64,000 nucleotides of DNA from Deltaproteobacteria bacterium (lineage in GTDB: Bacteria > Desulfobacterota > Desulfobacteria > Desulfobacterales > Desulfosarcinaceae), in contig JAHLLR010000002.1 in the NCBI GenBank assembly GCA_020444075.1, positions 1-64,000 of the forward strand, written 5' to 3'. The position numbers and the translations under genes were made by a program. How positions within the stretch are numbered: position 1 is the stretch's first letter; every line of letters begins with the position of its first letter. Shown here piece after piece: positions 1-64,000 of the stretch. The notes under the pieces are model-generated. The model did no database searches. It was not told the origin of the DNA and saw only the letters and a program-made list of their open reading frames with translations.

Positions 1-736
1 CGTAATTCAGTCCGCCGCTTTTCACCGGGTGGTTAAAACGCCATTTCCGGAGCAGGGCATAAAGGCTCAGCGAGGATTGATGCCGCATCTCCGATCCCTC
101 GAAGATATCCAGGCGGCTGAGCCCTGCCATGGCGTGCGCGATTGTTCCTTCCAGCGGTGGCCGGGGCTTGCCGGATCCATTCATTTCAACCAGATGCCGG
201 TCAACAATTGCCTGCAAATGGGCCTCGGGCGGCAATGGATCATCGCTGCCGTCGACCCCTTTGACGGGCCATACAAGTCCCGTGGTTGCCGGGGGGGGCA
301 GGGGGCGGTGCCGGGTGATGTTGGCATGAAACAGCCGGGCCCATTGCCGATGAATCGCCTGGTCGGCCAGCTGCTCGGATCGCAGAAACACCAACGGGGA
401 GCGGTCGGCCAGAATTTGGGTCTCACCCGGCTTGAATTGTCCCATGATCGCGGCCAGGCGTGGGTCAACCGCAGCGGCTTCCAGAACCAGCGCCCGAAAC
501 GCCGGGTCGCTGCCCGTCTCTGATTTCAGAAGAGACAACACCGACCCGAGATCCATCTCCCCGATGCATTCCATCAGATGGGCATGCATGAAACTGTCGT
601 TGGGGTGCAGGCGCAGGTACGCAAGCCCTGCTTCAAACGTCGGCAGATCCTGGGGAACCGGCGCAAAGTATCCGGTGCCGGCCGACGTCTCTTTTAGATC
701 AAGACGGTAATGCAGAGGCCTCCGGGTCTGGCTCAT
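1..736 (-). CDS. Uncharacterised protein downstream of tatC (3' end outside window)
   Basis: An open minus-strand frame runs from an ATG at 736 to the window edge, about 245 codons without a stop. The ATG overlaps the tatC stop codon as ATGA, so the two genes are almost certainly translationally coupled. The protein starts MSQTRRPLHYRLDLKE and is soluble-looking, with no signal peptide or membrane segment. It is rich in Leu, Ala, Arg and His, and I saw no catalytic motif. I do not recognise the family. Its position at the end of a tatB-tatC transcript suggests, but does not prove, a role connected with export or envelope proteins. Confidence 0.75.
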   Translation of the reverse strand, partial: MSQTRRPLHYRLDLKETSAGTGYFAPVPQDLPTFEAGLAYLRLHPNDSFMHAHLMECIGEMDLGSVLSLLKSETGSDPAFRALVLEAAAVDPRLAAIMGQFKPGETQILADRSPLVFLRSEQLADQAIHRQWARLFHANITRHRPLPPPATTGLVWPVKGVDGSDDPLPPEAHLQAIVDRHLVEMNGSGKPRPPLEGTIAHAMAGLSRLDIFEGSEMRHQSSLSLYALLRKWRFNHPVKSGGLNY

Positions 737-1515
737 GGATCGTTGGCGCTCTCAGCGTCAGCGGCCGGTATCGGCGCCTCTTTTTTCTTGCCGAAAATCC
801 GGGCGCCGACGATGCTGATTTCGTACAGCACCATCAGCGGCAGGGCCATCATAATCTGAGTCACCACGTCAGGTGGAGTTAATATTGCCGCACCGATAAA
901 GAAGATGAGAATTGCATATTTCCTGTTTTTCTTTAAAAATTCAACGGATACAATGCCCAGACGCGCCAGGAAGGTAAGCACCAGGGGCAGCTCGAACACC
1001 AGCCCGAAGGCCAGGAGCAACTTGGCGGAAAAACTCAGATACTCCTTCATGGATGGCATGGGGCGGATGGTTTCCGTGGCAAACCCCAAAAAGAATTGAA
1101 ACCCGAATGGAAAGACGATGAAATAGCCGAACAGGGCGCCCCCAACAAAGAAAATCGACGAGAGAAGGACGACGGGAATCATCAGCCGCTTTTCCCGGTC
1201 GTAGAGGCCCGGTGCAACGAACATCCAGAACTGGTAAATAATCACCGGCGAGGCGACCATCAGTCCGGAAAGAAAGGAAACTTTGAGAAAGGTGAAAAAT
1301 GCTTCAGGCAACCCGGTGTAAATCAGGGTTTCCCCCTCTTTCATGACGGAAATCAGGGGATGGGTAAGGATCTGAAACAGCTTTTCCTTGAATCCGTATG
1401 AGATAGCAAACCCGATGCCCACGGCAACAAAGCAGGTAATCAGGCGCTTACGCAACTCTTCCAGGTGAGCGGTAAAGGGAATTTTGTCTTCCGTATCCTT
1501 TTCCTGGTCTGGCAC
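733..1515 (-). CDS. tatC: Sec-independent protein translocase TatC
   Basis: TatC is the multi-spanning membrane receptor of the twin-arginine pathway, which exports folded proteins, including many molybdenum and iron-sulfur enzymes. The 260-residue protein carries the conserved cytosolic N-terminal signature HLEELRKRL (residues 17-25), which in known TatC contributes to twin-arginine signal binding. About six hydrophobic segments follow, and then a charged tail. Length fits the family (about 250). It lies 5 bp downstream of tatB on the same strand and overlaps the next gene by 4 bp, so it sits mid-operon. Confidence 0.95.
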   Translation of the reverse strand: MPDQEKDTEDKIPFTAHLEELRKRLITCFVAVGIGFAISYGFKEKLFQILTHPLISVMKEGETLIYTGLPEAFFTFLKVSFLSGLMVASPVIIYQFWMFVAPGLYDREKRLMIPVVLLSSIFFVGGALFGYFIVFPFGFQFFLGFATETIRPMPSMKEYLSFSAKLLLAFGLVFELPLVLTFLARLGIVSVEFLKKNRKYAILIFFIGAAILTPPDVVTQIMMALPLMVLYEISIVGARIFGKKKEAPIPAADAESANDP

Positions 1516-1520
1516 GTTCC

Positions 1521-1940
1521 TTACCCCTTGCGTGTTTCAGAATCCGGGTCGGAACCGGTGGCAGGCATATCGCCGTCGGCTGGGGTGCCCTCCTCGGAAT
1601 CCGAAGCATCCGTGTCCCGGCGGTCAAAAGCCGCCTTCAGTTTGTCCATAGCGTCGCCGTCACGACCTTCCTGCTTGTCGGTTGCAGGCGTTTCATCCGA
1701 ACCGCTGGTATATCCCTTGGTCTCTTTCAGATCATCCCTGCCGAGGTCATTGAAGGCGGTTTTGACCTCTTTGAGTTCCGTATCGATCTGCATGCTTTCT
1801 TTCAGATCGCTGGTCGCCTTTTTGAATTCCCCCATGGCCTTTCCTAAGGATCTGGCCAGATCCGGCAATTTCTTGGGTCCAATGACGATCAGGGCCACGG
1901 CCAGAATCAGGATCATTTCCGGCATTCCTATACCGAACAT
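1521..1940 (-). CDS. tatB: Twin-arginine translocase TatA/TatB-type subunit
   Basis: This 139-residue protein has the TatA/B layout: one N-terminal membrane helix (about residues 5-21), the hinge GPKKLP, an amphipathic helix with LARSLGKAMGEFKKA, and a long acidic, low-complexity tail. The tail is longer than in typical TatA and suits TatB, which docks twin-arginine substrates together with TatC; no separate tatA was seen in the window. It sits directly upstream of tatC. TatA and TatB are hard to separate by sequence alone, so the B assignment rests on length and on partnership with tatC. Confidence 0.85.
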   Translation of the reverse strand: MFGIGMPEMILILAVALIVIGPKKLPDLARSLGKAMGEFKKATSDLKESMQIDTELKEVKTAFNDLGRDDLKETKGYTSGSDETPATDKQEGRDGDAMDKLKAAFDRRDTDASDSEEGTPADGDMPATGSDPDSETRKG

Positions 1941-2079
1941 GAACGTCTCCTTTACTGCGCTTAAAGTGCATGCTTGCTAAAATTGGCAACACTACTGGTT
2001 TTGCCTGGGGGTGTCAAGACAAGAGCACGGCGTTATTCCGCGAATCCAGGGGCTAAATCAATCCGCGCCGGAACGCGGC

Positions 2080-3300
2080 TTATGGGATCTCGGGAACCAA
2101 CACCAACAGGTAAAACGACCCTCTGTGCTGCATGTGGCCGGCAGCAATCTGCGCGTAGGGTCCGTTGCCCCAGAAGATATCCACGCGTCCCGGTCCCCGG
2201 ATGGCCCCGCCGGTATCCTGATTCAGGGCAAAGGCGGAAAAATCCATCCACCGGTCGATGCGGCCGCTGCCATCCACCACCGGGATCTGGGTTTGCAGGA
2301 AGGCCGGGGCGGCCATGGGAAAAACCCGGCGATCCACGGCAACGGAGCGGCCCGGAGTCAGGTCCACGCCGATCGCGCCGATGGGACCGGATGTTTCGGT
2401 TTTGAAAAAGACATAACTGGGGTTGTGGTTGAGCACTGCGTCCACCTCGGCGGGATGGGCGTGCAGATAATTCTTGAGTCGCTGCATGGACATCTCCTCG
2501 GCCGGTATCTTGCCCTGGTCGATGAGCAGCCGCCCGATACTGCGGTAAGGGTGGCCGTTGGAGCCATGGTAGTGTACCCGAATAAAGGAGCCGTTGGTCA
2601 GGTAAATCCGCCCGGAACCTTGTATCTGGAGAAAAAACAGGTCGACCCGGTCGTCCACCCAGGCGATGGGAGGTGCATTTTGAGCAAAGCCTTTGTCCGC
2701 CTCGATGGCCTGCCGATCCGGATAGGGGACCACCGTATTGCCCTGCAGACGGCCGATGATGCGCCGGCCTTTGAACTCTTCCGAAAAAGGGGAAAGGTCG
2801 ATAACCATCAGGTCCTCGGGCATGGCATGGACCGGATAGCGGAAACGGGCGTCGGGTGTCAGGCTTCCCTTGAGATGGGGTTCATAGTAGCCGGTAAAAA
2901 GAACCTGCCCGCTCTCGGGCCCCCCGCTGGATCGGTACACCCGGTAGCGCTCGGCAATAAAACGGTTCACCGCCGCCGGACCGGGCTTTGTTTCCACGAA
3001 AGTCCGCAGGGTCTCCAATGATCGCATCAGGTGAAGCGCGCTGTACGTGTCCCCTCCGAAGCGGAAGCTCCGTTCGGCAGGCACCCTGCTGAGATATTCC
3101 AGGCTTTTTCCGATGCCGTAGGAAAGATTATCCAGAAACAAGCCATCTGAAAAATCGGGATAATCCTGCACGGAAAGCCGGATCAGCGCTTCAGCGGGCT
3201 TGCCGGGGGGCTTTTGAAAAAGGGCGCAACCCGCAACCATTACAATGGACAGGCCGAGGGCAAACAACTTAACGGCAGGATCGAATCGCGTTTTTTTCAT
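2080..3300 (-). CDS. mltA: Membrane-bound lytic murein transglycosylase A (lipoprotein)
   Basis: MltA cleaves the glycan strands of peptidoglycan to give 1,6-anhydromuropeptides at the outer membrane. The 406-residue protein begins with a lipoprotein signal ending in the lipobox VAGC (Cys25). Its C-terminal 3D-type domain contains RVDIFWGNG with the Asp (about residue 374) that matches the catalytic acid of E. coli MltA. The start ATG overlaps the moaC stop as ATGA, placing it in the moaC transcript. The link with Mo-cofactor genes is positional only. Confidence 0.93.
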   Translation of the reverse strand: MKKTRFDPAVKLFALGLSIVMVAGCALFQKPPGKPAEALIRLSVQDYPDFSDGLFLDNLSYGIGKSLEYLSRVPAERSFRFGGDTYSALHLMRSLETLRTFVETKPGPAAVNRFIAERYRVYRSSGGPESGQVLFTGYYEPHLKGSLTPDARFRYPVHAMPEDLMVIDLSPFSEEFKGRRIIGRLQGNTVVPYPDRQAIEADKGFAQNAPPIAWVDDRVDLFFLQIQGSGRIYLTNGSFIRVHYHGSNGHPYRSIGRLLIDQGKIPAEEMSMQRLKNYLHAHPAEVDAVLNHNPSYVFFKTETSGPIGAIGVDLTPGRSVAVDRRVFPMAAPAFLQTQIPVVDGSGRIDRWMDFSAFALNQDTGGAIRGPGRVDIFWGNGPYAQIAAGHMQHRGSFYLLVLVPEIP

Positions 3301-3785
3301 GGGGTGGCGTTTTCACGAACAAACGTGCCGCTCTTACCACCGGTTTTTTTGAGCAGGCAGAGATCCGTGATAGTCATGGATTTGTCGATGGCCTTGCACA
3401 TGTCGTAAAGGGTGAGGGCCGCCACGGAGACGGCGGTGAGCGCCTCCATTTCCACTCCCGTCTGATCGAGGATACGCGCCGTTCCTTCGATGCGGATGGC
3501 ATGGCTGGAAGCATCGGGAAAAAAATCCACCTGAACGTGGGTCAGGTTCAACGGATGGCACATGGGGATCAGATCGGCGGTCTTTTTTGCCGCCATCACC
3601 CCGGCAATACGGGCCGTCTCCAAGACATTTCCCTTGGACACCGTACCGGCAGCAATCCGCTGGAAGGTCTCCTCCGTCATATGGACCACGGCCTGGGCCA
3701 CTGCGGTCCGCCGGGATGGTTTTTTTTCGGTCACGTCTACCATGCGCACGCGACCCTGGTTGTCAATGTGGGTCAAATCAGCCAT
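3297..3785 (-). CDS. moaC: Cyclic pyranopterin monophosphate synthase MoaC
   Basis: MoaC converts the cyclised GTP product of MoaA into cyclic pyranopterin monophosphate, the first stable intermediate of molybdopterin synthesis. The 162-residue protein shows the family hallmarks MAAKKTADLIPMCHPL and, near the C-terminus, LYDMCKAIDKSM, which holds the conserved Asp and Lys of the active site. Length is typical (about 160). It follows the moaE-like gene by 28 bp and overlaps mltA by 4 bp. Confidence 0.96.
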   Translation of the reverse strand: MADLTHIDNQGRVRMVDVTEKKPSRRTAVAQAVVHMTEETFQRIAAGTVSKGNVLETARIAGVMAAKKTADLIPMCHPLNLTHVQVDFFPDASSHAIRIEGTARILDQTGVEMEALTAVSVAALTLYDMCKAIDKSMTITDLCLLKKTGGKSGTFVRENATP

Positions 3786-3813
3786 ATTTCTCTCCCGATC
3801 AAGGGGAAACGGA

Positions 3814-4173
3814 TCAAGTAAAATGCTCGGTTTTGGCAGTTACCGTGGTTTTTATGGCGTTCAGGGTATCTGTCAGAACCCCGATGACATTTTCCCGGAT
3901 GTCCCCGGCCACCACCAGCATCATCACGTCATCACCGATGGAGAGGTCGGTGTCGGCGGCAATCTCCACCTGGACGTCCACAATCCCTGCCCGGGCTCTT
4001 TGTTCGGTAAGCACCCGCGTCAATCGTTCCCGGTCGACGGTCACCCGCAGGCCCGTCACCGTCCGGCCGTCGCGGGAGGTTCCCCTTACCACGCCGTTGT
4101 GGCACAAAATCATCCCCACCTGGTCGTAGGCCGGGTGCGTCTTTATTTTTGCAATCAATTTGTCTGCATTCAT
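3814..4173 (-). CDS. MoaE-family protein (molybdopterin synthase catalytic subunit-like)
   Basis: MoaE is the large subunit of molybdopterin synthase, which inserts two sulfurs into cPMP. This 119-residue protein aligns by eye with the MoaE core (GMILCHNGVVRGTSRDG, and a mid-segment like the family's GE.......V.VA..HR). It is about 30 residues shorter than usual and ends at TAKTEHFT, lacking the C-terminal lysine-rich segment (K.RAPFWK in E. coli) that holds catalytic lysines. It sits between mobA and moaC, so a cofactor role is likely. Whether it is an active synthase or a divergent or regulatory homologue is uncertain. Confidence 0.7.
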   Translation of the reverse strand: MNADKLIAKIKTHPAYDQVGMILCHNGVVRGTSRDGRTVTGLRVTVDRERLTRVLTEQRARAGIVDVQVEIAADTDLSIGDDVMMLVVAGDIRENVIGVLTDTLNAIKTTVTAKTEHFT

Positions 4174-4188
4174 TTTCCCATATTCTCC

Positions 4189-4794
4189 TTAACCATTCTG
4201 CTTATAAAGAGCTTCCGCCAGAACCAGATCCCCGGGGGTGTTGACGTTGAAAAAAGAGATGAGCTCAGGGTCAACCTTCCGCAAATCGGCTTCTTCAACC
4301 GTTTTCACACGAACCTTTCGAAACAACCCCTGGATCTTCAACAGGTCCCGCTCCAGCTGCGATGCCATGGCCGGCAGGCAGGTCTTTTTATAAACGGCAA
4401 CCATCGGCTCGTAGCCGGCCGAGGTGGATGGAATGACAATATCCACTTTGGGCGTAACGGCGTCCAACAACCGCTGGATTAGCTCGCCCTTGATAAACGG
4501 TGAATCGCAGGCGGCAAAAAAAGCGTAATCATGGGCTGCGGCAAACAGCCCCGCATGAAGGCCGTTGAGTGAACTGCGCACCGAATAGTGGTCGGTAACG
4601 ATCAGAGCATCGACATCCGTGTAGGCTGCCGGATCGTTTGTCACCAGTACAATCTGATCGAACAACCGGGAATAGACGTCCAGGAGGCGATCTATGATGC
4701 GCTTCCCGCCGATGCTGATGAAGGCCTTGTTTTGTCCGTCAAACCGTTTGTTTTGTCCGCCGGCGAGAATCACGCCGGTGCAGGGTACCGTCAT
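4189..4794 (-). CDS. mobA: Molybdenum cofactor guanylyltransferase MobA
   Basis: MobA transfers GMP from GTP to Mo-molybdopterin, giving the guanine dinucleotide cofactor used by DMSO-reductase-family enzymes such as formate dehydrogenases. The 201-residue protein opens with the nucleotidyltransferase motif ILAGGQNKRFDGQNK (from about residue 9) and has LVTNDP and the acidic metal-binding ACDSPF further on. It is the first gene of the minus-strand cluster mobA, moaE-like, moaC, mltA, tatB, tatC. Its upstream region holds a structured element shared with another site in the window. Confidence 0.93.
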   Translation of the reverse strand: MTVPCTGVILAGGQNKRFDGQNKAFISIGGKRIIDRLLDVYSRLFDQIVLVTNDPAAYTDVDALIVTDHYSVRSSLNGLHAGLFAAAHDYAFFAACDSPFIKGELIQRLLDAVTPKVDIVIPSTSAGYEPMVAVYKKTCLPAMASQLERDLLKIQGLFRKVRVKTVEEADLRKVDPELISFFNVNTPGDLVLAEALYKQNG

Positions 4795-5104
4795 TTAGCA
4801 ATCTCAGTATAGATGGGTTCAAAAGGTCCCGCAGCTGTTAAAATTAAGAAACCCTTTGCAAGGAAACATAGAAAAAACGCTTTTCAAAAGCAAGGAGATT
4901 AAAGGAATCTTGGCTTGTCATGGAAAGCCCCTTCGGATAGGTAGTGTGCATATAGAAGTGGTGGCTTCGGGTCTAGGCCGAACCCGCAGCGGGGATGATA
5001 CCCATGGCATAGCCGCGCTATGCAGAGGCTTTTAATAGAGCGGGAACGAGGGGTTGGGCCAGAAAAGGCCATTTCAGATAACCATTCAGACAAGGCAGAA
5101 AATT
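4795..5104. other. Divergent intergenic region, mobA/moaB
   Basis: This 310-bp region between divergent mobA and moaB should hold promoters for both. Its right two-thirds is a structured element (listed separately, 4914-5094). On the left there is an AT-rich stretch (about 4840-4905) in which I see no clear sigma-70 hexamer pair. Confidence 0.6.
4914..5094 (+). ncRNA. Putative structured RNA or repeat element, copy A
   Basis: The element shares architecture with copy B near 9.7 kb. It has a closing pair CTTGTC (4914-4919) with GACAAG (5089-5094). A hairpin GAAGT/GCTTC with a 4-nt loop (4955-4968) follows, then the identical 9-mer TCTAGGCCG (4972-4980). A central stem CCCGC (4983-4987)/GCGGG (5040-5044) encloses a perfect 7-bp hairpin GCATAGC/GCTATGC (5007-5023). 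A GGCC/GGCC hairpin closes the element (5057-5070). Read on the plus strand it would lie in the 5' leader of moaB, ending 10 nt before the start codon. Family unknown; it could be a regulatory RNA or an interspersed repeat. Confidence 0.5.
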
Positions 5105-5605
5105 ATGGGCATACACCAGCATCGACAAGCGGCACCGGCATCAATCGGTGTGGGAATCCTGTCGGTTTCCACTACCCGAGTTCTTGAAAACGACGAAAGC
5201 GGACGTTGGATTGCCCGGCGGGCCCAAAAAGAGGGGTTCGAGGTCCGCTTTCACCAGGTGGTCACCGACGACATCACCGTCATTCGCGATGCCGCATTAA
5301 AAGCCATCCGTGACCACGGGCTTCAGGCCCTGCTGGTCACCGGCGGCACCGGCATCACGCCGACAGATGTCACTATCGAAGCCATCAAACCCCTGTTTAC
5401 CAAGGAGATGACCGCCTTCGGGGCCATCTTCGCCCAGCTCAGCTATGAAGAAATCGATTCTGCGGCCATTCTTTCCCGAGCAGCAGCCGGTGTTATCGGA
5501 AGCACCGTGATCTTCTGCATGCCCGGCAGCAAAAAAGCCTGCCAACTGGCCTGCACGTCGCTGATCTTTCCTGAACTGGGCCACGTGGTGGCCCACACTA
5601 AATAG
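5105..5605 (+). CDS. moaB: MoaB/MogA-type molybdenum cofactor protein
   Basis: MoaB/MogA proteins bind molybdopterin and adenylylate it before molybdate insertion. The start at 5105 gives 166 residues; an upstream in-frame ATG at 5054 lies inside the structured element and adds a poorly structured extension. The family motif TGGTGITPTD is present, followed by AQLSYEEIDSAAILSRAAAGV and FCMPGSKKA, all typical of the MoaB/MogA fold. It is transcribed divergently from mobA and moaC, consistent with a single Mo-cofactor locus. Confidence 0.92.
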   Translation: MGIHQHRQAAPASIGVGILSVSTTRVLENDESGRWIARRAQKEGFEVRFHQVVTDDITVIRDAALKAIRDHGLQALLVTGGTGITPTDVTIEAIKPLFTKEMTAFGAIFAQLSYEEIDSAAILSRAAAGVIGSTVIFCMPGSKKACQLACTSLIFPELGHVVAHTK

Positions 5606-5648
5606 AGCTCATCTACAAATGGTAGACAGGCGCCAAATAAGGACACCG

Positions 5649-6011
5649 ATGACCGCTCCAGAAATACCCGTGAAAGCAACGATGACCGTCAAAGCGCTCC
5701 AGGCAACGGTTGACCGCTGGATCAAAACCTACGGCGTACGCTATTTTTCCGAGATGACCAACCTGGCCGTGCTCATGGAAGAAGTGGGGGAGTTGGCCCG
5801 GATCATGGCTCGGATCTACGGGGAGCAGAGCTTTAAGGATAAAGAGACCACACCTGATCTGGGCGACGAACTGGCCGACGTACTCTTCGTTCTCGTCTGC
5901 ATCGCCAACCAGACCGGCGTTGACCTGGAGTCCGCCATTTCGAAAAACCTGCAGAAGAAAACAGCCCGGGACAAAAATCGCCACAGCAACAACCCGAAAT
6001 TGACCGGGTAA
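5649..6011 (+). CDS. MazG-type nucleotide pyrophosphohydrolase
   Basis: The protein of 120 residues has the MazG fold signature: MEEVGELARI with the Glu pair, then DLGDELADVLFVLVCIANQTGVDLE, which supplies the remaining acidic Mg2+ ligands. Such enzymes hydrolyse NTPs or dNTPs to monophosphates, often for house-cleaning of damaged nucleotides. The ATG at 5649 is preferred over 5619 because AAGGA lies 5 nt upstream of it. It begins 43 bp after moaB and is probably co-transcribed. The substrate cannot be told from sequence. Confidence 0.85.
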   Translation: MTAPEIPVKATMTVKALQATVDRWIKTYGVRYFSEMTNLAVLMEEVGELARIMARIYGEQSFKDKETTPDLGDELADVLFVLVCIANQTGVDLESAISKNLQKKTARDKNRHSNNPKLTG

Positions 6012-6012
6012 C

Positions 6013-6441
6013 CTATATGCCCTGGTCGGCTGCCATTTGGATAAGGCTTTTTCGCTGCGTGCCTGTGAGCGGACAAAAGGGCGAGTTGTCAAAGGTCGTA
6101 TCGCGGTTTTCAACCACCAGAACCATTGCTTCCGGGCTTAGCGCGTGAGTGTGCCAGACCGATTTTTTGACATTGTAGATTGTGCAAGGCGCCATGGGTT
6201 GCGCGTAGATGGCCGTAATCGCAACATCATCACCTTCGCCCACAAACAGGAGGCACCGGCCCCGCAGCAACACGAACACCTCATCGGTGGCGTTGTGCCG
6301 CTGCATGGCGTCAATGTTTTCCGGCCGCAAGTCATCGCTGAAATTCAGGATGGCCACCCGCCAGGCACCAAAATCAACCAATGGGCGATAACCCTTTTCA
6401 GCATGAATGTGCACGTCGAGAAGCTTTTCAGGAACGGTCAT
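6013..6441 (-). CDS. Cupin-fold protein
   Basis: This is a 142-residue single-domain protein with cupin-like strands: QRHNATDEVFVLLRGRCLLFVGEGDD in the first half and SVWHTHALSPEAMVLVVENRD in the second. The His and Glu residues are placed as possible metal ligands. The start at 6441 is chosen over 6480 because a GAAAGG ribosome-binding site lies just upstream of it. The specific reaction is not recognisable; cupins include isomerases, dioxygenases and small-molecule sensors. It converges with the MazG gene, with a single base between the stop codons. Confidence 0.75.
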   Translation of the reverse strand: MTVPEKLLDVHIHAEKGYRPLVDFGAWRVAILNFSDDLRPENIDAMQRHNATDEVFVLLRGRCLLFVGEGDDVAITAIYAQPMAPCTIYNVKKSVWHTHALSPEAMVLVVENRDTTFDNSPFCPLTGTQRKSLIQMAADQGI

Positions 6442-6516
6442 GGACCACACCTTTCTTTTTTGGCAGAGACGCTTTCCCAACCGTCAACGGCTGATAGGAT
6501 CCGGTTTTCCAAAGTC

Positions 6517-8796
6517 TCATCGTAGGCCATCGTTTTCTTCCGTTTCATTAAAAAGACCCTCGTTGAGGGCTGCCGTCAAGTATCGGTCGATGTTTAACGG
6601 ACGGTTGTCCAGACTCAAAGCCGGCACGGCCCCCATGAGGGCATTAGTCAGCAGCACCATGTCGGCGTCCAGAACGACATCCGGGCGGATCGGCCGAGCC
6701 TCAATTGAGAATCCCAGCGCATGCAAGCGCCGGGAAACCACTGCCTGCATCACTCCAGGCAGCACGTGGAGAGACCGGGGGCGGACCACCGTCTTACCCG
6801 ACACCACGAGAATACTGGCTGTATTAGTTTCGGAAAGGGAACCATCCGGGTTCAGGACAACCGCCTCGTCCGCACCCTGCTCCCGAGCCCAGACACCCGC
6901 TTGATGATAGTATAAATAATTCATTGTCTTATGGTCCGCCAGCGGGGACATTCGCCGATGAGGATAGATTGCCAGTTTCAGCCCCGCCTGCCCCAGGGCG
7001 GTCAACCGGTGGAAGTATGGCCGGGCGGTCACGATCAAGGCGCCGTTGAACCTGGCGTTGCTTTCATCGCCACGGGTGGCAAGGATCTTGAGCGCTGCCG
7101 CTGCATCGCCCAATCCGTTTTTCTCGATGACCTGCGTGACGATATCCTTCCAGGTCAGATCCGGCGGCGCAACACCAAACAAGGCTGCCCAGGTTCGTTT
7201 GAACCGATCCAGGTGCGCCGGCAACCGGCAGGCTCTCCCTTTTTCCACGCGGATCGTCTCGAAAAAACCAAAGCCATATTGCACCCCCAGATCAAAAACC
7301 GGCAGGGCCGCCTTTTCCTGGCGGATCAAGCAGCCGTCCTGCCACACCCAGGAGCCTGAATCAGTTTCTTCCGCCGGGGTTTCCGCCGATTTTCTGAACA
7401 CCGCCCTCAGGGTCTGTCCCTTATGGAGGGTCTCTTCATACTCATCCTCGGGGTCGGAGTCATAGACGATGCCGCCCCCCACCGAAAAAACAAGGCGGTC
7501 ACCGACAATGGTCGCGGTGCGGATGGCGATGGACAGGTCCATGGTGTCGTGAAAACTGACATACCCGATGGATCCGGTGTAAACATGGCGGCGACGGGTT
7601 TCCAACTCGTCGATGATCTCCATGGACCGAATCTTGGGACAGCCGGTAATCGAGCCGCCGGGAAAGGTGGCCCGGATCAGGTCTACGGAATCCTTTCCCT
7701 CGGCCAGCGTTCCCTCCACCACGGAAACCAGGTGGTAGACATTCTGGTAAGCTTCCAGACGCTTGTGCTGGGCCACAACCACCGATCCCTTTGCACACAC
7801 CTTGCCGATGTCGTTGCGCAGCAGATCCACAATCATGGAAAGCTCGGCATCATCTTTGGGGCTGTTGGCCAGCGCGGCCTTCATTTCCCGGTCTAACTCC
7901 GGCGTCTTTCCCCTAGGACGAGTACCTTTGATGGGACGGGTCTCCACCCGGCTGCCGTTGCGCAGCATAAACCGCTCCGGCGACGTGGAAACGATTTGAT
8001 GATCGCCGGCATTGACGTAGGCGAAAAACGGGGCGGGATTCATCTGATAGAGGGTCTGGAAAAGATGGTAGCTGTCGCCCCGAAAACCCATTTCAAACCG
8101 CTGGGACAGGTTTACCTGGTAAACGTCTCCGGCGGCAATGTAATCCCGGATCCGTTGCACCGAGGTTGCATAACCGGCTCGGTTGAAGTTGGATTTCAGG
8201 GACTGCGCGTTTCCAGAAAACTCACCGCTTGCCTGTGGCGGGGACTTCAAGGCTTGCAGGAAGGCATCTATCACTGCGCTCACCTCCCCGACATCCTGAC
8301 CCTGGCGAATCGGTGCATGAACCTCGGTCGTTCCGTTGATTCGGTCATGCACCACGATCAGGGAGGGGGCGAACAAGCAAAGCTGGGGAAACCCAAGGTC
8401 GTCGATGGTGGTTCGGGGCAGGACTTCCAGGTCGTCTTTCAGATCGTAAGCCAGATATCCGAAAAGGCCGGCGGAAACTGGACCCGCGGCATCACCATGG
8501 CTCAAACGGCAGTTGTCCAGAATCGTTTCCAAAACATCCAGCGGTGCTTGTGGAATCACATGATTCGCCCCATCGATGGTGACCGTCGTTACCCCAGCCC
8601 GCCCGGTGAACATGAGCCAGGGGTGAATACCCAGGATGTGATAGCGGGCGCAATCCAGGGATCCGCCGCTCAGCAGCACCACGGTACCCGGCTCGTGGGC
8701 GAAACGGGCCGCCATATCCGCAAAGGCTTCTTCCAGATAAACCGTCTTTGTCTTTATCCCGGCAATCCCGGACAAATAACGCTTCAACCTCTTCAA
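6517..8796 (-). CDS. pabBC: Aminodeoxychorismate synthase component I fused to aminodeoxychorismate lyase (PabB-PabC)
   Basis: This 759-residue fusion carries out the last two steps to p-aminobenzoate, the folate precursor. Residues about 1-470 form the chorismate-binding synthase. The motif PIKGTRPRG with Lys290 marks PabB rather than anthranilate synthase, which has PIAGT, and GGSITGCPK and VGGGIVYDSDP also fit. Residues about 490-759 are a class IV PLP lyase (VFDLGVQYGFGFFETIR, KTMNYLYYHQAG with the PLP lysine, DGSLSETNTASILV). The ATG overlaps the end of pabA by 4 bp. PabB-PabC fusions are known in several bacteria. Confidence 0.93.
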   Translation of the reverse strand: MKRLKRYLSGIAGIKTKTVYLEEAFADMAARFAHEPGTVVLLSGGSLDCARYHILGIHPWLMFTGRAGVTTVTIDGANHVIPQAPLDVLETILDNCRLSHGDAAGPVSAGLFGYLAYDLKDDLEVLPRTTIDDLGFPQLCLFAPSLIVVHDRINGTTEVHAPIRQGQDVGEVSAVIDAFLQALKSPPQASGEFSGNAQSLKSNFNRAGYATSVQRIRDYIAAGDVYQVNLSQRFEMGFRGDSYHLFQTLYQMNPAPFFAYVNAGDHQIVSTSPERFMLRNGSRVETRPIKGTRPRGKTPELDREMKAALANSPKDDAELSMIVDLLRNDIGKVCAKGSVVVAQHKRLEAYQNVYHLVSVVEGTLAEGKDSVDLIRATFPGGSITGCPKIRSMEIIDELETRRRHVYTGSIGYVSFHDTMDLSIAIRTATIVGDRLVFSVGGGIVYDSDPEDEYEETLHKGQTLRAVFRKSAETPAEETDSGSWVWQDGCLIRQEKAALPVFDLGVQYGFGFFETIRVEKGRACRLPAHLDRFKRTWAALFGVAPPDLTWKDIVTQVIEKNGLGDAAAALKILATRGDESNARFNGALIVTARPYFHRLTALGQAGLKLAIYPHRRMSPLADHKTMNYLYYHQAGVWAREQGADEAVVLNPDGSLSETNTASILVVSGKTVVRPRSLHVLPGVMQAVVSRRLHALGFSIEARPIRPDVVLDADMVLLTNALMGAVPALSLDNRPLNIDRYLTAALNEGLFNETEENDGLR

Positions 8797-9476
8797 CAGG
8801 CCCTCGCTTCGACGGTCTTCCTACCGACCTGTTCCAGGGGTAGAACGGGGTTTGCCTCACCCAGAGAGGCTCCTGTCGCCAGGTCCTTTTTCAGTGGACC
8901 CAGCCGCAGGAAGTTTTCGATCAGCGTAAACCCGAATTCCGTCAAAAAACTTTCCGGATGAAATTGTACCCCGTGAAGGGGGAACCGGTTGTGGGACAAT
9001 CCCATGATCATGCCATCCGCGGTGCGCCCGGTAACCCGGAGATGCTTGTCGAGGGCCGCTGCCGAAGGTTGCACCACCAGCGAGTGGTAACGGGCCACAG
9101 TGAGCGGGGAGGGCAGTCGGGAAAAAAGGGCCTCCTGGCGATGATAAACCTGGCTGGTTTTACCATGTATGGGCGCCGTCGCCCGAACGGTTCGACCCCC
9201 GAAAACTTCGTTGATGCACTGCATCCCCAGACAGACCCCTAAAATGGGAGTCGTTCGATAAAACGTCTCGATCAGCGCCTTGGAAATACCGGCGTGAACC
9301 GGGTCCCGGGGTCCCGGACTGATGAGTACATAGTCCGGTCGCTCTCCGGCCACCCGGTCAAGGGTAATCCGGTCGCTGCGATGAACCTGAATGGAGAGAT
9401 CGTAATGCATGAACATCTGCACCAGGTTGTAGGTGAATGAATCATAGTTGTCGATCACGAGTAACTTGACCACCAT
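8793..9476 (-). CDS. pabA: Glutamine amidotransferase component of aminodeoxychorismate/anthranilate synthase
   Basis: PabA supplies ammonia from glutamine to PabB. The 227-residue class I amidotransferase starts LLVIDNYDSFTYNLVQ, has the nucleophile elbow GVCLGMQ (Cys82) and the His/Glu pair in GVQFHPESFLTEFG. The start at 9476 is chosen over 9575 because a strong AGGAGG lies 5 nt upstream, and the longer version would translate through a terminator-like hairpin. Coupling to pabBC by a 4-bp overlap makes a PABA role more likely than tryptophan synthesis. Confidence 0.93.
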   Translation of the reverse strand: MVVKLLVIDNYDSFTYNLVQMFMHYDLSIQVHRSDRITLDRVAGERPDYVLISPGPRDPVHAGISKALIETFYRTTPILGVCLGMQCINEVFGGRTVRATAPIHGKTSQVYHRQEALFSRLPSPLTVARYHSLVVQPSAAALDKHLRVTGRTADGMIMGLSHNRFPLHGVQFHPESFLTEFGFTLIENFLRLGPLKKDLATGASLGEANPVLPLEQVGRKTVEARAC

Positions 9477-9518
9477 TGCCTCCTGGATCGTGTCATTATG
9501 ACTTTGGATTCCGGCGCC

Positions 9519-9555
9519 AAATAAAACAGCCACCCCGGTTGAGCCTGGGTGGCTG
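9519..9555 (-). terminator. Intrinsic terminator or attenuator upstream of pabA
   Basis: On the minus strand a 9-bp perfect stem CAGCCACCC/GGGTGGCTG (9547-9555 with 9527-9535), loop 11 nt, is followed by TTTTATTT (9526-9519). It lies about 50 nt before the pabA start. It could end the kinase transcript arriving from 9823, or act as an attenuator in the pab leader. Confidence 0.7.
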
Positions 9556-9681
9556 ATGCCTGTTGCATAACTCAATAATTGTCGTGCCCAATTGGGCGGA
9601 CACCTGACCTGTTTTTCAATTCTCAGTAGCGGATATGGCCGAAGCGGTCAAGCAAAATGACGCCGGTGCCGTATACCCTTT

Positions 9682-9816
9682 CCATCAAGCAATGGAAGCG
9701 TTTGCTTCAGATCTAGGCCGCAGGTGTATTGAAACCGCAGGCCTACCAGCGCTGCGTCGAGGATTTCAATAAACCGAGAACGCGGATATGGGCCTCAGGA
9801 GGCCGTTCCTTGATGG
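9682..9816 (+). ncRNA. Putative structured RNA or repeat element, copy B
   Basis: The element has an 8-bp closing stem CCATCAAG (9682-9689)/CTTGATGG (9809-9816). Inside are the hairpin GAAGC/GCTTC with a 4-nt loop (9695-9708) and the 9-mer TCTAGGCCG (9712-9720), identical to copy A. A long arm follows: GGT/ACC plus TATTGAAA (9727-9734)/TTTCAATA (9764-9771), capped by CGCAG/CTGCG (9736-9756). The last hairpin is GGCCT/AGGCC (9791-9804). The equivalent stems differ in sequence from copy A but keep pairing. It lies just past the stop codon of the hybrid kinase gene; coding strand unknown. Confidence 0.5.
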
Positions 9817-9822
9817 GAACGC

Positions 9823-11310
9823 CTAATCCACCGGCAACAATACCGTAAAGGTGGTTCCCTTGTCAGGAACACTCTCGACACTGATCCGGCCCTTTAAAGC
9901 CTCCACCAGCCCTTTGACGATGGGCAGCCCCAACCCGGTGCCGGTAATGAAGCGGGTCTTGTCGTTCTTCACGCGGAAAAACCGGTCAAAAATTTTATCC
10001 AGGTAGCGCGCTTCAATACCGAATCCGTTGTCGATCACCCGGACACGCAGGTTGATCCCGGTCATGTCCGCCCTGACCACGATCTCACCTCCGTTTTGGG
10101 TGTAGTTGATGGCATTGGTGATCAGGTTGCCGAAGATGCTTTCAAGCGCCAGCGGATCGGCTTTTATGGTGGGCAGCGGTTCTTTCGGCCTGTCCAGAGA
10201 GAGCGTCTGCGCCTTGGTTTTGGCCCGGGTGCCGAGAAAGTCGACAATATTGCTCAGCAGATCTTCCAGCTGAACCGGTTTGGGTTCCTGGCAGGTGGTT
10301 CCGGACTCAATCCGTGAGAGATCCAGCAGGTCGCCGATGGTGGAAATCAGGCCCTGGGTTTTTTCCTTGGCCCGGGAGAGCAGGTGCTCTTCCGATTCGC
10401 TGAGCTGCCCCATCAGATCGTTGAGAACGAGCGCCAATTGCTCGTGGATGGTGGACAACGGGCTTCTGAGCTCATGGGAAACCTTGGCTACGAATTCGGA
10501 CTTCAGCCGGTCCAGGACTTTCATATTGGTGATATCGATAACGGTGACTACCGCGCCCAGGCACTCTTTGCGCTCACCCAGGACCGGCCGGCCGCGAGCC
10601 ATGAGAAACCGATCGCTGCCCAAGGAAAATTCGTAGGTGGGGATATCGTCGAAATCCACATGCCGGCCGCTGGAAATTTCCATAATCAGCCGGCACAATC
10701 CTTCGTCGGGGATATAAGCCGAAATCTGGCCACCGGCCGCGGCATCCGCGTCGAGATCCAGAAGCCGGCAAAAGGCCGGGTTCATCAGCACCACCTGGCC
10801 GTCGGCATTGGTCACGACGATACCGTTGGGGATAGAATCGATGATGGTATGGATTCTGCTTTTTTCTGTACCCAAATCCGCGAGGGTCCGTCGCCGCGCG
10901 GTTTCCAGCTTCACCGCTTCCTTTTTTAACCATATTTTTTCCCGGGCACGGTTGATCACGATTCTCAGCTGATCCGGCTCAAAGGGTTTGGGAACAAAAT
11001 CGTAGGCGCCCCGTTTCATGGCCTCGATAGCGGTTTCAATGGTAGCAAAGCCGGTGATGACAATAACCAGAATCTCCTGGTCCATGTTTTGTATCCGTTT
11101 GAGAACCTCCATGCCGTCGATGCCGGGCATTTTCAGATCCAACAGCACGATGGCCACGTCAGTCCGTCCGATAATTTCAAGCCCCTCTTCACCATTTTTT
11201 GCCGTCAGTGCGTTGCATCCCATGCGGTTGATAATCCGCTCCGACCCGTCCCGGATGCCCTTTTCATCATCTACCACCAGAACGGTTACGGGATCAGGCG
11301 TGCTCTGCAT
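9823..11310 (-). CDS. Response regulator-PAS-histidine kinase hybrid
   Basis: This 495-residue cytosolic hybrid has a receiver domain first (about 5-120, phospho-acceptor Asp58 in LLDLKMPG), then a short coiled linker, a PAS domain (IDSIPNGIVVTNADGQVV), a HisKA domain with EFVAKVSHELRSPLST, and a HATPase with N, G1 and G2 boxes (NAINYT, DNGFGI, GTGLGLPIVKGL). The start at 11310 has AGGAG upstream and overlaps the preceding kinase gene by 17 bp; longer starts would run further into it. No output domain is present, so it probably works in a phosphorelay with the neighbouring kinase. Confidence 0.9.
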   Translation of the reverse strand: MQSTPDPVTVLVVDDEKGIRDGSERIINRMGCNALTAKNGEEGLEIIGRTDVAIVLLDLKMPGIDGMEVLKRIQNMDQEILVIVITGFATIETAIEAMKRGAYDFVPKPFEPDQLRIVINRAREKIWLKKEAVKLETARRRTLADLGTEKSRIHTIIDSIPNGIVVTNADGQVVLMNPAFCRLLDLDADAAAGGQISAYIPDEGLCRLIMEISSGRHVDFDDIPTYEFSLGSDRFLMARGRPVLGERKECLGAVVTVIDITNMKVLDRLKSEFVAKVSHELRSPLSTIHEQLALVLNDLMGQLSESEEHLLSRAKEKTQGLISTIGDLLDLSRIESGTTCQEPKPVQLEDLLSNIVDFLGTRAKTKAQTLSLDRPKEPLPTIKADPLALESIFGNLITNAINYTQNGGEIVVRADMTGINLRVRVIDNGFGIEARYLDKIFDRFFRVKNDKTRFITGTGLGLPIVKGLVEALKGRISVESVPDKGTTFTVLLPVD

Positions 11311-12790
11311 ATTCGGCTCCTTTTTCGGTTTCACGGGTGATGGGAAGTTCGATAATGAACGTACTACCGCGGCCGGGAACGCTTCTGGCGGTAATGGTTC
11401 CACCATGGTTTTCAACGATGCCGTAAACAACGCTCAGCCCTAAGCCGGTTCCTTTGCCCTCTTCCTTGGTGGTAAAAAAAGGCTCGAAGATATGTTCCAG
11501 GTCTTCGGCGGATATTCCCGGGCCGGTGTCGGAAAATTCAATTATCACCCGATCCTTGGTGGCTGATTCACGGGTGCTGATGCTGATGGTGCCGTTGCCG
11601 TCCATCGCCTGGGCTGCATTAATAATGATGTTCATGAACACATGGCCCATCTGCTGCGCGTCTGCCAACACCAGGGGAATGAAGGGCGCCATCTTTTTTT
11701 TAAGTGTGATGTTGTGGAACAAGGTCTGGTTTTCGATGAGAAAAAGGGTCCGGTCGATCGATTTGTTGATGTTCAGCGGTTTCATGAATTGGCGCGTCTG
11801 CCTGGCAAATTCAAGCAGTTCCTTGACGGTGTCCCGACACCGTTGGGCGTCCTTTAAAATCCGGTAGAGATCCTCCTTGGCATTCTTCTCCAGGTCATAA
11901 TCTTCCAGCATCAGCTTGGTGTAGAGCGTGATCCCGCCCAGCGGATTGTTCAACTGGTGAGCCACCCCGGCAGACAATTTGCCCAGAGACGCCATTTTTT
12001 CGGATTGTATCAGCTGGAGCTGGGTTTTCTCCAGTTTCTGCTGAATGTGGATGCGCTCCCTCAAATCATGGAAAAAGCCAATGGAGCCGACTTCTTTGCC
12101 CTGTTCATCATAGATGATCGATGCGTATAGACTAATGGGAATTCTCTCTCCGTTTTTACCAATCGCCTTGATCCGGTATTTTTTCAGCTTTCCTTTTCCG
12201 CCATATTCATCACTTCTGAGGTGCCGCATCACTTCTCTAGCGCCGTCTCCTTCATATATCGATCGGATATTGAGGTGATCCAGCGCCGCTTCCACGCTAT
12301 GTCCGGTTACCTCAGCGGCGGCATCGTTGAAAATGATTATCTTTCCGGTCAAGTCGGCGGCAATCACACCGTCGCAGGCGCTTTGGAGCAGGTTATACAA
12401 AAAACTGTTGGCGCGTCGCAGTTCTTCCTCAAGACCTTCCAGTGCCGGAAGCTCGAAGTTGAAAATCGTCAACACTTCCTGCCCGTCCTCGTCCAAAATG
12501 GGGTAGGCGTAAAGGCAGGATCGTTTTTGTTTACTCAATGCACCTGACGAAATGTCCCGCAGGGAGGGCTTTCCCGTTAACCCGACTTTTTTGGCGGGGC
12601 AGTTGTCGCAGGGTTCGGGGCGGTTGTAAAACACCTGATGGCAGCATTTTCCCGATGGCGACTCCCCATCAATGAGGGCGTCAACGCCGGCGGAAGCCAG
12701 GATGCGGAAATCCTTGGAAATAACGACGATTTTCCTTTTGAACGCATCCAGCGCTTTGAGCAGCAGGTTCCGCTCTTTATCGGTGCGCAT
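11294..12790 (-). CDS. PAS-domain sensor histidine kinase
   Basis: This 498-residue protein has no membrane segment. Its N-terminal sensor part contains a cysteine cluster, GKCCHQVFYNRPEPCDNCPA, around residues 47-65. Then come a PAS domain (LQSACDGVIAADLTGKII), a coiled stretch, a HisKA domain with SAGVAHQLNNPLGGI, and a HATPase (NAAQAMD, DTGPGI, GTGLGLSVVYGIVE). GGGAGG precedes the ATG. The Cys-rich PAS suggests redox or metal sensing, but this is inference. It is co-transcribed with the receiver-kinase hybrid downstream. Confidence 0.9.
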   Translation of the reverse strand: MRTDKERNLLLKALDAFKRKIVVISKDFRILASAGVDALIDGESPSGKCCHQVFYNRPEPCDNCPAKKVGLTGKPSLRDISSGALSKQKRSCLYAYPILDEDGQEVLTIFNFELPALEGLEEELRRANSFLYNLLQSACDGVIAADLTGKIIIFNDAAAEVTGHSVEAALDHLNIRSIYEGDGAREVMRHLRSDEYGGKGKLKKYRIKAIGKNGERIPISLYASIIYDEQGKEVGSIGFFHDLRERIHIQQKLEKTQLQLIQSEKMASLGKLSAGVAHQLNNPLGGITLYTKLMLEDYDLEKNAKEDLYRILKDAQRCRDTVKELLEFARQTRQFMKPLNINKSIDRTLFLIENQTLFHNITLKKKMAPFIPLVLADAQQMGHVFMNIIINAAQAMDGNGTISISTRESATKDRVIIEFSDTGPGISAEDLEHIFEPFFTTKEEGKGTGLGLSVVYGIVENHGGTITARSVPGRGSTFIIELPITRETEKGAEYAEHA

Positions 12791-12963
12791 CAGACCTCCC
12801 GGGGGTTAGGTTCCGGAACCACTCATGGTCGGGCGATTAAAAGACAGTTTCATTATGTTGTCAACAGCTATGCAACGAAAATGGTTGTCAATTCATCACT
12901 GCGGCGGCGATGGCCTGGCCGGGGGAATGCGCCGCCCATCGTTCTGGCTTCGGCAGTTGTCGA

Positions 12964-13263
12964 TTATGGCAAGACTTGAACCGTGTGGAGGTATTCTTCC
13001 CATTCCATGGGAAGCAATTGCTTTTTCTTGGTGTTGCAGGACTTGCAAGCCGGAACCACATTGCCTTTGGTACTTTTTCCCCCCCGGGACAACGGGACGA
13101 TGTGATCCATGGTCAACTCGGCTGCCGCCACTCGGCTGCCGCAGTAATGGCAACGGCCTTTGGCACATCGCCGTTTCCACCACTGGGACTGCCTCAACTC
13201 CCGGGCTTTTTGCCGTTCCCGGTTGAGGTCCTGCTGGTCCAGATCATAAGCATAGGGCTTCAT
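12964..13263 (-). CDS. HNH endonuclease family protein
   Basis: This small basic protein of 99 residues has a complete HNH core: CHYCG, then LTMDHIVPLSRGG with the catalytic His, then NVVPACKSCNTKK. The two CxxC pairs would bind a structural zinc. The ATG overlaps the end of the ATP-grasp gene by 4 bp. Stand-alone HNH proteins of this size occur as housekeeping nucleases, in mobile elements and in restriction systems; no mobile-element features flank it here. Confidence 0.88.
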   Translation of the reverse strand: MKPYAYDLDQQDLNRERQKARELRQSQWWKRRCAKGRCHYCGSRVAAAELTMDHIVPLSRGGKSTKGNVVPACKSCNTKKKQLLPMEWEEYLHTVQVLP

Positions 13264-14141
13264 GGCGTCTCCCTGGCGGCCGTTGCCGTCAATGACCGGC
13301 TAACGGTCAACCCCAGATCGGCCAGCCAGTTGTCAATCTCTGCCTGCAGCATCGCGTAAAAACTGGCAGAGCCCCCCAGGCCGGTTCTGCCGAAGAAGTA
13401 GTTGATCTCCAGAATCAGCGGCTGCGGAGCCTTCCTTGTACTCCCGGATTCATCGAAGATAAAGTCAAGCCCGGCCAGGTTGATTCGCGTTTGCTGGCAG
13501 AAGCTGCGGCTCAGGGCCAGGGCCTTGCGGCGAAGATTCGGATCTGCTTCGGTATCGATACGCGCACCGCTGGCCAAACTGGTGCCAAAAATACCGGGAT
13601 TCTCCTGAATTCTCCAGTAAGCGACCATTGTCTTTCCGATCACGGCAACCCGCAGTGTCCGCCGTGAATCCAATACAGCGGTTTGTAGAATAAATCCGCG
13701 CTGGCCGGACTGTTCGTATGCCAAGGCCTTCGATAGGGCAAGCGCCAGATCGTTAGTGGATCGGAGCAGAAAGACGGTGTCCCCCTCACCCCCCCAATCC
13801 AGCTTGAAAACAATGGGAAAACCGGCATCGGCGACCACCTTTCCACAACGCCGGAAGTGCTTCGTGTCATCAAAGACCCAGGTGCGGGGATGAGGGACAG
13901 CCAGGGCCTGAAAAAGCTTGGCCTGGCCTGTTTTGCCTGGGTATTGGAACCGCGCATCATAGCCGGGAAAGACATGGGGACTGTTTTGCCTGGCCATGCG
14001 GTAGAGCGCTTCCCGGCATCCCTGGGGCAGAATGACGGCATCGGCATCACGGATGGCCGACAGGTCTTTTTCATCCGGTTCCCTGCCGGCACAAAGCATG
14101 TTGCGGTCAGCTTCATAGCAGGGATGATAAGAAAGAATCAT
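13260..14141 (-). CDS. ATP-grasp domain protein (RimK-like)
   Basis: The protein of 293 residues ends in an ATP-grasp domain: a nucleotide-binding segment around FPIVFKLDWGGEGDTVF, a mid-segment RTLRVAVIGKTMVAYWR, and the metal-binding end LAGLDFIFDE followed by LILEINYFFGRTGLGG. ATP-grasp enzymes ligate a carboxylate to an amine or thiol through an acyl phosphate; the substrate here is unknown. It shares one base with the era stop codon (TGATG) and overlaps the HNH gene by 4 bp, so it is translated as part of the era operon. Confidence 0.8.
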   Translation of the reverse strand: MILSYHPCYEADRNMLCAGREPDEKDLSAIRDADAVILPQGCREALYRMARQNSPHVFPGYDARFQYPGKTGQAKLFQALAVPHPRTWVFDDTKHFRRCGKVVADAGFPIVFKLDWGGEGDTVFLLRSTNDLALALSKALAYEQSGQRGFILQTAVLDSRRTLRVAVIGKTMVAYWRIQENPGIFGTSLASGARIDTEADPNLRRKALALSRSFCQQTRINLAGLDFIFDESGSTRKAPQPLILEINYFFGRTGLGGSASFYAMLQAEIDNWLADLGLTVSRSLTATAARETP

Positions 14142-15058
14142 CAGTACCCGAACTTGCGTAGCGCCTTGGTGTCCTTGGTCCAGTTTTTCTGCACCCGGAC
14201 AAAGAGTTTGAGAAAGACTTTGGTTCCCAGCATTTCTTCAATCGCCAGCCGGGCCGCTTCACCGATCTGCTTGAGTTTGGTTCCCTGCCGGCCGATAACG
14301 ATGCCCTTTTGGGATTCCCGCTCTACGTGGATGGTGGCGTGAATCCGAATCAGCGCCCCTTTTTTTTCCTCCTTGAAGGAATCAATGGTGACCGCCACTG
14401 CATAAGGAATTTCCTGGCCGGTAAGCCGGAAGGCCTTTTCCCGGATCATTTCCGCGGCAATGAACCGCATCGGCAGGTCCGTCAGGCTGTCGGGGGGAAA
14501 AAAGGGTGGTCCGGCAGGAAGGGCGGCCTCCATGGCATCCATCAACCGATCCACCTGTTCTCCGTTTTTCGCGCTGATGGGAACGATGGTCGCAAAAGGA
14601 AAAACTCCGGACCAGCGTTCGATCTGCGATAGCAGGGCCGGTCGCTTGACCTGGTCGATCTTGTTGAGGGCCACCAATACCGGGAGCCGTTGATCGGAAA
14701 GCTTGCCAATCAACAGCCGTTCGGACGGTTCGTCCGGGATCTGCGCATCCGCCACCAGAAGGATAAGATCTACTTCCGATAAGGTAGACAGGGCCGTCTC
14801 GACGATCCGTGCATTGAGCGGGTTCTTGGCCCGGTGAATACCCGGAGTGTCCAGAAAAACCATCTGAGACCCGGTTCGGTGAACCACACCTAAAATCCGG
14901 TTGCGGGTCGTCTGGGGCTTTTGGGATGTTATGGATATCTTCTGGCCCAGCATACGGTTGAGCAGGGTGGACTTTCCCGCATTGGGCGCACCCAGAATAG
15001 CCACAAAGCCGGATCTGAAGGATTGGTTTTGGTCAATCACGTTCGTGGTGTTCATCAA
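14141..15058 (-). CDS. era: GTPase Era
   Basis: Era is an essential GTPase that binds 16S rRNA near its 3' end and helps assemble the 30S subunit. The 305-residue protein has G1 GAPNAGKST, G3 DTPG, G4 NKID and the C-terminal KH domain (GIVIGRQGTKLKQIG). Length is typical (about 300). Its 5' end overlaps the engB coding region by 26 bp. Confidence 0.97.
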   Translation of the reverse strand: MMNTTNVIDQNQSFRSGFVAILGAPNAGKSTLLNRMLGQKISITSQKPQTTRNRILGVVHRTGSQMVFLDTPGIHRAKNPLNARIVETALSTLSEVDLILLVADAQIPDEPSERLLIGKLSDQRLPVLVALNKIDQVKRPALLSQIERWSGVFPFATIVPISAKNGEQVDRLMDAMEAALPAGPPFFPPDSLTDLPMRFIAAEMIREKAFRLTGQEIPYAVAVTIDSFKEEKKGALIRIHATIHVERESQKGIVIGRQGTKLKQIGEAARLAIEEMLGTKVFLKLFVRVQKNWTKDTKALRKFGY

Positions 15059-15635
15059 GGACGGCCCTTTCTATGGCCGACCAGACCTCCGGCCTGCCCA
15101 GCCGCGTCTTGGCGGAAAACAGGATCAGGGCGGCTTCATCCACACCCAGGGTGGTGCCGATGGCCTGTCGCTGCTTTTTCTGAACGGATTTGGACAGCTT
15201 GTCCGCCTTGGTCAGCACCAGGATGGGCGTACGGTGGTAGAGTTCCAGCCAGTCGATGAAGTTTTTTTCTTCAATGCCGGGGGTCCTGCGGATATCTAAG
15301 ATCAAGACCACCGCTTTCAGTGTTTTCCGCCCTTTCAGATAGGTCTCGATCATGGGTCCCCAATTGCGCGTCACCGATGCGGGAACCTTGGCATAGCCAT
15401 ATCCGGGCAGATCCACCAATGAAATACGGTCGTTGACCGTAAAGAAATTGATCAGCTGCGTTCGCCCGGGGGTGGAACTGGTTTTAACCAGTCGCTTTCT
15501 GTTTACCAAAGTGTTGATCAACGAAGATTTTCCCACGTTGGAGCGACCGGCGAACGCCACCTCCGGGTGCAGGGCTTCGGGATATTGGGGCGGTTTGACC
15601 GCGCTGGTGACAAATGCTGCCGATTTAACGATCAT
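15033..15635 (-). CDS. engB: Ribosome biogenesis GTPase EngB/YsxC
   Basis: EngB (YihA/YsxC) is a small GTPase needed for 50S subunit assembly. The 200-residue protein has G1 GRSNVGKSSLIN, G3 DLPGYGYAKVP, a family hallmark, and G4 TKADK. It sits directly upstream of era and 15 bp after the aminotransferase gene, so two ribosome-assembly GTPases are made together. Confidence 0.96.
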   Translation of the reverse strand: MIVKSAAFVTSAVKPPQYPEALHPEVAFAGRSNVGKSSLINTLVNRKRLVKTSSTPGRTQLINFFTVNDRISLVDLPGYGYAKVPASVTRNWGPMIETYLKGRKTLKAVVLILDIRRTPGIEEKNFIDWLELYHRTPILVLTKADKLSKSVQKKQRQAIGTTLGVDEAALILFSAKTRLGRPEVWSAIERAVLDEHHERD

Positions 15636-15650
15636 GTCACTGCCCCCGGT

Positions 15651-16793
15651 TCATGAGCGGGCCTTAAGATAGGCCTCAAGGCGGTCCATGCCTTCGGCAA
15701 GATTTTCCATGGAGTTGGCGTAGGAGAAGCGCAGGTATCCCTCTCCATGCTGGCCGAAATCGATACCCGGCGTCACTCCCACGCAGGCTTTTTCCAGAAT
15801 GTCGAAAGCCAGGGCATAGGAGTCATCGGAAATGTGTCGGGCGTTGGCGAACACGTAGAATGCGCCGGTGGGTTCCACGGTAATGCCCAGCCCTATTTCT
15901 CTCAATCGCCGAATCATAAATTTCCGACGCTCGTTGTAGATGCGCTTCATTCGGGCTACATCGGCTCCGGATTCCTTCAGTGCCGCGACACCCGCTTTCT
16001 GGATCATGGCATTGGCCGAAATGAAAAAGTTCTGCTGCACCTTTTGGATGGGGCGGATGAATTCCCTGGGCGCAATCAGGTAGCCCAACCGCAGGCCGGT
16101 CATGGCAAATAATTTTGAAAAACCGTTGAGTACAAAAGCCCGGTCGGTGAACTCGAGGATCGAATGCTCTTTCCCTTCATAAACCAACCCGTGGTAGATT
16201 TCATCGGAAACGATCCAGGGATGCATACCGGCAATAGCTTCCATGCGCGCTTTGGAGAGCAGGTTGCCCGTGGGATTGGACGGTGAGTTGATGAAAATCG
16301 CCCGGGTGCGGTCCGAGAGCTTTTCTTCGATGGCCTCAGGGCGGTATTGAAATCCGTCCTCCTCGAAGACCGGCACCCTCACCGGCTCTCCGCCGACGAA
16401 CTTGATGAAGTTGGGATAGCAGGCGTAGTGGGGGTCGGAGAGAATCACCGGGTCTCCGGGTTCCAGAAGAGCAGCGAAGGTCATGAAAATGGCCGGTGAA
16501 CTGCCGGAGGTGACCACCACCTGGCCCGGATCCACGGAGACGCCATAGGTGTCGTGATAGTACTCGCAGATGGCTTCACGCAACTCCAGCATGCCCAGGC
16601 TGTGGGTGTAATGGGTGAATCCGTCCGTCAGGGCTTTGCAGGCCGCGGCTTTTATGCATTCCGGCGTATCGAAATCGGGCTCCCCCACTTCCAGGTGGAC
16701 GATGTTCTTGCCTTCGCATTCAAGCGCGCATGCCCGTTCCAGCACATCCATGACAATAAAAGATGTCATCTCTTCCGTGCGTTTCGATGCCAT
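15651..16793 (-). CDS. Class I/II PLP-dependent aminotransferase (aspartate aminotransferase-like)
   Basis: This fold-type I aminotransferase has 380 residues. Visible motifs are SGSSPAIFMTFAALLEPGD (cofactor phosphate region), NSPSNPTGNLL, SDEIYHGLVY and NGFSKLFAMTGLRLGY, where the Lys binds PLP. The likely reaction is amino-group transfer between an amino acid and 2-oxoglutarate; the exact pair is not clear. Placement just downstream of hisG and hisI could hint at a histidinol-phosphate role, but the motifs look more like the aspartate aminotransferase subgroup. Confidence 0.85.
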   Translation of the reverse strand: MASKRTEEMTSFIVMDVLERACALECEGKNIVHLEVGEPDFDTPECIKAAACKALTDGFTHYTHSLGMLELREAICEYYHDTYGVSVDPGQVVVTSGSSPAIFMTFAALLEPGDPVILSDPHYACYPNFIKFVGGEPVRVPVFEEDGFQYRPEAIEEKLSDRTRAIFINSPSNPTGNLLSKARMEAIAGMHPWIVSDEIYHGLVYEGKEHSILEFTDRAFVLNGFSKLFAMTGLRLGYLIAPREFIRPIQKVQQNFFISANAMIQKAGVAALKESGADVARMKRIYNERRKFMIRRLREIGLGITVEPTGAFYVFANARHISDDSYALAFDILEKACVGVTPGIDFGQHGEGYLRFSYANSMENLAEGMDRLEAYLKARS

Positions 16794-16839
16794 GGACTCT
16801 CCCTTGTATTGGCGCCGACCGTGTATCTCGGGCGACGTG

Positions 16840-17715
16840 TTAAAGCACCTTGTTAAGCGGGTATTCGATGATGCCTTCAGCCCCGTTTTTCAGCAGTACG
16901 GGAATCAGATCCCTCACCACGCCGGTGCCGACAACGGTCTCCACGGAAAACCAGTCGGACTGGTAAAGGGAGGCCACGGTGGGGGCATTGAGGCTGGGCA
17001 GCAGCGTCACCACCCGCTCCAGTTTATCATGGGGTACGTTCATTTTTAGTCCCACCATCTTTTCACCCAGCAGTGCCCCTTTGAGCAATAAGGCGATCTG
17101 TTCGATCTTCTCCCGCTTGTGCTGATCTTCCCACGCCTGTCGATTCGTTATCAGTTGGGTGTTGGTCTGCATGAGCTCGTGGATGATACGTAAGCCGTGG
17201 GCCTTGATGGTGCTGCCGGTTTCAGTGACCTCCACTACGGCGTCAGCCAGGCCGGACACCACTTTGGCTTCCGTGGCACCCCACGAAAACTCAACTTTCA
17301 CGGAGATGCCGCGCTCGTCAAAATAGCGTTTGGTAAAAGCCACCAGCTCAGTGGCAATTTTCTTGCCCTTCAACTCCTCAAGGGATTTAATCGGCGAATC
17401 GTATGGCACAGCCAACACCCACCGAGCGGGACGGGCGCTGACCTTGGAATAGATCAGGTCTTCTACAACAATGACATCGGAGCTGTTTTCGGCAATCCAG
17501 TCCTTACCAGTGAGACCGGCATCCAGGGTGCCGCTTTCCACATAACGGGACATTTCCTGGGCCCGGCAGATGGCACATTCGATGGTGTCATCGTTGATTT
17601 CAGGAAAATAGCTCCGATCGTTGACGTTAATATTCCAACCGGATCGTTTGAAAAGGGCAAAGGTGGCATTCTGCAGGCTTCCCTTGGGAATACCCAGCTT
17701 CAGGGGCGTCGTCAT
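16840..17715 (-). CDS. hisG: ATP phosphoribosyltransferase (long form)
   Basis: HisG catalyses the first step of histidine synthesis, joining ATP and PRPP. The 291-residue length marks the long, hexameric form with a C-terminal ACT-like regulatory domain for histidine feedback, so no HisZ is needed. Motifs include [11 protein letters not shown] at the start, [13 protein letters not shown] and the PRPP-loop region [16 protein letters not shown]. It overlaps hisI by 4 bp. Confidence 0.95.
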
Positions 17716-18089
17716 TCCTTATAAACCTCCTTAGGATCGAAAACCGGCTGCCCCATGGTAGTCAGGGCGCCGTCTTCCACACGCTTAAAAAAACAGCTGG
17801 CAAAACCGGTGTGGCAGGCTGCCCCCCCCACCTGTTCCACCTTCAACAATACGGTGTCGTTGTCGCAATCCACCCGGATTTCCTTAACATGCTGTACGTG
17901 GCCGGAGGTGAGCCCTTTTACCCACAGGGTGTCGCGGGTCCGGCTGTAGTAGGTGGCTCGTCGTGTCTTCAGGGTCTTTTCCCAGGCCGCCTGGTTCATA
18001 AAGGCCAGCATGAGCACCTCTCCTGTTTTTACGTCCTGGGCAATGGCCGGTACCAGGCCGCCCATTTTTTCAAAATTCAGTTCGATCAT
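17712..18089 (-). CDS. hisI: Phosphoribosyl-AMP cyclohydrolase
   Basis: HisI opens the adenine ring of phosphoribosyl-AMP, the third step of histidine synthesis. The 125-residue monofunctional form carries the zinc-binding signature [17 protein letters not shown] and the later [14 protein letters not shown]. It lacks a fused HisE domain. It is first in a minus-strand group hisI, hisG, aminotransferase, engB, era, ATP-grasp, HNH. Confidence 0.95.
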
Positions 18090-18363
18090 TGCTTTTCACT
18101 CCACAGTTGAACGTCATCGGACCCTTTTCATTTTTTAGACCTGCATCGCCCGCTGTTTACCAAGAATGCATGCAAAACCGGATTATCTAACCACATCACC
18201 TGCGGGAGTCAATCCCTTTTTTTCGCAACTGCGGGATAATCTTGCGAAAAACTATTTACTTTGTTAGGGTAGTGCGGTTAGTCCATCCGGGCTCGGACCA
18301 AAGGGGTTCGCTAGGGCGACCGTTGCGGATACCGAAACAAGAACAGATGATTCCAAGTCGGCT

Positions 18364-20769
18364 ATGTCCAAAGAAAAAAGTGCTTCTCAGATTCTGAAAA
18401 AAAGAGCTCGCCGCCAACCGGGAGCGATCATTGGCCGCCTTGTCAAGTGGTCACTGCTGATGGCCATCATTTTAATGTTCATGGGGGCCACGGCCATGGT
18501 GGGGGTCTATGTCTATTTGAGCGACGACCTGCCGAAAATAACCTCGCTTACAGACTATCATCCATCCATCATAACCACCGTCTATTCGGACGATAACCGT
18601 AAAATCGCCGAGTTTTACAAGGAACGGCGCATTGTGGTGCCCCTTTCCAAAATCCCCATCCAACTCCGGCAGGCCTTTATCGCTGCTGAAGATTCTCGAT
18701 TTTACAAGCACCAGGGCATTGATTTTTTCAGTATTATTCGGGCTTTCATAAAAAATATCGAAGCCGGAACCATCGTCCAGGGAGGAAGCACCATCACCCA
18801 GCAGGTCACCAAATCTTTCCTTCTCACCCCTGAACGCAGTTACGAGCGGAAGATCAAAGAGGCCATTCTGGCCTATCGGATCGACAAGACCTTCACTAAA
18901 GAAGAGATCCTTTACCTCTATCTGAACCAGATCTACCTAGGTCACGGCGCCTATGGTGTTGAAGCCGCAGCCGAAAACTACTTCGGCAAATCGGTCAGTG
19001 AACTGAACCTGGCGGAGTGCGCCATTCTGGCCGGACTGCCCCAGGCGCCCAGCCGATACTCCCCGTTCCGGTTTCCCGAGCGAGCCAAGCAGCGGCAGAT
19101 CTACGTGCTGAACCGGATGCTGGATGAAGGGTTTATCAACAACGCCGAAGTGACCGAAGCCATTGATGTGAAGATGGACATTAAACCGCGCCGGAACTGG
19201 TACATTGAAGAGGTACCGATTTACACGGAACACATCCGGCGGTACGTCGAAAAAAAATATGGTGAGGACGCCCTTTACACCCAGGGGCTCAAGATTTACG
19301 CGGCCGTGAATATCGAAATGCAGCAGGCCGCCCGACAGGAAGTCGAAAAAGGCCTTCGTGAACTGGACCGCCGGCTTGGATATCGGGGGCCGGAAACCAC
19401 GATTGCCCCCGAGGAGATTGAAAGTTTCAGCGATGAACTCCAGGTCTTGCTGCAGGAAAATCCCCTGGCCGAAGGGTCATCGACCAAAGGGGTGGTCATC
19501 GATGTAAACGACAACGCGGGGACGGCCACCATTCGCATGGGCGACGCACGCGGGGTGATTTCTGTTGAGGACATCCGCTGGGCGCGAAAACCCAACCCGA
19601 ACCTGGCTTTTTACCAGGCCCAGGTCAAAAAAATGAGCCAGGTGCTGAAAACCGGAGACGTAATTCTGGTTCATGTGCTTAAAAAAAGAGCGTCCGCTGA
19701 TCTGTGGGACGTTTCCTTGGACCAGGTCCCCGACGCCCAGAGTGCACTGTTGTGCATCGAAGCGGAAACCGGCCTGGTAAAAGTCATGGTGGGAGGACGC
19801 GACTTCATGGAGAGTCAGTTCAACCGAGCCATTCAGTCCCGCCGGCAACCAGGCTCCGCCTTTAAACCCATCATCTACGCCGCGGCGCTGGACAAGGGCT
19901 TTACTGCGGCTACGGAGATCATCGACGCCCCCATCGTCTTCAAAGACGAGGCCAATGATTTCACCTGGAAACCGAAAAACTACGGGAAGAAGTTTTACGG
20001 GCCCACCTTGCTTCGCGAAGCCCTCACCAAATCACGCAACGTTGTTACCATTAAAATTCTTCAGGAAATCGGCATCGACTACTGCATCGACTATGCCCGA
20101 AAGCTGGGCATCGAATCCGACCTGGCCCGGGATCTCTCCATCGCCTTGGGATCTTCAGGCGTGTCGCTTTTAGAACTGGTCAATGCCTATGCCGTTTTCG
20201 CCAACCAAGGCTATCTGGTGGAGCCCGCCTTCATCACCAAAATCGAAGACCGCTTCGGGAATATCCTTGAAGAGATGAACCCGTCCCGGGAAAAGGTGAT
20301 CGACAAAAGTACCGCCTATATCATGACCAGCCTGCTTGAAAGTGTGGTGAAAGAGGGTACCGGCAAACGGGTCAAGGCGTTGAACCGGCCGGTGGCCGGA
20401 AAAACGGGAACGACCAATGACCTTCAGGATGCCTGGTTCGTCGGCTACACCCCCCGGTTCATCTCCGGCGTCTGGGTGGGATTCGATAACGGACGAACGC
20501 TGGGCAAGGGGGAGACAGGATCTCGAACCGCCAGCCCCATCTGGCTGGGTTTCATGGACAAAATCTTGAAAGATAAGCCGGTGCGCATGTTCCAGGTCCC
20601 CGAGGGTGTTGTTTTTGCGAAGATCGATGCGGAGACCGGCCTTTTACCCATTCCCGAATCCCGAAAAACCCTTTTCGAATGTTTTAAAGAGGGCACTGTT
20701 CCCACCGAATACACGAAAAAGCCGGATACCATTGTGGATGCCGACTCTTTTTTCAAGTCCGATATGTAA
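18364..20769 (+). CDS. mrcA: Penicillin-binding protein 1A (bifunctional)
   Basis: This class A PBP polymerises glycan strands and cross-links peptides in the periplasm. The 801-residue protein has a cytosolic basic tail, one membrane helix (about 27-50), a GT51 glycosyltransferase domain with the catalytic Glu in AAEDSRFYKHQGIDF and GGSTITQQVTK, an OB-like linker, and a transpeptidase domain with SAFK, SRN and KTGTT. All catalytic motifs are intact. It stands alone and diverges from hisI. Confidence 0.95.
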   Translation: MSKEKSASQILKKRARRQPGAIIGRLVKWSLLMAIILMFMGATAMVGVYVYLSDDLPKITSLTDYHPSIITTVYSDDNRKIAEFYKERRIVVPLSKIPIQLRQAFIAAEDSRFYKHQGIDFFSIIRAFIKNIEAGTIVQGGSTITQQVTKSFLLTPERSYERKIKEAILAYRIDKTFTKEEILYLYLNQIYLGHGAYGVEAAAENYFGKSVSELNLAECAILAGLPQAPSRYSPFRFPERAKQRQIYVLNRMLDEGFINNAEVTEAIDVKMDIKPRRNWYIEEVPIYTEHIRRYVEKKYGEDALYTQGLKIYAAVNIEMQQAARQEVEKGLRELDRRLGYRGPETTIAPEEIESFSDELQVLLQENPLAEGSSTKGVVIDVNDNAGTATIRMGDARGVISVEDIRWARKPNPNLAFYQAQVKKMSQVLKTGDVILVHVLKKRASADLWDVSLDQVPDAQSALLCIEAETGLVKVMVGGRDFMESQFNRAIQSRRQPGSAFKPIIYAAALDKGFTAATEIIDAPIVFKDEANDFTWKPKNYGKKFYGPTLLREALTKSRNVVTIKILQEIGIDYCIDYARKLGIESDLARDLSIALGSSGVSLLELVNAYAVFANQGYLVEPAFITKIEDRFGNILEEMNPSREKVIDKSTAYIMTSLLESVVKEGTGKRVKALNRPVAGKTGTTNDLQDAWFVGYTPRFISGVWVGFDNGRTLGKGETGSRTASPIWLGFMDKILKDKPVRMFQVPEGVVFAKIDAETGLLPIPESRKTLFECFKEGTVPTEYTKKPDTIVDADSFFKSDM

Positions 20770-20881
20770 CCGTGACCACGCCGTTGTCTTCAATCAACCG
20801 GATCTGCCTTGCTGACGGTGTTGATTGTATTCAGCCAAGCTTGCCGGCCGTCAAAACCCATCAGCCGGCTGGGCCTTATCG

Positions 20882-23335
20882 ATGAAGTTACGTTCTATTC
20901 TTCGGGTACTTTCTTTGGTGGCCTTCCTCTCCGCCTGCGTTGCCGGCTATCTGTACTATAGCACCCTAAAAGAATACGCCTTTCAGGAAGCGGAGCGCAA
21001 CGCCCTGGATCGGCTGCAGGCCACCAAAAAGAATCTGTCTGCCTTTTTTTCTGAAAATATAAAACCCGCACGGGTTCTGGCACGAATGCCTTCCTTGGTG
21101 GATGTCCTGCTTCACCCAGACCCGCAAAGCTTGAACGCAGCCAACACCCTCCTGGATCTTTTTAATAAAGCTCTGGATGTAGAGGTCTGTTACCTCATGG
21201 ATAGCCGGGGCAATACCATTGCCTCGTCCAATCGTAACGATCCAGACAGCTTCGTGGGTATGAATTTTTCCTTCCGGCCCTATTTTCAGGACGCCATGCA
21301 GGGACTTCCGGCCAGTTACCTGGCACTGGGAACCACCTCGCGGAAAAGGGGAGCCTATTACAGTTACCCGGTTTACCGGAAAAATTCCGACACCCCTTTG
21401 GGAATTGCGGTCATCAAGGCGTCCATTTTTTTCGTGGAAAAGGAACTGACTCCGGAAGAAACCAGCATCCAGCTGGTGGTGGATCCCCAGGGGATGGTCT
21501 TTATCTCCAGCCGCTCCGAATGGCTCTACCAACTCTTATGGCCGTTGAAGCCGGACGAAATCAGGCGTTTACGGCAAACCCGGCAGTTCGGCAACGGTCC
21601 CTGGCACTGGACGGGGCTCAGAAAAAAGGGAGACAAAGAAGTTATTGATTCTTCCGGAAAACCCTATCTCTTTCACGAAATTTCTGTCGACGACTACCCT
21701 GGCTGGAAAATCGTCCATCTATACGACCTGAAAGCCGCATCCAAACTGGTTTCCGAACCCCTGTTAAAAATCATCCGGCCGGTCATCATCATCCTTTGTT
21801 CGTTGCTGGGAGCATCAATTTTCTTCCTCTACCGCCAGGCCAGCCTGGAAATTGCCAGACGCCGCACCGTGGAACAGGCGCTTCGAAAAAGCGAAGAACG
21901 ATACCGCTCCCTGTACCACAACACCCCGGCCATGCTCCATTCCATCGATAAAAATGGAATCATTGTCAGTGTCAGCAATTACTGGTCCGATGCTCTCGGA
22001 TACACACGGGAAGAGGTCATCGGCAAAAAACTGACTGATTATCTTGCTCCACTTTCCCGTAAATATGCGGAGGAAACAATTATTCCCACCTTTTTCAAAA
22101 AAGGATTCATCAAAGATATTCCCTATCAGTTTATCAAGAAAAACGAAGAGATTATCGACGTCCAGATTTCCGCTATCACCGATCGTGATGAGCAACAAAA
22201 TACCTTTAGATCCCTTGCCGTATCCATAGACGTCACCGAACGAAACAAAGCCGAGCGCGCGCTGCAGGAAGCAAAAGAGGCGCTCAGCAGTTATTCCAAG
22301 GACCTGGAGAGTCAGGTGCGTAAACGCACCCGTGAAATTTCGGGAATTTTACAATATACGCCGGCGATGGTCTATATCAAGGACGCCGATGGAAAATATA
22401 CCATGGTCAACTCACGGTTTGAAGGGCTGTTCGGCATCCGTTCTTCCGATGTTCGCGGGAAAACCGATAAAGATTTTCTCGCACCGGATATCGCCGACCA
22501 GTTCCTTAAAAATGACGAACGGGTCCTGCGCGAAAAAAAGTCAATTCAGGTGGAAGAAAGCATTGTAATCGATGATGAAACGCATACCTTTCTGAGTACG
22601 AAATTTCCTCTCTACGATGGCAAAAGTCGGGTGACGGGCGTTTGTGGCATTGCCACAGACATCACCGCACTCAAAAAAGCCCAGGAAAGATTACGGCGCC
22701 TTTCTGCCAGCATCATGGCCGGCCAGGAAAAAGAACGCGCTTATCTCGCCCGCGAACTTCATGATGAATTGGGGCAAGTGCTGACCGCGCTGCGCATGGA
22801 AGCCGTCTGGATTCGAAATCGCGTACACAAATCCGACCCGACCGCCTCGGCCCGTGCATTGACAATGTGCCAACTGATCGATACAACCATCGAAGAGGTT
22901 CGCGGTCTGGCTATCCGTTTGCGGCCGGGCGTCCTGGATCATTTGGGGCTGGTGGAAGCGATTGAATGGTATACTGCTGATTTCGAAAAGCGATACGATA
23001 TCACCTGTATTTTTGAACACGATGACGGCCCTGAAATTCGCGGCAATATTGCTACGGCTGCCTACCGCATCTCCCAAGAGGCGTTGACCAATGTTGCCCG
23101 CCACGCATCCGCGACCCGCACCAAGGTGACCCTGTCCTTTGACAATGGCAATTTGACGCTCACCATCAGGGATAACGGAAAAGGCTTCGAACCGGATGCC
23201 TTGGGTGAAACCGATGGACTGGGTATGGCAAATATGCGGGAACGCGCCAACCTGGTGGGTGGCTTTTTTGATGTTCAGTCCAGACCCGAGGGAGGAACAC
23301 GGATCTGCTTCACGGTACCCCTAATGGAAAGCTGA
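20882..23335 (+). CDS. Membrane sensor histidine kinase with PAS domains (NarL/DegS-type)
   Basis: The start at 20882 gives 817 residues beginning with a membrane anchor (SILRVLSLVAFLSACVAG). An extracytoplasmic dCache-like sensor domain follows, then a second membrane helix (IRPVIIILCSLLGASIFFLY), two PAS domains, a HisKA_3 domain with LARELHDELGQVL holding the phospho-acceptor His (about residue 625), and a HATPase (RDNGKGF, GLGMANMRERA). The upstream alternative start at 20825 would add 19 residues before the anchor. It is paired 5 bp upstream of its likely partner response regulator. Confidence 0.9.
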   Translation: MKLRSILRVLSLVAFLSACVAGYLYYSTLKEYAFQEAERNALDRLQATKKNLSAFFSENIKPARVLARMPSLVDVLLHPDPQSLNAANTLLDLFNKALDVEVCYLMDSRGNTIASSNRNDPDSFVGMNFSFRPYFQDAMQGLPASYLALGTTSRKRGAYYSYPVYRKNSDTPLGIAVIKASIFFVEKELTPEETSIQLVVDPQGMVFISSRSEWLYQLLWPLKPDEIRRLRQTRQFGNGPWHWTGLRKKGDKEVIDSSGKPYLFHEISVDDYPGWKIVHLYDLKAASKLVSEPLLKIIRPVIIILCSLLGASIFFLYRQASLEIARRRTVEQALRKSEERYRSLYHNTPAMLHSIDKNGIIVSVSNYWSDALGYTREEVIGKKLTDYLAPLSRKYAEETIIPTFFKKGFIKDIPYQFIKKNEEIIDVQISAITDRDEQQNTFRSLAVSIDVTERNKAERALQEAKEALSSYSKDLESQVRKRTREISGILQYTPAMVYIKDADGKYTMVNSRFEGLFGIRSSDVRGKTDKDFLAPDIADQFLKNDERVLREKKSIQVEESIVIDDETHTFLSTKFPLYDGKSRVTGVCGIATDITALKKAQERLRRLSASIMAGQEKERAYLARELHDELGQVLTALRMEAVWIRNRVHKSDPTASARALTMCQLIDTTIEEVRGLAIRLRPGVLDHLGLVEAIEWYTADFEKRYDITCIFEHDDGPEIRGNIATAAYRISQEALTNVARHASATRTKVTLSFDNGNLTLTIRDNGKGFEPDALGETDGLGMANMRERANLVGGFFDVQSRPEGGTRICFTVPLMES

Positions 23336-23340
23336 CCACC

Positions 23341-23979
23341 ATGATCAGGGTTCTTCTTGCCGATGACCACAGCATTGTCCGCGCCGGACTCCGTCGAATC
23401 GTTGAAGAGAGCGGTGACATCGAAGTGGTTGCCGAAGCGTCGGATGGCCGGCAGGCCATACTGGCCGTACGCAAAGAAAAGCCGGACGTGGCGGTGATCG
23501 ATATTTCCATGCCTGTTTTAGACGGTTTGGAAGTAATCACCCAGCTCAAAAGTGAATTCCCGGAGGTGCCCATTCTGGTGCTGACCATGCACGAGGAACA
23601 TCAGTATGTGGTTCGGGCCATCGAAACCGGCGCCATGGGGTATATCACCAAACAAAGCGCTCCGGAGCAGTTGGTCAAAGCCATCCGTAAAGTCCATTCC
23701 GGATCTTTGTTTTTAACGGACGAAGCCGCTGAAGCATTAGCTCTTCGAGTCGCCAAGGGCAATAGGACCCAGAGCCCACTGGACTCCCTCTCCACCCGAG
23801 AACTACAGGTACTTAGGCGCCTTGCCTTGGGTAACACCAACCGAGAGATCGCCTCGACCTATCACATCAGCATCAAAACGGTGGATACCTATCGATTCCG
23901 TCTGCTGAAAAAATTGAACCTGCGCAACAACGCCGACCTGTCCCGCTTTGCCATCCAGAACAACCTTATCGAAACCTGA
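23341..23979 (+). CDS. NarL/FixJ-family response regulator
   Basis: This 212-residue two-domain regulator has a receiver (DD at 8-9, phospho-acceptor Asp54 in VIDISMPVLDG) and a C-terminal LuxR-type helix-turn-helix (STRELQVLRRLALGNTNREIASTYHISIKTVDTYR). It is the cognate partner of the HisKA_3 kinase immediately upstream. Target genes are not evident from the sequence. Confidence 0.94.
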   Translation: MIRVLLADDHSIVRAGLRRIVEESGDIEVVAEASDGRQAILAVRKEKPDVAVIDISMPVLDGLEVITQLKSEFPEVPILVLTMHEEHQYVVRAIETGAMGYITKQSAPEQLVKAIRKVHSGSLFLTDEAAEALALRVAKGNRTQSPLDSLSTRELQVLRRLALGNTNREIASTYHISIKTVDTYRFRLLKKLNLRNNADLSRFAIQNNLIET

Positions 23980-24056
23980 CCACCGCTTGCCACTTTGTTT
24001 CGGTAAGGAACGCTTCCCTAATATTAACGGTCACTTCTTAATATCCGTGGGAATAC

Positions 24057-24932
24057 CTATCTCTTGGCTAAAAGGCGAGTGGCTGCCTGGCGGATTTGAA
24101 CATCCTTGTCCGCCAGAAGTACGTACAGGATGTCTTTCAGCAATGCATAGTCGAAAGGATCCTCCGCCGCAAGGTTTTCCAGAACCTGAAGGCGGACCCG
24201 AAGATTCTCCTCAACCAATAACTGCCGGTAGCGTTTGAGAATGGTCGCCGAAAGAGGAACCATGGCCAACCCGGACAACACGTCCACACGCAAATCCGGC
24301 GAAAGGGTCTCCAGACTGCCGAGGTAAACATCTTCAACCTGGGGGGTCTTTTCGCCAAATCGCCAGAGATTGAGCAAAATACATCGCTGTTCCTCCACGG
24401 TTCCGATTTCCAGACGGGCAGTTAAAAGATCGAATAGGCGAAGATCACCCACAGATGTTAGCGCTGCAACCACCGCCGACTGAACATTTCGGTCAGGATC
24501 TGATATATGCGCCATGAGCGATTCAGCGGCCGGCCAGTTTCCCTCCCAGCCTAATGCAAGCGCACAACTGCTTCGGACGGATGCTTTGGGATGACTCAGA
24601 TTTTTAATCAACTCGGCCTTTAATGCTGACGGATCGTTGCTCAATGAAGCCGCAAGGCCCAACTGTATGGCTGCCGAACGACAGACCGATTCATCCTTTG
24701 ACCCTCGCATCAGGTTATAGAGCGGCCAAAGCACCCGATCTTTGCCTGCAAAGCCGAGCAGGGGAAGCATTTTTAGGATAAGCGCCGTGTCAGCGTGAGG
24801 CAGGGCGTCCAGCAATATCGCCACCGCGTCGGGGGTATTGGAAAGGAAGGCTTCCATGTCCGCCAAATAATTACGCGCCTTTTCAATAAGCCTTTCCGGT
24901 CGTTTCATTGGAACAAGGATGGCGGTTTTCAT
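24057..24932 (-). CDS. HEAT-repeat protein
   Basis: The 291-residue alpha-helical protein is built from tandem HEAT-like units, for example SHPKASVRSSCALALGWEGN, SDPDRNVQSAVVAALTSVGD and ADKDVQIRQAATRLLAKR. Such solenoids are protein-interaction scaffolds; no catalytic domain is present. The start at 24932 is chosen because it sits at TAATATG, directly after the stop of the preceding gene, which suggests coupled translation. No strong ribosome-binding site is visible. Confidence 0.8.
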   Translation of the reverse strand: MKTAILVPMKRPERLIEKARNYLADMEAFLSNTPDAVAILLDALPHADTALILKMLPLLGFAGKDRVLWPLYNLMRGSKDESVCRSAAIQLGLAASLSNDPSALKAELIKNLSHPKASVRSSCALALGWEGNWPAAESLMAHISDPDRNVQSAVVAALTSVGDLRLFDLLTARLEIGTVEEQRCILLNLWRFGEKTPQVEDVYLGSLETLSPDLRVDVLSGLAMVPLSATILKRYRQLLVEENLRVRLQVLENLAAEDPFDYALLKDILYVLLADKDVQIRQAATRLLAKR

Positions 24933-24933
24933 A

Positions 24934-25317
24934 TTATTTATGCCGATGTCCTTGCTGGTCAGCAAAAACCTTGAGAATATATTTGGCTGCAAAATCGTCG
25001 CGGGAAAGATACCTCATTCCCATTTCCAGGGCATTGTCCCAGATTTCCTTTACAATCCGGCCTTTGTTCTCATCACTGATGAAATGCCGCTCTTTTTTTT
25101 GCTGAAAAACAACCGTTTCTCCCAAGGCTCCTTTGATCTGCCGGAATTGTTCGTCATCGAGAGGCTTGTTGTCGAACCATTTCTTTTCCACAGGAATAGT
25201 AACATCGACCGTCACGCAGACATACCAGCGATCAGCGGCTATTTTTTTTGACTGGTCCACACACATCAGGGTCAGTCCGTTTTTCAAAGAAAAGGATGAA
25301 GGGGGATGGCACGACAT
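24934..25317 (-). CDS. Small conserved-looking protein of unknown function
   Basis: The 127-residue soluble protein starts MSCHPPSSFSLKNGL, with GAGAGG just upstream of the ATG. A longer in-frame version (start 25395) would overlap the helicase gene and has no better signal. It has no signal peptide or recognised motif; the middle is rich in charged residues. It lies between the EndoQ-UvrD fusion and the HEAT-repeat gene, so it is likely co-transcribed with both. Function unknown. Confidence 0.7.
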   Translation of the reverse strand: MSCHPPSSFSLKNGLTLMCVDQSKKIAADRWYVCVTVDVTIPVEKKWFDNKPLDDEQFRQIKGALGETVVFQQKKERHFISDENKGRIVKEIWDNALEMGMRYLSRDDFAAKYILKVFADQQGHRHK

Positions 25318-25328
25318 GGTAATCCTCT

Positions 25329-28300
25329 CTAAAATAGGGAAAGCTGTTCCTGTGCGGACTTTTCCGTTTTCATGCGGTCTTGACCGGAAAAGCATTTATA
25401 ATTATTTTGAATCTCTTTCACAAATGGGGATAATTGGCGGGGCTGGTTGTGACCGTTAACCCGCCGGTGCCCAGCTTGGGTCAAAAAAAGATGCCATTTG
25501 GCTCGGGTTAGGGCCACGTAAAAAAGCCGCCTTTCTTCTTCCACATCTGCGGGGTGCCTGGTTGATCGGTAAGGGATAAAATCGTCCTCGCATCCGGCGA
25601 TAAACACAACTGGAAATTCCAATCCCTTGGCAGCATGCATGGTGATCAGGGACACTTTTTCCACGCGATGATCATAAGTATCCGTATCCCTGGAAAGGGC
25701 TATCGCCGCCAAAAAAGCGGCGGCATCGCTTTGATAGCCACGGCCCGTTTCAAGTAAATGGGTGCAGCCACGTTCAAACAAATGATCACCATTAAATTTT
25801 TCCCTTAAATCGGCCGTCTTTATTATCATTTCAAGGGCATCCACAACCGAAAGACCTTCACTTTTTTTCTTTAACCGTGAGACGCTTCCTAAAAATGTAA
25901 AAAAATGCTGTTGACGGGTATTTCCCATATGAGGAATCGGCAGCCGGCGCAATTGAACCAGTGCTTCTTCCAGGGATATGGCCTTCTGGTAGGCCCAGTC
26001 TTTAATAATTTCGATGCTTTTACTGGAAACCGACGCGTTGAACACCTTTACTGAGTCTTGAAGATCGGAAAAAAGACTCATTCCGTTCAGCAACTTAAAA
26101 ACCGACAACACCATTCTTACCCCGGGATGACTAAAAACGGTCTTCCGATCGATCACCTGACAGGGGATTCCTGCTTTTTCCAAATATTTCAAAATAACTT
26201 TGCCCTGATTGCGGGTTCTGTATAAAACGGCAAAATCAGCGAAACTCAACGCCTTTTTGTCCAAGGTACCATCCACAGCACCGGAATCCAAAGAAAAAAA
26301 ACCCGTTCCCCCCACCATCCCTTCGATTTTTTTTCCAATAGCAACCGCTTCGGCATTTTCCGTAGCCACTTGCAGAATTTGGATCTGACGATCACCTACC
26401 AGGTCCGAATAAATCGCCTGTCTGCGATCGCTTTCCATCACCTCCGAATTTTTTTTAATCACCTGGGTCGATATTTCCAGAATGGTCCGGGTGGATCGAT
26501 AATTCTTCCTTAATAAAATAGTCTTGAACTCCGGAAAATCCTTCATAAACCATTTAAAACAGGCGACATCCGAACCTCTGAACCCGTATATGGATTGATC
26601 CGGATCGCCAATAATACGTATATTGGCATGATCCCCAGCCAGCAACCTGACGAGCCTATATTGGCCGGCGTTGATATCCTGATATTCGTCGATAAAAATA
26701 TCGCTGAAGCGACCGATATACCTTTTACGAACATCCGGATCCTTTTCCAACAGATAGACCGCTTGAAAAATTAAATCTTCAAAATCCACAAGAGAGTGAA
26801 TTCGCATCAATTGTTCATAGGTTTGATAGCACTGAACGAAAGGTTCCACCCAGTCCTGCGGACAAACTCCGTCCAGCGGATCTTTACTGGAAAGCATCTT
26901 CTGCTTGGCAGAAACAATCCACCCCATCATATCTTCAACACGGATTGCACAACTTTTTTTTGTCAGGCCATTCAATACCATGGAATCACGAACCAACTCT
27001 TTTCGGGAGGCTTCATCGACGACCGACAGTCCCGTATTCGCCATGGCCCGGCTCAAAATGAGGTAACCCAGTGCATGAAAGGTTCCCACGAAGGGGAGTG
27101 ACCGCGATTTTCCCAAGAAGGCTCGAAGCCTTTCTTTCATTTCTTTTGCGGCCTTATTGGTAAACGTCACTGCCAGTATTTTCTCGACATCCACACCCGT
27201 TTGCATCAAACGGGCAATTTTATGGGTCAGTGTACGGGTCTTTCCGGTACCCGGTCCGGCAATAATCATCAAGGGACCGCTGGAATGATCCACGGCTTTT
27301 TGCTGCTCCTCATTCAAGAATATACCGGTTTCAGGCAGTTCATCCGGTTCCGGGATCACGGAACAAACTAAATTTTCGTTAAAATTATATATAGTTGACC
27401 CTTTATCCATTTCGGCCAGCTCAATTTTTTTTTCAAAACCCGAAAAAAGACTTCGCTGCCCAAGTAACCGATCCCTTTCTCTGTCAGAAAAAATTTGAAG
27501 GGTTCCGAAAATGCCATCGTAACCCGGAGAAAAGGAAACGCGGTTTTCCCGCATACGAAAAACAGCTTCGGCAAGCAGCGGCACACCAACGGATTCAATT
27601 ATATCTCTATCCATATAATGAAGAATCGTAAATTCATTGCCTATGCTTTCCAATAGGGCCCGGTACGTTTGTATTACTTTTTTTGATTGGGCCCCGACCC
27701 TGAATATTTCGGCCAAAAGAACATCAAGCGGGATAAGCCGGTAAAAAGGGAATTGCCGATTCGGCCGGGTGCCTTCGGGACGCGTGGCCAGATCTTGAAT
27801 ACGGTGCAGAACCCCAAGTGTCAGGGGTTTGCCACAAACCGGACAAATACCAAGGTGAGATTGGGTCTCCGCAGGAGTAAAACATACCTCGCATTTGCGA
27901 TGCCCATCCACGTGGTATTTTCCCTCTTCAGGAAAAAACTCAAAGGTACCGGCAAATTTTTTTTTATCACCTTTTTCCAGGGCTGATCGAATGGCATGAT
28001 AATTCATTTCCGTTTTAAACAAATTGGCTTCTCTGCCCAATTTTGAAGGTGAATGGGCATCTGAGTTTGAAATCAGGGTAATATCATCCAAGTCAGACAC
28101 CTGCCAGTTCATGGATGGATCCGATGATAGACCCGTTTCTGCGGCAAAAATATGGGAACTTAGATCTTCGAAACATTCCTTGATTGAATTAAAGCCAGAT
28201 TTCGACCCCAACATGGAAAACCAGGGTGTCCAAATATGGGCGGGAACGAGGAAACCATCATCGGATGTCTCTAAAACAATTTCAAGAAGGTCTCTTGCAT

Positions 28301-28736
28301 CGAGGCCGATGATTGGTCTTCCGTCGGATTTGATGTTTCCTATCTTCTCCAAACGGTTGTTGAACAAGCCAACTTTTTCTATATCCGGAAAAAACACAAG
28401 ATTATGGTTTTTTCGGGTTAAACCCTTTTTTTTATATATATTGCTAATTTCACAACTCAACATAAACCGAACAGGCGCCCGGCAGGAGATCGGAACGCTT
28501 TCATCGCAACAACGGGCTATATCCCTTTTAAGTCGAAAGAGACCTGGTTCGGCCGGTTCCAGTTTTTCACTGATTTCGGAGATCCATTCAGGATGAGTAA
28601 AATCTCCGGTTCCCACCACTGTAATTCCCTTCAACTGGGCCCATATGTAAATATTTTCAATATCGAGGTTGCGGGCTGTCGCCCTAGAAAATTTTGAATG
28701 AATGTGAAGATCGGCTATAAAAGAATCGGAAAACAT
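25329..28736 (-). CDS. Endonuclease Q-like PHP nuclease fused to UvrD/Rep-type helicase
   Basis: The protein of 1135 residues has two parts. Residues about 1-440 match endonuclease Q: PHP metal motif DLHIHSKFS (9-17), SNSDAHSP (223-230), and a four-cysteine zinc finger at C282/C285 and C298/C301 followed by GVLHRIQDLA. EndoQ nicks DNA 5' of deaminated bases such as uracil and hypoxanthine. Residues about 470-1135 are a superfamily 1A helicase: Walker A GPGTGKT (494-500), VTFTNKAA, IDEYQD, GDPDQSIYGFRG, and later TMHAAKGLEFP and VALTRAK. The fusion suggests nicking coupled to strand displacement; this is inference. Confidence 0.85.
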   Translation of the reverse strand: MFSDSFIADLHIHSKFSRATARNLDIENIYIWAQLKGITVVGTGDFTHPEWISEISEKLEPAEPGLFRLKRDIARCCDESVPISCRAPVRFMLSCEISNIYKKKGLTRKNHNLVFFPDIEKVGLFNNRLEKIGNIKSDGRPIIGLDARDLLEIVLETSDDGFLVPAHIWTPWFSMLGSKSGFNSIKECFEDLSSHIFAAETGLSSDPSMNWQVSDLDDITLISNSDAHSPSKLGREANLFKTEMNYHAIRSALEKGDKKKFAGTFEFFPEEGKYHVDGHRKCEVCFTPAETQSHLGICPVCGKPLTLGVLHRIQDLATRPEGTRPNRQFPFYRLIPLDVLLAEIFRVGAQSKKVIQTYRALLESIGNEFTILHYMDRDIIESVGVPLLAEAVFRMRENRVSFSPGYDGIFGTLQIFSDRERDRLLGQRSLFSGFEKKIELAEMDKGSTIYNFNENLVCSVIPEPDELPETGIFLNEEQQKAVDHSSGPLMIIAGPGTGKTRTLTHKIARLMQTGVDVEKILAVTFTNKAAKEMKERLRAFLGKSRSLPFVGTFHALGYLILSRAMANTGLSVVDEASRKELVRDSMVLNGLTKKSCAIRVEDMMGWIVSAKQKMLSSKDPLDGVCPQDWVEPFVQCYQTYEQLMRIHSLVDFEDLIFQAVYLLEKDPDVRKRYIGRFSDIFIDEYQDINAGQYRLVRLLAGDHANIRIIGDPDQSIYGFRGSDVACFKWFMKDFPEFKTILLRKNYRSTRTILEISTQVIKKNSEVMESDRRQAIYSDLVGDRQIQILQVATENAEAVAIGKKIEGMVGGTGFFSLDSGAVDGTLDKKALSFADFAVLYRTRNQGKVILKYLEKAGIPCQVIDRKTVFSHPGVRMVLSVFKLLNGMSLFSDLQDSVKVFNASVSSKSIEIIKDWAYQKAISLEEALVQLRRLPIPHMGNTRQQHFFTFLGSVSRLKKKSEGLSVVDALEMIIKTADLREKFNGDHLFERGCTHLLETGRGYQSDAAAFLAAIALSRDTDTYDHRVEKVSLITMHAAKGLEFPVVFIAGCEDDFIPYRSTRHPADVEEERRLFYVALTRAKWHLFLTQAGHRRVNGHNQPRQLSPFVKEIQNNYKCFSGQDRMKTEKSAQEQLSLF

Positions 28737-28996
28737 GATTAATAATAATTTAACCTTTTAAATTTATTTAAAATAATAATAAAGCAGCCGCATCTTGAAA
28801 TATTGAAAACCGTTTGTCAATATTCCCATTAATAATGCATTTTCTATTTATCGTATAAAAATAATTTAATTATTCCCTAATTCGGGTGGATTCTGCCCGG
28901 TTTCCAAAAATAGCTTGAAAAAAATTAGCAAAAAAGCTATATGTATTTGTTTTATTGAAAAATAATATACTTTATTCTTTATATTTAGGACAATTA
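28737..28996. other. AT-rich intergenic region between the helicase and rdgC
   Basis: 260 bp of very AT-rich sequence between divergent genes, with TTTAAA-like tracts. It probably contains both promoters. I found no canonical DnaA boxes (TTATCCACA) in it. Confidence 0.5.
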
Positions 28997-29611
28997 ATGG
29001 GTATTTTATCATCTTCCGCGTCCATCACTCAATATTGCGTTGAAGGAAAAATTTCTGAACCGGTTATGGAAACCGTTGCCAACGGGTTGAAAAGACATGC
29101 CATTGAAGAAATAGACGACGAATCTTCCGATAAGGCCATTGGTTGGACCTGTTTCAACAACCCCTTCAGTTCCGATTTTAATCAGACACCTTTTCTCATC
29201 GGCACCTATTTTGTTTTTTCCATGAGAATAGATAAAAAAACGATTCCTTCGAAAATCATAAAAAAATACTACACCCTTGAAATGAAAAAGCGGTTAGAAA
29301 AAAGCGGACGTGAATTTTTAAGCAAAACCGAAAAAAAAGAAATAAAGGATCATGTCCTTCACGTGTTGAATTTAAGAATTCCGGCAACACCTAATATTTA
29401 TGATCTTATTTGGAGCTACGAGTCCAGCACCCTTTGGTTTTTCTCTAATTTGAAGGGTGCCAATGAAGAATTGGAAACTCTTTTCACCCGCTCATTTAAA
29501 TTAAAATTAATCCGTTTATTTCCCTATAGCATGGCGGTATTGACATCACCCTTGTCCAACTTGGAAAAGGATGCCGTTTCCCAATTCACCCCAACCCGAT
29601 TTACGGAGTAA
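28997..29611 (+). CDS. rdgC: RdgC-like protein, N-terminal half
   Basis: RdgC forms a DNA-encircling ring that limits RecA activity and is linked to replication restart. The 204 residues match the RdgC N-terminal domain: a Trp in IGWTCFNNPF, then IPSKIIKKYYTLEMKKRLEK, SKTEKKEIKDHVLHVLNLR and a closing LIRLFPYS. These parallel LPSPVIK and KKTEKDSLKDEVLHSLL in E. coli RdgC. The start at 28997 follows AGGACAATTA; an upstream ATG at 28955 has no such site. The frame stops where the family normally continues into the domain found in the next gene. Confidence 0.8.
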   Translation: MGILSSSASITQYCVEGKISEPVMETVANGLKRHAIEEIDDESSDKAIGWTCFNNPFSSDFNQTPFLIGTYFVFSMRIDKKTIPSKIIKKYYTLEMKKRLEKSGREFLSKTEKKEIKDHVLHVLNLRIPATPNIYDLIWSYESSTLWFFSNLKGANEELETLFTRSFKLKLIRLFPYSMAVLTSPLSNLEKDAVSQFTPTRFTE

Positions 29612-29621
29612 TTCATAGACC

Positions 29622-30146
29622 ATGCTGGATGTCGCTGTTGCATATAATCGATATAAATTTATTGGAAATGAATTTTTAACATGGTTGTGGTTTACCATCG
29701 ATACCGATCAACATTTTTTTCAAACGGTAGATGGAACAATAACCTCCCTTTATCTCGGAAATAGGATCGTCCTTGAAAATAATATCAATGATACCAGCGA
29801 ATTAATAACAATCAAAGGCGATGATGCCGGTCTTGAAGAAGGTATTTTGTCACTTCGAAAAGGTGCTGTCGTCATTGAAATAAACCTTTGCTATAAAACC
29901 GAAAACCAGGATTGGAAATTCACGCTGAAAGGGGAAAGCCTGAGTTTTTCAAGTTTAAAGGTTCCTGAAACCGGTCCGGTCGAAACCCAGGAAGATATAG
30001 AAGGTATGGTTCTGGAAAAAGCATACCTGTATGAAAAGGCAATTGACCTGGTCAATCGTTTATTTAATATTTTTCTAAAATTAAGATATACTGTGGAATG
30101 GAATCAAAATACCGTTCCCAAAATTAAAAAATGGATACGGGTATAA
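29622..30146 (+). CDS. RdgC-like protein, C-terminal half (separate gene)
   Basis: This 174-residue protein opens with YNRYKFIGNEFLTWLWF, which from memory resembles the start of the C-terminal region of long RdgC-family proteins in related bacteria. It ends with EKAIDLVNRLFNIFLKLR, also typical there. It lies 10 bp downstream of the N-terminal half in another frame, with its own ATG and an in-frame stop just before it. So RdgC appears to be encoded as two polypeptides. Could also be an independent neighbour family. Confidence 0.65.
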   Translation: MLDVAVAYNRYKFIGNEFLTWLWFTIDTDQHFFQTVDGTITSLYLGNRIVLENNINDTSELITIKGDDAGLEEGILSLRKGAVVIEINLCYKTENQDWKFTLKGESLSFSSLKVPETGPVETQEDIEGMVLEKAYLYEKAIDLVNRLFNIFLKLRYTVEWNQNTVPKIKKWIRV

Positions 30147-30240
30147 TCAACGGTTGCCATAACCATAAATATTTTAAAATTTGTCTATAATTTTTCAGTT
30201 ATTAACAATTATATTTTTTCAGACAAAAAAAAGATGTTGT

Positions 30241-30304
30241 TATAAATTCAATTATCCATTTATCAACCATGAAGACTACTTATATTTATATATAAATTCA
30301 ATTA
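30241..30304. repeat. 14-bp direct repeat pair upstream of dnaN
   Basis: TATAAATTCAATTA occurs at 30241-30254 and again at 30291-30304, exactly 50 bp apart, in the AT-rich leader between the rdgC pair and dnaN. A related 11-mer is at 34037-34047, after gyrB. These could be regulator sites or origin-associated repeats. Confidence 0.5.
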
Positions 30305-30371
30305 ATTAGATACTTATATACTTTTTGTCAGCTCTAACTACTATAACAATATATTTAAAAGGAATTATATT

Positions 30372-31487
30372 ATGAAATTTATTATCAACAAATTCCAAAT
30401 TGTTAATGTGCTGGCAAAGGTGCAAGGCCTGACCGGACGGCGAAGCAATCTGGCTATTACTGAAAATGTATTGATTCGGGCTGTTAACAATGGAATTCAT
30501 CTGACTGCCACCGACCTGGAAACCGGATTTGAAGGATTTTATCCGGCCTCCGTCGAAAAAGAAGGCGCAGTAGCTGTCAGCGCAAAAAAAATATTTGAAA
30601 TTCTCAGGGAATTTCCTTCAGAGGATATTCTCATCCACGAAGTTGAAAATAAATGGATCGAGATTGGAAATGAAAAAGTCCAATACCATATCGTAGGTAT
30701 GAATCCGGATGATTTTCCTGAAACACCACATATTATGGATGTTGATTTTTTTTCTATTGAAGCATCTATTTTAGAAAAGATGATAGAACGATCTGTCATT
30801 ATTTCAGCGGCGGGTGATGAAAAACGCGCACACATCAACGGAGTTTTCGTTGAAAGGACCCATCACGATGTTAATCGGCTTAGGTTCGTCTCTACAGATG
30901 GCAGCCGTCTAAATGCGGTTAATCATTTTTATGCGTCTTCGGAAAATATTCCTGCTGGCGAAGGGGTGTTGGTTCCTAAAAAAGGATTGAATGAAGTTGC
31001 TAAATTTTTAGACATCGAAGGAGAGGTTCAAATTGGTATTAAGGATAGTAATTTCATAGTGAAGAAAGAAAAAGAAACGATTATTATTCGTATGCTGGAA
31101 GGAGAATTTCCTAAATATGAAGATATTCTGGCTAAAGGGAATGACCATCTTATCAAACTGGATAAAATTAAATTTGGGAAAATGCTTAAAAGAATGTCTA
31201 TTTTGGCAACGGATAATTATAAAGGAGCTGTTTTCACCTTCGATGACAACAAACTGGTAGTGACTGCCACTAATCCGGATTATGGAGAATCTAAAGAAGA
31301 AACGGAAATCGAATTTACTGGAAAGCCCATCGAAGCAGCCTTTAACCCAAAATTCTTTATGGATACCCTAAGCGTTATAGATGAAGAAAATGTGATTATT
31401 AATATCGTAGATGGTAGTCGTCCCTGTATTGTTGAAGGGGATACAGATAAAACCTTTATCGGCGTCATTATGCCGATGAGAATCTAA
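30372..31487 (+). CDS. dnaN: DNA polymerase III sliding clamp (beta subunit)
   Basis: DnaN is the ring-shaped processivity clamp. The 371-residue protein shows the three-domain beta-clamp pattern: NVLAKVQGLTGRRSNLAITENVLI at the start, DLETGFEG, mid-region FVSTDGSRLNAV, and the C-terminal VIMPMRI (the family ends in MPMR.). AAAAGGAAT precedes the ATG. It is followed 17 bp later by gyrB, without an intervening recF, and no dnaA lies upstream in this window. Confidence 0.97.
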   Translation: MKFIINKFQIVNVLAKVQGLTGRRSNLAITENVLIRAVNNGIHLTATDLETGFEGFYPASVEKEGAVAVSAKKIFEILREFPSEDILIHEVENKWIEIGNEKVQYHIVGMNPDDFPETPHIMDVDFFSIEASILEKMIERSVIISAAGDEKRAHINGVFVERTHHDVNRLRFVSTDGSRLNAVNHFYASSENIPAGEGVLVPKKGLNEVAKFLDIEGEVQIGIKDSNFIVKKEKETIIIRMLEGEFPKYEDILAKGNDHLIKLDKIKFGKMLKRMSILATDNYKGAVFTFDDNKLVVTATNPDYGESKEETEIEFTGKPIEAAFNPKFFMDTLSVIDEENVIINIVDGSRPCIVEGDTDKTFIGVIMPMRI

Positions 31488-31504
31488 ATGAGAATTTAAA
31501 ATAA

Positions 31505-33901
<2,397 letters not shown>

Positions 33902-34225
33902 AGGATTAATTAACGGGCACCTGGAAAAAAAGAACCCCTGAAATTCCATTTGGAATATCAGGGGTTCTTAAATGGGTGCGCTCTTTAAAATAGCAAATAA
34001 TAAATTCGAAATCCGCTTCAGTAGGAGATTCAGGAGTATAAATTCAAATTTAGGATGAGCTTCAAGTCAGGTTATCTGCATCAAAGAGCAATCACTGAAT
34101 CTCATAAACTTCTTTACTTGTCAATTATTTTTTTAAAAACTGTCAATACTTTTTCTACTGATATAAGATATTGTAAAGATTGATATAGTTTTTGTTTTTT
34201 TCTAAAAAATAGCAGGGTAGCAAAA
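33902..34225. other. Intergenic region downstream of gyrB
   Basis: 324 bp. Beyond the terminator hairpin it is AT-rich with no credible gene. A copy of TATAAATTCAA (34037-34047) echoes the repeats upstream of dnaN. The right end should hold the promoter of the next gene. Confidence 0.5.
33931..33968 (+). terminator. Intrinsic terminator after gyrB
   Basis: An 11-bp perfect stem AGAACCCCTGA (33931-33941)/TCAGGGGTTCT (33958-33968) lies 30 bp after the gyrB stop. On the plus strand the T-tract is weak; on the minus strand it is followed by a run of seven or more T, so the structure may work in both directions. Confidence 0.75.
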
Positions 34226-35020
34226 ATGAAAATTCATCGAATAAATGCCAGAGATCTTCCGGATCTGTGGTTTCAAGCGGTACATGATATTCTTGATGAA
34301 GGCAGCCGATTTACAATTGACCGCGGTTCTTACGCCGGCCAAACGCGGCTTGAATACGATTATTTTTGTGGACATGTGAAATTTCCGGGTACTCTGCCAT
34401 TGATACCGGATATTCCTCCATCCTGTGGGATTCCGAATCCGGTTGAGGAGGCTTATATTTTTGGAGGAGAAGGTTACAACCGATCATATATTGAATATTT
34501 GATGACCGGACATAAAGAACCCGGGGAATCCTACACATATGGTGAGCGATTGACGCGGGTTCCTCTTACCGGCGATAAGTTGAGTTGGTGGAAGGAAAAA
34601 AACCGCAACATTATTGACGAAAGGGAAACTGATGGAAAGGTTGTTTTTAAAGAAAATGGTGAGTTATTTCTGAATCAGATCGAATGGATTATTGACACAT
34701 ACAAGCGCTTCGGATCCAGGAATAACCAGATGGTACTTCAAGTAGCGCACCCCTCTGATATAACCTTGCTCGATCCTCCCTGTTTGCGATCGATAGATAC
34801 ACGCATTCAGGATGAGATGCTTCATTTCATTGTTTATTTCAGGTCCTGGGATCTGTGGGGGGGAATGCCGGCAAACCTGGCGGGCATTCAAAACCTAAAA
34901 GAATATATGGCGGGTGAAATTGGCGTCCAGGATGGAGAAATGATTGTTGAAAGCAAGGGTCTTCACCTTTATGGATATGCGGAAGAACTGGCGAAACTTC
35001 GTTGTTTGAAGCAAGCCTGA
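34226..35020 (+). CDS. Thymidylate synthase-like protein (ThyA fold)
   Basis: The protein of 264 residues has the ThyA layout. It contains SYTYGERL (compare G..YG..WR), NQIEWIIDTYKRFGSRNNQ in the region of the arginine pair, DPPCLRSID with a Cys placed as the catalytic nucleophile, FRSWDLWGGMPANLAGI (family QRS.D...G.PFN.A) and a final GLHLYGYAEE (family HIY.NH). These support dUMP methylation to dTMP or a related pyrimidine hydroxymethylase activity. Identity to classical ThyA is low, and the usual Arg-Arg is only SRNN, so the exact reaction is uncertain. Confidence 0.7.
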   Translation: MKIHRINARDLPDLWFQAVHDILDEGSRFTIDRGSYAGQTRLEYDYFCGHVKFPGTLPLIPDIPPSCGIPNPVEEAYIFGGEGYNRSYIEYLMTGHKEPGESYTYGERLTRVPLTGDKLSWWKEKNRNIIDERETDGKVVFKENGELFLNQIEWIIDTYKRFGSRNNQMVLQVAHPSDITLLDPPCLRSIDTRIQDEMLHFIVYFRSWDLWGGMPANLAGIQNLKEYMAGEIGVQDGEMIVESKGLHLYGYAEELAKLRCLKQA

Positions 35021-35101
35021 TTTTAAAATCGCAAGAAAACAAAGATCTTGCCGACTGTCGGTCTCCATCATGGGATTAAAATTGGTAAGCCGAAGATATT
35101 T

Positions 35102-36487
35102 TTAAAAATCTATATTTCCCGGGGTTCTGGGAAAAGGAATTACATCCCTGATGTTCGATACGCCGGTGATAAGCATTAACAACCGTTCGAAACCCAGTCC
35201 AAATCCACTGTGGGGAACCGTTCCGTAGCGCCTTGAGTCAAGATACCACCAGTAGCTCTCCTTAGAAAGCCCACCTCCCACCATTCGCTTTTCCAAAACA
35301 TCTAAACGTTCTTCACGCTGGCTGCCTCCGATCAATTCACCGATTCGCGGCACGAGAATATCCATGGCGCCAACCGTTTCGCCGTCATCGTTCAGACGCA
35401 TGTAAAAGGGTTTGATGGTTTTTGGATAATCATAAATGATAATCGGTTTCTTAAAGTATTTTTCGGTCAGATAACGTTCATGTTCGGATTGAAGATCTGT
35501 TCCGTACGACAAATTGAATTCAAAGGATTCTTTTGACCCGAGCAAAATGTCGATGGCGTCTTTGTAGGGAATACGAAAAAAATCAGATGAAATGATATTT
35601 TCGAGTGTTTTCTCCAACGTTTTGTCAACGAACCGAGCAAACAGGTTTAAGTCGTCTGCACACGTGTCGATGGCAAAACGGATGAGGTTTTTGATGAGAG
35701 CTTCACCCAAATCCATGTTACCAGCCAGATCGCAAAAGGCCATTTCCGGTTCGATCATCCAGAACTCAGCCACGTGACGGCTGGTGTTTGAATTCTCAGC
35801 GCGAAAAGTCGGTCCAAAAGTGTACACATCTCCTAAAGAGAGGGCAAACATTTCGGCGGACAATTGCCCGGAAACTGTCAGATTGGATTCGGCTCCGAAA
35901 AAATCCTTTGAAAAATCAATTTTTCCGTTTGAATTCATTGGCATGGGTGGATTTAGCGTCGTTACTCGAAATAGTTCTCCAGCTCCTTCACAATCTGATC
36001 CGGTAATCACCGGGGTGTGAATGTAGCGAAATCCCCGATCCCTGAAAAATTGATGAACCGCCCAGGAAAGTTCGGAACGGATTCTGAAGATAGCCCCATA
36101 TTTATTGGTCCGTGGCCTTAAATGGGCAATGGTTCTCAGATATTCATCGGTATGGCGTTTTTTCTGTAACGGGAAGGTTTCGGGTGCGATACTGATTATA
36201 TCTATTTTTGCAGCCCGAACCTCCCATTGCTGTCCGCCGCCCTGGGATGGGACAAGGCTACCCGATACGGCAACTGCCGATCCGGTAGTCAGCTTTTTAA
36301 TTTCGACGTAGTCTGATATTATTTCATCAACGACAATCTGCATATTTTTCAGACAGGAACCATCATTGACTTCGATAAAAGAAAAATTTTTGGAGTCCCG
36401 TTTGGTTCGAATCCATCCTTTAAGCAGTATATTATCAATTGGAGCAGTGGTTTTTAGCAGCTCGGCAATTTTTTTTCTTTTCATCAT
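35102..36487 (-). CDS. asnS: Asparaginyl-tRNA synthetase
   Basis: This class IIb synthetase charges tRNA-Asn. The 461-residue protein has an N-terminal OB-fold anticodon domain (KGWIRTKRDSKNFSFIEVNDGS), motif 2 (FGPTFRAENSNTSRHVAEFWMIEPE) and motif 3 (GFGLGFERLLMLITG). The latter parts and the family length separate AsnRS from AspRS. It converges with the ThyA-like gene, and its ATG overlaps the stop of the HtrA protease gene by one base (TAATG). Confidence 0.95.
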   Translation of the reverse strand: MMKRKKIAELLKTTAPIDNILLKGWIRTKRDSKNFSFIEVNDGSCLKNMQIVVDEIISDYVEIKKLTTGSAVAVSGSLVPSQGGGQQWEVRAAKIDIISIAPETFPLQKKRHTDEYLRTIAHLRPRTNKYGAIFRIRSELSWAVHQFFRDRGFRYIHTPVITGSDCEGAGELFRVTTLNPPMPMNSNGKIDFSKDFFGAESNLTVSGQLSAEMFALSLGDVYTFGPTFRAENSNTSRHVAEFWMIEPEMAFCDLAGNMDLGEALIKNLIRFAIDTCADDLNLFARFVDKTLEKTLENIISSDFFRIPYKDAIDILLGSKESFEFNLSYGTDLQSEHERYLTEKYFKKPIIIYDYPKTIKPFYMRLNDDGETVGAMDILVPRIGELIGGSQREERLDVLEKRMVGGGLSKESYWWYLDSRRYGTVPHSGFGLGFERLLMLITGVSNIRDVIPFPRTPGNIDF

Positions 36488-37908
36488 TAATTATCTTTCA
36501 TGGTTGTATTTACATAGTATAGATTTCCGTGGCGCTGAATGAGAAGTACCACCGACGGTTTGTTCCGGTATTTTACCACGGCCGCTTTAAAATCCGCCAT
36601 ATTTTCCACCCGGGCTTCGTCGATCTGACGTATAATATCTCCGGGTTTCACGCCGATATGGTCAAGATAGGAACCCCTGCGTATTTTTATGATTATAACC
36701 CCGATGTTGGTCAGGACGTCATATTTGGACTGGACCTGTTTATCAAGGTCGGAAACAGTGATGCCCAGCCTCTGCCCGGCCAGTTCCAGGGCCCGATCAA
36801 GAGGAAAAATCGCCGTTTTGATATTAGTTCGAGCGGTTTTTCCTTTTCTGCTGTATTCAACCGATATGGTTTGATCAGCGGATATTTCGTTCATCTTTAA
36901 TTGATAAGTGGAGATGTCGGTTGTTTTCAAGCCGTCTATGGAAAGGATGATATCGCCTTCACGAAGGCCTGCCTTTGCCGACGGGCTTTGCGGATCCACT
37001 GCAGTGACCATTAGTCCAACATCGCCTTGGATATCGAGATATTTAGAGAGAGTGGGATCAATGGGTTGAACCGTGATGCCGACCCATGCCTGAATCACCT
37101 CTCCAAAATTGATCAGGTCGGAAATGATTCGTTTTGCCCGGTTTATAGGAATGGCAAAACCGATGCCCTGGGCTTGCGCAAAGATTGCCGTGTTGATGCC
37201 GATTAACTCTCCGTTGATATTAAGCAGGGGGCCGCCGCTGTTTCCCGGATTGATGGATGCATCGGTTTGAATGAAGCGGTGGAAGACCCTTTCTGCGGTC
37301 TTGATACTTCGATTGATCGAACTGACCACACCGGTGGTGACCGTATGGGAAAAACCAAAGGGATTTCCGATGGCAATAACCGATTCTCCGATCATTAAAT
37401 CATCTGAATTGCCCATTTCAATGGCTGGTAACTCGTGATCCGATTTTATTTTAAGCACAGCCAAATCCGAATCCGGGTCCATTCCCACAATGGTCGCCTC
37501 GAATTCGCTTTGATCGTTCAGCGCCACGCTGATGGTAGTTGCCTTTTCGATGACGTGGGTGTTGGTTAAAACCAAACCGCGCATGCCGTCAATGATGACG
37601 CCGGAACCAAGACTGGTTCGCTTTTCCCTTCGTTCAAGTTCCGGGGAAAAAAAATCCCTGAAAAAGTTATCCAACAGCGGGTCTATCCCATATCCTGAAA
37701 AAGGATTGGAATTCTTGCGGATTTCATATTGTGAACTTATATTGACCACGGCCGGGCCTGCTTTTCGTACCGCCTTGACGACATTGTTTTCTCGTGTTTC
37801 AATGCCGCAAAAGCCATTTTGGCAGTTGATAAGAGTGATAATCAATGATCCTGCAAAAAGCAGCAAGGATCTTTTTTTTCGGTCGTTTTGTTTAGCGATC
37901 ATTGGCAT
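36487..37908 (-). CDS. degQ: Periplasmic serine protease, DegP/DegQ (HtrA) family
   Basis: This envelope quality-control protease, with start at 37908, has 473 residues, beginning with a basic then hydrophobic signal sequence (RKKRSLLLFAGSLIITLI). The trypsin-like domain shows the triad in LTNTHVIEK (His), DSDLAVLKI (Asp) and NPGNSGGPL (Ser). Two PDZ domains follow. A second ATG at 37902 is equally possible; starts further upstream would overlap the divergent radical SAM gene. Pairing with asnS is unusual and probably positional only. Confidence 0.92.
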   Translation of the reverse strand: MPMIAKQNDRKKRSLLLFAGSLIITLINCQNGFCGIETRENNVVKAVRKAGPAVVNISSQYEIRKNSNPFSGYGIDPLLDNFFRDFFSPELERREKRTSLGSGVIIDGMRGLVLTNTHVIEKATTISVALNDQSEFEATIVGMDPDSDLAVLKIKSDHELPAIEMGNSDDLMIGESVIAIGNPFGFSHTVTTGVVSSINRSIKTAERVFHRFIQTDASINPGNSGGPLLNINGELIGINTAIFAQAQGIGFAIPINRAKRIISDLINFGEVIQAWVGITVQPIDPTLSKYLDIQGDVGLMVTAVDPQSPSAKAGLREGDIILSIDGLKTTDISTYQLKMNEISADQTISVEYSRKGKTARTNIKTAIFPLDRALELAGQRLGITVSDLDKQVQSKYDVLTNIGVIIIKIRRGSYLDHIGVKPGDIIRQIDEARVENMADFKAAVVKYRNKPSVVLLIQRHGNLYYVNTTMKDN

Positions 37909-37950
37909 GTCAACCCGTTTCCATAAAAATATCAGGTTTAGAAACATAAC

Positions 37951-40470
37951 ATGAGCGAAACATCCATTCAAGATATCCTGCCGTTGGTCCAGATGCCCAG
38001 CCGTTATTTGGGAAGCGAAATCAACCGTATTAAAAAATCCTGGAATCAAACCCAAGTGCATGTTGCCCTTGCATTTCCAGATCTTTATGAAATTGCCACA
38101 TCCCACTTCGGCATTCAGATTTTATATGGGATGCTAAATGCTCGGGAGGATATTCTGGCCGAGAGGGTTTTTGCCCCAGCAGTGGATATGGAGGAGCAAC
38201 TTCGAAAAAACGGGTTGCCGTTAGGCTCTCTAGAGTCCCAAACCCCGCTCAAAAAATTTGATATTATCGGCTTCAGCCTGCTTTACGAGTTAAACTATAC
38301 GAATATGGTGAACATGCTCGACCTCGGGGGTGTTCCCTTCTTTACCGAGCAGCGGAAGGGAAAAGATCCTTTTGTTATCGGCGGTGGGCCGTGTACCTGC
38401 AATCCCGAACCCGTGGCTGATTTTTTTGATGCGATCGTGGTGGGTGACGGTGAGGCCGTTATTTTGCAAATGACCGATGCATGGAAAGACTGGATGCAAT
38501 CGGGCAGGGGCAATAGAGAATCCTTGCTCAACCGCTGGTCGCTTATAAAAGGGGTGTATATTCCTTCATTTTTCGATGTTTCCGTCGATGCTGGTGGAAA
38601 GCAGCGGTTAGTCTCAAAACGTCCGTCATACCGTGATGTTGAGCGAGCCGTTGTTTCCGATCTGAACATGGCACCGTTTCCATCGCATCCTATTATCCCC
38701 TTCGGTAAGCCAGTTCATGACCGGTTGCGCATGGAAATTGCCCGGGGCTGCACCCGAGGTTGCCGGTTCTGTCAGGCTGGAATGATCTATCGGCCGGTCC
38801 GAGAACGCCATCCGGAATCGATATTGTCTTCAGTGAGCCAATCGTTGGAGGAGAGCGGATATGAAGATCTCTCGCTGCTGTCTCTGAGCACGGGGGATTA
38901 CTCGTGCATTGCCCCGCTGATGAAAAAGATTATGGACTTCGGTGCAAAAGACCGGGTGGCCATATCCCTGCCGTCCTTGCGGGCGGGTTCTCTGACTCCC
39001 GAGCTGATGGAACTGATTCGCAAGGTCAGAAAAACAGGATTCACCATTGCACCGGAAGCAGGAAGTCAACGCCTGCGAGATGTTATCAATAAAAACATCA
39101 CGGAAGCAGATATCGTCGAGACCGTTGAAAATGCATTTTCTTTGGGATGGAAGATGATAAAATTGTATTTTATGGTCGGTCTTCCCACCGAAACGCAGAC
39201 AGATATCGAAGCGATTGCGGCTCTGGTAAAACATTTAAAAACCATGACCAAAAGACAGGGACGAAGTGGGAAGATAAACGTCAGTGTTGCTACCTTTGTT
39301 CCCAAGCCTCACACACCGTTTCAGTGGGAATCCCAGATCAGTCTCGCAACAGCCCTGGAAAAAATTACCTGGTTGAAAGAGACACTTAAGCTCCCCGGAA
39401 TCCACATGAAATGGCAGGACCCCCGTGTCAGTATGATCGAAGGGGTTTGGGCCAGAGGCGATCGACGGTTGAATCAGGTGCTGATCAACGCGTGGAAAAG
39501 CGGCTGCCGGTTCGATGGATGGACCGATTTTTTTAATTATGACCGGTGGATGACCGTTTTTGAAAAAAGCGGGATAAAAACGAAACAGTACACTTGTGGA
39601 ACTTCTGATACGAAACAGGCGTTGCCATGGGATCATATCCATATAGGCGTGGATCGTTCCTTTCTGATGGAAGAAAAAGTCCGAGCGACAGAGAGCAAAA
39701 TCACCAAGGACTGTCGCACCGGGTCATGCAGTGGCTGTGGGGTTTGTGATTTTGAGTCGCTGAGACCGATTTCCTTTCATGATCAGAAAGAGTTGTTTTC
39801 GAGTCAACTCCCCACAGCTGATTCCAGGCTGTCGGAAAAAAGCATCCAGTATGCGATAAATTTCAAAAAAATGGGCACGTCCCGCTTTTTGGGCCATCTT
39901 GAAATGATAAGAATATTTATCAGAAGCCTGCGGCGAGGAAAAATTCCTTTAAAATATTCCAAAGGGTTTCATCCCATGCCAAAAATCTCTTTTGGAGATA
40001 CGTTGCCCATGGGGATGCAAAGTGAAGAGGAACAACTGGTGGTCACGCTCACCGAAACCATTGATCCGGGAGACCTCGTTTCGCGTTTACGCCGGCAAAT
40101 GCCTGAGGGTCTTGAAATTACCGGTTGCACACCCTATGTCCAACAAAAGGCACTGGAACGGGAGGATAAACAGGGGTATCGGGTCGAACTAAAAGATGGC
40201 TTTTTCATGCAAAAAGATTTAAATTGGTACGTTGAGCAACAAAGCGTAACTATTGAAAGAAAAAGCAAGAGAGGTAAGTTGGTCGTCGTTGATTTAAAAA
40301 AGGCGGTTTCGGAAATCAGGCTGTTGGACAGTCAACATGTTTTTATGGAACTTGGAAAAGATAAAAACCTGACGGTGAGACCCGGGCATGTGATGAAAAC
40401 GGTCTTTAATTTGAGCGATCGGCAGATCCTGACTGCGATAGTCACCAAAAGAAAAAAGAATCATGTCTAA
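37951..40470 (+). CDS. B12-binding-type radical SAM protein with C-terminal DUF2344 domain
   Basis: The protein of 839 residues combines an N-terminal cobalamin-binding-like region, a radical SAM core with CTRGCRFCQAG (about residue 268) for the SAM-bound 4Fe-4S cluster, and a C-terminal radical-SAM-linked domain starting near QYAINFKKMGTSRFLGHLEMIRIFIRSLRR. A short cysteine-rich segment (CRTGSCSGCGVCDF) links the two. Its ATG is 42 bp from the divergent protease start, and its last 8 bp overlap the RNase G gene. The family recurrently neighbours RNase E/G, hinting at an RNA-related reaction; substrate unknown. Confidence 0.9.
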   Translation: MSETSIQDILPLVQMPSRYLGSEINRIKKSWNQTQVHVALAFPDLYEIATSHFGIQILYGMLNAREDILAERVFAPAVDMEEQLRKNGLPLGSLESQTPLKKFDIIGFSLLYELNYTNMVNMLDLGGVPFFTEQRKGKDPFVIGGGPCTCNPEPVADFFDAIVVGDGEAVILQMTDAWKDWMQSGRGNRESLLNRWSLIKGVYIPSFFDVSVDAGGKQRLVSKRPSYRDVERAVVSDLNMAPFPSHPIIPFGKPVHDRLRMEIARGCTRGCRFCQAGMIYRPVRERHPESILSSVSQSLEESGYEDLSLLSLSTGDYSCIAPLMKKIMDFGAKDRVAISLPSLRAGSLTPELMELIRKVRKTGFTIAPEAGSQRLRDVINKNITEADIVETVENAFSLGWKMIKLYFMVGLPTETQTDIEAIAALVKHLKTMTKRQGRSGKINVSVATFVPKPHTPFQWESQISLATALEKITWLKETLKLPGIHMKWQDPRVSMIEGVWARGDRRLNQVLINAWKSGCRFDGWTDFFNYDRWMTVFEKSGIKTKQYTCGTSDTKQALPWDHIHIGVDRSFLMEEKVRATESKITKDCRTGSCSGCGVCDFESLRPISFHDQKELFSSQLPTADSRLSEKSIQYAINFKKMGTSRFLGHLEMIRIFIRSLRRGKIPLKYSKGFHPMPKISFGDTLPMGMQSEEEQLVVTLTETIDPGDLVSRLRRQMPEGLEITGCTPYVQQKALEREDKQGYRVELKDGFFMQKDLNWYVEQQSVTIERKSKRGKLVVVDLKKAVSEIRLLDSQHVFMELGKDKNLTVRPGHVMKTVFNLSDRQILTAIVTKRKKNHV

Positions 40471-42004
40471 AAAAATCATTATCAACGTGGCCGACCACGA
40501 AACCCGGGTTGCGCTCGTTGAAGACGAAACCATTGTTGAACTTTTCATTGAGAGGAAGGGAAGCCGCGATAATACTGGCAATATATATAAAGGCCGGGTT
40601 CAGCGGGTGCTTCCGGGAATGCAGGCGGCTTTTGTAGACATTGGGTTGAACCAGGCCGCCTTTATTTATGTGGATGATGTGGTTCGTGATAATTATGCTG
40701 ATATTGAAGACCATTTTATTTGCAACGATGTTGAGGAAGATGTTTTTTCTGAAGAGGATCACCACGCGACGGCTATTCTAAAAGAAGAAAAATACAACAT
40801 CGAAGACCTTATCACCGAAGGGCAGGAAATTCTCGTTCAGGTTTCAAAATCACCTATTGGCACCAAGGGAGCCAGAATAACCTCCAACATATCCCTTCCC
40901 GGACGGTTTTTGGTGTTGATGCCCACCTCCTCTCATATTGGAATTTCTCGGCGGATCGAGGATGAAAACGAACGTCAACGGCTTAAAAGCATTGTTGCCG
41001 AGCTATCTAACAACAGCTCGATGGGTTATATTGTACGCACGGCAGCAGAAGGGGTGCAAAAAGAAAAAGTAGCTTACGAAATGGGTTTTTTGAAAAACCT
41101 GTGGTGTAACATTCAAAAAAAATACCAGACGGCAGCCACACCATCCCTTCTTCATCAGGAATTGAACCTTAGCCTTAGAGCGGTCAGAGATCTGCTGTTA
41201 CAGGAAGCGGAAAAGCTTGTGATCGATTCAAGAAAAGATTTCGAATCGGTTCTGGCGTTTCTGGATACCTTTAACCCATCCCTGAAAGATTCGGTGGAGT
41301 TGTTTGAGGGCAATGAACCTATTTTCGATGCCTTTAACCTTGAAGGAGATATTTCAAGGGCATTGAAAAGAAAAGTGTGGCTCAAGTCAGGGGGGTATAT
41401 CGTTATTGAACACACCGAAGCCTTGGTGGCCGTCGATGTGAATACGGGTCGATATGTTGGAAAGTATAACCTAGAAGAAACCATTTTAAAAACGAATCTG
41501 GAGGCCGTCAAAGAGATCGCCTATCAAATCCGGTTACGGGATATTGGTGGTATTATCATTATTGATTTCATTGATATGGAAAAAAAATCAAATCAGGAAA
41601 AAGTCTTTTCCGCGCTTAATGAAGCGTTTACCAAAGACAGAAGCAAGACCCATATTCTACCTATCTCCGATATGGGTCTTATTCAAATGACACGGAAAAG
41701 GACCCGTAAACCCCTTACCCGGCTGCTGTGTGATCCCTGCCCCTATTGTGACGGTGAAGGTTATATAATATCTATAAAAACAATATGTTACTCTGTATAC
41801 CGGGAGGTTTTGAGGTATGCCGCCGATATGACCGGCTCCCGACTCACCCTACGGGTGAATCCGGAAGTTGCCGAGTTTCTACATGGTGAGGAAAATCATT
41901 TGATTCCCGATCTCGAAAAGAGCATCGAAAAACAGATCGTCATCTATCCGGACGACCGGTATCATATGGAAGCTTTCGAAATTATTGAATCTGCACATGA
42001 TTAA
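40463..42004 (+). CDS. rng: Ribonuclease G/E
   Basis: This single-strand-specific endoribonuclease trims rRNA precursors and decays mRNA. The 513-residue protein has an S1 domain (NIYKGRVQRVLPGMQAAFVDIG) and catalytic Mg-binding Asp residues in VAVDVNTGRYVG and IIIDFIDM. A zinc-link follows, CDPCPYCDGEGY (E. coli RNase E has CPRCSGTG). No long disordered degradosome tail is present, so RNase G-like. It overlaps the radical SAM gene by 8 bp. Confidence 0.94.
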   Translation: MSKKIIINVADHETRVALVEDETIVELFIERKGSRDNTGNIYKGRVQRVLPGMQAAFVDIGLNQAAFIYVDDVVRDNYADIEDHFICNDVEEDVFSEEDHHATAILKEEKYNIEDLITEGQEILVQVSKSPIGTKGARITSNISLPGRFLVLMPTSSHIGISRRIEDENERQRLKSIVAELSNNSSMGYIVRTAAEGVQKEKVAYEMGFLKNLWCNIQKKYQTAATPSLLHQELNLSLRAVRDLLLQEAEKLVIDSRKDFESVLAFLDTFNPSLKDSVELFEGNEPIFDAFNLEGDISRALKRKVWLKSGGYIVIEHTEALVAVDVNTGRYVGKYNLEETILKTNLEAVKEIAYQIRLRDIGGIIIIDFIDMEKKSNQEKVFSALNEAFTKDRSKTHILPISDMGLIQMTRKRTRKPLTRLLCDPCPYCDGEGYIISIKTICYSVYREVLRYAADMTGSRLTLRVNPEVAEFLHGEENHLIPDLEKSIEKQIVIYPDDRYHMEAFEIIESAHD

Positions 42005-42092
42005 TATGGAATCTAAAATTGACTTGTCATTTGAACGCGAACGCTGGTGGTTCATTTTACTACGGTTTAGGCGGATAATGGTTTTTTGCGCC

Positions 42093-42122
42093 TTGACATC
42101 AGCGTTTTCATGTGGTTAGGAT
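42093..42122 (+). promoter_or_regulatory. Sigma-70-type promoter upstream of rpmH
   Basis: A perfect -35 hexamer TTGACA (42093-42098) and a -10-like TAGGAT (42117-42122) are separated by 18 bp and lie about 65 bp before the L34 start codon. Confidence 0.65.
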
Positions 42123-42189
42123 ACCCGATTCAACTTAATAAGACAGGAATGCATTGGCATTAAATAATTTGAAATAAGGACATTAAACG

Positions 42190-42324
42190 ATGAAACGTAC
42201 TTACCAACCAAGCAGAATCAAACGTGCCCGAACCCATGGTTTCAGAAAAAGAATGTCGACGAAGGCGGGTCGTCGCGTTATTAATCGCCGACGGGCACGC
42301 GGCAGAAAACGATTGGCGGTTTAG
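42190..42324 (+). CDS. rpmH: 50S ribosomal protein L34
   Basis: A 44-residue, extremely basic protein, [18 protein letters not shown]... ending RGRKRLAV, is the textbook L34 sequence. L34 is a late-assembling 50S protein. It starts the conserved rpmH-rnpA-yidD-yidC-jag-mnmE cluster, which in many bacteria lies next to the replication origin. Confidence 0.97.
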
Positions 42325-42360
42325 CTGGATTGTCGATGAAGGCCCTTTTTCGGATGATCG

Positions 42361-42756
42361 GTGAAAAATATAAATATAAATTCAAGGGAAAACGGGTCTA
42401 TATCATCGTTAGGGTTTCGGTTTACCAAGGCGGATCGAATAAGAACGTCCACTGAATACCGGACGTTGTCTAAACATGGGGGTCGTTTTTACAGCGACGA
42501 TTTTGTCGTAATCTCCCGAAGAAACCAGGTTTCGAGATCTCGCCTTGGCATTACCGTCTCTAAAAAAGTCGGGAAGGCCGTGACGAGAAACAGGATCAAG
42601 CGAATCATTCGCGAATATTTTCGATTAAACAAAGGAATATTACCTGGCCGGCTCGATATTAACATCATCGCCAGACAATCGTCTGGAAGGGCAGGGGCTG
42701 AGGCAATTAGAAAACAACTCGGGTCTTGTTTCGAAATGCTTACCGGGAAAACCTGA
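42361..42756 (+). CDS. rnpA: Ribonuclease P protein component
   Basis: RnpA binds RNase P RNA to mature tRNA 5' ends. The 131 residues include the family core [35 protein letters not shown] (the RNR RNA-binding motif) and IIARQSS. A GTG at 42361 is taken as the start because no in-frame ATG precedes the conserved core; the N-terminal 15 residues are an unusual Asn/Ser-rich extension, so the true start may be slightly downstream. Confidence 0.93.
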
Positions 42757-42767
42757 ATTGCGGGAAG

Positions 42768-42977
42768 ATGAATAAACTGGCACTACTCCTGATTAAACTG
42801 TATCAGATTTCGATTTCACCCCTTTTAGGACCTTCATGCCGATTTGTTCCATCCTGTTCAGAATACGCTTACCAAGCGATCTCCAATTACGGTGTTTGGA
42901 GGGGAAGCCTGTTGGCGATAAAAAGGCTTTTTCGGTGCCATCCATTCAACCCTGGTGGTTTTGATCCGGTTCCGTAA
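42768..42977 (+). CDS. yidD: Membrane protein insertion efficiency factor YidD
   Basis: A 69-residue protein with [30 protein letters not shown] and [14 protein letters not shown], all standard YidD motifs with three conserved cysteines. YidD is a small membrane-associated helper of YidC-dependent insertion. The ATG at 42768 follows GGGAAG closely. It lies between rnpA and yidC, as in most bacteria. Confidence 0.96.
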
Positions 42978-43120
42978 ACGTTCTGTCCCTTTCGAAAATA
43001 CGATTTGATTTGTTTTCAACCCGCCTCGATTGCCTTCTGCGAAAAACTTACGCCGTTCAAATACAACAATCAACGTATCTTTCGCGACTGTTGGCGCAAC
43101 TTGGCGTCAAGGAGAAAAAA

Positions 43121-44782
43121 ATGGAACAAATTCGACTGTTGCTTGCCATTGGTCTGTCTTTTCTGGTGCTATTTGTCTGGAGCATTTATTTCGTTGATCG
43201 GCAGCCGGTAATCGACAATCAGGAAGCTCAAAAAACGGATAATATTTCAGGTGAAGAAAAAGTTTCCAGGAATGCCGCAGAAACGACGGGCAACATTATC
43301 CGTCAAGACGCGGTAGAGGCAATAAAATCAGCTCAAATCGAACAAACTCCAGAACGGGAAATAACCGTCGAGACCCCATTTTACTCCGTTCGAATTTCAG
43401 CCAAAGGCGCCTCCTTCAATAGCTATATTCTTAAAAAATATCGTGAATCCGTCGAAAAGGATTCTCCGAACAAACAATTAATTCCGGAATCCTTCAAAAA
43501 TGGGGTTATTCGTACATCCTTATTAGGAAAATCGTTGAACGGTTTAGATAATGCAATTTTTTCAATCGATCAGACGGCTGACCGACTGGTCGTTAGTGAT
43601 TCGCCTCAATCTCTGTCCTTCAACTGGGCGGCTGACAACGGGAACATCGTTACCAAAACCTATACCTTCGATCCTGATTCCTACCTTATCGATTTGAAGG
43701 TTGTCCTGAAAAATGCATCAGATCAATTGCTGAAGGATCAACTTGTTCTTTCTGTCAGAAAGCCCATTGAAGAAAATAAAGGGTATGGTTTTGTTGGACC
43801 TAGTGGGTTGATCAACGATAGTCTAGAACAAGTTAAAACAAAAAAAATTGAGGATCAGGATGAATATAAAGGTATTATCAAGTGGATCAGCGTTGAAGAC
43901 CGGTATTTTCTTTCGACCATTATTCCTGCGAAGGAAATCGACGGGAGCATGAAACTGGCGACGATAGACAACGTTGTCGTGAACCAGTTGGTCAACCCCA
44001 TTTTTGAGATTTCGCCGGGTACCCAGAAAGAATTCGAGTTTTATGTTTTTATGGGACCAAAGAGTATGGATTTGTTAAACAGCTTGGGCCACGATCTTGG
44101 AAAGGCTCTCAATTTCGGTTTCTTTAATGTCATTGCCAAGCCCTGCCTGTGGTTCATGAACAAAATTCACAGCGTTGTTCCCAATTACGGAATCGCGATC
44201 ATCCTTTTGACGTTATTCACGAAAATTCTATTATGGCCTTTGGGCAACAAAAGTTACAAGTCAATGAGTGAGATGAAGAAACTTCAGCCATTGATGACGG
44301 AAATTCGTGAGAAACATAAGAATGATAAACAAAAAATGAATCAGGAGTTGATGGCGTTATATAAAACCTACAAGGTCAACCCCATGGGCGGATGCTTACC
44401 CATGGTCCTTCAGATACCCGTATTTTTCGCTCTTTATCGGATGCTTTACCAAGCCATCGAATTGAGACATGCGCCTTTCTTTCTTTGGATCAACGACTTG
44501 TCTGCTCCTGATCGGCTTTTTCATTTTGGGTTTTCCATTCCTTTTATGGAACCGCCCTATGGAATCCCAGTGTTGACTATTATCATGGGTGCAACCATGC
44601 TGCTTCAACAAAAAATGTCTCCCCCTCCAGGAGACCCCACCCAAGCCAAAATGATGATGCTTATGCCCGTGGTTTTCACCTTTATTTTTATTAATTTCTC
44701 CTCAGGACTGGTGTTGTACTGGCTCATTAACAACGTGCTTTCCATCAGCCAACAATACTACGTTCAAAAGAAAACCGTATAA
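43121..44782 (+). CDS. yidC: Membrane protein insertase YidC
   Basis: YidC inserts membrane proteins alone or with SecYEG. The start at 43121 has AAGGAG 6 bp upstream and gives 553 residues: an N-terminal anchor (about 5-22), a large periplasmic domain typical of Gram-negative YidC, and the conserved C-terminal five-helix core (from NYGIAIILLTLFTKILLWPL through KVNPMGGCLPMVLQIPVFFALYRML to GLVLYWLINNVLSISQQ). This start removes a non-conserved upstream extension in the same frame. Confidence 0.96.
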   Translation: MEQIRLLLAIGLSFLVLFVWSIYFVDRQPVIDNQEAQKTDNISGEEKVSRNAAETTGNIIRQDAVEAIKSAQIEQTPEREITVETPFYSVRISAKGASFNSYILKKYRESVEKDSPNKQLIPESFKNGVIRTSLLGKSLNGLDNAIFSIDQTADRLVVSDSPQSLSFNWAADNGNIVTKTYTFDPDSYLIDLKVVLKNASDQLLKDQLVLSVRKPIEENKGYGFVGPSGLINDSLEQVKTKKIEDQDEYKGIIKWISVEDRYFLSTIIPAKEIDGSMKLATIDNVVVNQLVNPIFEISPGTQKEFEFYVFMGPKSMDLLNSLGHDLGKALNFGFFNVIAKPCLWFMNKIHSVVPNYGIAIILLTLFTKILLWPLGNKSYKSMSEMKKLQPLMTEIREKHKNDKQKMNQELMALYKTYKVNPMGGCLPMVLQIPVFFALYRMLYQAIELRHAPFFLWINDLSAPDRLFHFGFSIPFMEPPYGIPVLTIIMGATMLLQQKMSPPPGDPTQAKMMMLMPVVFTFIFINFSSGLVLYWLINNVLSISQQYYVQKKTV

Positions 44783-44797
44783 AAGCTGGAGGCAAAT

Positions 44798-45589
44798 ATG
44801 TCTAAATCCTATGAATTCCAAGGGAAAAATGTCGACCAAGCGCTCGAAAAAGCCAGTGATGAGCTCAGTATTCCTGCTGAAAAAATCAAACACGAAGTAA
44901 TGGCTTATGGTTCAAGTGGAATCTTTGGATTAGTCGGTGTAAAAAAAGCTAAAATCAAAGTGTTTGTTGAAGATGAGACAACGAAGAAGAAACGCGTAAA
45001 GCCGGAAAAGCCGATTGATAAAAATGGAACTGTCGACAATTTTGAAGTTACTGTTTCTGCAGAGGCTTCTCTTGGCTCAGAGATGTCGTCGAAATACGAT
45101 GATGACCTCCTGGGTTCCGGAATTCAGGGTTTGCAGACCATAATAAATGGAATTACGGTCGGAGCGACTGTTAACCTGATCCAGAAAAAGGACAAGTTAA
45201 TTTTCACAATTTCCGGTGGAGAGAGTGGCGTTCTGATTGGGAAAAGAGGGCAGACGCTTGAAGCCATTCAATATCTGCTGGAAAAGATGATAAATAAAAA
45301 GAGTACTAACCGGGTCCGGATTTTAGTGGACGTTGAGGGTTATCTCGATAAGCGCAAAAACAATCTGCAACAGATGGCCTCTCGGATGGCCGAAAAAGCA
45401 AAAAGAACTAAAAAACCGGTAACTATCGGTCAAATGAATGCGCATGACCGGCGCATCGTTCACATCTACCTGAAAGATGAAACCCGTGTAAGAACCCAAA
45501 GCATCGGCGAAGGTTATTATCGGAAATTGATGATTTTTCCAAAAAAACCGGTCGGGACAAATAGAAAAAACAATGATGCAAAGGGGTAA
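44798..45589 (+). CDS. jag: RNA-binding protein Jag/KhpB
   Basis: This 263-residue protein has an N-terminal Jag domain (YEFQGKNVDQALEKASDELS... GIFGLVGVKKAKI), a KH domain (GGESGVLIGKRGQTLEAIQYL) and a C-terminal R3H domain (RRIVHIYLKDETRVRTQSIGEG). Jag/KhpB binds RNA, often with KhpA, and affects envelope growth. The genomic link to yidC is conserved. A GGAGG lies before the ATG. Confidence 0.93.
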   Translation: MSKSYEFQGKNVDQALEKASDELSIPAEKIKHEVMAYGSSGIFGLVGVKKAKIKVFVEDETTKKKRVKPEKPIDKNGTVDNFEVTVSAEASLGSEMSSKYDDDLLGSGIQGLQTIINGITVGATVNLIQKKDKLIFTISGGESGVLIGKRGQTLEAIQYLLEKMINKKSTNRVRILVDVEGYLDKRKNNLQQMASRMAEKAKRTKKPVTIGQMNAHDRRIVHIYLKDETRVRTQSIGEGYYRKLMIFPKKPVGTNRKNNDAKG

Positions 45590-45619
45590 ACAAAGGCAGT
45601 TTTTTTCATCAGGTGATCT

Positions 45620-47029
45620 ATGATCAACGATACGATTGCCGCCATTTCAACACCGCTGGGTCCTGGGGGCATAGGGATTGTCAGAATTTCAGGTTCCGGT
45701 GCCTTCTCCATCATGAAAAAACTCTTTGTTCGGGGAAAGTACGGCGAAATCGGTAAACCGTCCCATGAACTACGATTGTCATCTCATTTTGTTTATTATG
45801 GGCATCTCATCGATCCGAAAACCGATACTATTATCGATGAGATCCTTGCCATTTTCATGAAGGCGCCCAAAAGTTTCACCCGCGAAGATGTTGTTGAATT
45901 CCATTCCCACTCCGGTTTTGTTGTTTTGGATCGGATTTTAAGTGTTATTGTCGACAATGGTGCCGTTTTGGCGGGTCCCGGTGAATTTACAAAACGCGCT
46001 TTCTTAAACGGACGGATTGACCTCACGCAGGCTGAAGCGGTCATCGAGCTAATTAACGCACCCTGTGAAACTGCTGTTCAATTGGCCAGTTGCCAAGTTG
46101 CTGGTGGACTCCGCGATGTCCTTGATGGTGTTTCGGGTTCCATTACATCGCTTGTGGCCAAGTGTGAATCGAGCATCGAGTTTTATGAAGGGAGTGAACT
46201 TGATCATGAAAACGACCTTCGAAATATTCAAAGGACGTTGAGGCAATCAATTCTTCCGAATCTCTCTACGCTCATCCAACGGCAAAAGGACACCGCTATT
46301 TTTAAGGAAGGAGTGCTCTTGGCGATAGCCGGGGCACCTAATGTCGGAAAGTCGAGTTTATTAAATCGACTGGTTGAAAAGGAAACCGCTATCGTTTCCG
46401 AGGTTCCCGGTACCACCCGGGATGTTGTACGAGAATACTTTTCAATAAACGGAGTTCCTGTGGTTATCTGTGACACCGCGGGCATTCACGACACGAACGA
46501 TCCTATCGAACGGATTGGCATAAAAAAGGCGAGGGATCATTTTCATCAGGCCGACCTGGTGCTTTTGGTTTTAGAAGCAACACGAAAGCTAAACGATTTT
46601 GAGGAAAAGCTGGTACAAGAGTTGGGAAACTTAAAAACGATCGTCGTGATAAACAAAGATGATCTTGCTGAAGATGACATGGACTTGAGTAACCAAAAAC
46701 AAATTGCAGGAATGCCCCACATCAGAGTGTCAGCTAAAATAGGAACCGGGATCTCAGAGTTGAAAGGATTGATATTTAAAGATTTAGTATCATCAAAAAG
46801 TGTTTTCAGTCAAGAGCACGTAACCCCAAACTTGCGCCAGAGAAAAATCCTGGAAAAAATAGTACAAGCGATCGAGCGATGCTTGCTCGCTATTGATTCG
46901 CACCCATCCCCGGACGTCGTATCTGAAATGTTGAATAATGTCCTCCTCCTTCTGGCCGACGTGTCCGGAAAAAGAAACAAGGAGGATCTTTACGATCATA
47001 TTTTCAGCCAATTCTGTGTTGGCAAATAG
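45620..47029 (+). CDS. mnmE: tRNA modification GTPase MnmE
   Basis: MnmE, with MnmG, makes 5-carboxymethylaminomethyl-uridine at tRNA wobble position 34. The 469 residues have an N-terminal folate-binding domain (DTIAAISTPLGPGGIGIVRISG), a GTPase insert with GAPNVGKSSLLNR, DTAGIH and NKDD, and the C-terminal CVGK with the functional Cys. A parS site begins at the stop codon. mnmG and rsmG are not adjacent in this window. Confidence 0.96.
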   Translation: MINDTIAAISTPLGPGGIGIVRISGSGAFSIMKKLFVRGKYGEIGKPSHELRLSSHFVYYGHLIDPKTDTIIDEILAIFMKAPKSFTREDVVEFHSHSGFVVLDRILSVIVDNGAVLAGPGEFTKRAFLNGRIDLTQAEAVIELINAPCETAVQLASCQVAGGLRDVLDGVSGSITSLVAKCESSIEFYEGSELDHENDLRNIQRTLRQSILPNLSTLIQRQKDTAIFKEGVLLAIAGAPNVGKSSLLNRLVEKETAIVSEVPGTTRDVVREYFSINGVPVVICDTAGIHDTNDPIERIGIKKARDHFHQADLVLLVLEATRKLNDFEEKLVQELGNLKTIVVINKDDLAEDDMDLSNQKQIAGMPHIRVSAKIGTGISELKGLIFKDLVSSKSVFSQEHVTPNLRQRKILEKIVQAIERCLLAIDSHPSPDVVSEMLNNVLLLLADVSGKRNKEDLYDHIFSQFCVGK

Positions 47030-47045
47030 TGTTTCACGTGAAACA
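47030..47045. promoter_or_regulatory. parS centromere site
   Basis: TGTTTCACGTGAAACA is a perfect 16-bp palindrome identical to the conserved bacterial parS consensus bound by ParB. It overlaps the start of the short gap after mnmE. parS clusters near the origin and directs chromosome segregation. No parA or parB gene is present in the window. Confidence 0.93.
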
Positions 47046-47066
47046 TTCGTTGGGAGAAACTGGCAT

Positions 47067-47750
47067 ATGATACCTGAGTTGGAACTTGTATTTAAGAAAT
47101 ATGAAACCTTTGTCAAACAGTTGGATGGGGTCTTTGGAACCGTTCAGCAACAATATTCAGATTGCGTGAAATGTAAATTGGAATGTTCGGACTGCTGCCA
47201 TGCCCTATTCGACCTTTCTTTAGTCGAGGCGCTTTATATCAACGCTAAATTTTTGGAAAATGTTGCTGGGGAAAAGAAATCGAAAATACTTGAGTGTGCC
47301 AATACATCAGACCGCAAAATATACCAGTTGAAACGGAAGGCTTTTAAGGCGGTGGAAGCCGGTGAAAAATCGGAAGAACAAGTCCTTCTAGAAATGGCTG
47401 CTGAACGGATACGCTGCCCGTTGCTGAACGAAGAAAGTCAGTGTGACTTGTATGCGTCCCGTCCGGCTACCTGTCGACTTTATGGCATTCCTACCGCGAT
47501 TGCCGGACGCGGCCATACCTGTGGGCTGTCAGCTTTTAAAACGGGTGAATCGTACCCCACGGTTAACCTGGATTCGGTGCACACAAAGCTTCATGAATTG
47601 TCTTGTGAAATTGTAGAGGTGTTGCAGTCCACGCATGTAAATATGGGTGATGTGTTGATGCCGCTTTCAATGGCCTTGTTGACCGTTTTCGATGAAACGT
47701 ATCTTGGTATGGACACTGATAAAAAAAAGCCTGAAGACAGTCGGGCCTGA
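47067..47750 (+). CDS. YkgJ-family cysteine cluster protein
   Basis: The start at 47067 (GGGAG upstream) gives 227 residues. The cysteine cluster CVKCKLECSDCC near the N-terminus, then RCPLL...QCDLYASRPATCRLYG, is the YkgJ-type metal-binding pattern (Zn or Fe-S). Such proteins have been proposed to bind metal; no precise function is established. The longer upstream version would run across the parS site and into mnmE. The next gene follows 9 bp later. Confidence 0.85.
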   Translation: MIPELELVFKKYETFVKQLDGVFGTVQQQYSDCVKCKLECSDCCHALFDLSLVEALYINAKFLENVAGEKKSKILECANTSDRKIYQLKRKAFKAVEAGEKSEEQVLLEMAAERIRCPLLNEESQCDLYASRPATCRLYGIPTAIAGRGHTCGLSAFKTGESYPTVNLDSVHTKLHELSCEIVEVLQSTHVNMGDVLMPLSMALLTVFDETYLGMDTDKKKPEDSRA

Positions 47751-47759
47751 GGGGGTAAA

Positions 47760-48104
47760 ATGGAGAATACCTTTTCCGATTCAGATAAGAAAAAAGCAAT
47801 TTTTGACGCCATGTCACCCCGCCGGCAAAAACACATTCTTAACAAAATGGGCTACGACCAGTGGGATCCATTTGAAAAACCGAAAGACCCGATCGATATC
47901 CGGAGAGATAAGAGCCGTAGAACGTCTCAAATGTTAGTCAGAGAATTTTTGCAGTCGCGTCCATTGGATGGGTATTCCAACAGCTACGGGAGGGGTGTGT
48001 TGGATATGGCGATGGGGATTGTAAATGATGACGACCGTTATCTTGCAATGTATGAGTTTGCTTTGTGGCATAATAATCTATTGGCGGAGGAGGGGCATAA
48101 GTAG
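47760..48104 (+). CDS. Small uncharacterised protein
   Basis: This 114-residue acidic-basic soluble protein has SPRRQKHILNKMGYDQWDPFEKP near the start and a central arginine-rich stretch. There is no signal peptide, and no catalytic motif is seen. A good GAGGGGG ribosome-binding site precedes the ATG. It is tightly linked to the YkgJ-like gene, so the two may act together; function unknown. Confidence 0.75.
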   Translation: MENTFSDSDKKKAIFDAMSPRRQKHILNKMGYDQWDPFEKPKDPIDIRRDKSRRTSQMLVREFLQSRPLDGYSNSYGRGVLDMAMGIVNDDDRYLAMYEFALWHNNLLAEEGHK

Positions 48105-48153
48105 TGCCCTGGTTTTTCGATAGGACTGGCGGGAAATTCCTTTCCCGTGTGAG

Positions 48154-49020
48154 GTGATGATCGTTATGCGGACCTCACAAGGCCAGATTCTTCGATTCAT
48201 CGCCGAATCGCCATCCAAGGTAAGTTTTCGCTGTTTAAAACGTCATTTCAGCGATACCCACCAGTGCCCTCCAAAAAAATTGAAGCTATTGATCGCCAGT
48301 CTGATTGAAACTGGCCAGCTGTGTTATACATCCCACTACGGCAATTCCTTCATAGAAATTTCATACGAACGACCCCAGGCGGTTTCCGAACACGTGGTTA
48401 TTCAGCCACCGTGGAGTGCTTTGAAACCCCTCCCGGGTCAGTGGGTCGTCTCCCTCAGCAGGGGAGCCTCATTTGGTGGTGGAGAGCATCCAACAACACG
48501 CCTGGCCATTCAATTGATTGACGACCTACTTCATCTGCCGTACTTGCAGGATAACTGTCAAAAGTACACAGCGATAGATATCGGGACGGGGTCCGGCGTC
48601 CTGGCGATTGTTGCAGCAAAAATGGGCGTTGGGATGGTGTGTGGGATTGATTCGGATCCTTGTGCCGTTTTTGAAGCCAGAGACAACGTTCGTCTCAATC
48701 ATTTGGAAGAACGGGTCAAGATACTCGATGATGATTTATCTGCCATCACCGGTTCGTATGCTTTGGTGTTGGCCAACCTGAGAATGCCGACATTGTTCGG
48801 GCTGCGGTCGGCTTTAGAAAAAAAGACCACAAGGGACAGCGTGCTTATTTTTTCCGGATTGAAAACAGAGGAAGTCAAGTCTCTATGTGAATTTTACAAA
48901 GAAAACGGGTATGTGATTCATCAAAAACGTTCGGAAAAGGGCTGGAGCGCGATATGCTTAGCAAGGGGCTCATTTTTAAACGAAGATGCTGAACCCATGG
49001 AAGGATATTGGGAAAGATGA
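48154..49020 (+). CDS. prmA: PrmA-like methyltransferase (ribosomal protein L11 methyltransferase family)
   Basis: The protein of 288 residues has a C-terminal SAM-dependent methyltransferase domain: SFGGGEHPTTRLAIQL (PrmA family A.GTG.HPTT), AIDIGTGSGVLAIVAA (motif I), LANLRMPTL in the position of the family's catalytic N-PP motif, here changed. The N-terminal part (about 1-80) looks like a winged-helix rather than the usual PrmA substrate-binding domain. L11 trimethylation is therefore only one option. Confidence 0.7.
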   Translation: MMIVMRTSQGQILRFIAESPSKVSFRCLKRHFSDTHQCPPKKLKLLIASLIETGQLCYTSHYGNSFIEISYERPQAVSEHVVIQPPWSALKPLPGQWVVSLSRGASFGGGEHPTTRLAIQLIDDLLHLPYLQDNCQKYTAIDIGTGSGVLAIVAAKMGVGMVCGIDSDPCAVFEARDNVRLNHLEERVKILDDDLSAITGSYALVLANLRMPTLFGLRSALEKKTTRDSVLIFSGLKTEEVKSLCEFYKENGYVIHQKRSEKGWSAICLARGSFLNEDAEPMEGYWER

Positions 49021-49154
49021 GATCGTTTGAATTTCGGGCGCTCCGAAAGCCGACCCTAACCAGCTGTTTTTAATTGTTTTTTTGTCAATTAGGTGTGTTT
49101 TGAAAAATTAAGCCCAAAACTGATTATCTGGCCGATTTATTTGATCGCCAACGT

Positions 49155-49463
49155 CTAAAGCTCTTTCAGAAACGATGTTCCCAGGTGGTATTCTTCATAC
49201 TGGGTGGGTCTAGTCTGATAAATCTCCAGCATGGCTTCATAGGTCTTCCGCTCTTCACTGTTTTTCCATTTCAGCCAGTCTTCCATTCGTTGCCAGGTAG
49301 CAATGACAGCCATATTTTCCGGGAAGTCTTTTTGCATGAGGGTTTCTCCTGAAATATATCCAGGCTGATCCAGAGCGATGGATCTGATCTTGTTTAGCAG
49401 TGAAAGAATTTGCGGCGTGTTTTCCTTGACGAACCGGCGTTTGATTATAACTTTTGCGATCAT
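49155..49463 (-). CDS. Antibiotic biosynthesis monooxygenase (ABM) domain protein
   Basis: The protein of 102 residues forms a single ABM/dimeric alpha-beta barrel unit: KVIIKRRFVKENTPQILSLLNKIRSIALDQPGYISGETL and WQRMEDWLKWKNSEERKTYEAML. This fold occurs in small haem or quinol oxygenases and in stress proteins without a known substrate. It stands alone downstream of the oad genes, separated from them by a terminator. Confidence 0.85.
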   Translation of the reverse strand: MIAKVIIKRRFVKENTPQILSLLNKIRSIALDQPGYISGETLMQKDFPENMAVIATWQRMEDWLKWKNSEERKTYEAMLEIYQTRPTQYEEYHLGTSFLKEL

Positions 49464-49651
49464 GGCAGCCTCCCTTGGTTCAAACTGTTGAGAAAAGAGA
49501 ACGGCAGTAGTGGCGGTGGAATAGGAGGGTCAGAGCGAGATTTGAACGGGCGAATCGAATTTGCCGAACCAATTCTATTGTAATTTAAAGAATCGCACAG
49601 TCAAATCCAAGAGGTCAAGCGTAAATCGCAATCTTGGAAATTAGTAAATAA

Positions 49652-49686
49652 AAAAGCCGGAGATTAAATTCATTCTCCGGCTTTTT
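49652..49686 (-). terminator. Intrinsic terminator downstream of oadB
   Basis: A strong 10-bp stem around AAGCCGGAGA/TCTCCGGCTT flanked by A- and T-tracts on both sides. On the minus strand it is followed by six T and ends the oadG-oadB transcript about 36 bp past the oadB stop. Confidence 0.85.
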
Positions 49687-49722
49687 GGGCTTACTGAAAC
49701 AGGCTTTTTTGAATTGCGGATG

Positions 49723-50850
49723 CTATCCTACATTGAAACTCCAAAGAATACCTGCGCAGATCGCGGATCCGATAACGCCGGAAGAGTTGCAGGCCATGGC
49801 ATGCATCAGCAGGTAGTTAGATGGATCTTCTTTCTGTCCCATCATATGCACTTCTCTTGCTGACCCGGGAACTGCGGAAACACCAGCGGCACCGAGCAGG
49901 GGGTTGATTTTCTCTTTTGACACAAGATTCATGAGTTTCCCGAAGAGCACACCGGACGCTGTGGCGATGCTGAAGGCGACAGCCCCAAGCGCGAAGATGC
50001 CGACGGATTTTGTAGTGAGAAAAACATCGGCCTGGGTGCTGGCGCCGACGGTTAACCCTAAAAAGATCGTGGCCGTATCGATGATGGCGTTTCGAGCGGT
50101 TTGCGCCAGGCGATCGACAACACCGCTGACCTTCATCAGGTTTCCAAAAAAGAAGGTTCCCAGCAAGGGAATGGATGCCGGGGCCAAAAAGCAGCAGAGG
50201 AACAAACCGATAACCGGAAAAATCAACAGCTCCTTTCTTGAAACCGGCCGTGGGTCGGGCATATGAATCTGGCGTTCCTTTTTCGTTGTCAGCAGTTTCA
50301 TGATCGGCGGTTGAATGATCGGAATCAGGGCCATGTATGAATAGGCGGCAATGGCTATAGGGCCAATCAGGTGGGGTGCCAGTTTGGCCGTTAAAAAGAT
50401 GGAGGTCGGCCCGTCGGCACCACCGATAATTGCAATGGAGGCAGCCTCTTTTGGAAGAAAACCCAATGCCAAAGCACTGAGTAGGGTGAAGAAAATACCC
50501 ATTTGTGCGGCCGCACCGAGTAGCATCAATTTCGGTCGTGCCAGCAGCGAGGAGAAATCGGTCATGGCACCCAGACCAAGAAATACAATTGACGGATAGA
50601 CGCCTGTGGTTACCCCAAAATAAAGGTAGTGAAGAACACTGTTCGGTTCATAGATGCCCAGTCCGAAACCTTTAAAAAATGGGACATTGCCCAACAACAC
50701 CCCGAAACCAATGGGTAGCAGGAGCAACGGTTCATATTGTTTGCCGATAGCCAGGTAGACGAATACGATTCCAATGCCCCACATTAAGAAATGCCTGTAA
50801 TCGGCCAGGTAATACCCGGTATTAGTCAGAAATTGCAGTAAAAGTTCCAT
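49723..50850 (-). CDS. oadB: Na+-translocating decarboxylase beta subunit (OadB/GcdB family)
   Basis: This membrane subunit couples biotin-carboxyl decarboxylation to Na+ export. The 375-residue protein has about nine membrane segments and the family signatures GADGPTSIF (with the Na+-site Asp) and ALGFLPKEAASIAIIG. It ends SSGVIGSAICAGILWS. It lies 18 bp after oadG. The alpha (carboxyltransferase/biotin) subunit is not in the window, so the substrate (oxaloacetate, methylmalonyl-CoA or glutaconyl-CoA) cannot be told. Confidence 0.93.
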   Translation of the reverse strand: MELLLQFLTNTGYYLADYRHFLMWGIGIVFVYLAIGKQYEPLLLLPIGFGVLLGNVPFFKGFGLGIYEPNSVLHYLYFGVTTGVYPSIVFLGLGAMTDFSSLLARPKLMLLGAAAQMGIFFTLLSALALGFLPKEAASIAIIGGADGPTSIFLTAKLAPHLIGPIAIAAYSYMALIPIIQPPIMKLLTTKKERQIHMPDPRPVSRKELLIFPVIGLFLCCFLAPASIPLLGTFFFGNLMKVSGVVDRLAQTARNAIIDTATIFLGLTVGASTQADVFLTTKSVGIFALGAVAFSIATASGVLFGKLMNLVSKEKINPLLGAAGVSAVPGSAREVHMMGQKEDPSNYLLMHAMACNSSGVIGSAICAGILWSFNVG

Positions 50851-50868
50851 TTATCAGGTCCTTGTTTT

Positions 50869-51279
50869 TTATTCGGATAGGGGTTGCCAGGAAAAGCGTC
50901 CGTCACCAACAGAAACCAGTATACCTGCGTCTCTGAAGCGGTTAATCGAAAGATAAGGATGCGGAAGTCCGACTGCTTTGGCTTTCTGGTGCAGATCGAT
51001 CAGGTCGAAGGTTTCGCCTAAGTCTTCGGTAAAGGAGATATAGACCGTTGAAGCGGCTTCAAGGTCATCAGGCAGTTTGTCAGGAACGATCATTTTAGGT
51101 TTGATCGTTATTTCTGATTTTTCGATTGGTGGCTGGGCCTTCTCTTCAAAAAAACCGGTAAGGTGGGGAATCATCGATATTAGAAAAGAGAGAACCGCCA
51201 AGCCGATAAGAACGATGCAGGCTCCTGCACCTGCCATGGCCCACCCGTTGGCTTGTTGTATGGCCGCTAACCCGTACAT
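50869..51279 (-). CDS. OadG-family small subunit of Na+ decarboxylase
   Basis: This 136-residue protein has one membrane helix (about 14-38, AGAGACIVLIGLAVLSFLISMIP), typical of OadG/MmdD-type gamma or delta subunits that hold the membrane complex together. A soluble tail with a compact domain (about 70-136) extends beyond usual OadG. It is transcribed with oadB. CCTCC on the plus strand (AGGAGG on the coding strand) lies before the start. Confidence 0.8.
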   Translation of the reverse strand: MYGLAAIQQANGWAMAGAGACIVLIGLAVLSFLISMIPHLTGFFEEKAQPPIEKSEITIKPKMIVPDKLPDDLEAASTVYISFTEDLGETFDLIDLHQKAKAVGLPHPYLSINRFRDAGILVSVGDGRFSWQPLSE

Positions 51280-51623
51280 TTTTTCCTCCTGATAGTGACC
51301 CCGGTCAATCTCCAGCTAAAATAAAGGTGACAGGTGCCCTGTGTTTATAGTTAATGGAATTTAAATCTTCCCATAAAAGACCAAAATACTAAAACGATCA
51401 TACCACTGAAACAAAGTCAATGATAAAGCGAAAATAGCAATGGAATCAGAATTTTTCTTACATCGAATAAAAACCCAATGAACGAATCAAAAGGCAGGAG
51501 GCAAGCCCATGCAGATTGAAAAACACTGTTGTTGACTTAACGAATCGGATCATCGTAGTTAAAAGCCCTGCTTAAGTCTGGAAAAAAACGAAAACAATGT
51601 TCTGTCAAGAAAAGGAGGCGCAA
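51280..51623. other. Divergent intergenic region, oadG/BMP transporter
   Basis: 344 bp with promoters for both directions expected. On the plus strand a possible -35 TTGACT (51532-51537) and a weak TAGTTA 18 bp further on could drive the transporter. A mini-frame with a strong AGGAGG is listed separately. Nothing else was seen. Confidence 0.5.
51509..51535 (+). other. Possible leader mini-gene upstream of BMP transporter
   Basis: ATG at 51509 with AGGAGG 7 nt upstream opens a frame encoding only MQIEKHCC before a TGA at 51533. The spacing is ideal for translation initiation, though the putative -35 of the transporter overlaps its end. It may be a leader peptide or coincidence. Confidence 0.3.
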
Positions 51624-52802
51624 ATGAGGGGCGGTAAAATAGGGCGTAAACGTTTTATCTGGATGGTTTTTGGTGTCGTTCTGCTAACCCTTTTTGGCTC
51701 CGGCGTCAGCGGGGCGGTTGAAAAACAGCTTAAGGCCGGGTTTGTTTATGTTGGTCCTGTTGGCGACTATGGTTGGTCTCATGCCCATGACGTTGGAAGA
51801 AAATATGCCGAAAAGCAACTGCCGTGGCTAAAGACTGTTTTTATCGAATCCGTTGCCGAAGCTGATTCCGCAAGAATAATCGACCGCTTTATTCAGGAAG
51901 AAAAGTGCGACATCGTCTTCACGACCAGCTTTGGGTACATGGATGACACCCTTAAAGCAGGCATGAAATACCCGGACAAGCACTTTATGCACTGTTCCGG
52001 GTTCAAACAGACAAAAAATGTAGGCACCTATTTTGCGGACCTTTACCAGACCTATTATCTTAACGGGTTGATGGCTGGTGGGCTGACCAAAAGCAATAAA
52101 ATAGGCTATGTGGGGGCATTCCCCATACCTGAGGTGGTTCGCCATATCAATGCCTTCGCCCTTGGTATCAAAGCCGTGAATCCCAAGGCGGAAGTACATG
52201 TGCGGTGGACCTATGCCTGGTATGGGCCAGATAAGGCCAGGGAGGCGGCAGAAGCATTGATCGCCGAGGGTTGCGATGCGCTTGCGTTTACCGAGGACAC
52301 TCCGGCTGTCATTGAGGTGGGCCAGGAGCACACCGAAAAAGGCAGGCAGATCTATACCTTCAGCCACTACAGTCCCATGCAGCCTTATGGAAAGGACTCC
52401 GTGGTATCCGGGCAGCTGGTGGACTGGGGGGTCATGTACGAAAAGATTCTCAAAGATTTTCATGAGGGGACCTGGACGAGTGATGACAAGTGGTGGTTGG
52501 TTGCTGAAAAGGCGGCCATCCTCGGCGGTTCATTCGAAGACCCGATCAATCCAAAGTTTATAGATGCATTGAAGGCCGTTTCCGTTGATACGAAAGAGTT
52601 TGGATCCCTTTCCGTTTATGATCTGGTCGTCAAACGCTACGAGCAGATGAAAAAAGGCACAGACGTTTTCGATCCTTACATGGGGCCCATTTCAGACAAT
52701 GCCGGCAAGCTGCAGATCAAAGCCGGAGAAAAGGCCTCCAAAGCAGACCTGCTGAGCATCATGTACTACGTAGACAACGTCGTGGGAAGCATCCCCAAAT
52801 AA
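51624..52802 (+). CDS. BMP-family ABC transporter substrate-binding protein
   Basis: The protein of 392 residues starts at 51624 (AAAGGAGG 5-6 bp upstream) with a signal peptide (FIWMVFGVVLLTLFGSGVSG). The mature part is a BMP/PnrA-type periplasmic receptor: GFVYVGPVGDYGWSHAHDVGR, IVFTTSFGYMDD and SGQLVDWGVMYEKIL. These receptors bind nucleosides or purines, and the linked ATPase and two permeases match that transporter class. A terminator follows before the ATPase gene. Confidence 0.92.
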   Translation: MRGGKIGRKRFIWMVFGVVLLTLFGSGVSGAVEKQLKAGFVYVGPVGDYGWSHAHDVGRKYAEKQLPWLKTVFIESVAEADSARIIDRFIQEEKCDIVFTTSFGYMDDTLKAGMKYPDKHFMHCSGFKQTKNVGTYFADLYQTYYLNGLMAGGLTKSNKIGYVGAFPIPEVVRHINAFALGIKAVNPKAEVHVRWTYAWYGPDKAREAAEALIAEGCDALAFTEDTPAVIEVGQEHTEKGRQIYTFSHYSPMQPYGKDSVVSGQLVDWGVMYEKILKDFHEGTWTSDDKWWLVAEKAAILGGSFEDPINPKFIDALKAVSVDTKEFGSLSVYDLVVKRYEQMKKGTDVFDPYMGPISDNAGKLQIKAGEKASKADLLSIMYYVDNVVGSIPK

Positions 52803-52818
52803 GACGCTTGTTTTGAAT

Positions 52819-52865
52819 AGAAGGGGAGCCGGAGGCTTAAGCCCGGCCTCCCCTTCTGTTTTTTT
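52819..52865 (+). terminator. Terminator between binding-protein and ATPase genes
   Basis: A 10-bp stem AGAAGGGGAG (52819-52828)/CTCCCCTTCT (52848-52857), with an added CCGG/CCGG pairing inside, is followed by GTTTTTTT. The T-tract ends 2 bp before the ATPase start, so it probably reduces, but does not stop, expression of downstream transporter genes. Confidence 0.85.
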
Positions 52866-52867
52866 GG

Positions 52868-54424
52868 ATGACGGCCATAATGAAAAAAATAGAAACGCTT
52901 GAAATGATAAATATTTACAAGTCATTTCAGGGTGTTAGAGCAAACGATAACATCAATTTGAAGGTGTCGTCCGGAGAAATCCTGGGCCTGCTGGGGGAAA
53001 ACGGGGCCGGAAAAACGACGCTGATGAATATCCTCTACGGCATTTATCAGCCCGATGCCGGAGAGATCCGGGTCAATGGCCATCGGATTTCGATCGATTC
53101 TCCCAAGGCGTCCATCGACCATGGTATCGGCATGGTGCACCAGCATTTCATGCTGATTCAGAACCACACGGTGATTGAAAACATTGCCCTGGGTTATGCA
53201 CGCGCGCCCATGCTGTTCCCGCAGAAGAAAATGAGACAAAGCATCGTTTCGTTTTCCGAAAAATTCAATTTCAACATCGATCCCGACAAAAAAGTATGGC
53301 AGCTGTCTGCCGGTGAACAGCAGCGAGTGGAGATTATCAAAGCGCTCGTCAACGGTGCGGGGCTGTTGATTCTTGACGAGCCTACCTCAGTTCTCACGCC
53401 TCAGGAAACCCGGGATTTTTTCCATGTTCTGGAAAAAATGAGAAAAGACGGGCAGATGATTATCCTCATCAGCCACAAGCTGGATGAAATCAAAAAGATT
53501 TGCGACCGGGTGACCGTGCTTCGCAAAGGCCGCGTTGTTGGACATGCGTGTACCGAACAGATGGACAAGCGCTCCCTGGCGCGCATGATGATCGGCCGGG
53601 AGGTTATTTTTTCATTTTCCCGGGAAAAGATGTCGAGAAAAGAGAAAGTACTGGATGTGGTGGACGTCGAGGTCGATGGCGACAAAGGCTATCCGGTAGT
53701 GAACGGCATCTCCTTTGAGGTTTACAGGAACGAAATTTTCGGTATTGCCGGTGTTGCCGGCAACGGACAGCGCGAGTTGGTCGAAGCCATTACCGGCCTG
53801 CGGATGGTGACCCACGGACGGATTCGGATCAACGATATCGATATTACCAACCAGTCGCCCCGAAAAATCCACAACACCGGCGTGTCCCACGTGCCGGAGG
53901 AACGGATCCGTTTTGGCATTGCACCCAATCTATTTCTTTACGAAAACGCGATCCTCAAGCAGCACCACCAGAAGAAGTTTTCCCGGCGGGCTTTTCTCGC
54001 TTATGGCCGCATCAAGGCGCATACCCGGCAGTTGATCAAAGATTTCCAGGTGGCCACGCCGTCCATTAATATACAGACGAAAAATCTGTCCGGCGGCAAT
54101 ATTCAAAAATTGATTCTCGGCCGTGAGATTGCTGACAAACCGGATCTATTGGTGGCTTCTCATCCAACCTACGGCTTGGATGTGGGTGCCACTGAGTATC
54201 TGCGCAACCAACTGCTCAAGCGGCGTGCAGAAGGCGGCGCTGTGCTTCTGGTGTCCGAAGACCTGGATGAAATCTTCGAGCTATGCGACCGGGTTGCCGT
54301 CATTTTTCAAGGTAAATTTATGGGGATTCTGGAATCCGATGATTCACGGATCGCAGATATCGGATTGATGATGGCCGGTACGAAAGATTTAAGGACGGGA
54401 GAAGGGGCGGATGATTCATTTTAA
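52868..54424 (+). CDS. ABC transporter ATP-binding protein with two ATPase domains (nucleoside/sugar type)
   Basis: The protein of 518 residues has two tandem ABC ATPase domains. The first is complete: GENGAGKTT, LSAGEQQRVEI and LILDEPTSVLT. The second has a degenerate Walker A (GVAGNGQREL), the signature LSGGNIQKLILGRE, and ASHPTYGLDVG. This arrangement is normal for sugar/nucleoside importers. The ATG at 52868 has no clear ribosome-binding site; an in-frame ATG at 52880 is an alternative. It overlaps the first permease gene by 14 bp. Confidence 0.92.
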   Translation: MTAIMKKIETLEMINIYKSFQGVRANDNINLKVSSGEILGLLGENGAGKTTLMNILYGIYQPDAGEIRVNGHRISIDSPKASIDHGIGMVHQHFMLIQNHTVIENIALGYARAPMLFPQKKMRQSIVSFSEKFNFNIDPDKKVWQLSAGEQQRVEIIKALVNGAGLLILDEPTSVLTPQETRDFFHVLEKMRKDGQMIILISHKLDEIKKICDRVTVLRKGRVVGHACTEQMDKRSLARMMIGREVIFSFSREKMSRKEKVLDVVDVEVDGDKGYPVVNGISFEVYRNEIFGIAGVAGNGQRELVEAITGLRMVTHGRIRINDIDITNQSPRKIHNTGVSHVPEERIRFGIAPNLFLYENAILKQHHQKKFSRRAFLAYGRIKAHTRQLIKDFQVATPSINIQTKNLSGGNIQKLILGREIADKPDLLVASHPTYGLDVGATEYLRNQLLKRRAEGGAVLLVSEDLDEIFELCDRVAVIFQGKFMGILESDDSRIADIGLMMAGTKDLRTGEGADDSF

Positions 54425-55493
54425 AGTTTCGGATCGAGAGCAGATCTCCGCCATCGGCACCATTCTGACCCTGGTCCTGGCGCTGGCTGCCGGCATGGCT
54501 GCGATCGGGTTGATTTTTATTTTATGCAACGTGAACCCGATTTTTGCGTTTAGGAAAATATTCAGCGGCTCCTTCGGCAGTATATACGGTTTCAAAGAGA
54601 CCCTTACCAAAGCCATCCCGCTTATTCTCATCGGCGGAGGCCTCGCCGTGGTGTTCAAAGCGAAATTCTGGAACATCGGGGCCGAGAGTCAGCTTCTCAT
54701 GGGAGCCATTTTTGGAACGTGGGTGGGGTTGCACTGGGGGCCGGTGCTTCCCTCTCCAATTATCGTTCCGTTGATGTTTTTTGCCGGGTTTATCGGAGGA
54801 GCCTTTTGGGGATTGATTCCGGCCATCCTCAAGCTCCGGTTTTCAATCAACGAGGTGATCTCCACGCTGATGCTCAACTACATCTGCGCTGAATTTCTCA
54901 CCTTGCTGATCGTCGGACCCTGGAAGAGCAAAAAGAAATTCGGATTTCCATATACCGACGATCTTCCGGATTCGGCCATCTTGTCCCTGTTGCCCGGATC
55001 ACGAATCCACACCGCCACCTTGATTCTGGCGGTGATTTCCGTTGTGGTGCTGGCGATTGTCATCTACAAGACCCGCTTCGGGTATGAGGTGCGGGTGATC
55101 GGCGAAAATCCTGATGCGGCAAAATATGCGGGGATCGATTTTTCCAGAACGACGATTCTTATTATGGTCATCAGTGGCGGCATGGCCGGGCTGGCCGGTG
55201 TTGGGGAGGTTGCCGGTATCCATCATTATTTGAGCTATCCGGACTCCATCTCCTCCGGGTATGGTTTTACGGCGATTATTGTGGCCTGGTTGGCCAAGCT
55301 CAATCCGATTTACGTCATTTTCTCGGGTATCTTTTTTGCCGGGATCCTCGTTGGTGGAGACGCGATTCAGATATCTCTCGGACTGCCGGCGGCAACAGTG
55401 GATGTCTTTAATGGAACCCTGCTGATTTTTCTGATTATGGGTGATTTCTTTACGAAGAACAAGGTGCGCTTATTGCTGAAAGAAAGGGCCTAA
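54411..55493 (+). CDS. ABC transporter permease (nucleoside-type), first subunit
   Basis: The 360-residue integral membrane protein has about nine hydrophobic segments and the BMP-linked permease motifs GKYFS-like IFSGSFGSIYGFKETLTKAIPLILIGGG, NIGAESQLLMGAIFG, and RVIGENPDAAKYAGID (cytosolic loop coupling to the ATPase). It pairs with the next permease to form the heterodimeric channel of the transporter. Confidence 0.92.
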   Translation: MIHFKVSDREQISAIGTILTLVLALAAGMAAIGLIFILCNVNPIFAFRKIFSGSFGSIYGFKETLTKAIPLILIGGGLAVVFKAKFWNIGAESQLLMGAIFGTWVGLHWGPVLPSPIIVPLMFFAGFIGGAFWGLIPAILKLRFSINEVISTLMLNYICAEFLTLLIVGPWKSKKKFGFPYTDDLPDSAILSLLPGSRIHTATLILAVISVVVLAIVIYKTRFGYEVRVIGENPDAAKYAGIDFSRTTILIMVISGGMAGLAGVGEVAGIHHYLSYPDSISSGYGFTAIIVAWLAKLNPIYVIFSGIFFAGILVGGDAIQISLGLPAATVDVFNGTLLIFLIMGDFFTKNKVRLLLKERA

Positions 55494-55496
55494 CCC

Positions 55497-56417
55497 ATGG
55501 AGGAGATTCTCATTTCTGTGGTTCAGCGTACGCTGGTTGCCGGAACCCCCCTGCTGCTCGGGACCGTCGGCGAGATAATTTCTGAGCGCTCCGGAATCCT
55601 TAATCTTGGCGTGGAAGGCGTAATGGCCGTTGGTGCGGTAACCGCATTTATCGTCACCCATCATACGGGCAATCCCTGGCTCGGGCTCTGCGCGGCCATC
55701 ATTGCGGGAATGCTGATTTCCATGGTTCATGCGTTTGCATCGGTGAGTCTTCAATCCAACCAGGTGGTGTCCGGCCTGGCGCTGACCATGCTCGGATTGG
55801 GTGTGGCCGGGCTGTTGGGGAAACCCTATGTGGGTAAACCGCTGGCCATTAAAATCAACGCCATGCCAATCCCGATCCTGTCGGACATTCCGTGGGTGGG
55901 GCCGGTATTTTTCAACCAGAGCCCCTTTTTTTACATGGCCGTGCTCCTGGCCATTGGCACCTGGTTTCTTCTTGAGCATACACTGCTGGGCATTCGCATC
56001 CGTTCGACCGGCGAAAACCCCAAGGCCACGGAAACCCAAGGGGTCAATGTTTCCATGGTCCGATATCTATCCGTAATTACCGGTGGTGGTTTTTCTGCCA
56101 TGGCCGGCGCCCACCTATCCATTTCCTACAGCAAATCATGGATCGAGGGAATGACAGCCGGGCGCGGTTGGATCGTTATCGCCCTGACCATTTTTGCCCT
56201 GTGGAATCCAATGCGGGCCGTGGTAGGCGCTTTTCTTTTCGGTGGAATCTTTGTGCTTCAGTATATGCTCCAACCCTTGGGGATTTCTCCCAACTTTTTA
56301 GCCATGCTGCCCTATATGGCTACCTTGCTGGTGCTTCTGGTGGGGGGACTTCGGGACAGCCGCCGCCTGAACGCCCCGGCCATGCTGGCGGAACCCTACC
56401 GCCGGGGAGATCGGTAG
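55497..56417 (+). CDS. ABC transporter permease (nucleoside-type), second subunit
   Basis: This 306-residue membrane protein shows RTLVAGTPLLLGTVGEIISER, GILNLGVEGVMAVGAV and RIRSTGENPKATETQGVNV, the hallmark coupling loop of this permease family. It starts 3 bp after the first permease and ends the transporter operon. It is convergent with the sigma-54 regulator gene, 42 bp between stop codons. Confidence 0.93.
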   Translation: MEEILISVVQRTLVAGTPLLLGTVGEIISERSGILNLGVEGVMAVGAVTAFIVTHHTGNPWLGLCAAIIAGMLISMVHAFASVSLQSNQVVSGLALTMLGLGVAGLLGKPYVGKPLAIKINAMPIPILSDIPWVGPVFFNQSPFFYMAVLLAIGTWFLLEHTLLGIRIRSTGENPKATETQGVNVSMVRYLSVITGGGFSAMAGAHLSISYSKSWIEGMTAGRGWIVIALTIFALWNPMRAVVGAFLFGGIFVLQYMLQPLGISPNFLAMLPYMATLLVLLVGGLRDSRRLNAPAMLAEPYRRGDR

Positions 56418-56459
56418 CCCGAACTGTCTATGAATTCATGGTTTTAGAGCTACCGCCAC

Positions 56460-57833
56460 TCATTGTATTCCATAGCTGGCCAGCTTGCGCCGCAGGGTAT
56501 TAAGGCCGATACCCAGCTGTCTGGCTGTTTTCGACTTGTTTTCTCCTGTCTGCTCAAATGCGTGTAAAATGTGCGCCTTTTCCACTTCGGCAAGCGGTTT
56601 TATCGTCGCACCAACGACAGCAACGTCTTCATCCGCGCACGTTTTCAAGGATGCCGTGACATGCGATGGCAGATGGGTTTCACGAATCGGCTCTCCGCGA
56701 GCCAGATTGACCGCTGACTGGAGAATGGATTTCAATTCCCGGATGTTGCCGGGATAGGGATAACGCATTAACAGGTCCAGAGCGGGTTTTTCGATAAAGC
56801 CCTGTTTGTTCACATCGTAATATTTCGCCAGAAATTGACGGGTCAGCAGAAAAATGTCCTCCTGGCGTTCGCGAAGCGGCGGGAGATGGAGCCAGCCGCC
56901 TCGGATGCGGTAATAGAGGTCTTTACGAAAACGCTTCTGGGCCATCATCTGTTCGAGGTTTTCATTGGTGGCAGCGATAAAACGCAGGTCCACTTTCTGC
57001 CGGGTACTCGACCCCAGTTTGGAAAACTCCCCGTCCTGCAGCACCCGCAGCAGCTTCCCCTGGAGAGATAGCGGCAGGTCGCCGATTTCGTCAAGAAACA
57101 AGGTACCCTTATTCGTGTATTCCAGGTAGCCGACCCGTCCGTGTTCAGCACCGGTGAAAGCGCCTTTGGTATGGCCGAAAAATTCAGCCTCGAATAGAGA
57201 ACTGGTGAGCGAGGACATGTTGATGGGGCTGAAGGGGTGCTGGGAACGAGGACTGGCGCCGTGGATGGCGCGGGCCAGAAGCTCTTTGCCGGTACCGCTC
57301 TCGCCGGTGATCAGAACGGGAACCGGGCTGGAGGCATGAAGCTCCGCCTCTTTGAGGATTCGCAGGACTTTTTTGGACTGGGTGATAATGGGGCGGAAAG
57401 GCTCTTCGTTTTCGAGAGTGGGCAAATCATCGCGCTTCTCAAGATCCAGTAGATCCAGAAGCCGTTTTCGTTCCAGCGTTCGCTTGATGGAGAGAGAGAG
57501 GTCTTCGGTGGCCACCGGTTTGACCAGATAGTCATAAGCCCCCTTGTTCAGGCATTCCACGGCGATGCGTGCCTCGTTGATGGCCGTTACCATGATGCAC
57601 TCCGTGGACGGAGAATTGGCCTTTATTTTTTCCAGCAGGGCCATGCCGTCCATCTCCGGCATGGTCATATCGATGAGGGCCAGGTCGAAAGAGAGTCCTT
57701 TTTCAATTTCTTCAGCCAGTTTGACGGAATTATCTTCCAAACGGACCCGTTTAAAGCCGATTTCGGTCAGCTTTCTCCCCAGAACCTCCAGGTAATCCCG
57801 GTCATCATCTACGACAACGACATGACTGTTCAT
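56460..57833 (-). CDS. Sigma-54-dependent response regulator (NtrC family)
   Basis: The protein of 457 residues has a receiver domain (Asp in DLALIDMTMPEMDG), an AAA+ activator domain with GESGTGKELLARAIH (Walker A), GHTKGAFTGAE (the GAFTGA loop contacting sigma-54) and FLDEIGDLP (Walker B), and a Fis-type helix-turn-helix (NKSKTARQLGIGLNTLRRKL). No partner kinase gene is adjacent. It is divergent from metF-hdrL-mvhD, whose promoter is sigma-54-type, so it is the prime candidate activator of that operon. Confidence 0.94.
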   Translation of the reverse strand: MNSHVVVVDDDRDYLEVLGRKLTEIGFKRVRLEDNSVKLAEEIEKGLSFDLALIDMTMPEMDGMALLEKIKANSPSTECIMVTAINEARIAVECLNKGAYDYLVKPVATEDLSLSIKRTLERKRLLDLLDLEKRDDLPTLENEEPFRPIITQSKKVLRILKEAELHASSPVPVLITGESGTGKELLARAIHGASPRSQHPFSPINMSSLTSSLFEAEFFGHTKGAFTGAEHGRVGYLEYTNKGTLFLDEIGDLPLSLQGKLLRVLQDGEFSKLGSSTRQKVDLRFIAATNENLEQMMAQKRFRKDLYYRIRGGWLHLPPLRERQEDIFLLTRQFLAKYYDVNKQGFIEKPALDLLMRYPYPGNIRELKSILQSAVNLARGEPIRETHLPSHVTASLKTCADEDVAVVGATIKPLAEVEKAHILHAFEQTGENKSKTARQLGIGLNTLRRKLASYGIQ

Positions 57834-57855
57834 CGATTCCCATCACCCTTCATGC

Positions 57856-57886
57856 TGTGCCAATATGGACTGTGCCAAATTGGCAT
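57856..57886. promoter_or_regulatory. Two tandem candidate activator sites
   Basis: TGTGCCAATATGGACT (57856-57871) and TGTGCCAAATTGGCAT (57871-57886) lie side by side, sharing one base, 15 bp centre to centre. The second contains the palindrome TGCCAA-A-TTGGCA. They are about 170-200 bp upstream of the sigma-54 promoter, a usual distance for enhancer sites. Confidence 0.6.
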
Positions 57887-57930
57887 GATCGTGGTAACGA
57901 CTTATATTTTCATTATTTTACGACAATAAT

Positions 57931-57946
57931 AGTCCATTATGGCATA
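57931..57946. promoter_or_regulatory. Third candidate activator site (inverted)
   Basis: AGTCCATTATGGCATA is the reverse complement of TATGCCATAATGGACT and so matches the two sites at 57856-57886. It lies about 110 bp upstream of the sigma-54 promoter. Confidence 0.55.
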
Positions 57947-58055
57947 GTTGTCTACCTTTATTTTAAACCCTTTTTGGTTCGGGCCGTACCCCAAAAATAT
58001 TAATAACATACTAATTTTATACATATATTTATTTTTAGGAAGTAGATACGACTTG

Positions 58056-58072
58056 CTGGCACAGGCTTTGCT
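58056..58072 (+). promoter_or_regulatory. Sigma-54 promoter of metF-hdrL-mvhD
   Basis: CTGGCACAGGCTTTGCT matches the consensus YTGGCACGRNNNTTGCW at all fixed positions but one, with GG and GC correctly spaced. Transcription would start near 58082, about 150 nt before the metF ATG. Confidence 0.85.
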
Positions 58073-58234
58073 CTCCCAGAATGGTAGGAAAAGGATACAA
58101 GTCGGCCAGCATTTTTAAGGCCTGCTCTTTCCGGAAGGTCTCCACCTTCCGCCTTCACCAGATACCGATATGCCGCGCTCTTTTTATTAACTGTTACCGC
58201 GTGTTTTCCGCAGCAACCATAAGGGGATTGGCTT

Positions 58235-59101
58235 ATGCATTTAAAAAACAAATTCGATGTCGGCAAGTTCACCATTCTTGCGGAGATGCAGCCGCCCAAA
58301 GGGGTGAATGTTTCAACGATGGTCAACAGCGCAGTTCGTGTAAAGAACATGGTGGATGCCTTCCTCGTGCCGGAAATGGGCAACGCCGTCATGCGGATGA
58401 GTTCCTTGGGAGGGGCCATGATTCTTCAGAGCCATGGGATGGAAACCATCATGCAGGTAAACTGCCGGGACCGCAACCGGATCGCCCTGCAAGCGGACCT
58501 GCTGGCAGCCTATGGGTGCGGCATTCTCAATATCATGGGGGTCTCAGGAGAAGACCCCGGCCTGGGCGATCATCACCAGACTAAAGCGGTCAACGATATC
58601 GACCTGATGACCTTGTTTAAAGCCGTTTCTGCACTGCAGACCGGAAAGGACCTGGCCGGCAATGAACTGTCCGGTTCACCCTCGTTTCTGGTAGGGGCCA
58701 ACGTCAATGCCCGGGCCACCGGAGACGCGCTTGAAAAAGAGTTGTCCAGAATGGCTGAAAAAACAGAGGCCGGCGTGGATTTTTTCATTGCCCCGCCGGT
58801 TTTCGATATCGGGGCCATTGCCCCGTTTCTGGAAAAGGTCGATCTGAAAAAAACACGGATTATTCCTACCGTGATGCTGTTGAAATCCGTGGGAATGGCC
58901 CGGTACCTGGATCGGCACCTGAACGTAACTATTTCTCAGGACTTAATTAAGCGGCTCATGCGGGCCCCGGACAAAGCCGTGGAGAGCCTTTCCATCGCCA
59001 CGAAAATTATATCTGCTGTGAAAGAGGCGGGTTTTTCAGGCGTAATGATTTCCGCCATGGGCTGGGAAGACAAGCTGCAGAAATTGCTGGATATGGTCTG
59101 A
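58235..59101 (+). CDS. metF: MetF-type methylenetetrahydrofolate reductase
   Basis: This is a 288-residue TIM-barrel protein with MetF motifs: ILAEMQPPKGVN (family E..PP.G), MQVNCRDRNRIALQADLLAAYGCGI, ILNIMGVSGEDP and ARATGDALEKELSRMAEKTEAGVDFFI. It reduces methylene-H4F to methyl-H4F or the reverse in the Wood-Ljungdahl pathway. AAGGGG precedes the ATG. Followed 58 bp later by hdrL and then mvhD, it is probably part of an Hdr/Mvh-linked MTHFR system rather than a simple NADH enzyme. Confidence 0.9.
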   Translation: MHLKNKFDVGKFTILAEMQPPKGVNVSTMVNSAVRVKNMVDAFLVPEMGNAVMRMSSLGGAMILQSHGMETIMQVNCRDRNRIALQADLLAAYGCGILNIMGVSGEDPGLGDHHQTKAVNDIDLMTLFKAVSALQTGKDLAGNELSGSPSFLVGANVNARATGDALEKELSRMAEKTEAGVDFFIAPPVFDIGAIAPFLEKVDLKKTRIIPTVMLLKSVGMARYLDRHLNVTISQDLIKRLMRAPDKAVESLSIATKIISAVKEAGFSGVMISAMGWEDKLQKLLDMV

Positions 59102-59159
59102 TGGACGGCTGGAATACGGATAATCCCTCTATCACCAACCCTTTCATGAGGAACATGTA

Positions 59160-62100
59160 ATGGCAGAAAAAGAAAAAACCCAAAGTAAAGATGTCGTCGG
59201 ATCCGTACTCGTGGTCGGCGGCGGCATTGCAGGGATACAGGCATCCCTGGATCTGGCGGATTCGGGTTATTACGTCCACATGACCGAGACGAAGTCGGCT
59301 ATCGGCGGCGTTATGGCCCAGCTGGACAAAACTTTTCCCACCAACGACTGCTCCATGTGCGTCATTTCACCCAAACTGGTTGAGTGTGGGCGGCATCTGA
59401 ACATCGACCTGATGACCTTGACGGAAATCGAAGAAGTCACCGGGGAGGTGGGAAATTTTACGGTCAAACTTCGCCAGAACGCGCGCTACATTGAAATGGA
59501 CAAGTGTACGGCCTGTGGCGAGTGTGCCAAAGCCTGTCCCATCGAAACGCCCAACCTGTTTGACGAGGGCCTGCGGGATCGTAAAGCCGCCTTCAAACTC
59601 TACCCCCAGGGCATGCCCAGCGCATACGCTATCGATAAGCGCGGAACGGCTCCCTGTAAGGCTACTTGCCCAGCCCACGTGAGCATTCAGGGCTACATCG
59701 CCCTGATCAATGACGGCCGCTATAAAGAAGCCCTGAAGCTTTTCAAACAGGACCACCCTTTCCCGGGGATCTGCGGCCGGGTCTGCCACCACCCCTGTGA
59801 AAGTCAATGCTCCCGCAACGATGTGGATCAACCGCTGGCCATCCGTGAGCTTCACCGCTTTCTGGCCGACTATGAACGTCAGAGCGGAGAGACATACGTT
59901 CCGGAAATTACAGCGGAGCAACGAGGGGAGAAAGTGGCCATCATCGGCTCCGGTCCCGCGGGTGTCACGGCGGCCTATTATCTGCTCCAGCACGGATATC
60001 AGGTGACCCTCTTCGAAAAGATGCCGGAACCCGGCGGCATGATGCGCTATGGGATTCCTGAATATCGGCTTCCCCGGGACCTCCTGGCCGGAGAAATCGA
60101 CGTGATCCGGCAAATGGGAGCTGAAATCAAATGCGGGGTGACCTTCGGTAAGGATATCACCCTGGAAAGCCTCAAAGCCGACGGTTACCATGCCTGCTTC
60201 ATGGCCATCGGACTGCATGGCGGCCGCCGACTTGGCGTGGAAAACGAAGATGCCGAAGGCGTGCTCCAGGGCGTTGAATTTCTGCGGAATGCCTCTTTGG
60301 GTAAGGATATCCAACTCGGTGAGGACGTTGTTGTGGTGGGCGGCGGCAACGTGGCGATCGACGTGGCCCTCACTGCCAAGCGCAAAGGGGCAAAAAATGT
60401 AACACTGATATGTCTGGAAAAGCGGGAGGAGATGCCGGCCTGGGAACACGAGATTCAAGAAGCCCTGGAAGGTGACATCAAGATTGTCAACAGCTTCGGC
60501 CCAAAGTCCTTTTACATCGACAAAAACAAGCGGGTGTCGGGAATCGAATTCAAGACCTGTACGGCGGTTTTCGATGAAAATGGTCGGTTCAACCCCGCCT
60601 ACGATGAAGCGGAATGCCAGCCCTTTTTCGGCGATACCATCATTATCGCCATCGGCCAGAGCACCAATCTGGTCGGCATCAAAGAGCAGGGCATCGCTAT
60701 TTCCCGGCCCGGCGGCCTGGAGGCCGACCCGGTGACCCTGCAGACGCCGATCGACTGGGTTTTTGCCGGCGGCGATGCATTCTACGGACCCAAATCGGTG
60801 GTGGACGCCGTTGCCTGCGGCAAAGAGGCGGCCGAGAGCATCCACCGCTTCATCAACGGTATGGATCTCACCGAAGGTCGACAGAAAGAATGGGATTTTG
60901 TCAAACCCGATGATTTGAGTAAGGAGCCGAACAAAAAGCGGACAACGGTCAGGTGTCTCGATCCTGAAGCCCGGGAATGCAACTTCCTGGAAGTCTCCTT
61001 CGGTTATAACGAAGAAGAGGCCAAGACCGAGGCCGAGCGGTGCCTCAAGTGCGGACTCTGCTCAGAGTGCTACCAGTGTGTCGATGCCTGCCTGGCCAAG
61101 GCGGTCAATCACGACATGGTGGCCGAGTACAAGACCATCAACGTGGGAGCCATCATCCTGGCCCCCGGATTCACCCCTTTCGATCCCACACAGCACAAGA
61201 CCTACCAGTATGCCAGCCATCCCAATGTGGTGACCAGCTTGGAGTTCGAGCGGATTCTTTCCGCTTCAGGCCCTTACGCCGGCCACCTGATGCGGCCGTC
61301 GGACCACAAGGAACCGGAAAAGATCGCCTGGTTTCAGTGCGTGGGCTCGCGGGATATCAACTGCAGTGACCACAGCTACTGCTCCTCGGTGTGCTGCATG
61401 TACACCAACAAACAAACGATCATCGCCAAGGAGCACAGTGACAAGCCGCTGGACACCGCCGTTTTCTTCATGGACATGCGTACCCACGGCAAGGAATTTG
61501 AAAAATACTACATGCGCGCCCGGGATGAAAAGGGGGTGCGCTTCATCCGCTCCAAGGTGCATACCATCGATCCGGTGGAAGGCGACAACCTGCGGCTGCG
61601 CTATATCACCGAGGAAGGGGAACTCATTGAGGAAACCTTCGATATGGTGGTCCTGGCCGTTGGCCTGGCTCCCAACAAGGAATCGGTGGACCTGGCCAAA
61701 AAGGTGGGCATCGATCTCAACGAACACCTGCATGCCGCCACCCGGACCCTCGAACCGGTGAGTTCGAGCCGGCCGGGTGTGTTTGTTTGCGGTGCCTTCC
61801 AGGAGCCCAAGGATATTCCCCAGTCGGTCATGGAGGCCTCCGCCGCCGCATCAACGGCCACCCGGCCTCTGGCGAAAGCAAGAGGCACGCTGATCAAAAC
61901 CAAAGAGCTGCCGCCGGAGATCGATGTATCCGGGCAGGAACCCCGGGTGGGGGTTTTCGTGTGCAATTGCGGCATCAACATCGGCGGTGTAGCCGACGTG
62001 CCCGCGGTGAGAGACTATGCCGCTACCCTGCCCCATGTGGTCCATGTGGAGGACAACCTGTTCACCTGCAGCCAGGATACCCAGGACAAGATGAAAGAGG

Positions 62101-63632
62101 TGATCAAGGAACATGGCATCAACCGCGTGGTGGTGGCCTCCTGTTCCCCGCGAACCCACGAACCGCTGTTCCAGGAGACTATCCGGGATGCCGGTTTGAA
62201 CAAATACCTGTTTGAAATGGCCAACATCCGCGACCAGAACACCTGGGTTCACATGAACAACCCGGAACGGGCCACGGCAAAGGCCAAGGACCTGGTTCGC
62301 ATGGCTGTCGCCAAGGCCGCCTACATCGAACCGTTGCACCAGGTTCGGCTGGAGGTGACCCAGAAGGTGCTGGTGGTGGGCGGTGGTGTGGCCGGCATGG
62401 AGGCGGCGCTGGGCGTTGGCGACCAGGGACTCCCGGTCTATCTGGTGGAGCGGAGCGATGTGCTGGGCGGCGTCGCCCACAGACTGCGGTCCACCTGGCA
62501 GGGGGAACCGGTGAAACCCTATCTGGAAGCGCTGATCGACCGGGTGCGCAACCATGAACACATCCGGGTTTTCATGAAAACGGAACCAGTGGAAACCACC
62601 GGTATTATGGGCAACTTCACCACCACCCTCATGACTTCCGGTGAATCCCTGACCGAGACGGTGGTGGAACACGGTGCCACCATCATCGCCACCGGCGGCA
62701 AGGAATACATCCCCAGCGAGTACCTGTATGGTCAGAACTCCAATGTCATGACCCATTTCGACCTGGATGCCGCCATGGATGCAGACGATCCACGGCTTTC
62801 TGATGCCCGGAGCGTGGCATTTATCCAGTGCGTCGGGTCTCGGACTACGGAAAGGCCATACTGCAGCCGGCTGTGCTGTACCCACACGGTCAAGAGCGCC
62901 CTGAGTCTCAAGGAACGCAACCCGGAGATGGACATCTATGTGCTCTACCGGGATGTCCGCACTTACGGATTCCGCGAAGAGCTGTATAAAAAGGCCAGGG
63001 AAAAGGGCATCATCTTCATGCGCTACAACCTGGAAGACAACCTGCCCGATGTGAAGGAAGCCGACGGTCAGCTGAGTGTAACGGTAAGGGACCATGTGCT
63101 TCAGATGCCCGTGGAATTGAATCCGGATTTGCTCGTGCTGGCAACAGCCGTGCTGCCCAATGAAAACAAGGACCTGTTTGAGCTCTTCAAAGTGCCGATC
63201 AATGCCGACGGTTTCCTGGTGGAGGCTCATGCCAAGTTGCGTCCCGTTGATTTCGGCTCCGAGGGTATCTTCATGGCCGGATTGGCCCACTACCCCAAGG
63301 CGTTGGACGAAAGCATCGCCCAGGCGCGGGCTTCGGTGTCAAGGGTCATGACCATCCTGTCCCGCGATTCGATCATGGTGGGCGGTGTGGTGGCCGAAGT
63401 GGATCCGGACAAGTGCGCCGTCTGTGTTACCTGCGTGCGAACCTGCCCGTACCACATCCCCTATATCGGTGAGGAGGGTCATGCGGTGATCGAACCGGCC
63501 GAGTGCCATGGCTGCGGTTGTTGTGTGGCCGAATGCCCCGGCAAGGCTATCCAGCTCAAGCATTTTACCGACGAGCAGATCGTGGCCAAGACGGCGGCCC
63601 TTTTTGAAAAGAAAAAAGGGGCAGCGGCTTAA
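59160..63632 (+). CDS. hdrL: HdrL: HdrA-like flavoprotein with inserted GltD-type NAD(P)H domain and second HdrA module
   Basis: This is a 1490-residue redox protein. Residues about 1-160 begin an HdrA FAD domain (VLVVGGGIAGIQASLDLADSG; 4Fe-4S motif CTACGECAKAC). An inserted GltD/NfnB-like domain (about 165-600) has CGRVCHHPCESQC, IIGSGPAGVTAAYY and VVVGGGNVAIDVAL. HdrA resumes (CLKCGLCSECYQCVDAC, about 628), with a CVGS...YCSSVCC cluster. A second complete HdrA module (about 925-1490) has VGVFVCNCGINIGG, VVGGGVAGMEAAL, CVGS...YCSRLCC and two C-terminal ferredoxin clusters. It probably confurcates or bifurcates electrons among NAD(P)H, ferredoxin and partners via MvhD; mechanism inferred. Confidence 0.92.
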   Translation: MAEKEKTQSKDVVGSVLVVGGGIAGIQASLDLADSGYYVHMTETKSAIGGVMAQLDKTFPTNDCSMCVISPKLVECGRHLNIDLMTLTEIEEVTGEVGNFTVKLRQNARYIEMDKCTACGECAKACPIETPNLFDEGLRDRKAAFKLYPQGMPSAYAIDKRGTAPCKATCPAHVSIQGYIALINDGRYKEALKLFKQDHPFPGICGRVCHHPCESQCSRNDVDQPLAIRELHRFLADYERQSGETYVPEITAEQRGEKVAIIGSGPAGVTAAYYLLQHGYQVTLFEKMPEPGGMMRYGIPEYRLPRDLLAGEIDVIRQMGAEIKCGVTFGKDITLESLKADGYHACFMAIGLHGGRRLGVENEDAEGVLQGVEFLRNASLGKDIQLGEDVVVVGGGNVAIDVALTAKRKGAKNVTLICLEKREEMPAWEHEIQEALEGDIKIVNSFGPKSFYIDKNKRVSGIEFKTCTAVFDENGRFNPAYDEAECQPFFGDTIIIAIGQSTNLVGIKEQGIAISRPGGLEADPVTLQTPIDWVFAGGDAFYGPKSVVDAVACGKEAAESIHRFINGMDLTEGRQKEWDFVKPDDLSKEPNKKRTTVRCLDPEARECNFLEVSFGYNEEEAKTEAERCLKCGLCSECYQCVDACLAKAVNHDMVAEYKTINVGAIILAPGFTPFDPTQHKTYQYASHPNVVTSLEFERILSASGPYAGHLMRPSDHKEPEKIAWFQCVGSRDINCSDHSYCSSVCCMYTNKQTIIAKEHSDKPLDTAVFFMDMRTHGKEFEKYYMRARDEKGVRFIRSKVHTIDPVEGDNLRLRYITEEGELIEETFDMVVLAVGLAPNKESVDLAKKVGIDLNEHLHAATRTLEPVSSSRPGVFVCGAFQEPKDIPQSVMEASAAASTATRPLAKARGTLIKTKELPPEIDVSGQEPRVGVFVCNCGINIGGVADVPAVRDYAATLPHVVHVEDNLFTCSQDTQDKMKEVIKEHGINRVVVASCSPRTHEPLFQETIRDAGLNKYLFEMANIRDQNTWVHMNNPERATAKAKDLVRMAVAKAAYIEPLHQVRLEVTQKVLVVGGGVAGMEAALGVGDQGLPVYLVERSDVLGGVAHRLRSTWQGEPVKPYLEALIDRVRNHEHIRVFMKTEPVETTGIMGNFTTTLMTSGESLTETVVEHGATIIATGGKEYIPSEYLYGQNSNVMTHFDLDAAMDADDPRLSDARSVAFIQCVGSRTTERPYCSRLCCTHTVKSALSLKERNPEMDIYVLYRDVRTYGFREELYKKAREKGIIFMRYNLEDNLPDVKEADGQLSVTVRDHVLQMPVELNPDLLVLATAVLPNENKDLFELFKVPINADGFLVEAHAKLRPVDFGSEGIFMAGLAHYPKALDESIAQARASVSRVMTILSRDSIMVGGVVAEVDPDKCAVCVTCVRTCPYHIPYIGEEGHAVIEPAECHGCGCCVAECPGKAIQLKHFTDEQIVAKTAALFEKKKGAAA

Positions 63633-63726
63633 TCAAACAGGGAATCTGGGCGCCAGAACAACCGGCAGCCTGAGAACTCCGGGCGCCCGACTCATTTTAT
63701 TACCTTAACATCATCGGAGAAAGACC

Positions 63727-64000
63727 ATGAATGAAACCTTTGAACCCCAGATCCTGGCTTACTGCTGCAAGTACTGTGCGTATGCAGCCGCCGATCTTGC
63801 CGGATCCATGCGCTTGAATTATCCAAGCAATGTGAAGGTGATTCAGGTGCCGTGCAGCGGCAGGGTGGACATCCTGCACCTGCTGACCGCCTTCGAAGGC
63901 GGAGCCGACGGCGTATACGTGGCCGGCTGACTGGAAGGTGAATGTCATTTCCTGGAAGGAAATCTCAAAACCAGACGGAAAGTCGAGTACGTTCAGCGAA
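63727..64000 (+). CDS. mvhD: MvhD-type iron-sulfur subunit with in-frame UGA (likely selenocysteine), 3' end outside window
   Basis: MvhD carries a 2Fe-2S centre and passes electrons to HdrA. The ATG has GGAGAAAG upstream. Codons 1-67 match the family (ILAYCCKYCAYAAADLAGSMRL, VPCSGRVD, GADGVYVAG). Codon 68 is TGA at 63928-63930, where homologues have Cys in GVLVAGC. Reading on gives LEGECHFLEGNLKTRRKVEYVQR, which is the normal MvhD continuation (family: DCHY.EGN), so the TGA is very likely read as selenocysteine. The window ends at about codon 91 of an expected 140 or so. Confidence 0.9.
63947..63963 (+). promoter_or_regulatory. Candidate bacterial SECIS hairpin in mvhD
   Basis: ATTTCC (63947-63952) pairs with GGAAAT (63958-63963) around a 5-nt loop TGGAA, a 17-nt hairpin starting 17 nt after the UGA. 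Bacterial SECIS elements are short hairpins of this size just downstream of the UGA with a G in the loop. Confidence 0.55.

Follow-up and report, generated by a model that had tools for sequence, protein, structure and literature searches.

According to one report (PMC4858679), archaeal Endonuclease Q (EndoQ), a DNA damage enzyme, binds its own sliding clamp, and beta-clamp motifs are mentioned there for bacterial EndoQ. In PfuEndoQ, residues H139, G169 and S171 are described as guarding the pocket for uracil and hypoxanthine (U/Hx), and the roles of these residues and of E76 and H84 are taken here from a review (PMC8307549). EndoQ is credited with a 'narrower distribution' in PMC7776575, and the discovery paper offers two models that differ on the part played by a helicase and by Endonuclease V (EndoV) after the EndoQ nick (PMC4357722). 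In rolling-circle replication, where a nickase works with PcrA, the 3'-OH left by the nick is extended while the 3'-to-5' helicase peels away the 5' strand.

Here we analyse a gene from the window (the whole 64,000-nucleotide stretch of DNA under study) that encodes an EndoQ-like domain and a UvrD-like helicase on one chain, a natural fusion that names a motor for the EndoQ route and suggests its polarity and tether. No description of an EndoQ-helicase fusion was found in the literature searched.

Results

Gene structure and domain content

The open frame at 25329-28736 called by the first-pass annotation was confirmed and lies on the minus strand, where it runs for 1135 residues with zero internal stops; the plus strand of the same interval has many stops. 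Its features are as follows.

25329..28736, minus strand: whole gene, fusion of EndoQ-like nickase (predicted) and UvrD-like helicase, 1135 aa, ATG start, TAG stop
27489..28736, minus strand: EndoQ-like half, residues 1-416, with PHP domain residues H11, H13, E96, H111, H167, D226 and H228 and pocket residues G202 and S204
27834..27902, minus strand: zinc-finger ligands H279, C282, C298 and C301, aligned with Pfu C249, C252, C268 and C271
27444..27458, minus strand: junction peptide QRSLF, residues 427-431
27324..27449, minus strand: disordered linker, residues 430-471, pLDDT below 50 in the predicted model
25380..27323, minus strand: UvrD/PcrA-type SF1A helicase, residues 472-1119
26259..26312, minus strand: clade-specific insert VGGxxFxSxDSG, within residues 809-826, ahead of DFAVLYR
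25332..25346, minus strand: C-terminal clamp-type peptide QLSLF, residues 1131-1135, beside a disordered stretch

The fusion is no assembly artefact, since it recurs in single-contig genomes, for example Desulfonema magnum NZ_CP061800 and genome G161. In the structure prediction that the first-pass annotation had called for (mean pLDDT 86.5, pTM 0.59), both halves fold like solved relatives, PfuEndoQ and UvrD; given the pTM of 0.59, the relative placing of the halves is not interpreted. Homology and predicted folds together support the presence of an EndoQ-type nickase and a complete SF1A helicase on one chain, as that annotation had claimed.

Residues 8-416 match PfuEndoQ over almost its full length (5zb8, E 5.6e-49), with identity at 129 of 374 aligned positions (34%), and residues 4-430 of the model superpose on it with Z 46.5 and rmsd 2.8 over 392 aligned residues; near-full-length homology and a common fold place this half in the EndoQ homologous family. 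The PHP ligands E96, H111 and H167 correspond to Pfu E76, H84 and H139, and H11, H13, D226 and H228 are also present, these remaining metal ligands being presumed from alignment with the PHP motif. Pocket residues G202 and S204 (with H167) correspond to Pfu G169 and S171 (with H139). The loss of PHP metal ligands that the first-pass annotation had held decisive against itself did not appear: every mappable ligand and pocket residue is retained, and the nine positions that could be mapped from PfuEndoQ, metal ligands and pocket residues together, are invariant across 43 fused proteins. The zinc finger, announced as a four-cysteine motif, has its four ligands in place but is by conservation of the pattern His-Cys-Cys-Cys: His279 aligns with Pfu C249 and is conserved in 90% or more of the 43 relatives, and the position of Cys285 is not conserved among relatives. 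Similarly, the proposed match to TIGR00375 is real but, at 159.7 bits for the whole protein, 164.5 for the EndoQ half and 157.4 in the genome search, lies well below the curated cut-off of 326.6 bits, and we therefore treat this half as a separate bacterial subfamily. Nicking 5' of dU, dI and AP sites, and the specificity of this half for them, are predictions from its sequence.

The complete UvrD/Rep-type helicase expected behind the EndoQ half was borne out. Residues 473-1110 match PcrA (1pjr, E 3.1e-85), residues 474-735 match PF00580 (E 1.2e-70), and model residues 469-1119 align with UvrD (Z 45.4, rmsd 3.2, 616 residues). Helicase motifs and the UvrD fold place it in the UvrD/PcrA/Rep SF1A superfamily; K499, D683, E684, R1078 and other helicase residues are invariant in the 43 fused proteins. 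None of the NCBIfam equivalog cut-offs was reached, whether for pcrA (422.7 against 911.2 bits), rep (377.2 against 951.45) or uvrD (354.4 against 1144.45), and, judged by sequence profiles, the helicase half belongs to the superfamily but is none of these three enzymes. By analogy with PcrA and UvrD, it would be a 3'-to-5' motor. The 2B region is of usual size in the window protein and mostly missing in some fused members. The VIA-align list is filled by helicases, and the absence of other families there carries no meaning.

Clamp-type peptides

As in beta-clamp-binding proteins, a QLxLF-type peptide lies at the disordered end of the chain. A C-terminal clamp-type tail is carried by 71 of 73 intact fused proteins, 67 of them in strict form, and Q1131 is an invariant column among 43 fused proteins; ordinary helicases show such a tail in 4 of 68 cases loosely and in none strictly, and random windows match in 4.8% of cases, shuffled tails in 8.4%. 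Where the two genes are adjacent, the tail occurs on all 10 readable helicases and on 9 of 11 EndoQ proteins, and standalone EndoQ has it in 15 of 25 (strict form in 2). The junction motif, present in 49 of 74 fused proteins, is in the window protein (QRSLF) likely a relic of EndoQ's own clamp-binding tail. From these short motifs we infer that the fusion protein contacts the beta clamp. The tails were absent from the first-pass annotation, as were the dedicated helicase clade and the adjacent and unlinked versions described below.

Distribution and history of the fusion

Within the phylum the EndoQ half was detected in 253 of 395 genomes, and at least 584 relatives were confirmed, so that the earlier statement that EndoQ has few bacterial homologues is out of date. 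The survey proposed for Desulfobacterota was too narrow in scope, for the fusion also occurs outside that phylum: among the best 80 named relatives 59 are fused, over about a dozen phyla. A conserved operon was considered and rejected, no neighbour family being common to more than 7 of 54 loci.

A careful EndoQ tree was built from 70 rows, comprising all 25 standalone and all 11 adjacent proteins and 34 fused ones picked for spread, with rows cut by contig ends left out. PfuEndoQ as outgroup had a very long branch (6.07), and the tree was therefore rooted by hand on three standalone rows. All 34 fused rows fall in one clade (98/87), together with 7 standalone and 3 adjacent rows, which we read as one fusion followed by splits and helicase losses; a clean clade of fused proteins was rejected, 9 changes being needed on this tree. 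Standalone EndoQ is nested inside the fused clade. The helicase seems, from this topology, to have been lost repeatedly, and hence would not always be needed.

A helicase clade that accompanies EndoQ

Helicases fused to EndoQ, helicases encoded in the gene beside it and 5 unlinked ones group in a single clade, hereafter the partner helicases, which is separate from ordinary UvrD/PcrA (SH-aLRT 99 and 97). From the 116 rows of the first helicase tree seven near-duplicate fused ones were removed, and 25 of the 80 fused rows went into the second; the fused rows of the first tree, the insert count and the motif survey include one gene twice (L055 = L177). The VGGxxFxSxDSG insert is a mark private to this clade, and six fused helicases miss the pattern. 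Comparison of partner and ordinary HMMs was in-sample for 23 of 24 ordinary and 21 of 89 fused or adjacent helicases; the other 6 adjacent helicases all scored positive, two by just 9 and 18 bits. When EndoQ-negative genomes were queried with the partner profile and the best match per genome was classed, it fell outside the partner clade in 30 of 30, being clearly ordinary in 27 (-130 to -320 bits) and weak and partial in 3 (0 to -23). In 13 of 18 standalone-EndoQ genomes examined, the best match was likewise not a partner helicase.

Co-occurrence with uracil-DNA repair

UDG was matched in 353 of 395 genomes, the window's genome having 2 matches, and EndoQ is therefore usually not the sole uracil enzyme. 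Genomes without UDG carry EndoQ in 21 of 42 cases, no enrichment over 253 of 395. Overall, the idea that EndoQ generally substitutes for an absent UDG is unsupported. Family f50 is the one clean UDG-less case, and one evolutionary unit. Of its 119 genomes 113 have EndoQ (98 of the 99 good ones), mostly in long frames of a size that fits the fusion: by hand count, the best EndoQ frame reaches at least 1035 aa in 103 of 113. Its 16 genomes in the phylum survey all have EndoQ, with the helicase directly behind in the same frame in 15, and searches of these 16 with PF03167 (UDG) and PF04493 (EndoV) returned zero matches.

Discussion

We consider it probable that the fusion, tethered to the sliding clamp, excises deaminated bases (uracil, hypoxanthine) and abasic sites. 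Its EndoQ half would cut the phosphodiester on the 5' side of the lesion, and the nick would have a 3'-OH primer on one side and a 5'-phosphate strand headed by the lesion on the other. Its helicase half, moving 3'-to-5' on the intact strand, would leave the nick behind and displace the damaged strand into a 5' flap; meanwhile the 3'-OH would be extended by a polymerase that shares the beta clamp. Repair would be completed by a flap nuclease (for example the 5' nuclease of Pol I) and ligase. Nickase and motor would be held together with clamp and polymerase at a single site by the linker, which is flexible, and by one or two peptides that bind the clamp. The order of these steps is our inference; the domain identities, residue conservation, dedicated helicase clade, conserved clamp-type tails and distribution are observed. 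The alternative excision machine imagined in the first-pass annotation fits this reading, nicking and unwinding being predicted. Counting against it are the 34% identity of the EndoQ half to PfuEndoQ, its score below the TIGR00375 cut-off, the wide occurrence of UDG, the apparently repeated loss of the helicase, and the few strict tails on standalone EndoQ (2 of 25).

Among other explanations, it is unlikely that the nuclease half has become structure- or nick-specific and no longer reads damaged bases, the fusion serving replication restart or recombination by processing forks and flaps on the clamp. The separate subfamily and low profile score are in keeping with such a change, the clamp-type tails suggest replisome work, and the gene has dnaN (30372-31487) and gyrB in its vicinity in the window, although few of the 54 named loci (5 or 6) have that neighbourhood; however, the U/Hx pocket residues H167, G202 and S204 are invariant in 43 fused proteins, and archaeal EndoQ, a damage enzyme, is likewise clamp-binding (PMC4858679). 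That two independent activities are simply co-translated and mechanistically uncoupled is highly improbable: the helicase clade accompanies EndoQ fused, adjacent and unlinked and was never the best match in the 30 EndoQ-negative genomes, even though the linker is disordered, the pTM of 0.59 gives no fixed interface in the model and secondary helicase losses occur.

We attach very little probability to a double cut, in which EndoQ cleaves 5' and EndoV 3' of hypoxanthine and a helicase removes the short lesion strand. This is one of the two published models and already needs a helicase (PMC4357722). Both enzymes are found in 89 genomes, but 145 EndoQ-positive genomes are without EndoV, and a Fisher test that set aside the 23 genomes whose EndoV matches were weak showed no association (p 0.10, odds ratio 0.69); EndoV was also searched for in the window's genome and gave no match, as in the 16 f50 survey genomes. 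The missing EndoV and lack of association argue against a double cut being what the helicase is for. A role in defence, directed at phages whose DNA is deaminated or modified, is scarcely credible and was rejected. A review raises a possible antiviral role for bacterial EndoQ (PMC8307549), and the helicase half is matched by PADLOC GajB and RT-associated helicase models, but these matches fall on the shared UvrD core. No relatives were found in 50,697 phage records, 72,556 plasmid records and two viral-contig scans, the EndoQ half is present in roughly two thirds of the genomes sampled from the phylum, a Pfam scan of nine window neighbours returned no GajA-like gene (the OLD-family nuclease that stands beside the helicase in Gabija, GajAB) and no defence neighbours, and no neighbour family recurs (at most 7 of 54 loci).

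The clamp-tethered excision reading can be extended. EndoQ-helicase pairing is common across bacteria and would therefore seem to be a self-contained type of DNA repair that has so far gone undescribed. Tentatively, and with somewhat less than even confidence, we propose an undescribed bacterial excision pathway in which an EndoQ subfamily and its own helicase clade, both clamp-tethered, were originally two genes, were fused once in the ancestor of most members, and, in genomes that lack UDG and EndoV (a single family in the phylum, with EndoQ in 98 of 99 good genomes), would act as the first line of repair for uracil and hypoxanthine. EndoQ is recast from a narrowly distributed enzyme to a common bacterial one, the fusion offers one polypeptide from which the whole EndoQ route can be rebuilt, and f50, with neither UDG nor EndoV detectable, is the family for a direct test of its role.

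Compared with Gabija, the fusion shares the UvrD-like core of GajB but has an EndoQ half, has no GajA beside it and was not found on phage or plasmid records. With UvrD, PcrA and Rep it shares helicase motifs, the UvrD fold and a 2B region of usual size, but its helicase is a separate clade with a private VGGxxFxSxDSG insert and a clamp-type tail. With Endonuclease Q (PfuEndoQ, TkoEndoQ, MacEndoQ and Bacillus pumilus EndoQ) it has in common the metal and pocket residues, the zinc-finger position, a clamp-type motif after the domain and, for PfuEndoQ, whole-length homology and fold; it differs as a bacterial subfamily with a His-Cys-Cys-Cys finger and a helicase fused or paired. EndoQ-initiated excision, or nucleotide incision repair, as modelled in PMC4357722, resembles our proposal in the 5' nick and in strand displacement, and differs in that the fusion has motor and nickase on one chain and would not need EndoV. 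Clamp involvement is likewise common to the archaeal route, which uses PCNA where the fusion would use the bacterial beta clamp. The geometry proposed for the fusion is that of a rolling-circle nickase with PcrA, except that the latter is origin-specific, whereas the fusion would be lesion-triggered and is one polypeptide.

Gene structure and domain composition

The first-pass annotation had proposed that endonuclease Q (EndoQ) is fused to a UvrD-type helicase, and the gene proves to be real: on the minus strand a single frame of 1135 codons runs from an ATG at 28736 to a TAG at 25331-25329, the plus strand of the same interval holding many stops. The gene and its neighbours are as follows.

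24934-25317 (-), 127-aa gene
25329-28736 (-), EndoQ-helicase fusion
28955-33901 (+), divergent RdgC-like gene (PF04381, barely above cut-off), unassigned 174-aa gene, dnaN, gyrB
34226-35020 (+), 264-aa protein, match to only a part of PF00303 (thymidylate synthase, E 5e-10), shortly behind gyrB

The 127-aa gene begins 11 bases beyond the fusion's stop with a good ribosome-binding site by eye and has no Pfam match; tblastn places relatives at 8 further loci, and at five (L038, L072, L084, L088, L092) they lie shortly behind the EndoQ gene. Recurrent neighbours across 54 named loci include a DnaN-like family in 6 and a GyrB-like family in 5, both named from sequence starts.

Residues 8-416 match PfuEndoQ (5zb8, E 5.6e-49; 129 of 374 aligned positions identical), and from residue 473 the protein matches PcrA, Rep and UvrD, with helicase motifs in the usual order. 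An AlphaFold2 model from an alignment of 43 fused proteins has a mean pLDDT of 86.5, falling below 50 in the linker (430-471), the insert (812-826) and the tail (1120-1132). Both halves are recovered in the predicted structure: residues 4-430 align to PfuEndoQ with Z 46.5 and rmsd 2.8 over 392 residues, and 469-1119 to DNA-bound UvrD with Z 45.4 and rmsd 3.2 over 616; their mutual placing is unreliable because the pTM is 0.59.

EndoQ active site and subfamily

Four Pfu residues that we presume from the PHP motif to be metal ligands, H8, H10, D193 and H195, correspond in the 5zb8 alignment to H11, H13, D226 and H228 of the window protein. The ligands E76, H84 and H139 map to E96, H111 and H167, and in the pocket G202 and S204 take the places of G169 and S171; these Pfu positions are described in the review PMC8307549. 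The PHP ligands and pocket residues are retained, all nine mapped positions being invariant in 43/43 fused proteins (alignment A3). The finger survives as four conserved ligands, but not as the four cysteines originally read: PfuEndoQ has four cysteines, whereas the pattern here is H279, C282, C298, C301, with histidine in first place (cysteines invariant, H279 in at least 90% of the same 43 proteins).

The expected profile match was likewise found, but the window's EndoQ half scores only 164.5 bits against the cut-off of 326.6 for TIGR00375, the curated NCBIfam EndoQ-related model. This model matches 19/19 EndoQ halves in alignment A1 and, among 14 control genomes, gives matches in three (B. 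subtilis, M. jannaschii, M. acetivorans), above cut-off in two. Because of these scores the window's group is set apart from the curated set, to which it is akin, and in profile terms it constitutes a subfamily of its own. A passage of PMC4357722 describes bacterial homologues, naming Bacillus and Desulfovibrio, as like EndoQ across the entire region. No EndoQ-helicase fusion was described in the titles and abstract openings of the open-access papers searched, nor in passages of PMC6202378, PMC4357722, PMC4858679, PMC8307549, PMC11354406, PMC3820547 and PMC7776575, a scope that bounds its status as 'not described'; the architecture may well be present already in database annotations.

Distribution

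The survey of the window's phylum that the first-pass annotation had suggested found the EndoQ half in 253/395 genomes (216/328 of good quality), with one copy in the window's genome. A wider scan, with one genome per species, gave at least 590 stretches matching the patterns, at least 584 of them encoding a relative. The best 80 of these at least 584 relatives comprise 52 fused genes (one, L077, split into two frames), 7 further fusions truncated at a contig end, 6 genes followed directly by a helicase gene, 9 standalone genes, 3 more standalone ones with short flanks and 3 cut before their class could be read. By record names and NCBI placing, fused members among these 80 span 12 phyla, mostly as metagenome bins: Thermodesulfobacteriota, Myxococcota (in part an old naming of Deltaproteobacteria), Actinomycetota, Chloroflexota, Gemmatimonadota, Planctomycetota, Bacteroidota, Balneolota, Fibrobacterota, Pseudomonadota, Binatota and Latescibacterota. 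No relatives were found in viral contigs, phage records or plasmid records.

The partner helicase

Judged by sequence, the helicase of the fusion is dedicated to EndoQ. When 109 helicases are placed on one tree, the fused and adjacent ones form one clade of 85 rows (SH-aLRT 99; 73 fused, 10 adjacent, 2 from a general genome search), and ordinary UvrD/PcrA-type helicases of the same phylum fall outside it. The two extra members come from genomes G009 and G024, where EndoQ is standalone on another contig, and a search of 12 standalone-EndoQ genomes yielded three further unlinked partners (G104, G133, G346; clade support 97). Across 18 standalone-EndoQ genomes (these 12 and six others, the contig-end-cut G016 excluded) an unlinked partner was the best hit in 5 and not in 13; the six others have no helicase within 1.5 kb either side of EndoQ. 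When 30 EndoQ-negative genomes were queried with the partner profile the best hit was a partner in 0/30, being clearly ordinary in 27 and weak and partial in 3. The clade also carries a private insert, VGG..F.S.DSGR, before the D(F/I)AVLYR strand, whose loose pattern occurs in 73/79 fused, 10/10 adjacent and 5/5 unlinked helicases, and in 1/24 ordinary and 0/15 further ordinary ones, the sole ordinary match (L185) having its GG elsewhere than the clade's place.

The 2B region is shorter than 120 residues in 14/76 fused helicase rows (one gene counted twice) versus 0/13 measurable ordinary helicases. Six partner helicases (L055, L058, L105, L136, L138, L146) lack most of domain 2B. The Rep monomer is said to become active when 2B is lost, and by analogy such partners may be unrestrained motors.

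Elsewhere in the window's genome (L154, contig C45), a gene for a 498-aa OLD-family-like ATPase/nuclease, recognised by eye, overlaps that of a 588-aa UvrD-like helicase, a candidate pair resembling Gabija by eye.

Clamp-type tails and the history of the fusion

The window protein ends in QLSLF. The last 25 residues of 73 fused proteins, contig-cut ones and L077 being dropped, were scored for a loose motif, Q-x-x-(LMIF)-(FLYIM), and a strict one, Q(LM)x(LMF)(FLYI).

Occurrence of the clamp-type motif
Fused proteins: loose 71/73, strict 67/73
Random 25-residue windows, same proteins: loose 4.8%, strict 0.3%
Shuffled tails: loose 8.4%, strict 0.9%
Ordinary helicases: loose 4/68, strict 0/68
Standalone EndoQ: loose 15/25, strict 2
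Adjacent pairs: loose, EndoQ protein 9/11, helicase 10/10 readable

The motif is also retained at the junction of 49/74 fused proteins (QRSLF in the window protein). Because both proteins of adjacent pairs bear tails and fusion junctions keep the motif, the fusion seems to join two formerly clamp-holding proteins. A C-terminal motif lets archaeal EndoQ bind PCNA, and the same authors pointed out beta-clamp motifs in the Bacillus and Desulfovibrio homologues (PMC4858679).

In a careful EndoQ tree of 70 rows, hand-rooted on three standalone rows, one clade (98/87) holds 34/34 fused rows along with 7 standalone and 3 adjacent ones, and only standalone and adjacent rows lie outside it. The simple reading would be that two genes became neighbours and fused once, followed by several re-splits and losses. 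Genus g3 includes a fused (G370), a standalone (G072) and an EndoQ-less genome (G351). Four standalone EndoQ proteins nested among fused ones (L031 of G072, L081, L038, L040) end soon past the EndoQ domain, with neither helicase nor clamp tail, and are apparent losses. In genus g284 of family f50 (G432, G457, G487, G498) the EndoQ frames contain an internal stop and measure about 377-424 aa, those elsewhere in f50 being long and intact; the gene may be decaying there.

Other deamination enzymes and a proposed mechanism

EndoV (PF04493) was matched in 177/395 genomes and uracil-DNA glycosylase (UDG, PF03167) in 353/395, EndoQ being present in 21/42 without UDG. With 23 weak EndoV matches dropped, EndoQ/EndoV classes number 89 (+/+), 145 (+/-), 65 (-/+) and 73 (-/-), with no clear association (p 0.10). 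Family f50 has EndoQ in 113/119 genomes (98/99 good ones), with a best frame of at least 1035 aa, enough for both halves, in 103/113. Its 16 EndoQ genomes in the phylum survey gave no UDG or EndoV match, and no f50 genome is among the UDG- or EndoV-matching ones of the 395; in 15/16 a helicase lies directly behind EndoQ (frames 1087-1387 aa), the 16th being contig-end-cut. In the window's genome UDG was matched twice and EndoV not at all.

After an EndoQ nick the downstream strand carries the lesion at its 5' end. Since SF1A helicases of the UvrD/PcrA/Rep type run 3'-to-5', the motor would have to run on the intact strand, travelling into the downstream duplex and removing the lesion strand, and the freed 3'-OH could be extended by a clamp-bound polymerase. 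PcrA works behind a nick in the same geometry in rolling-circle replication. Figure 10 of PMC4357722 presents two models: the right-hand one, in which EndoV is required, fits poorly here, and the left-hand one proceeds by strand displacement, then flap cutting. By this comparison the fusion would be the left-hand model with a built-in motor.
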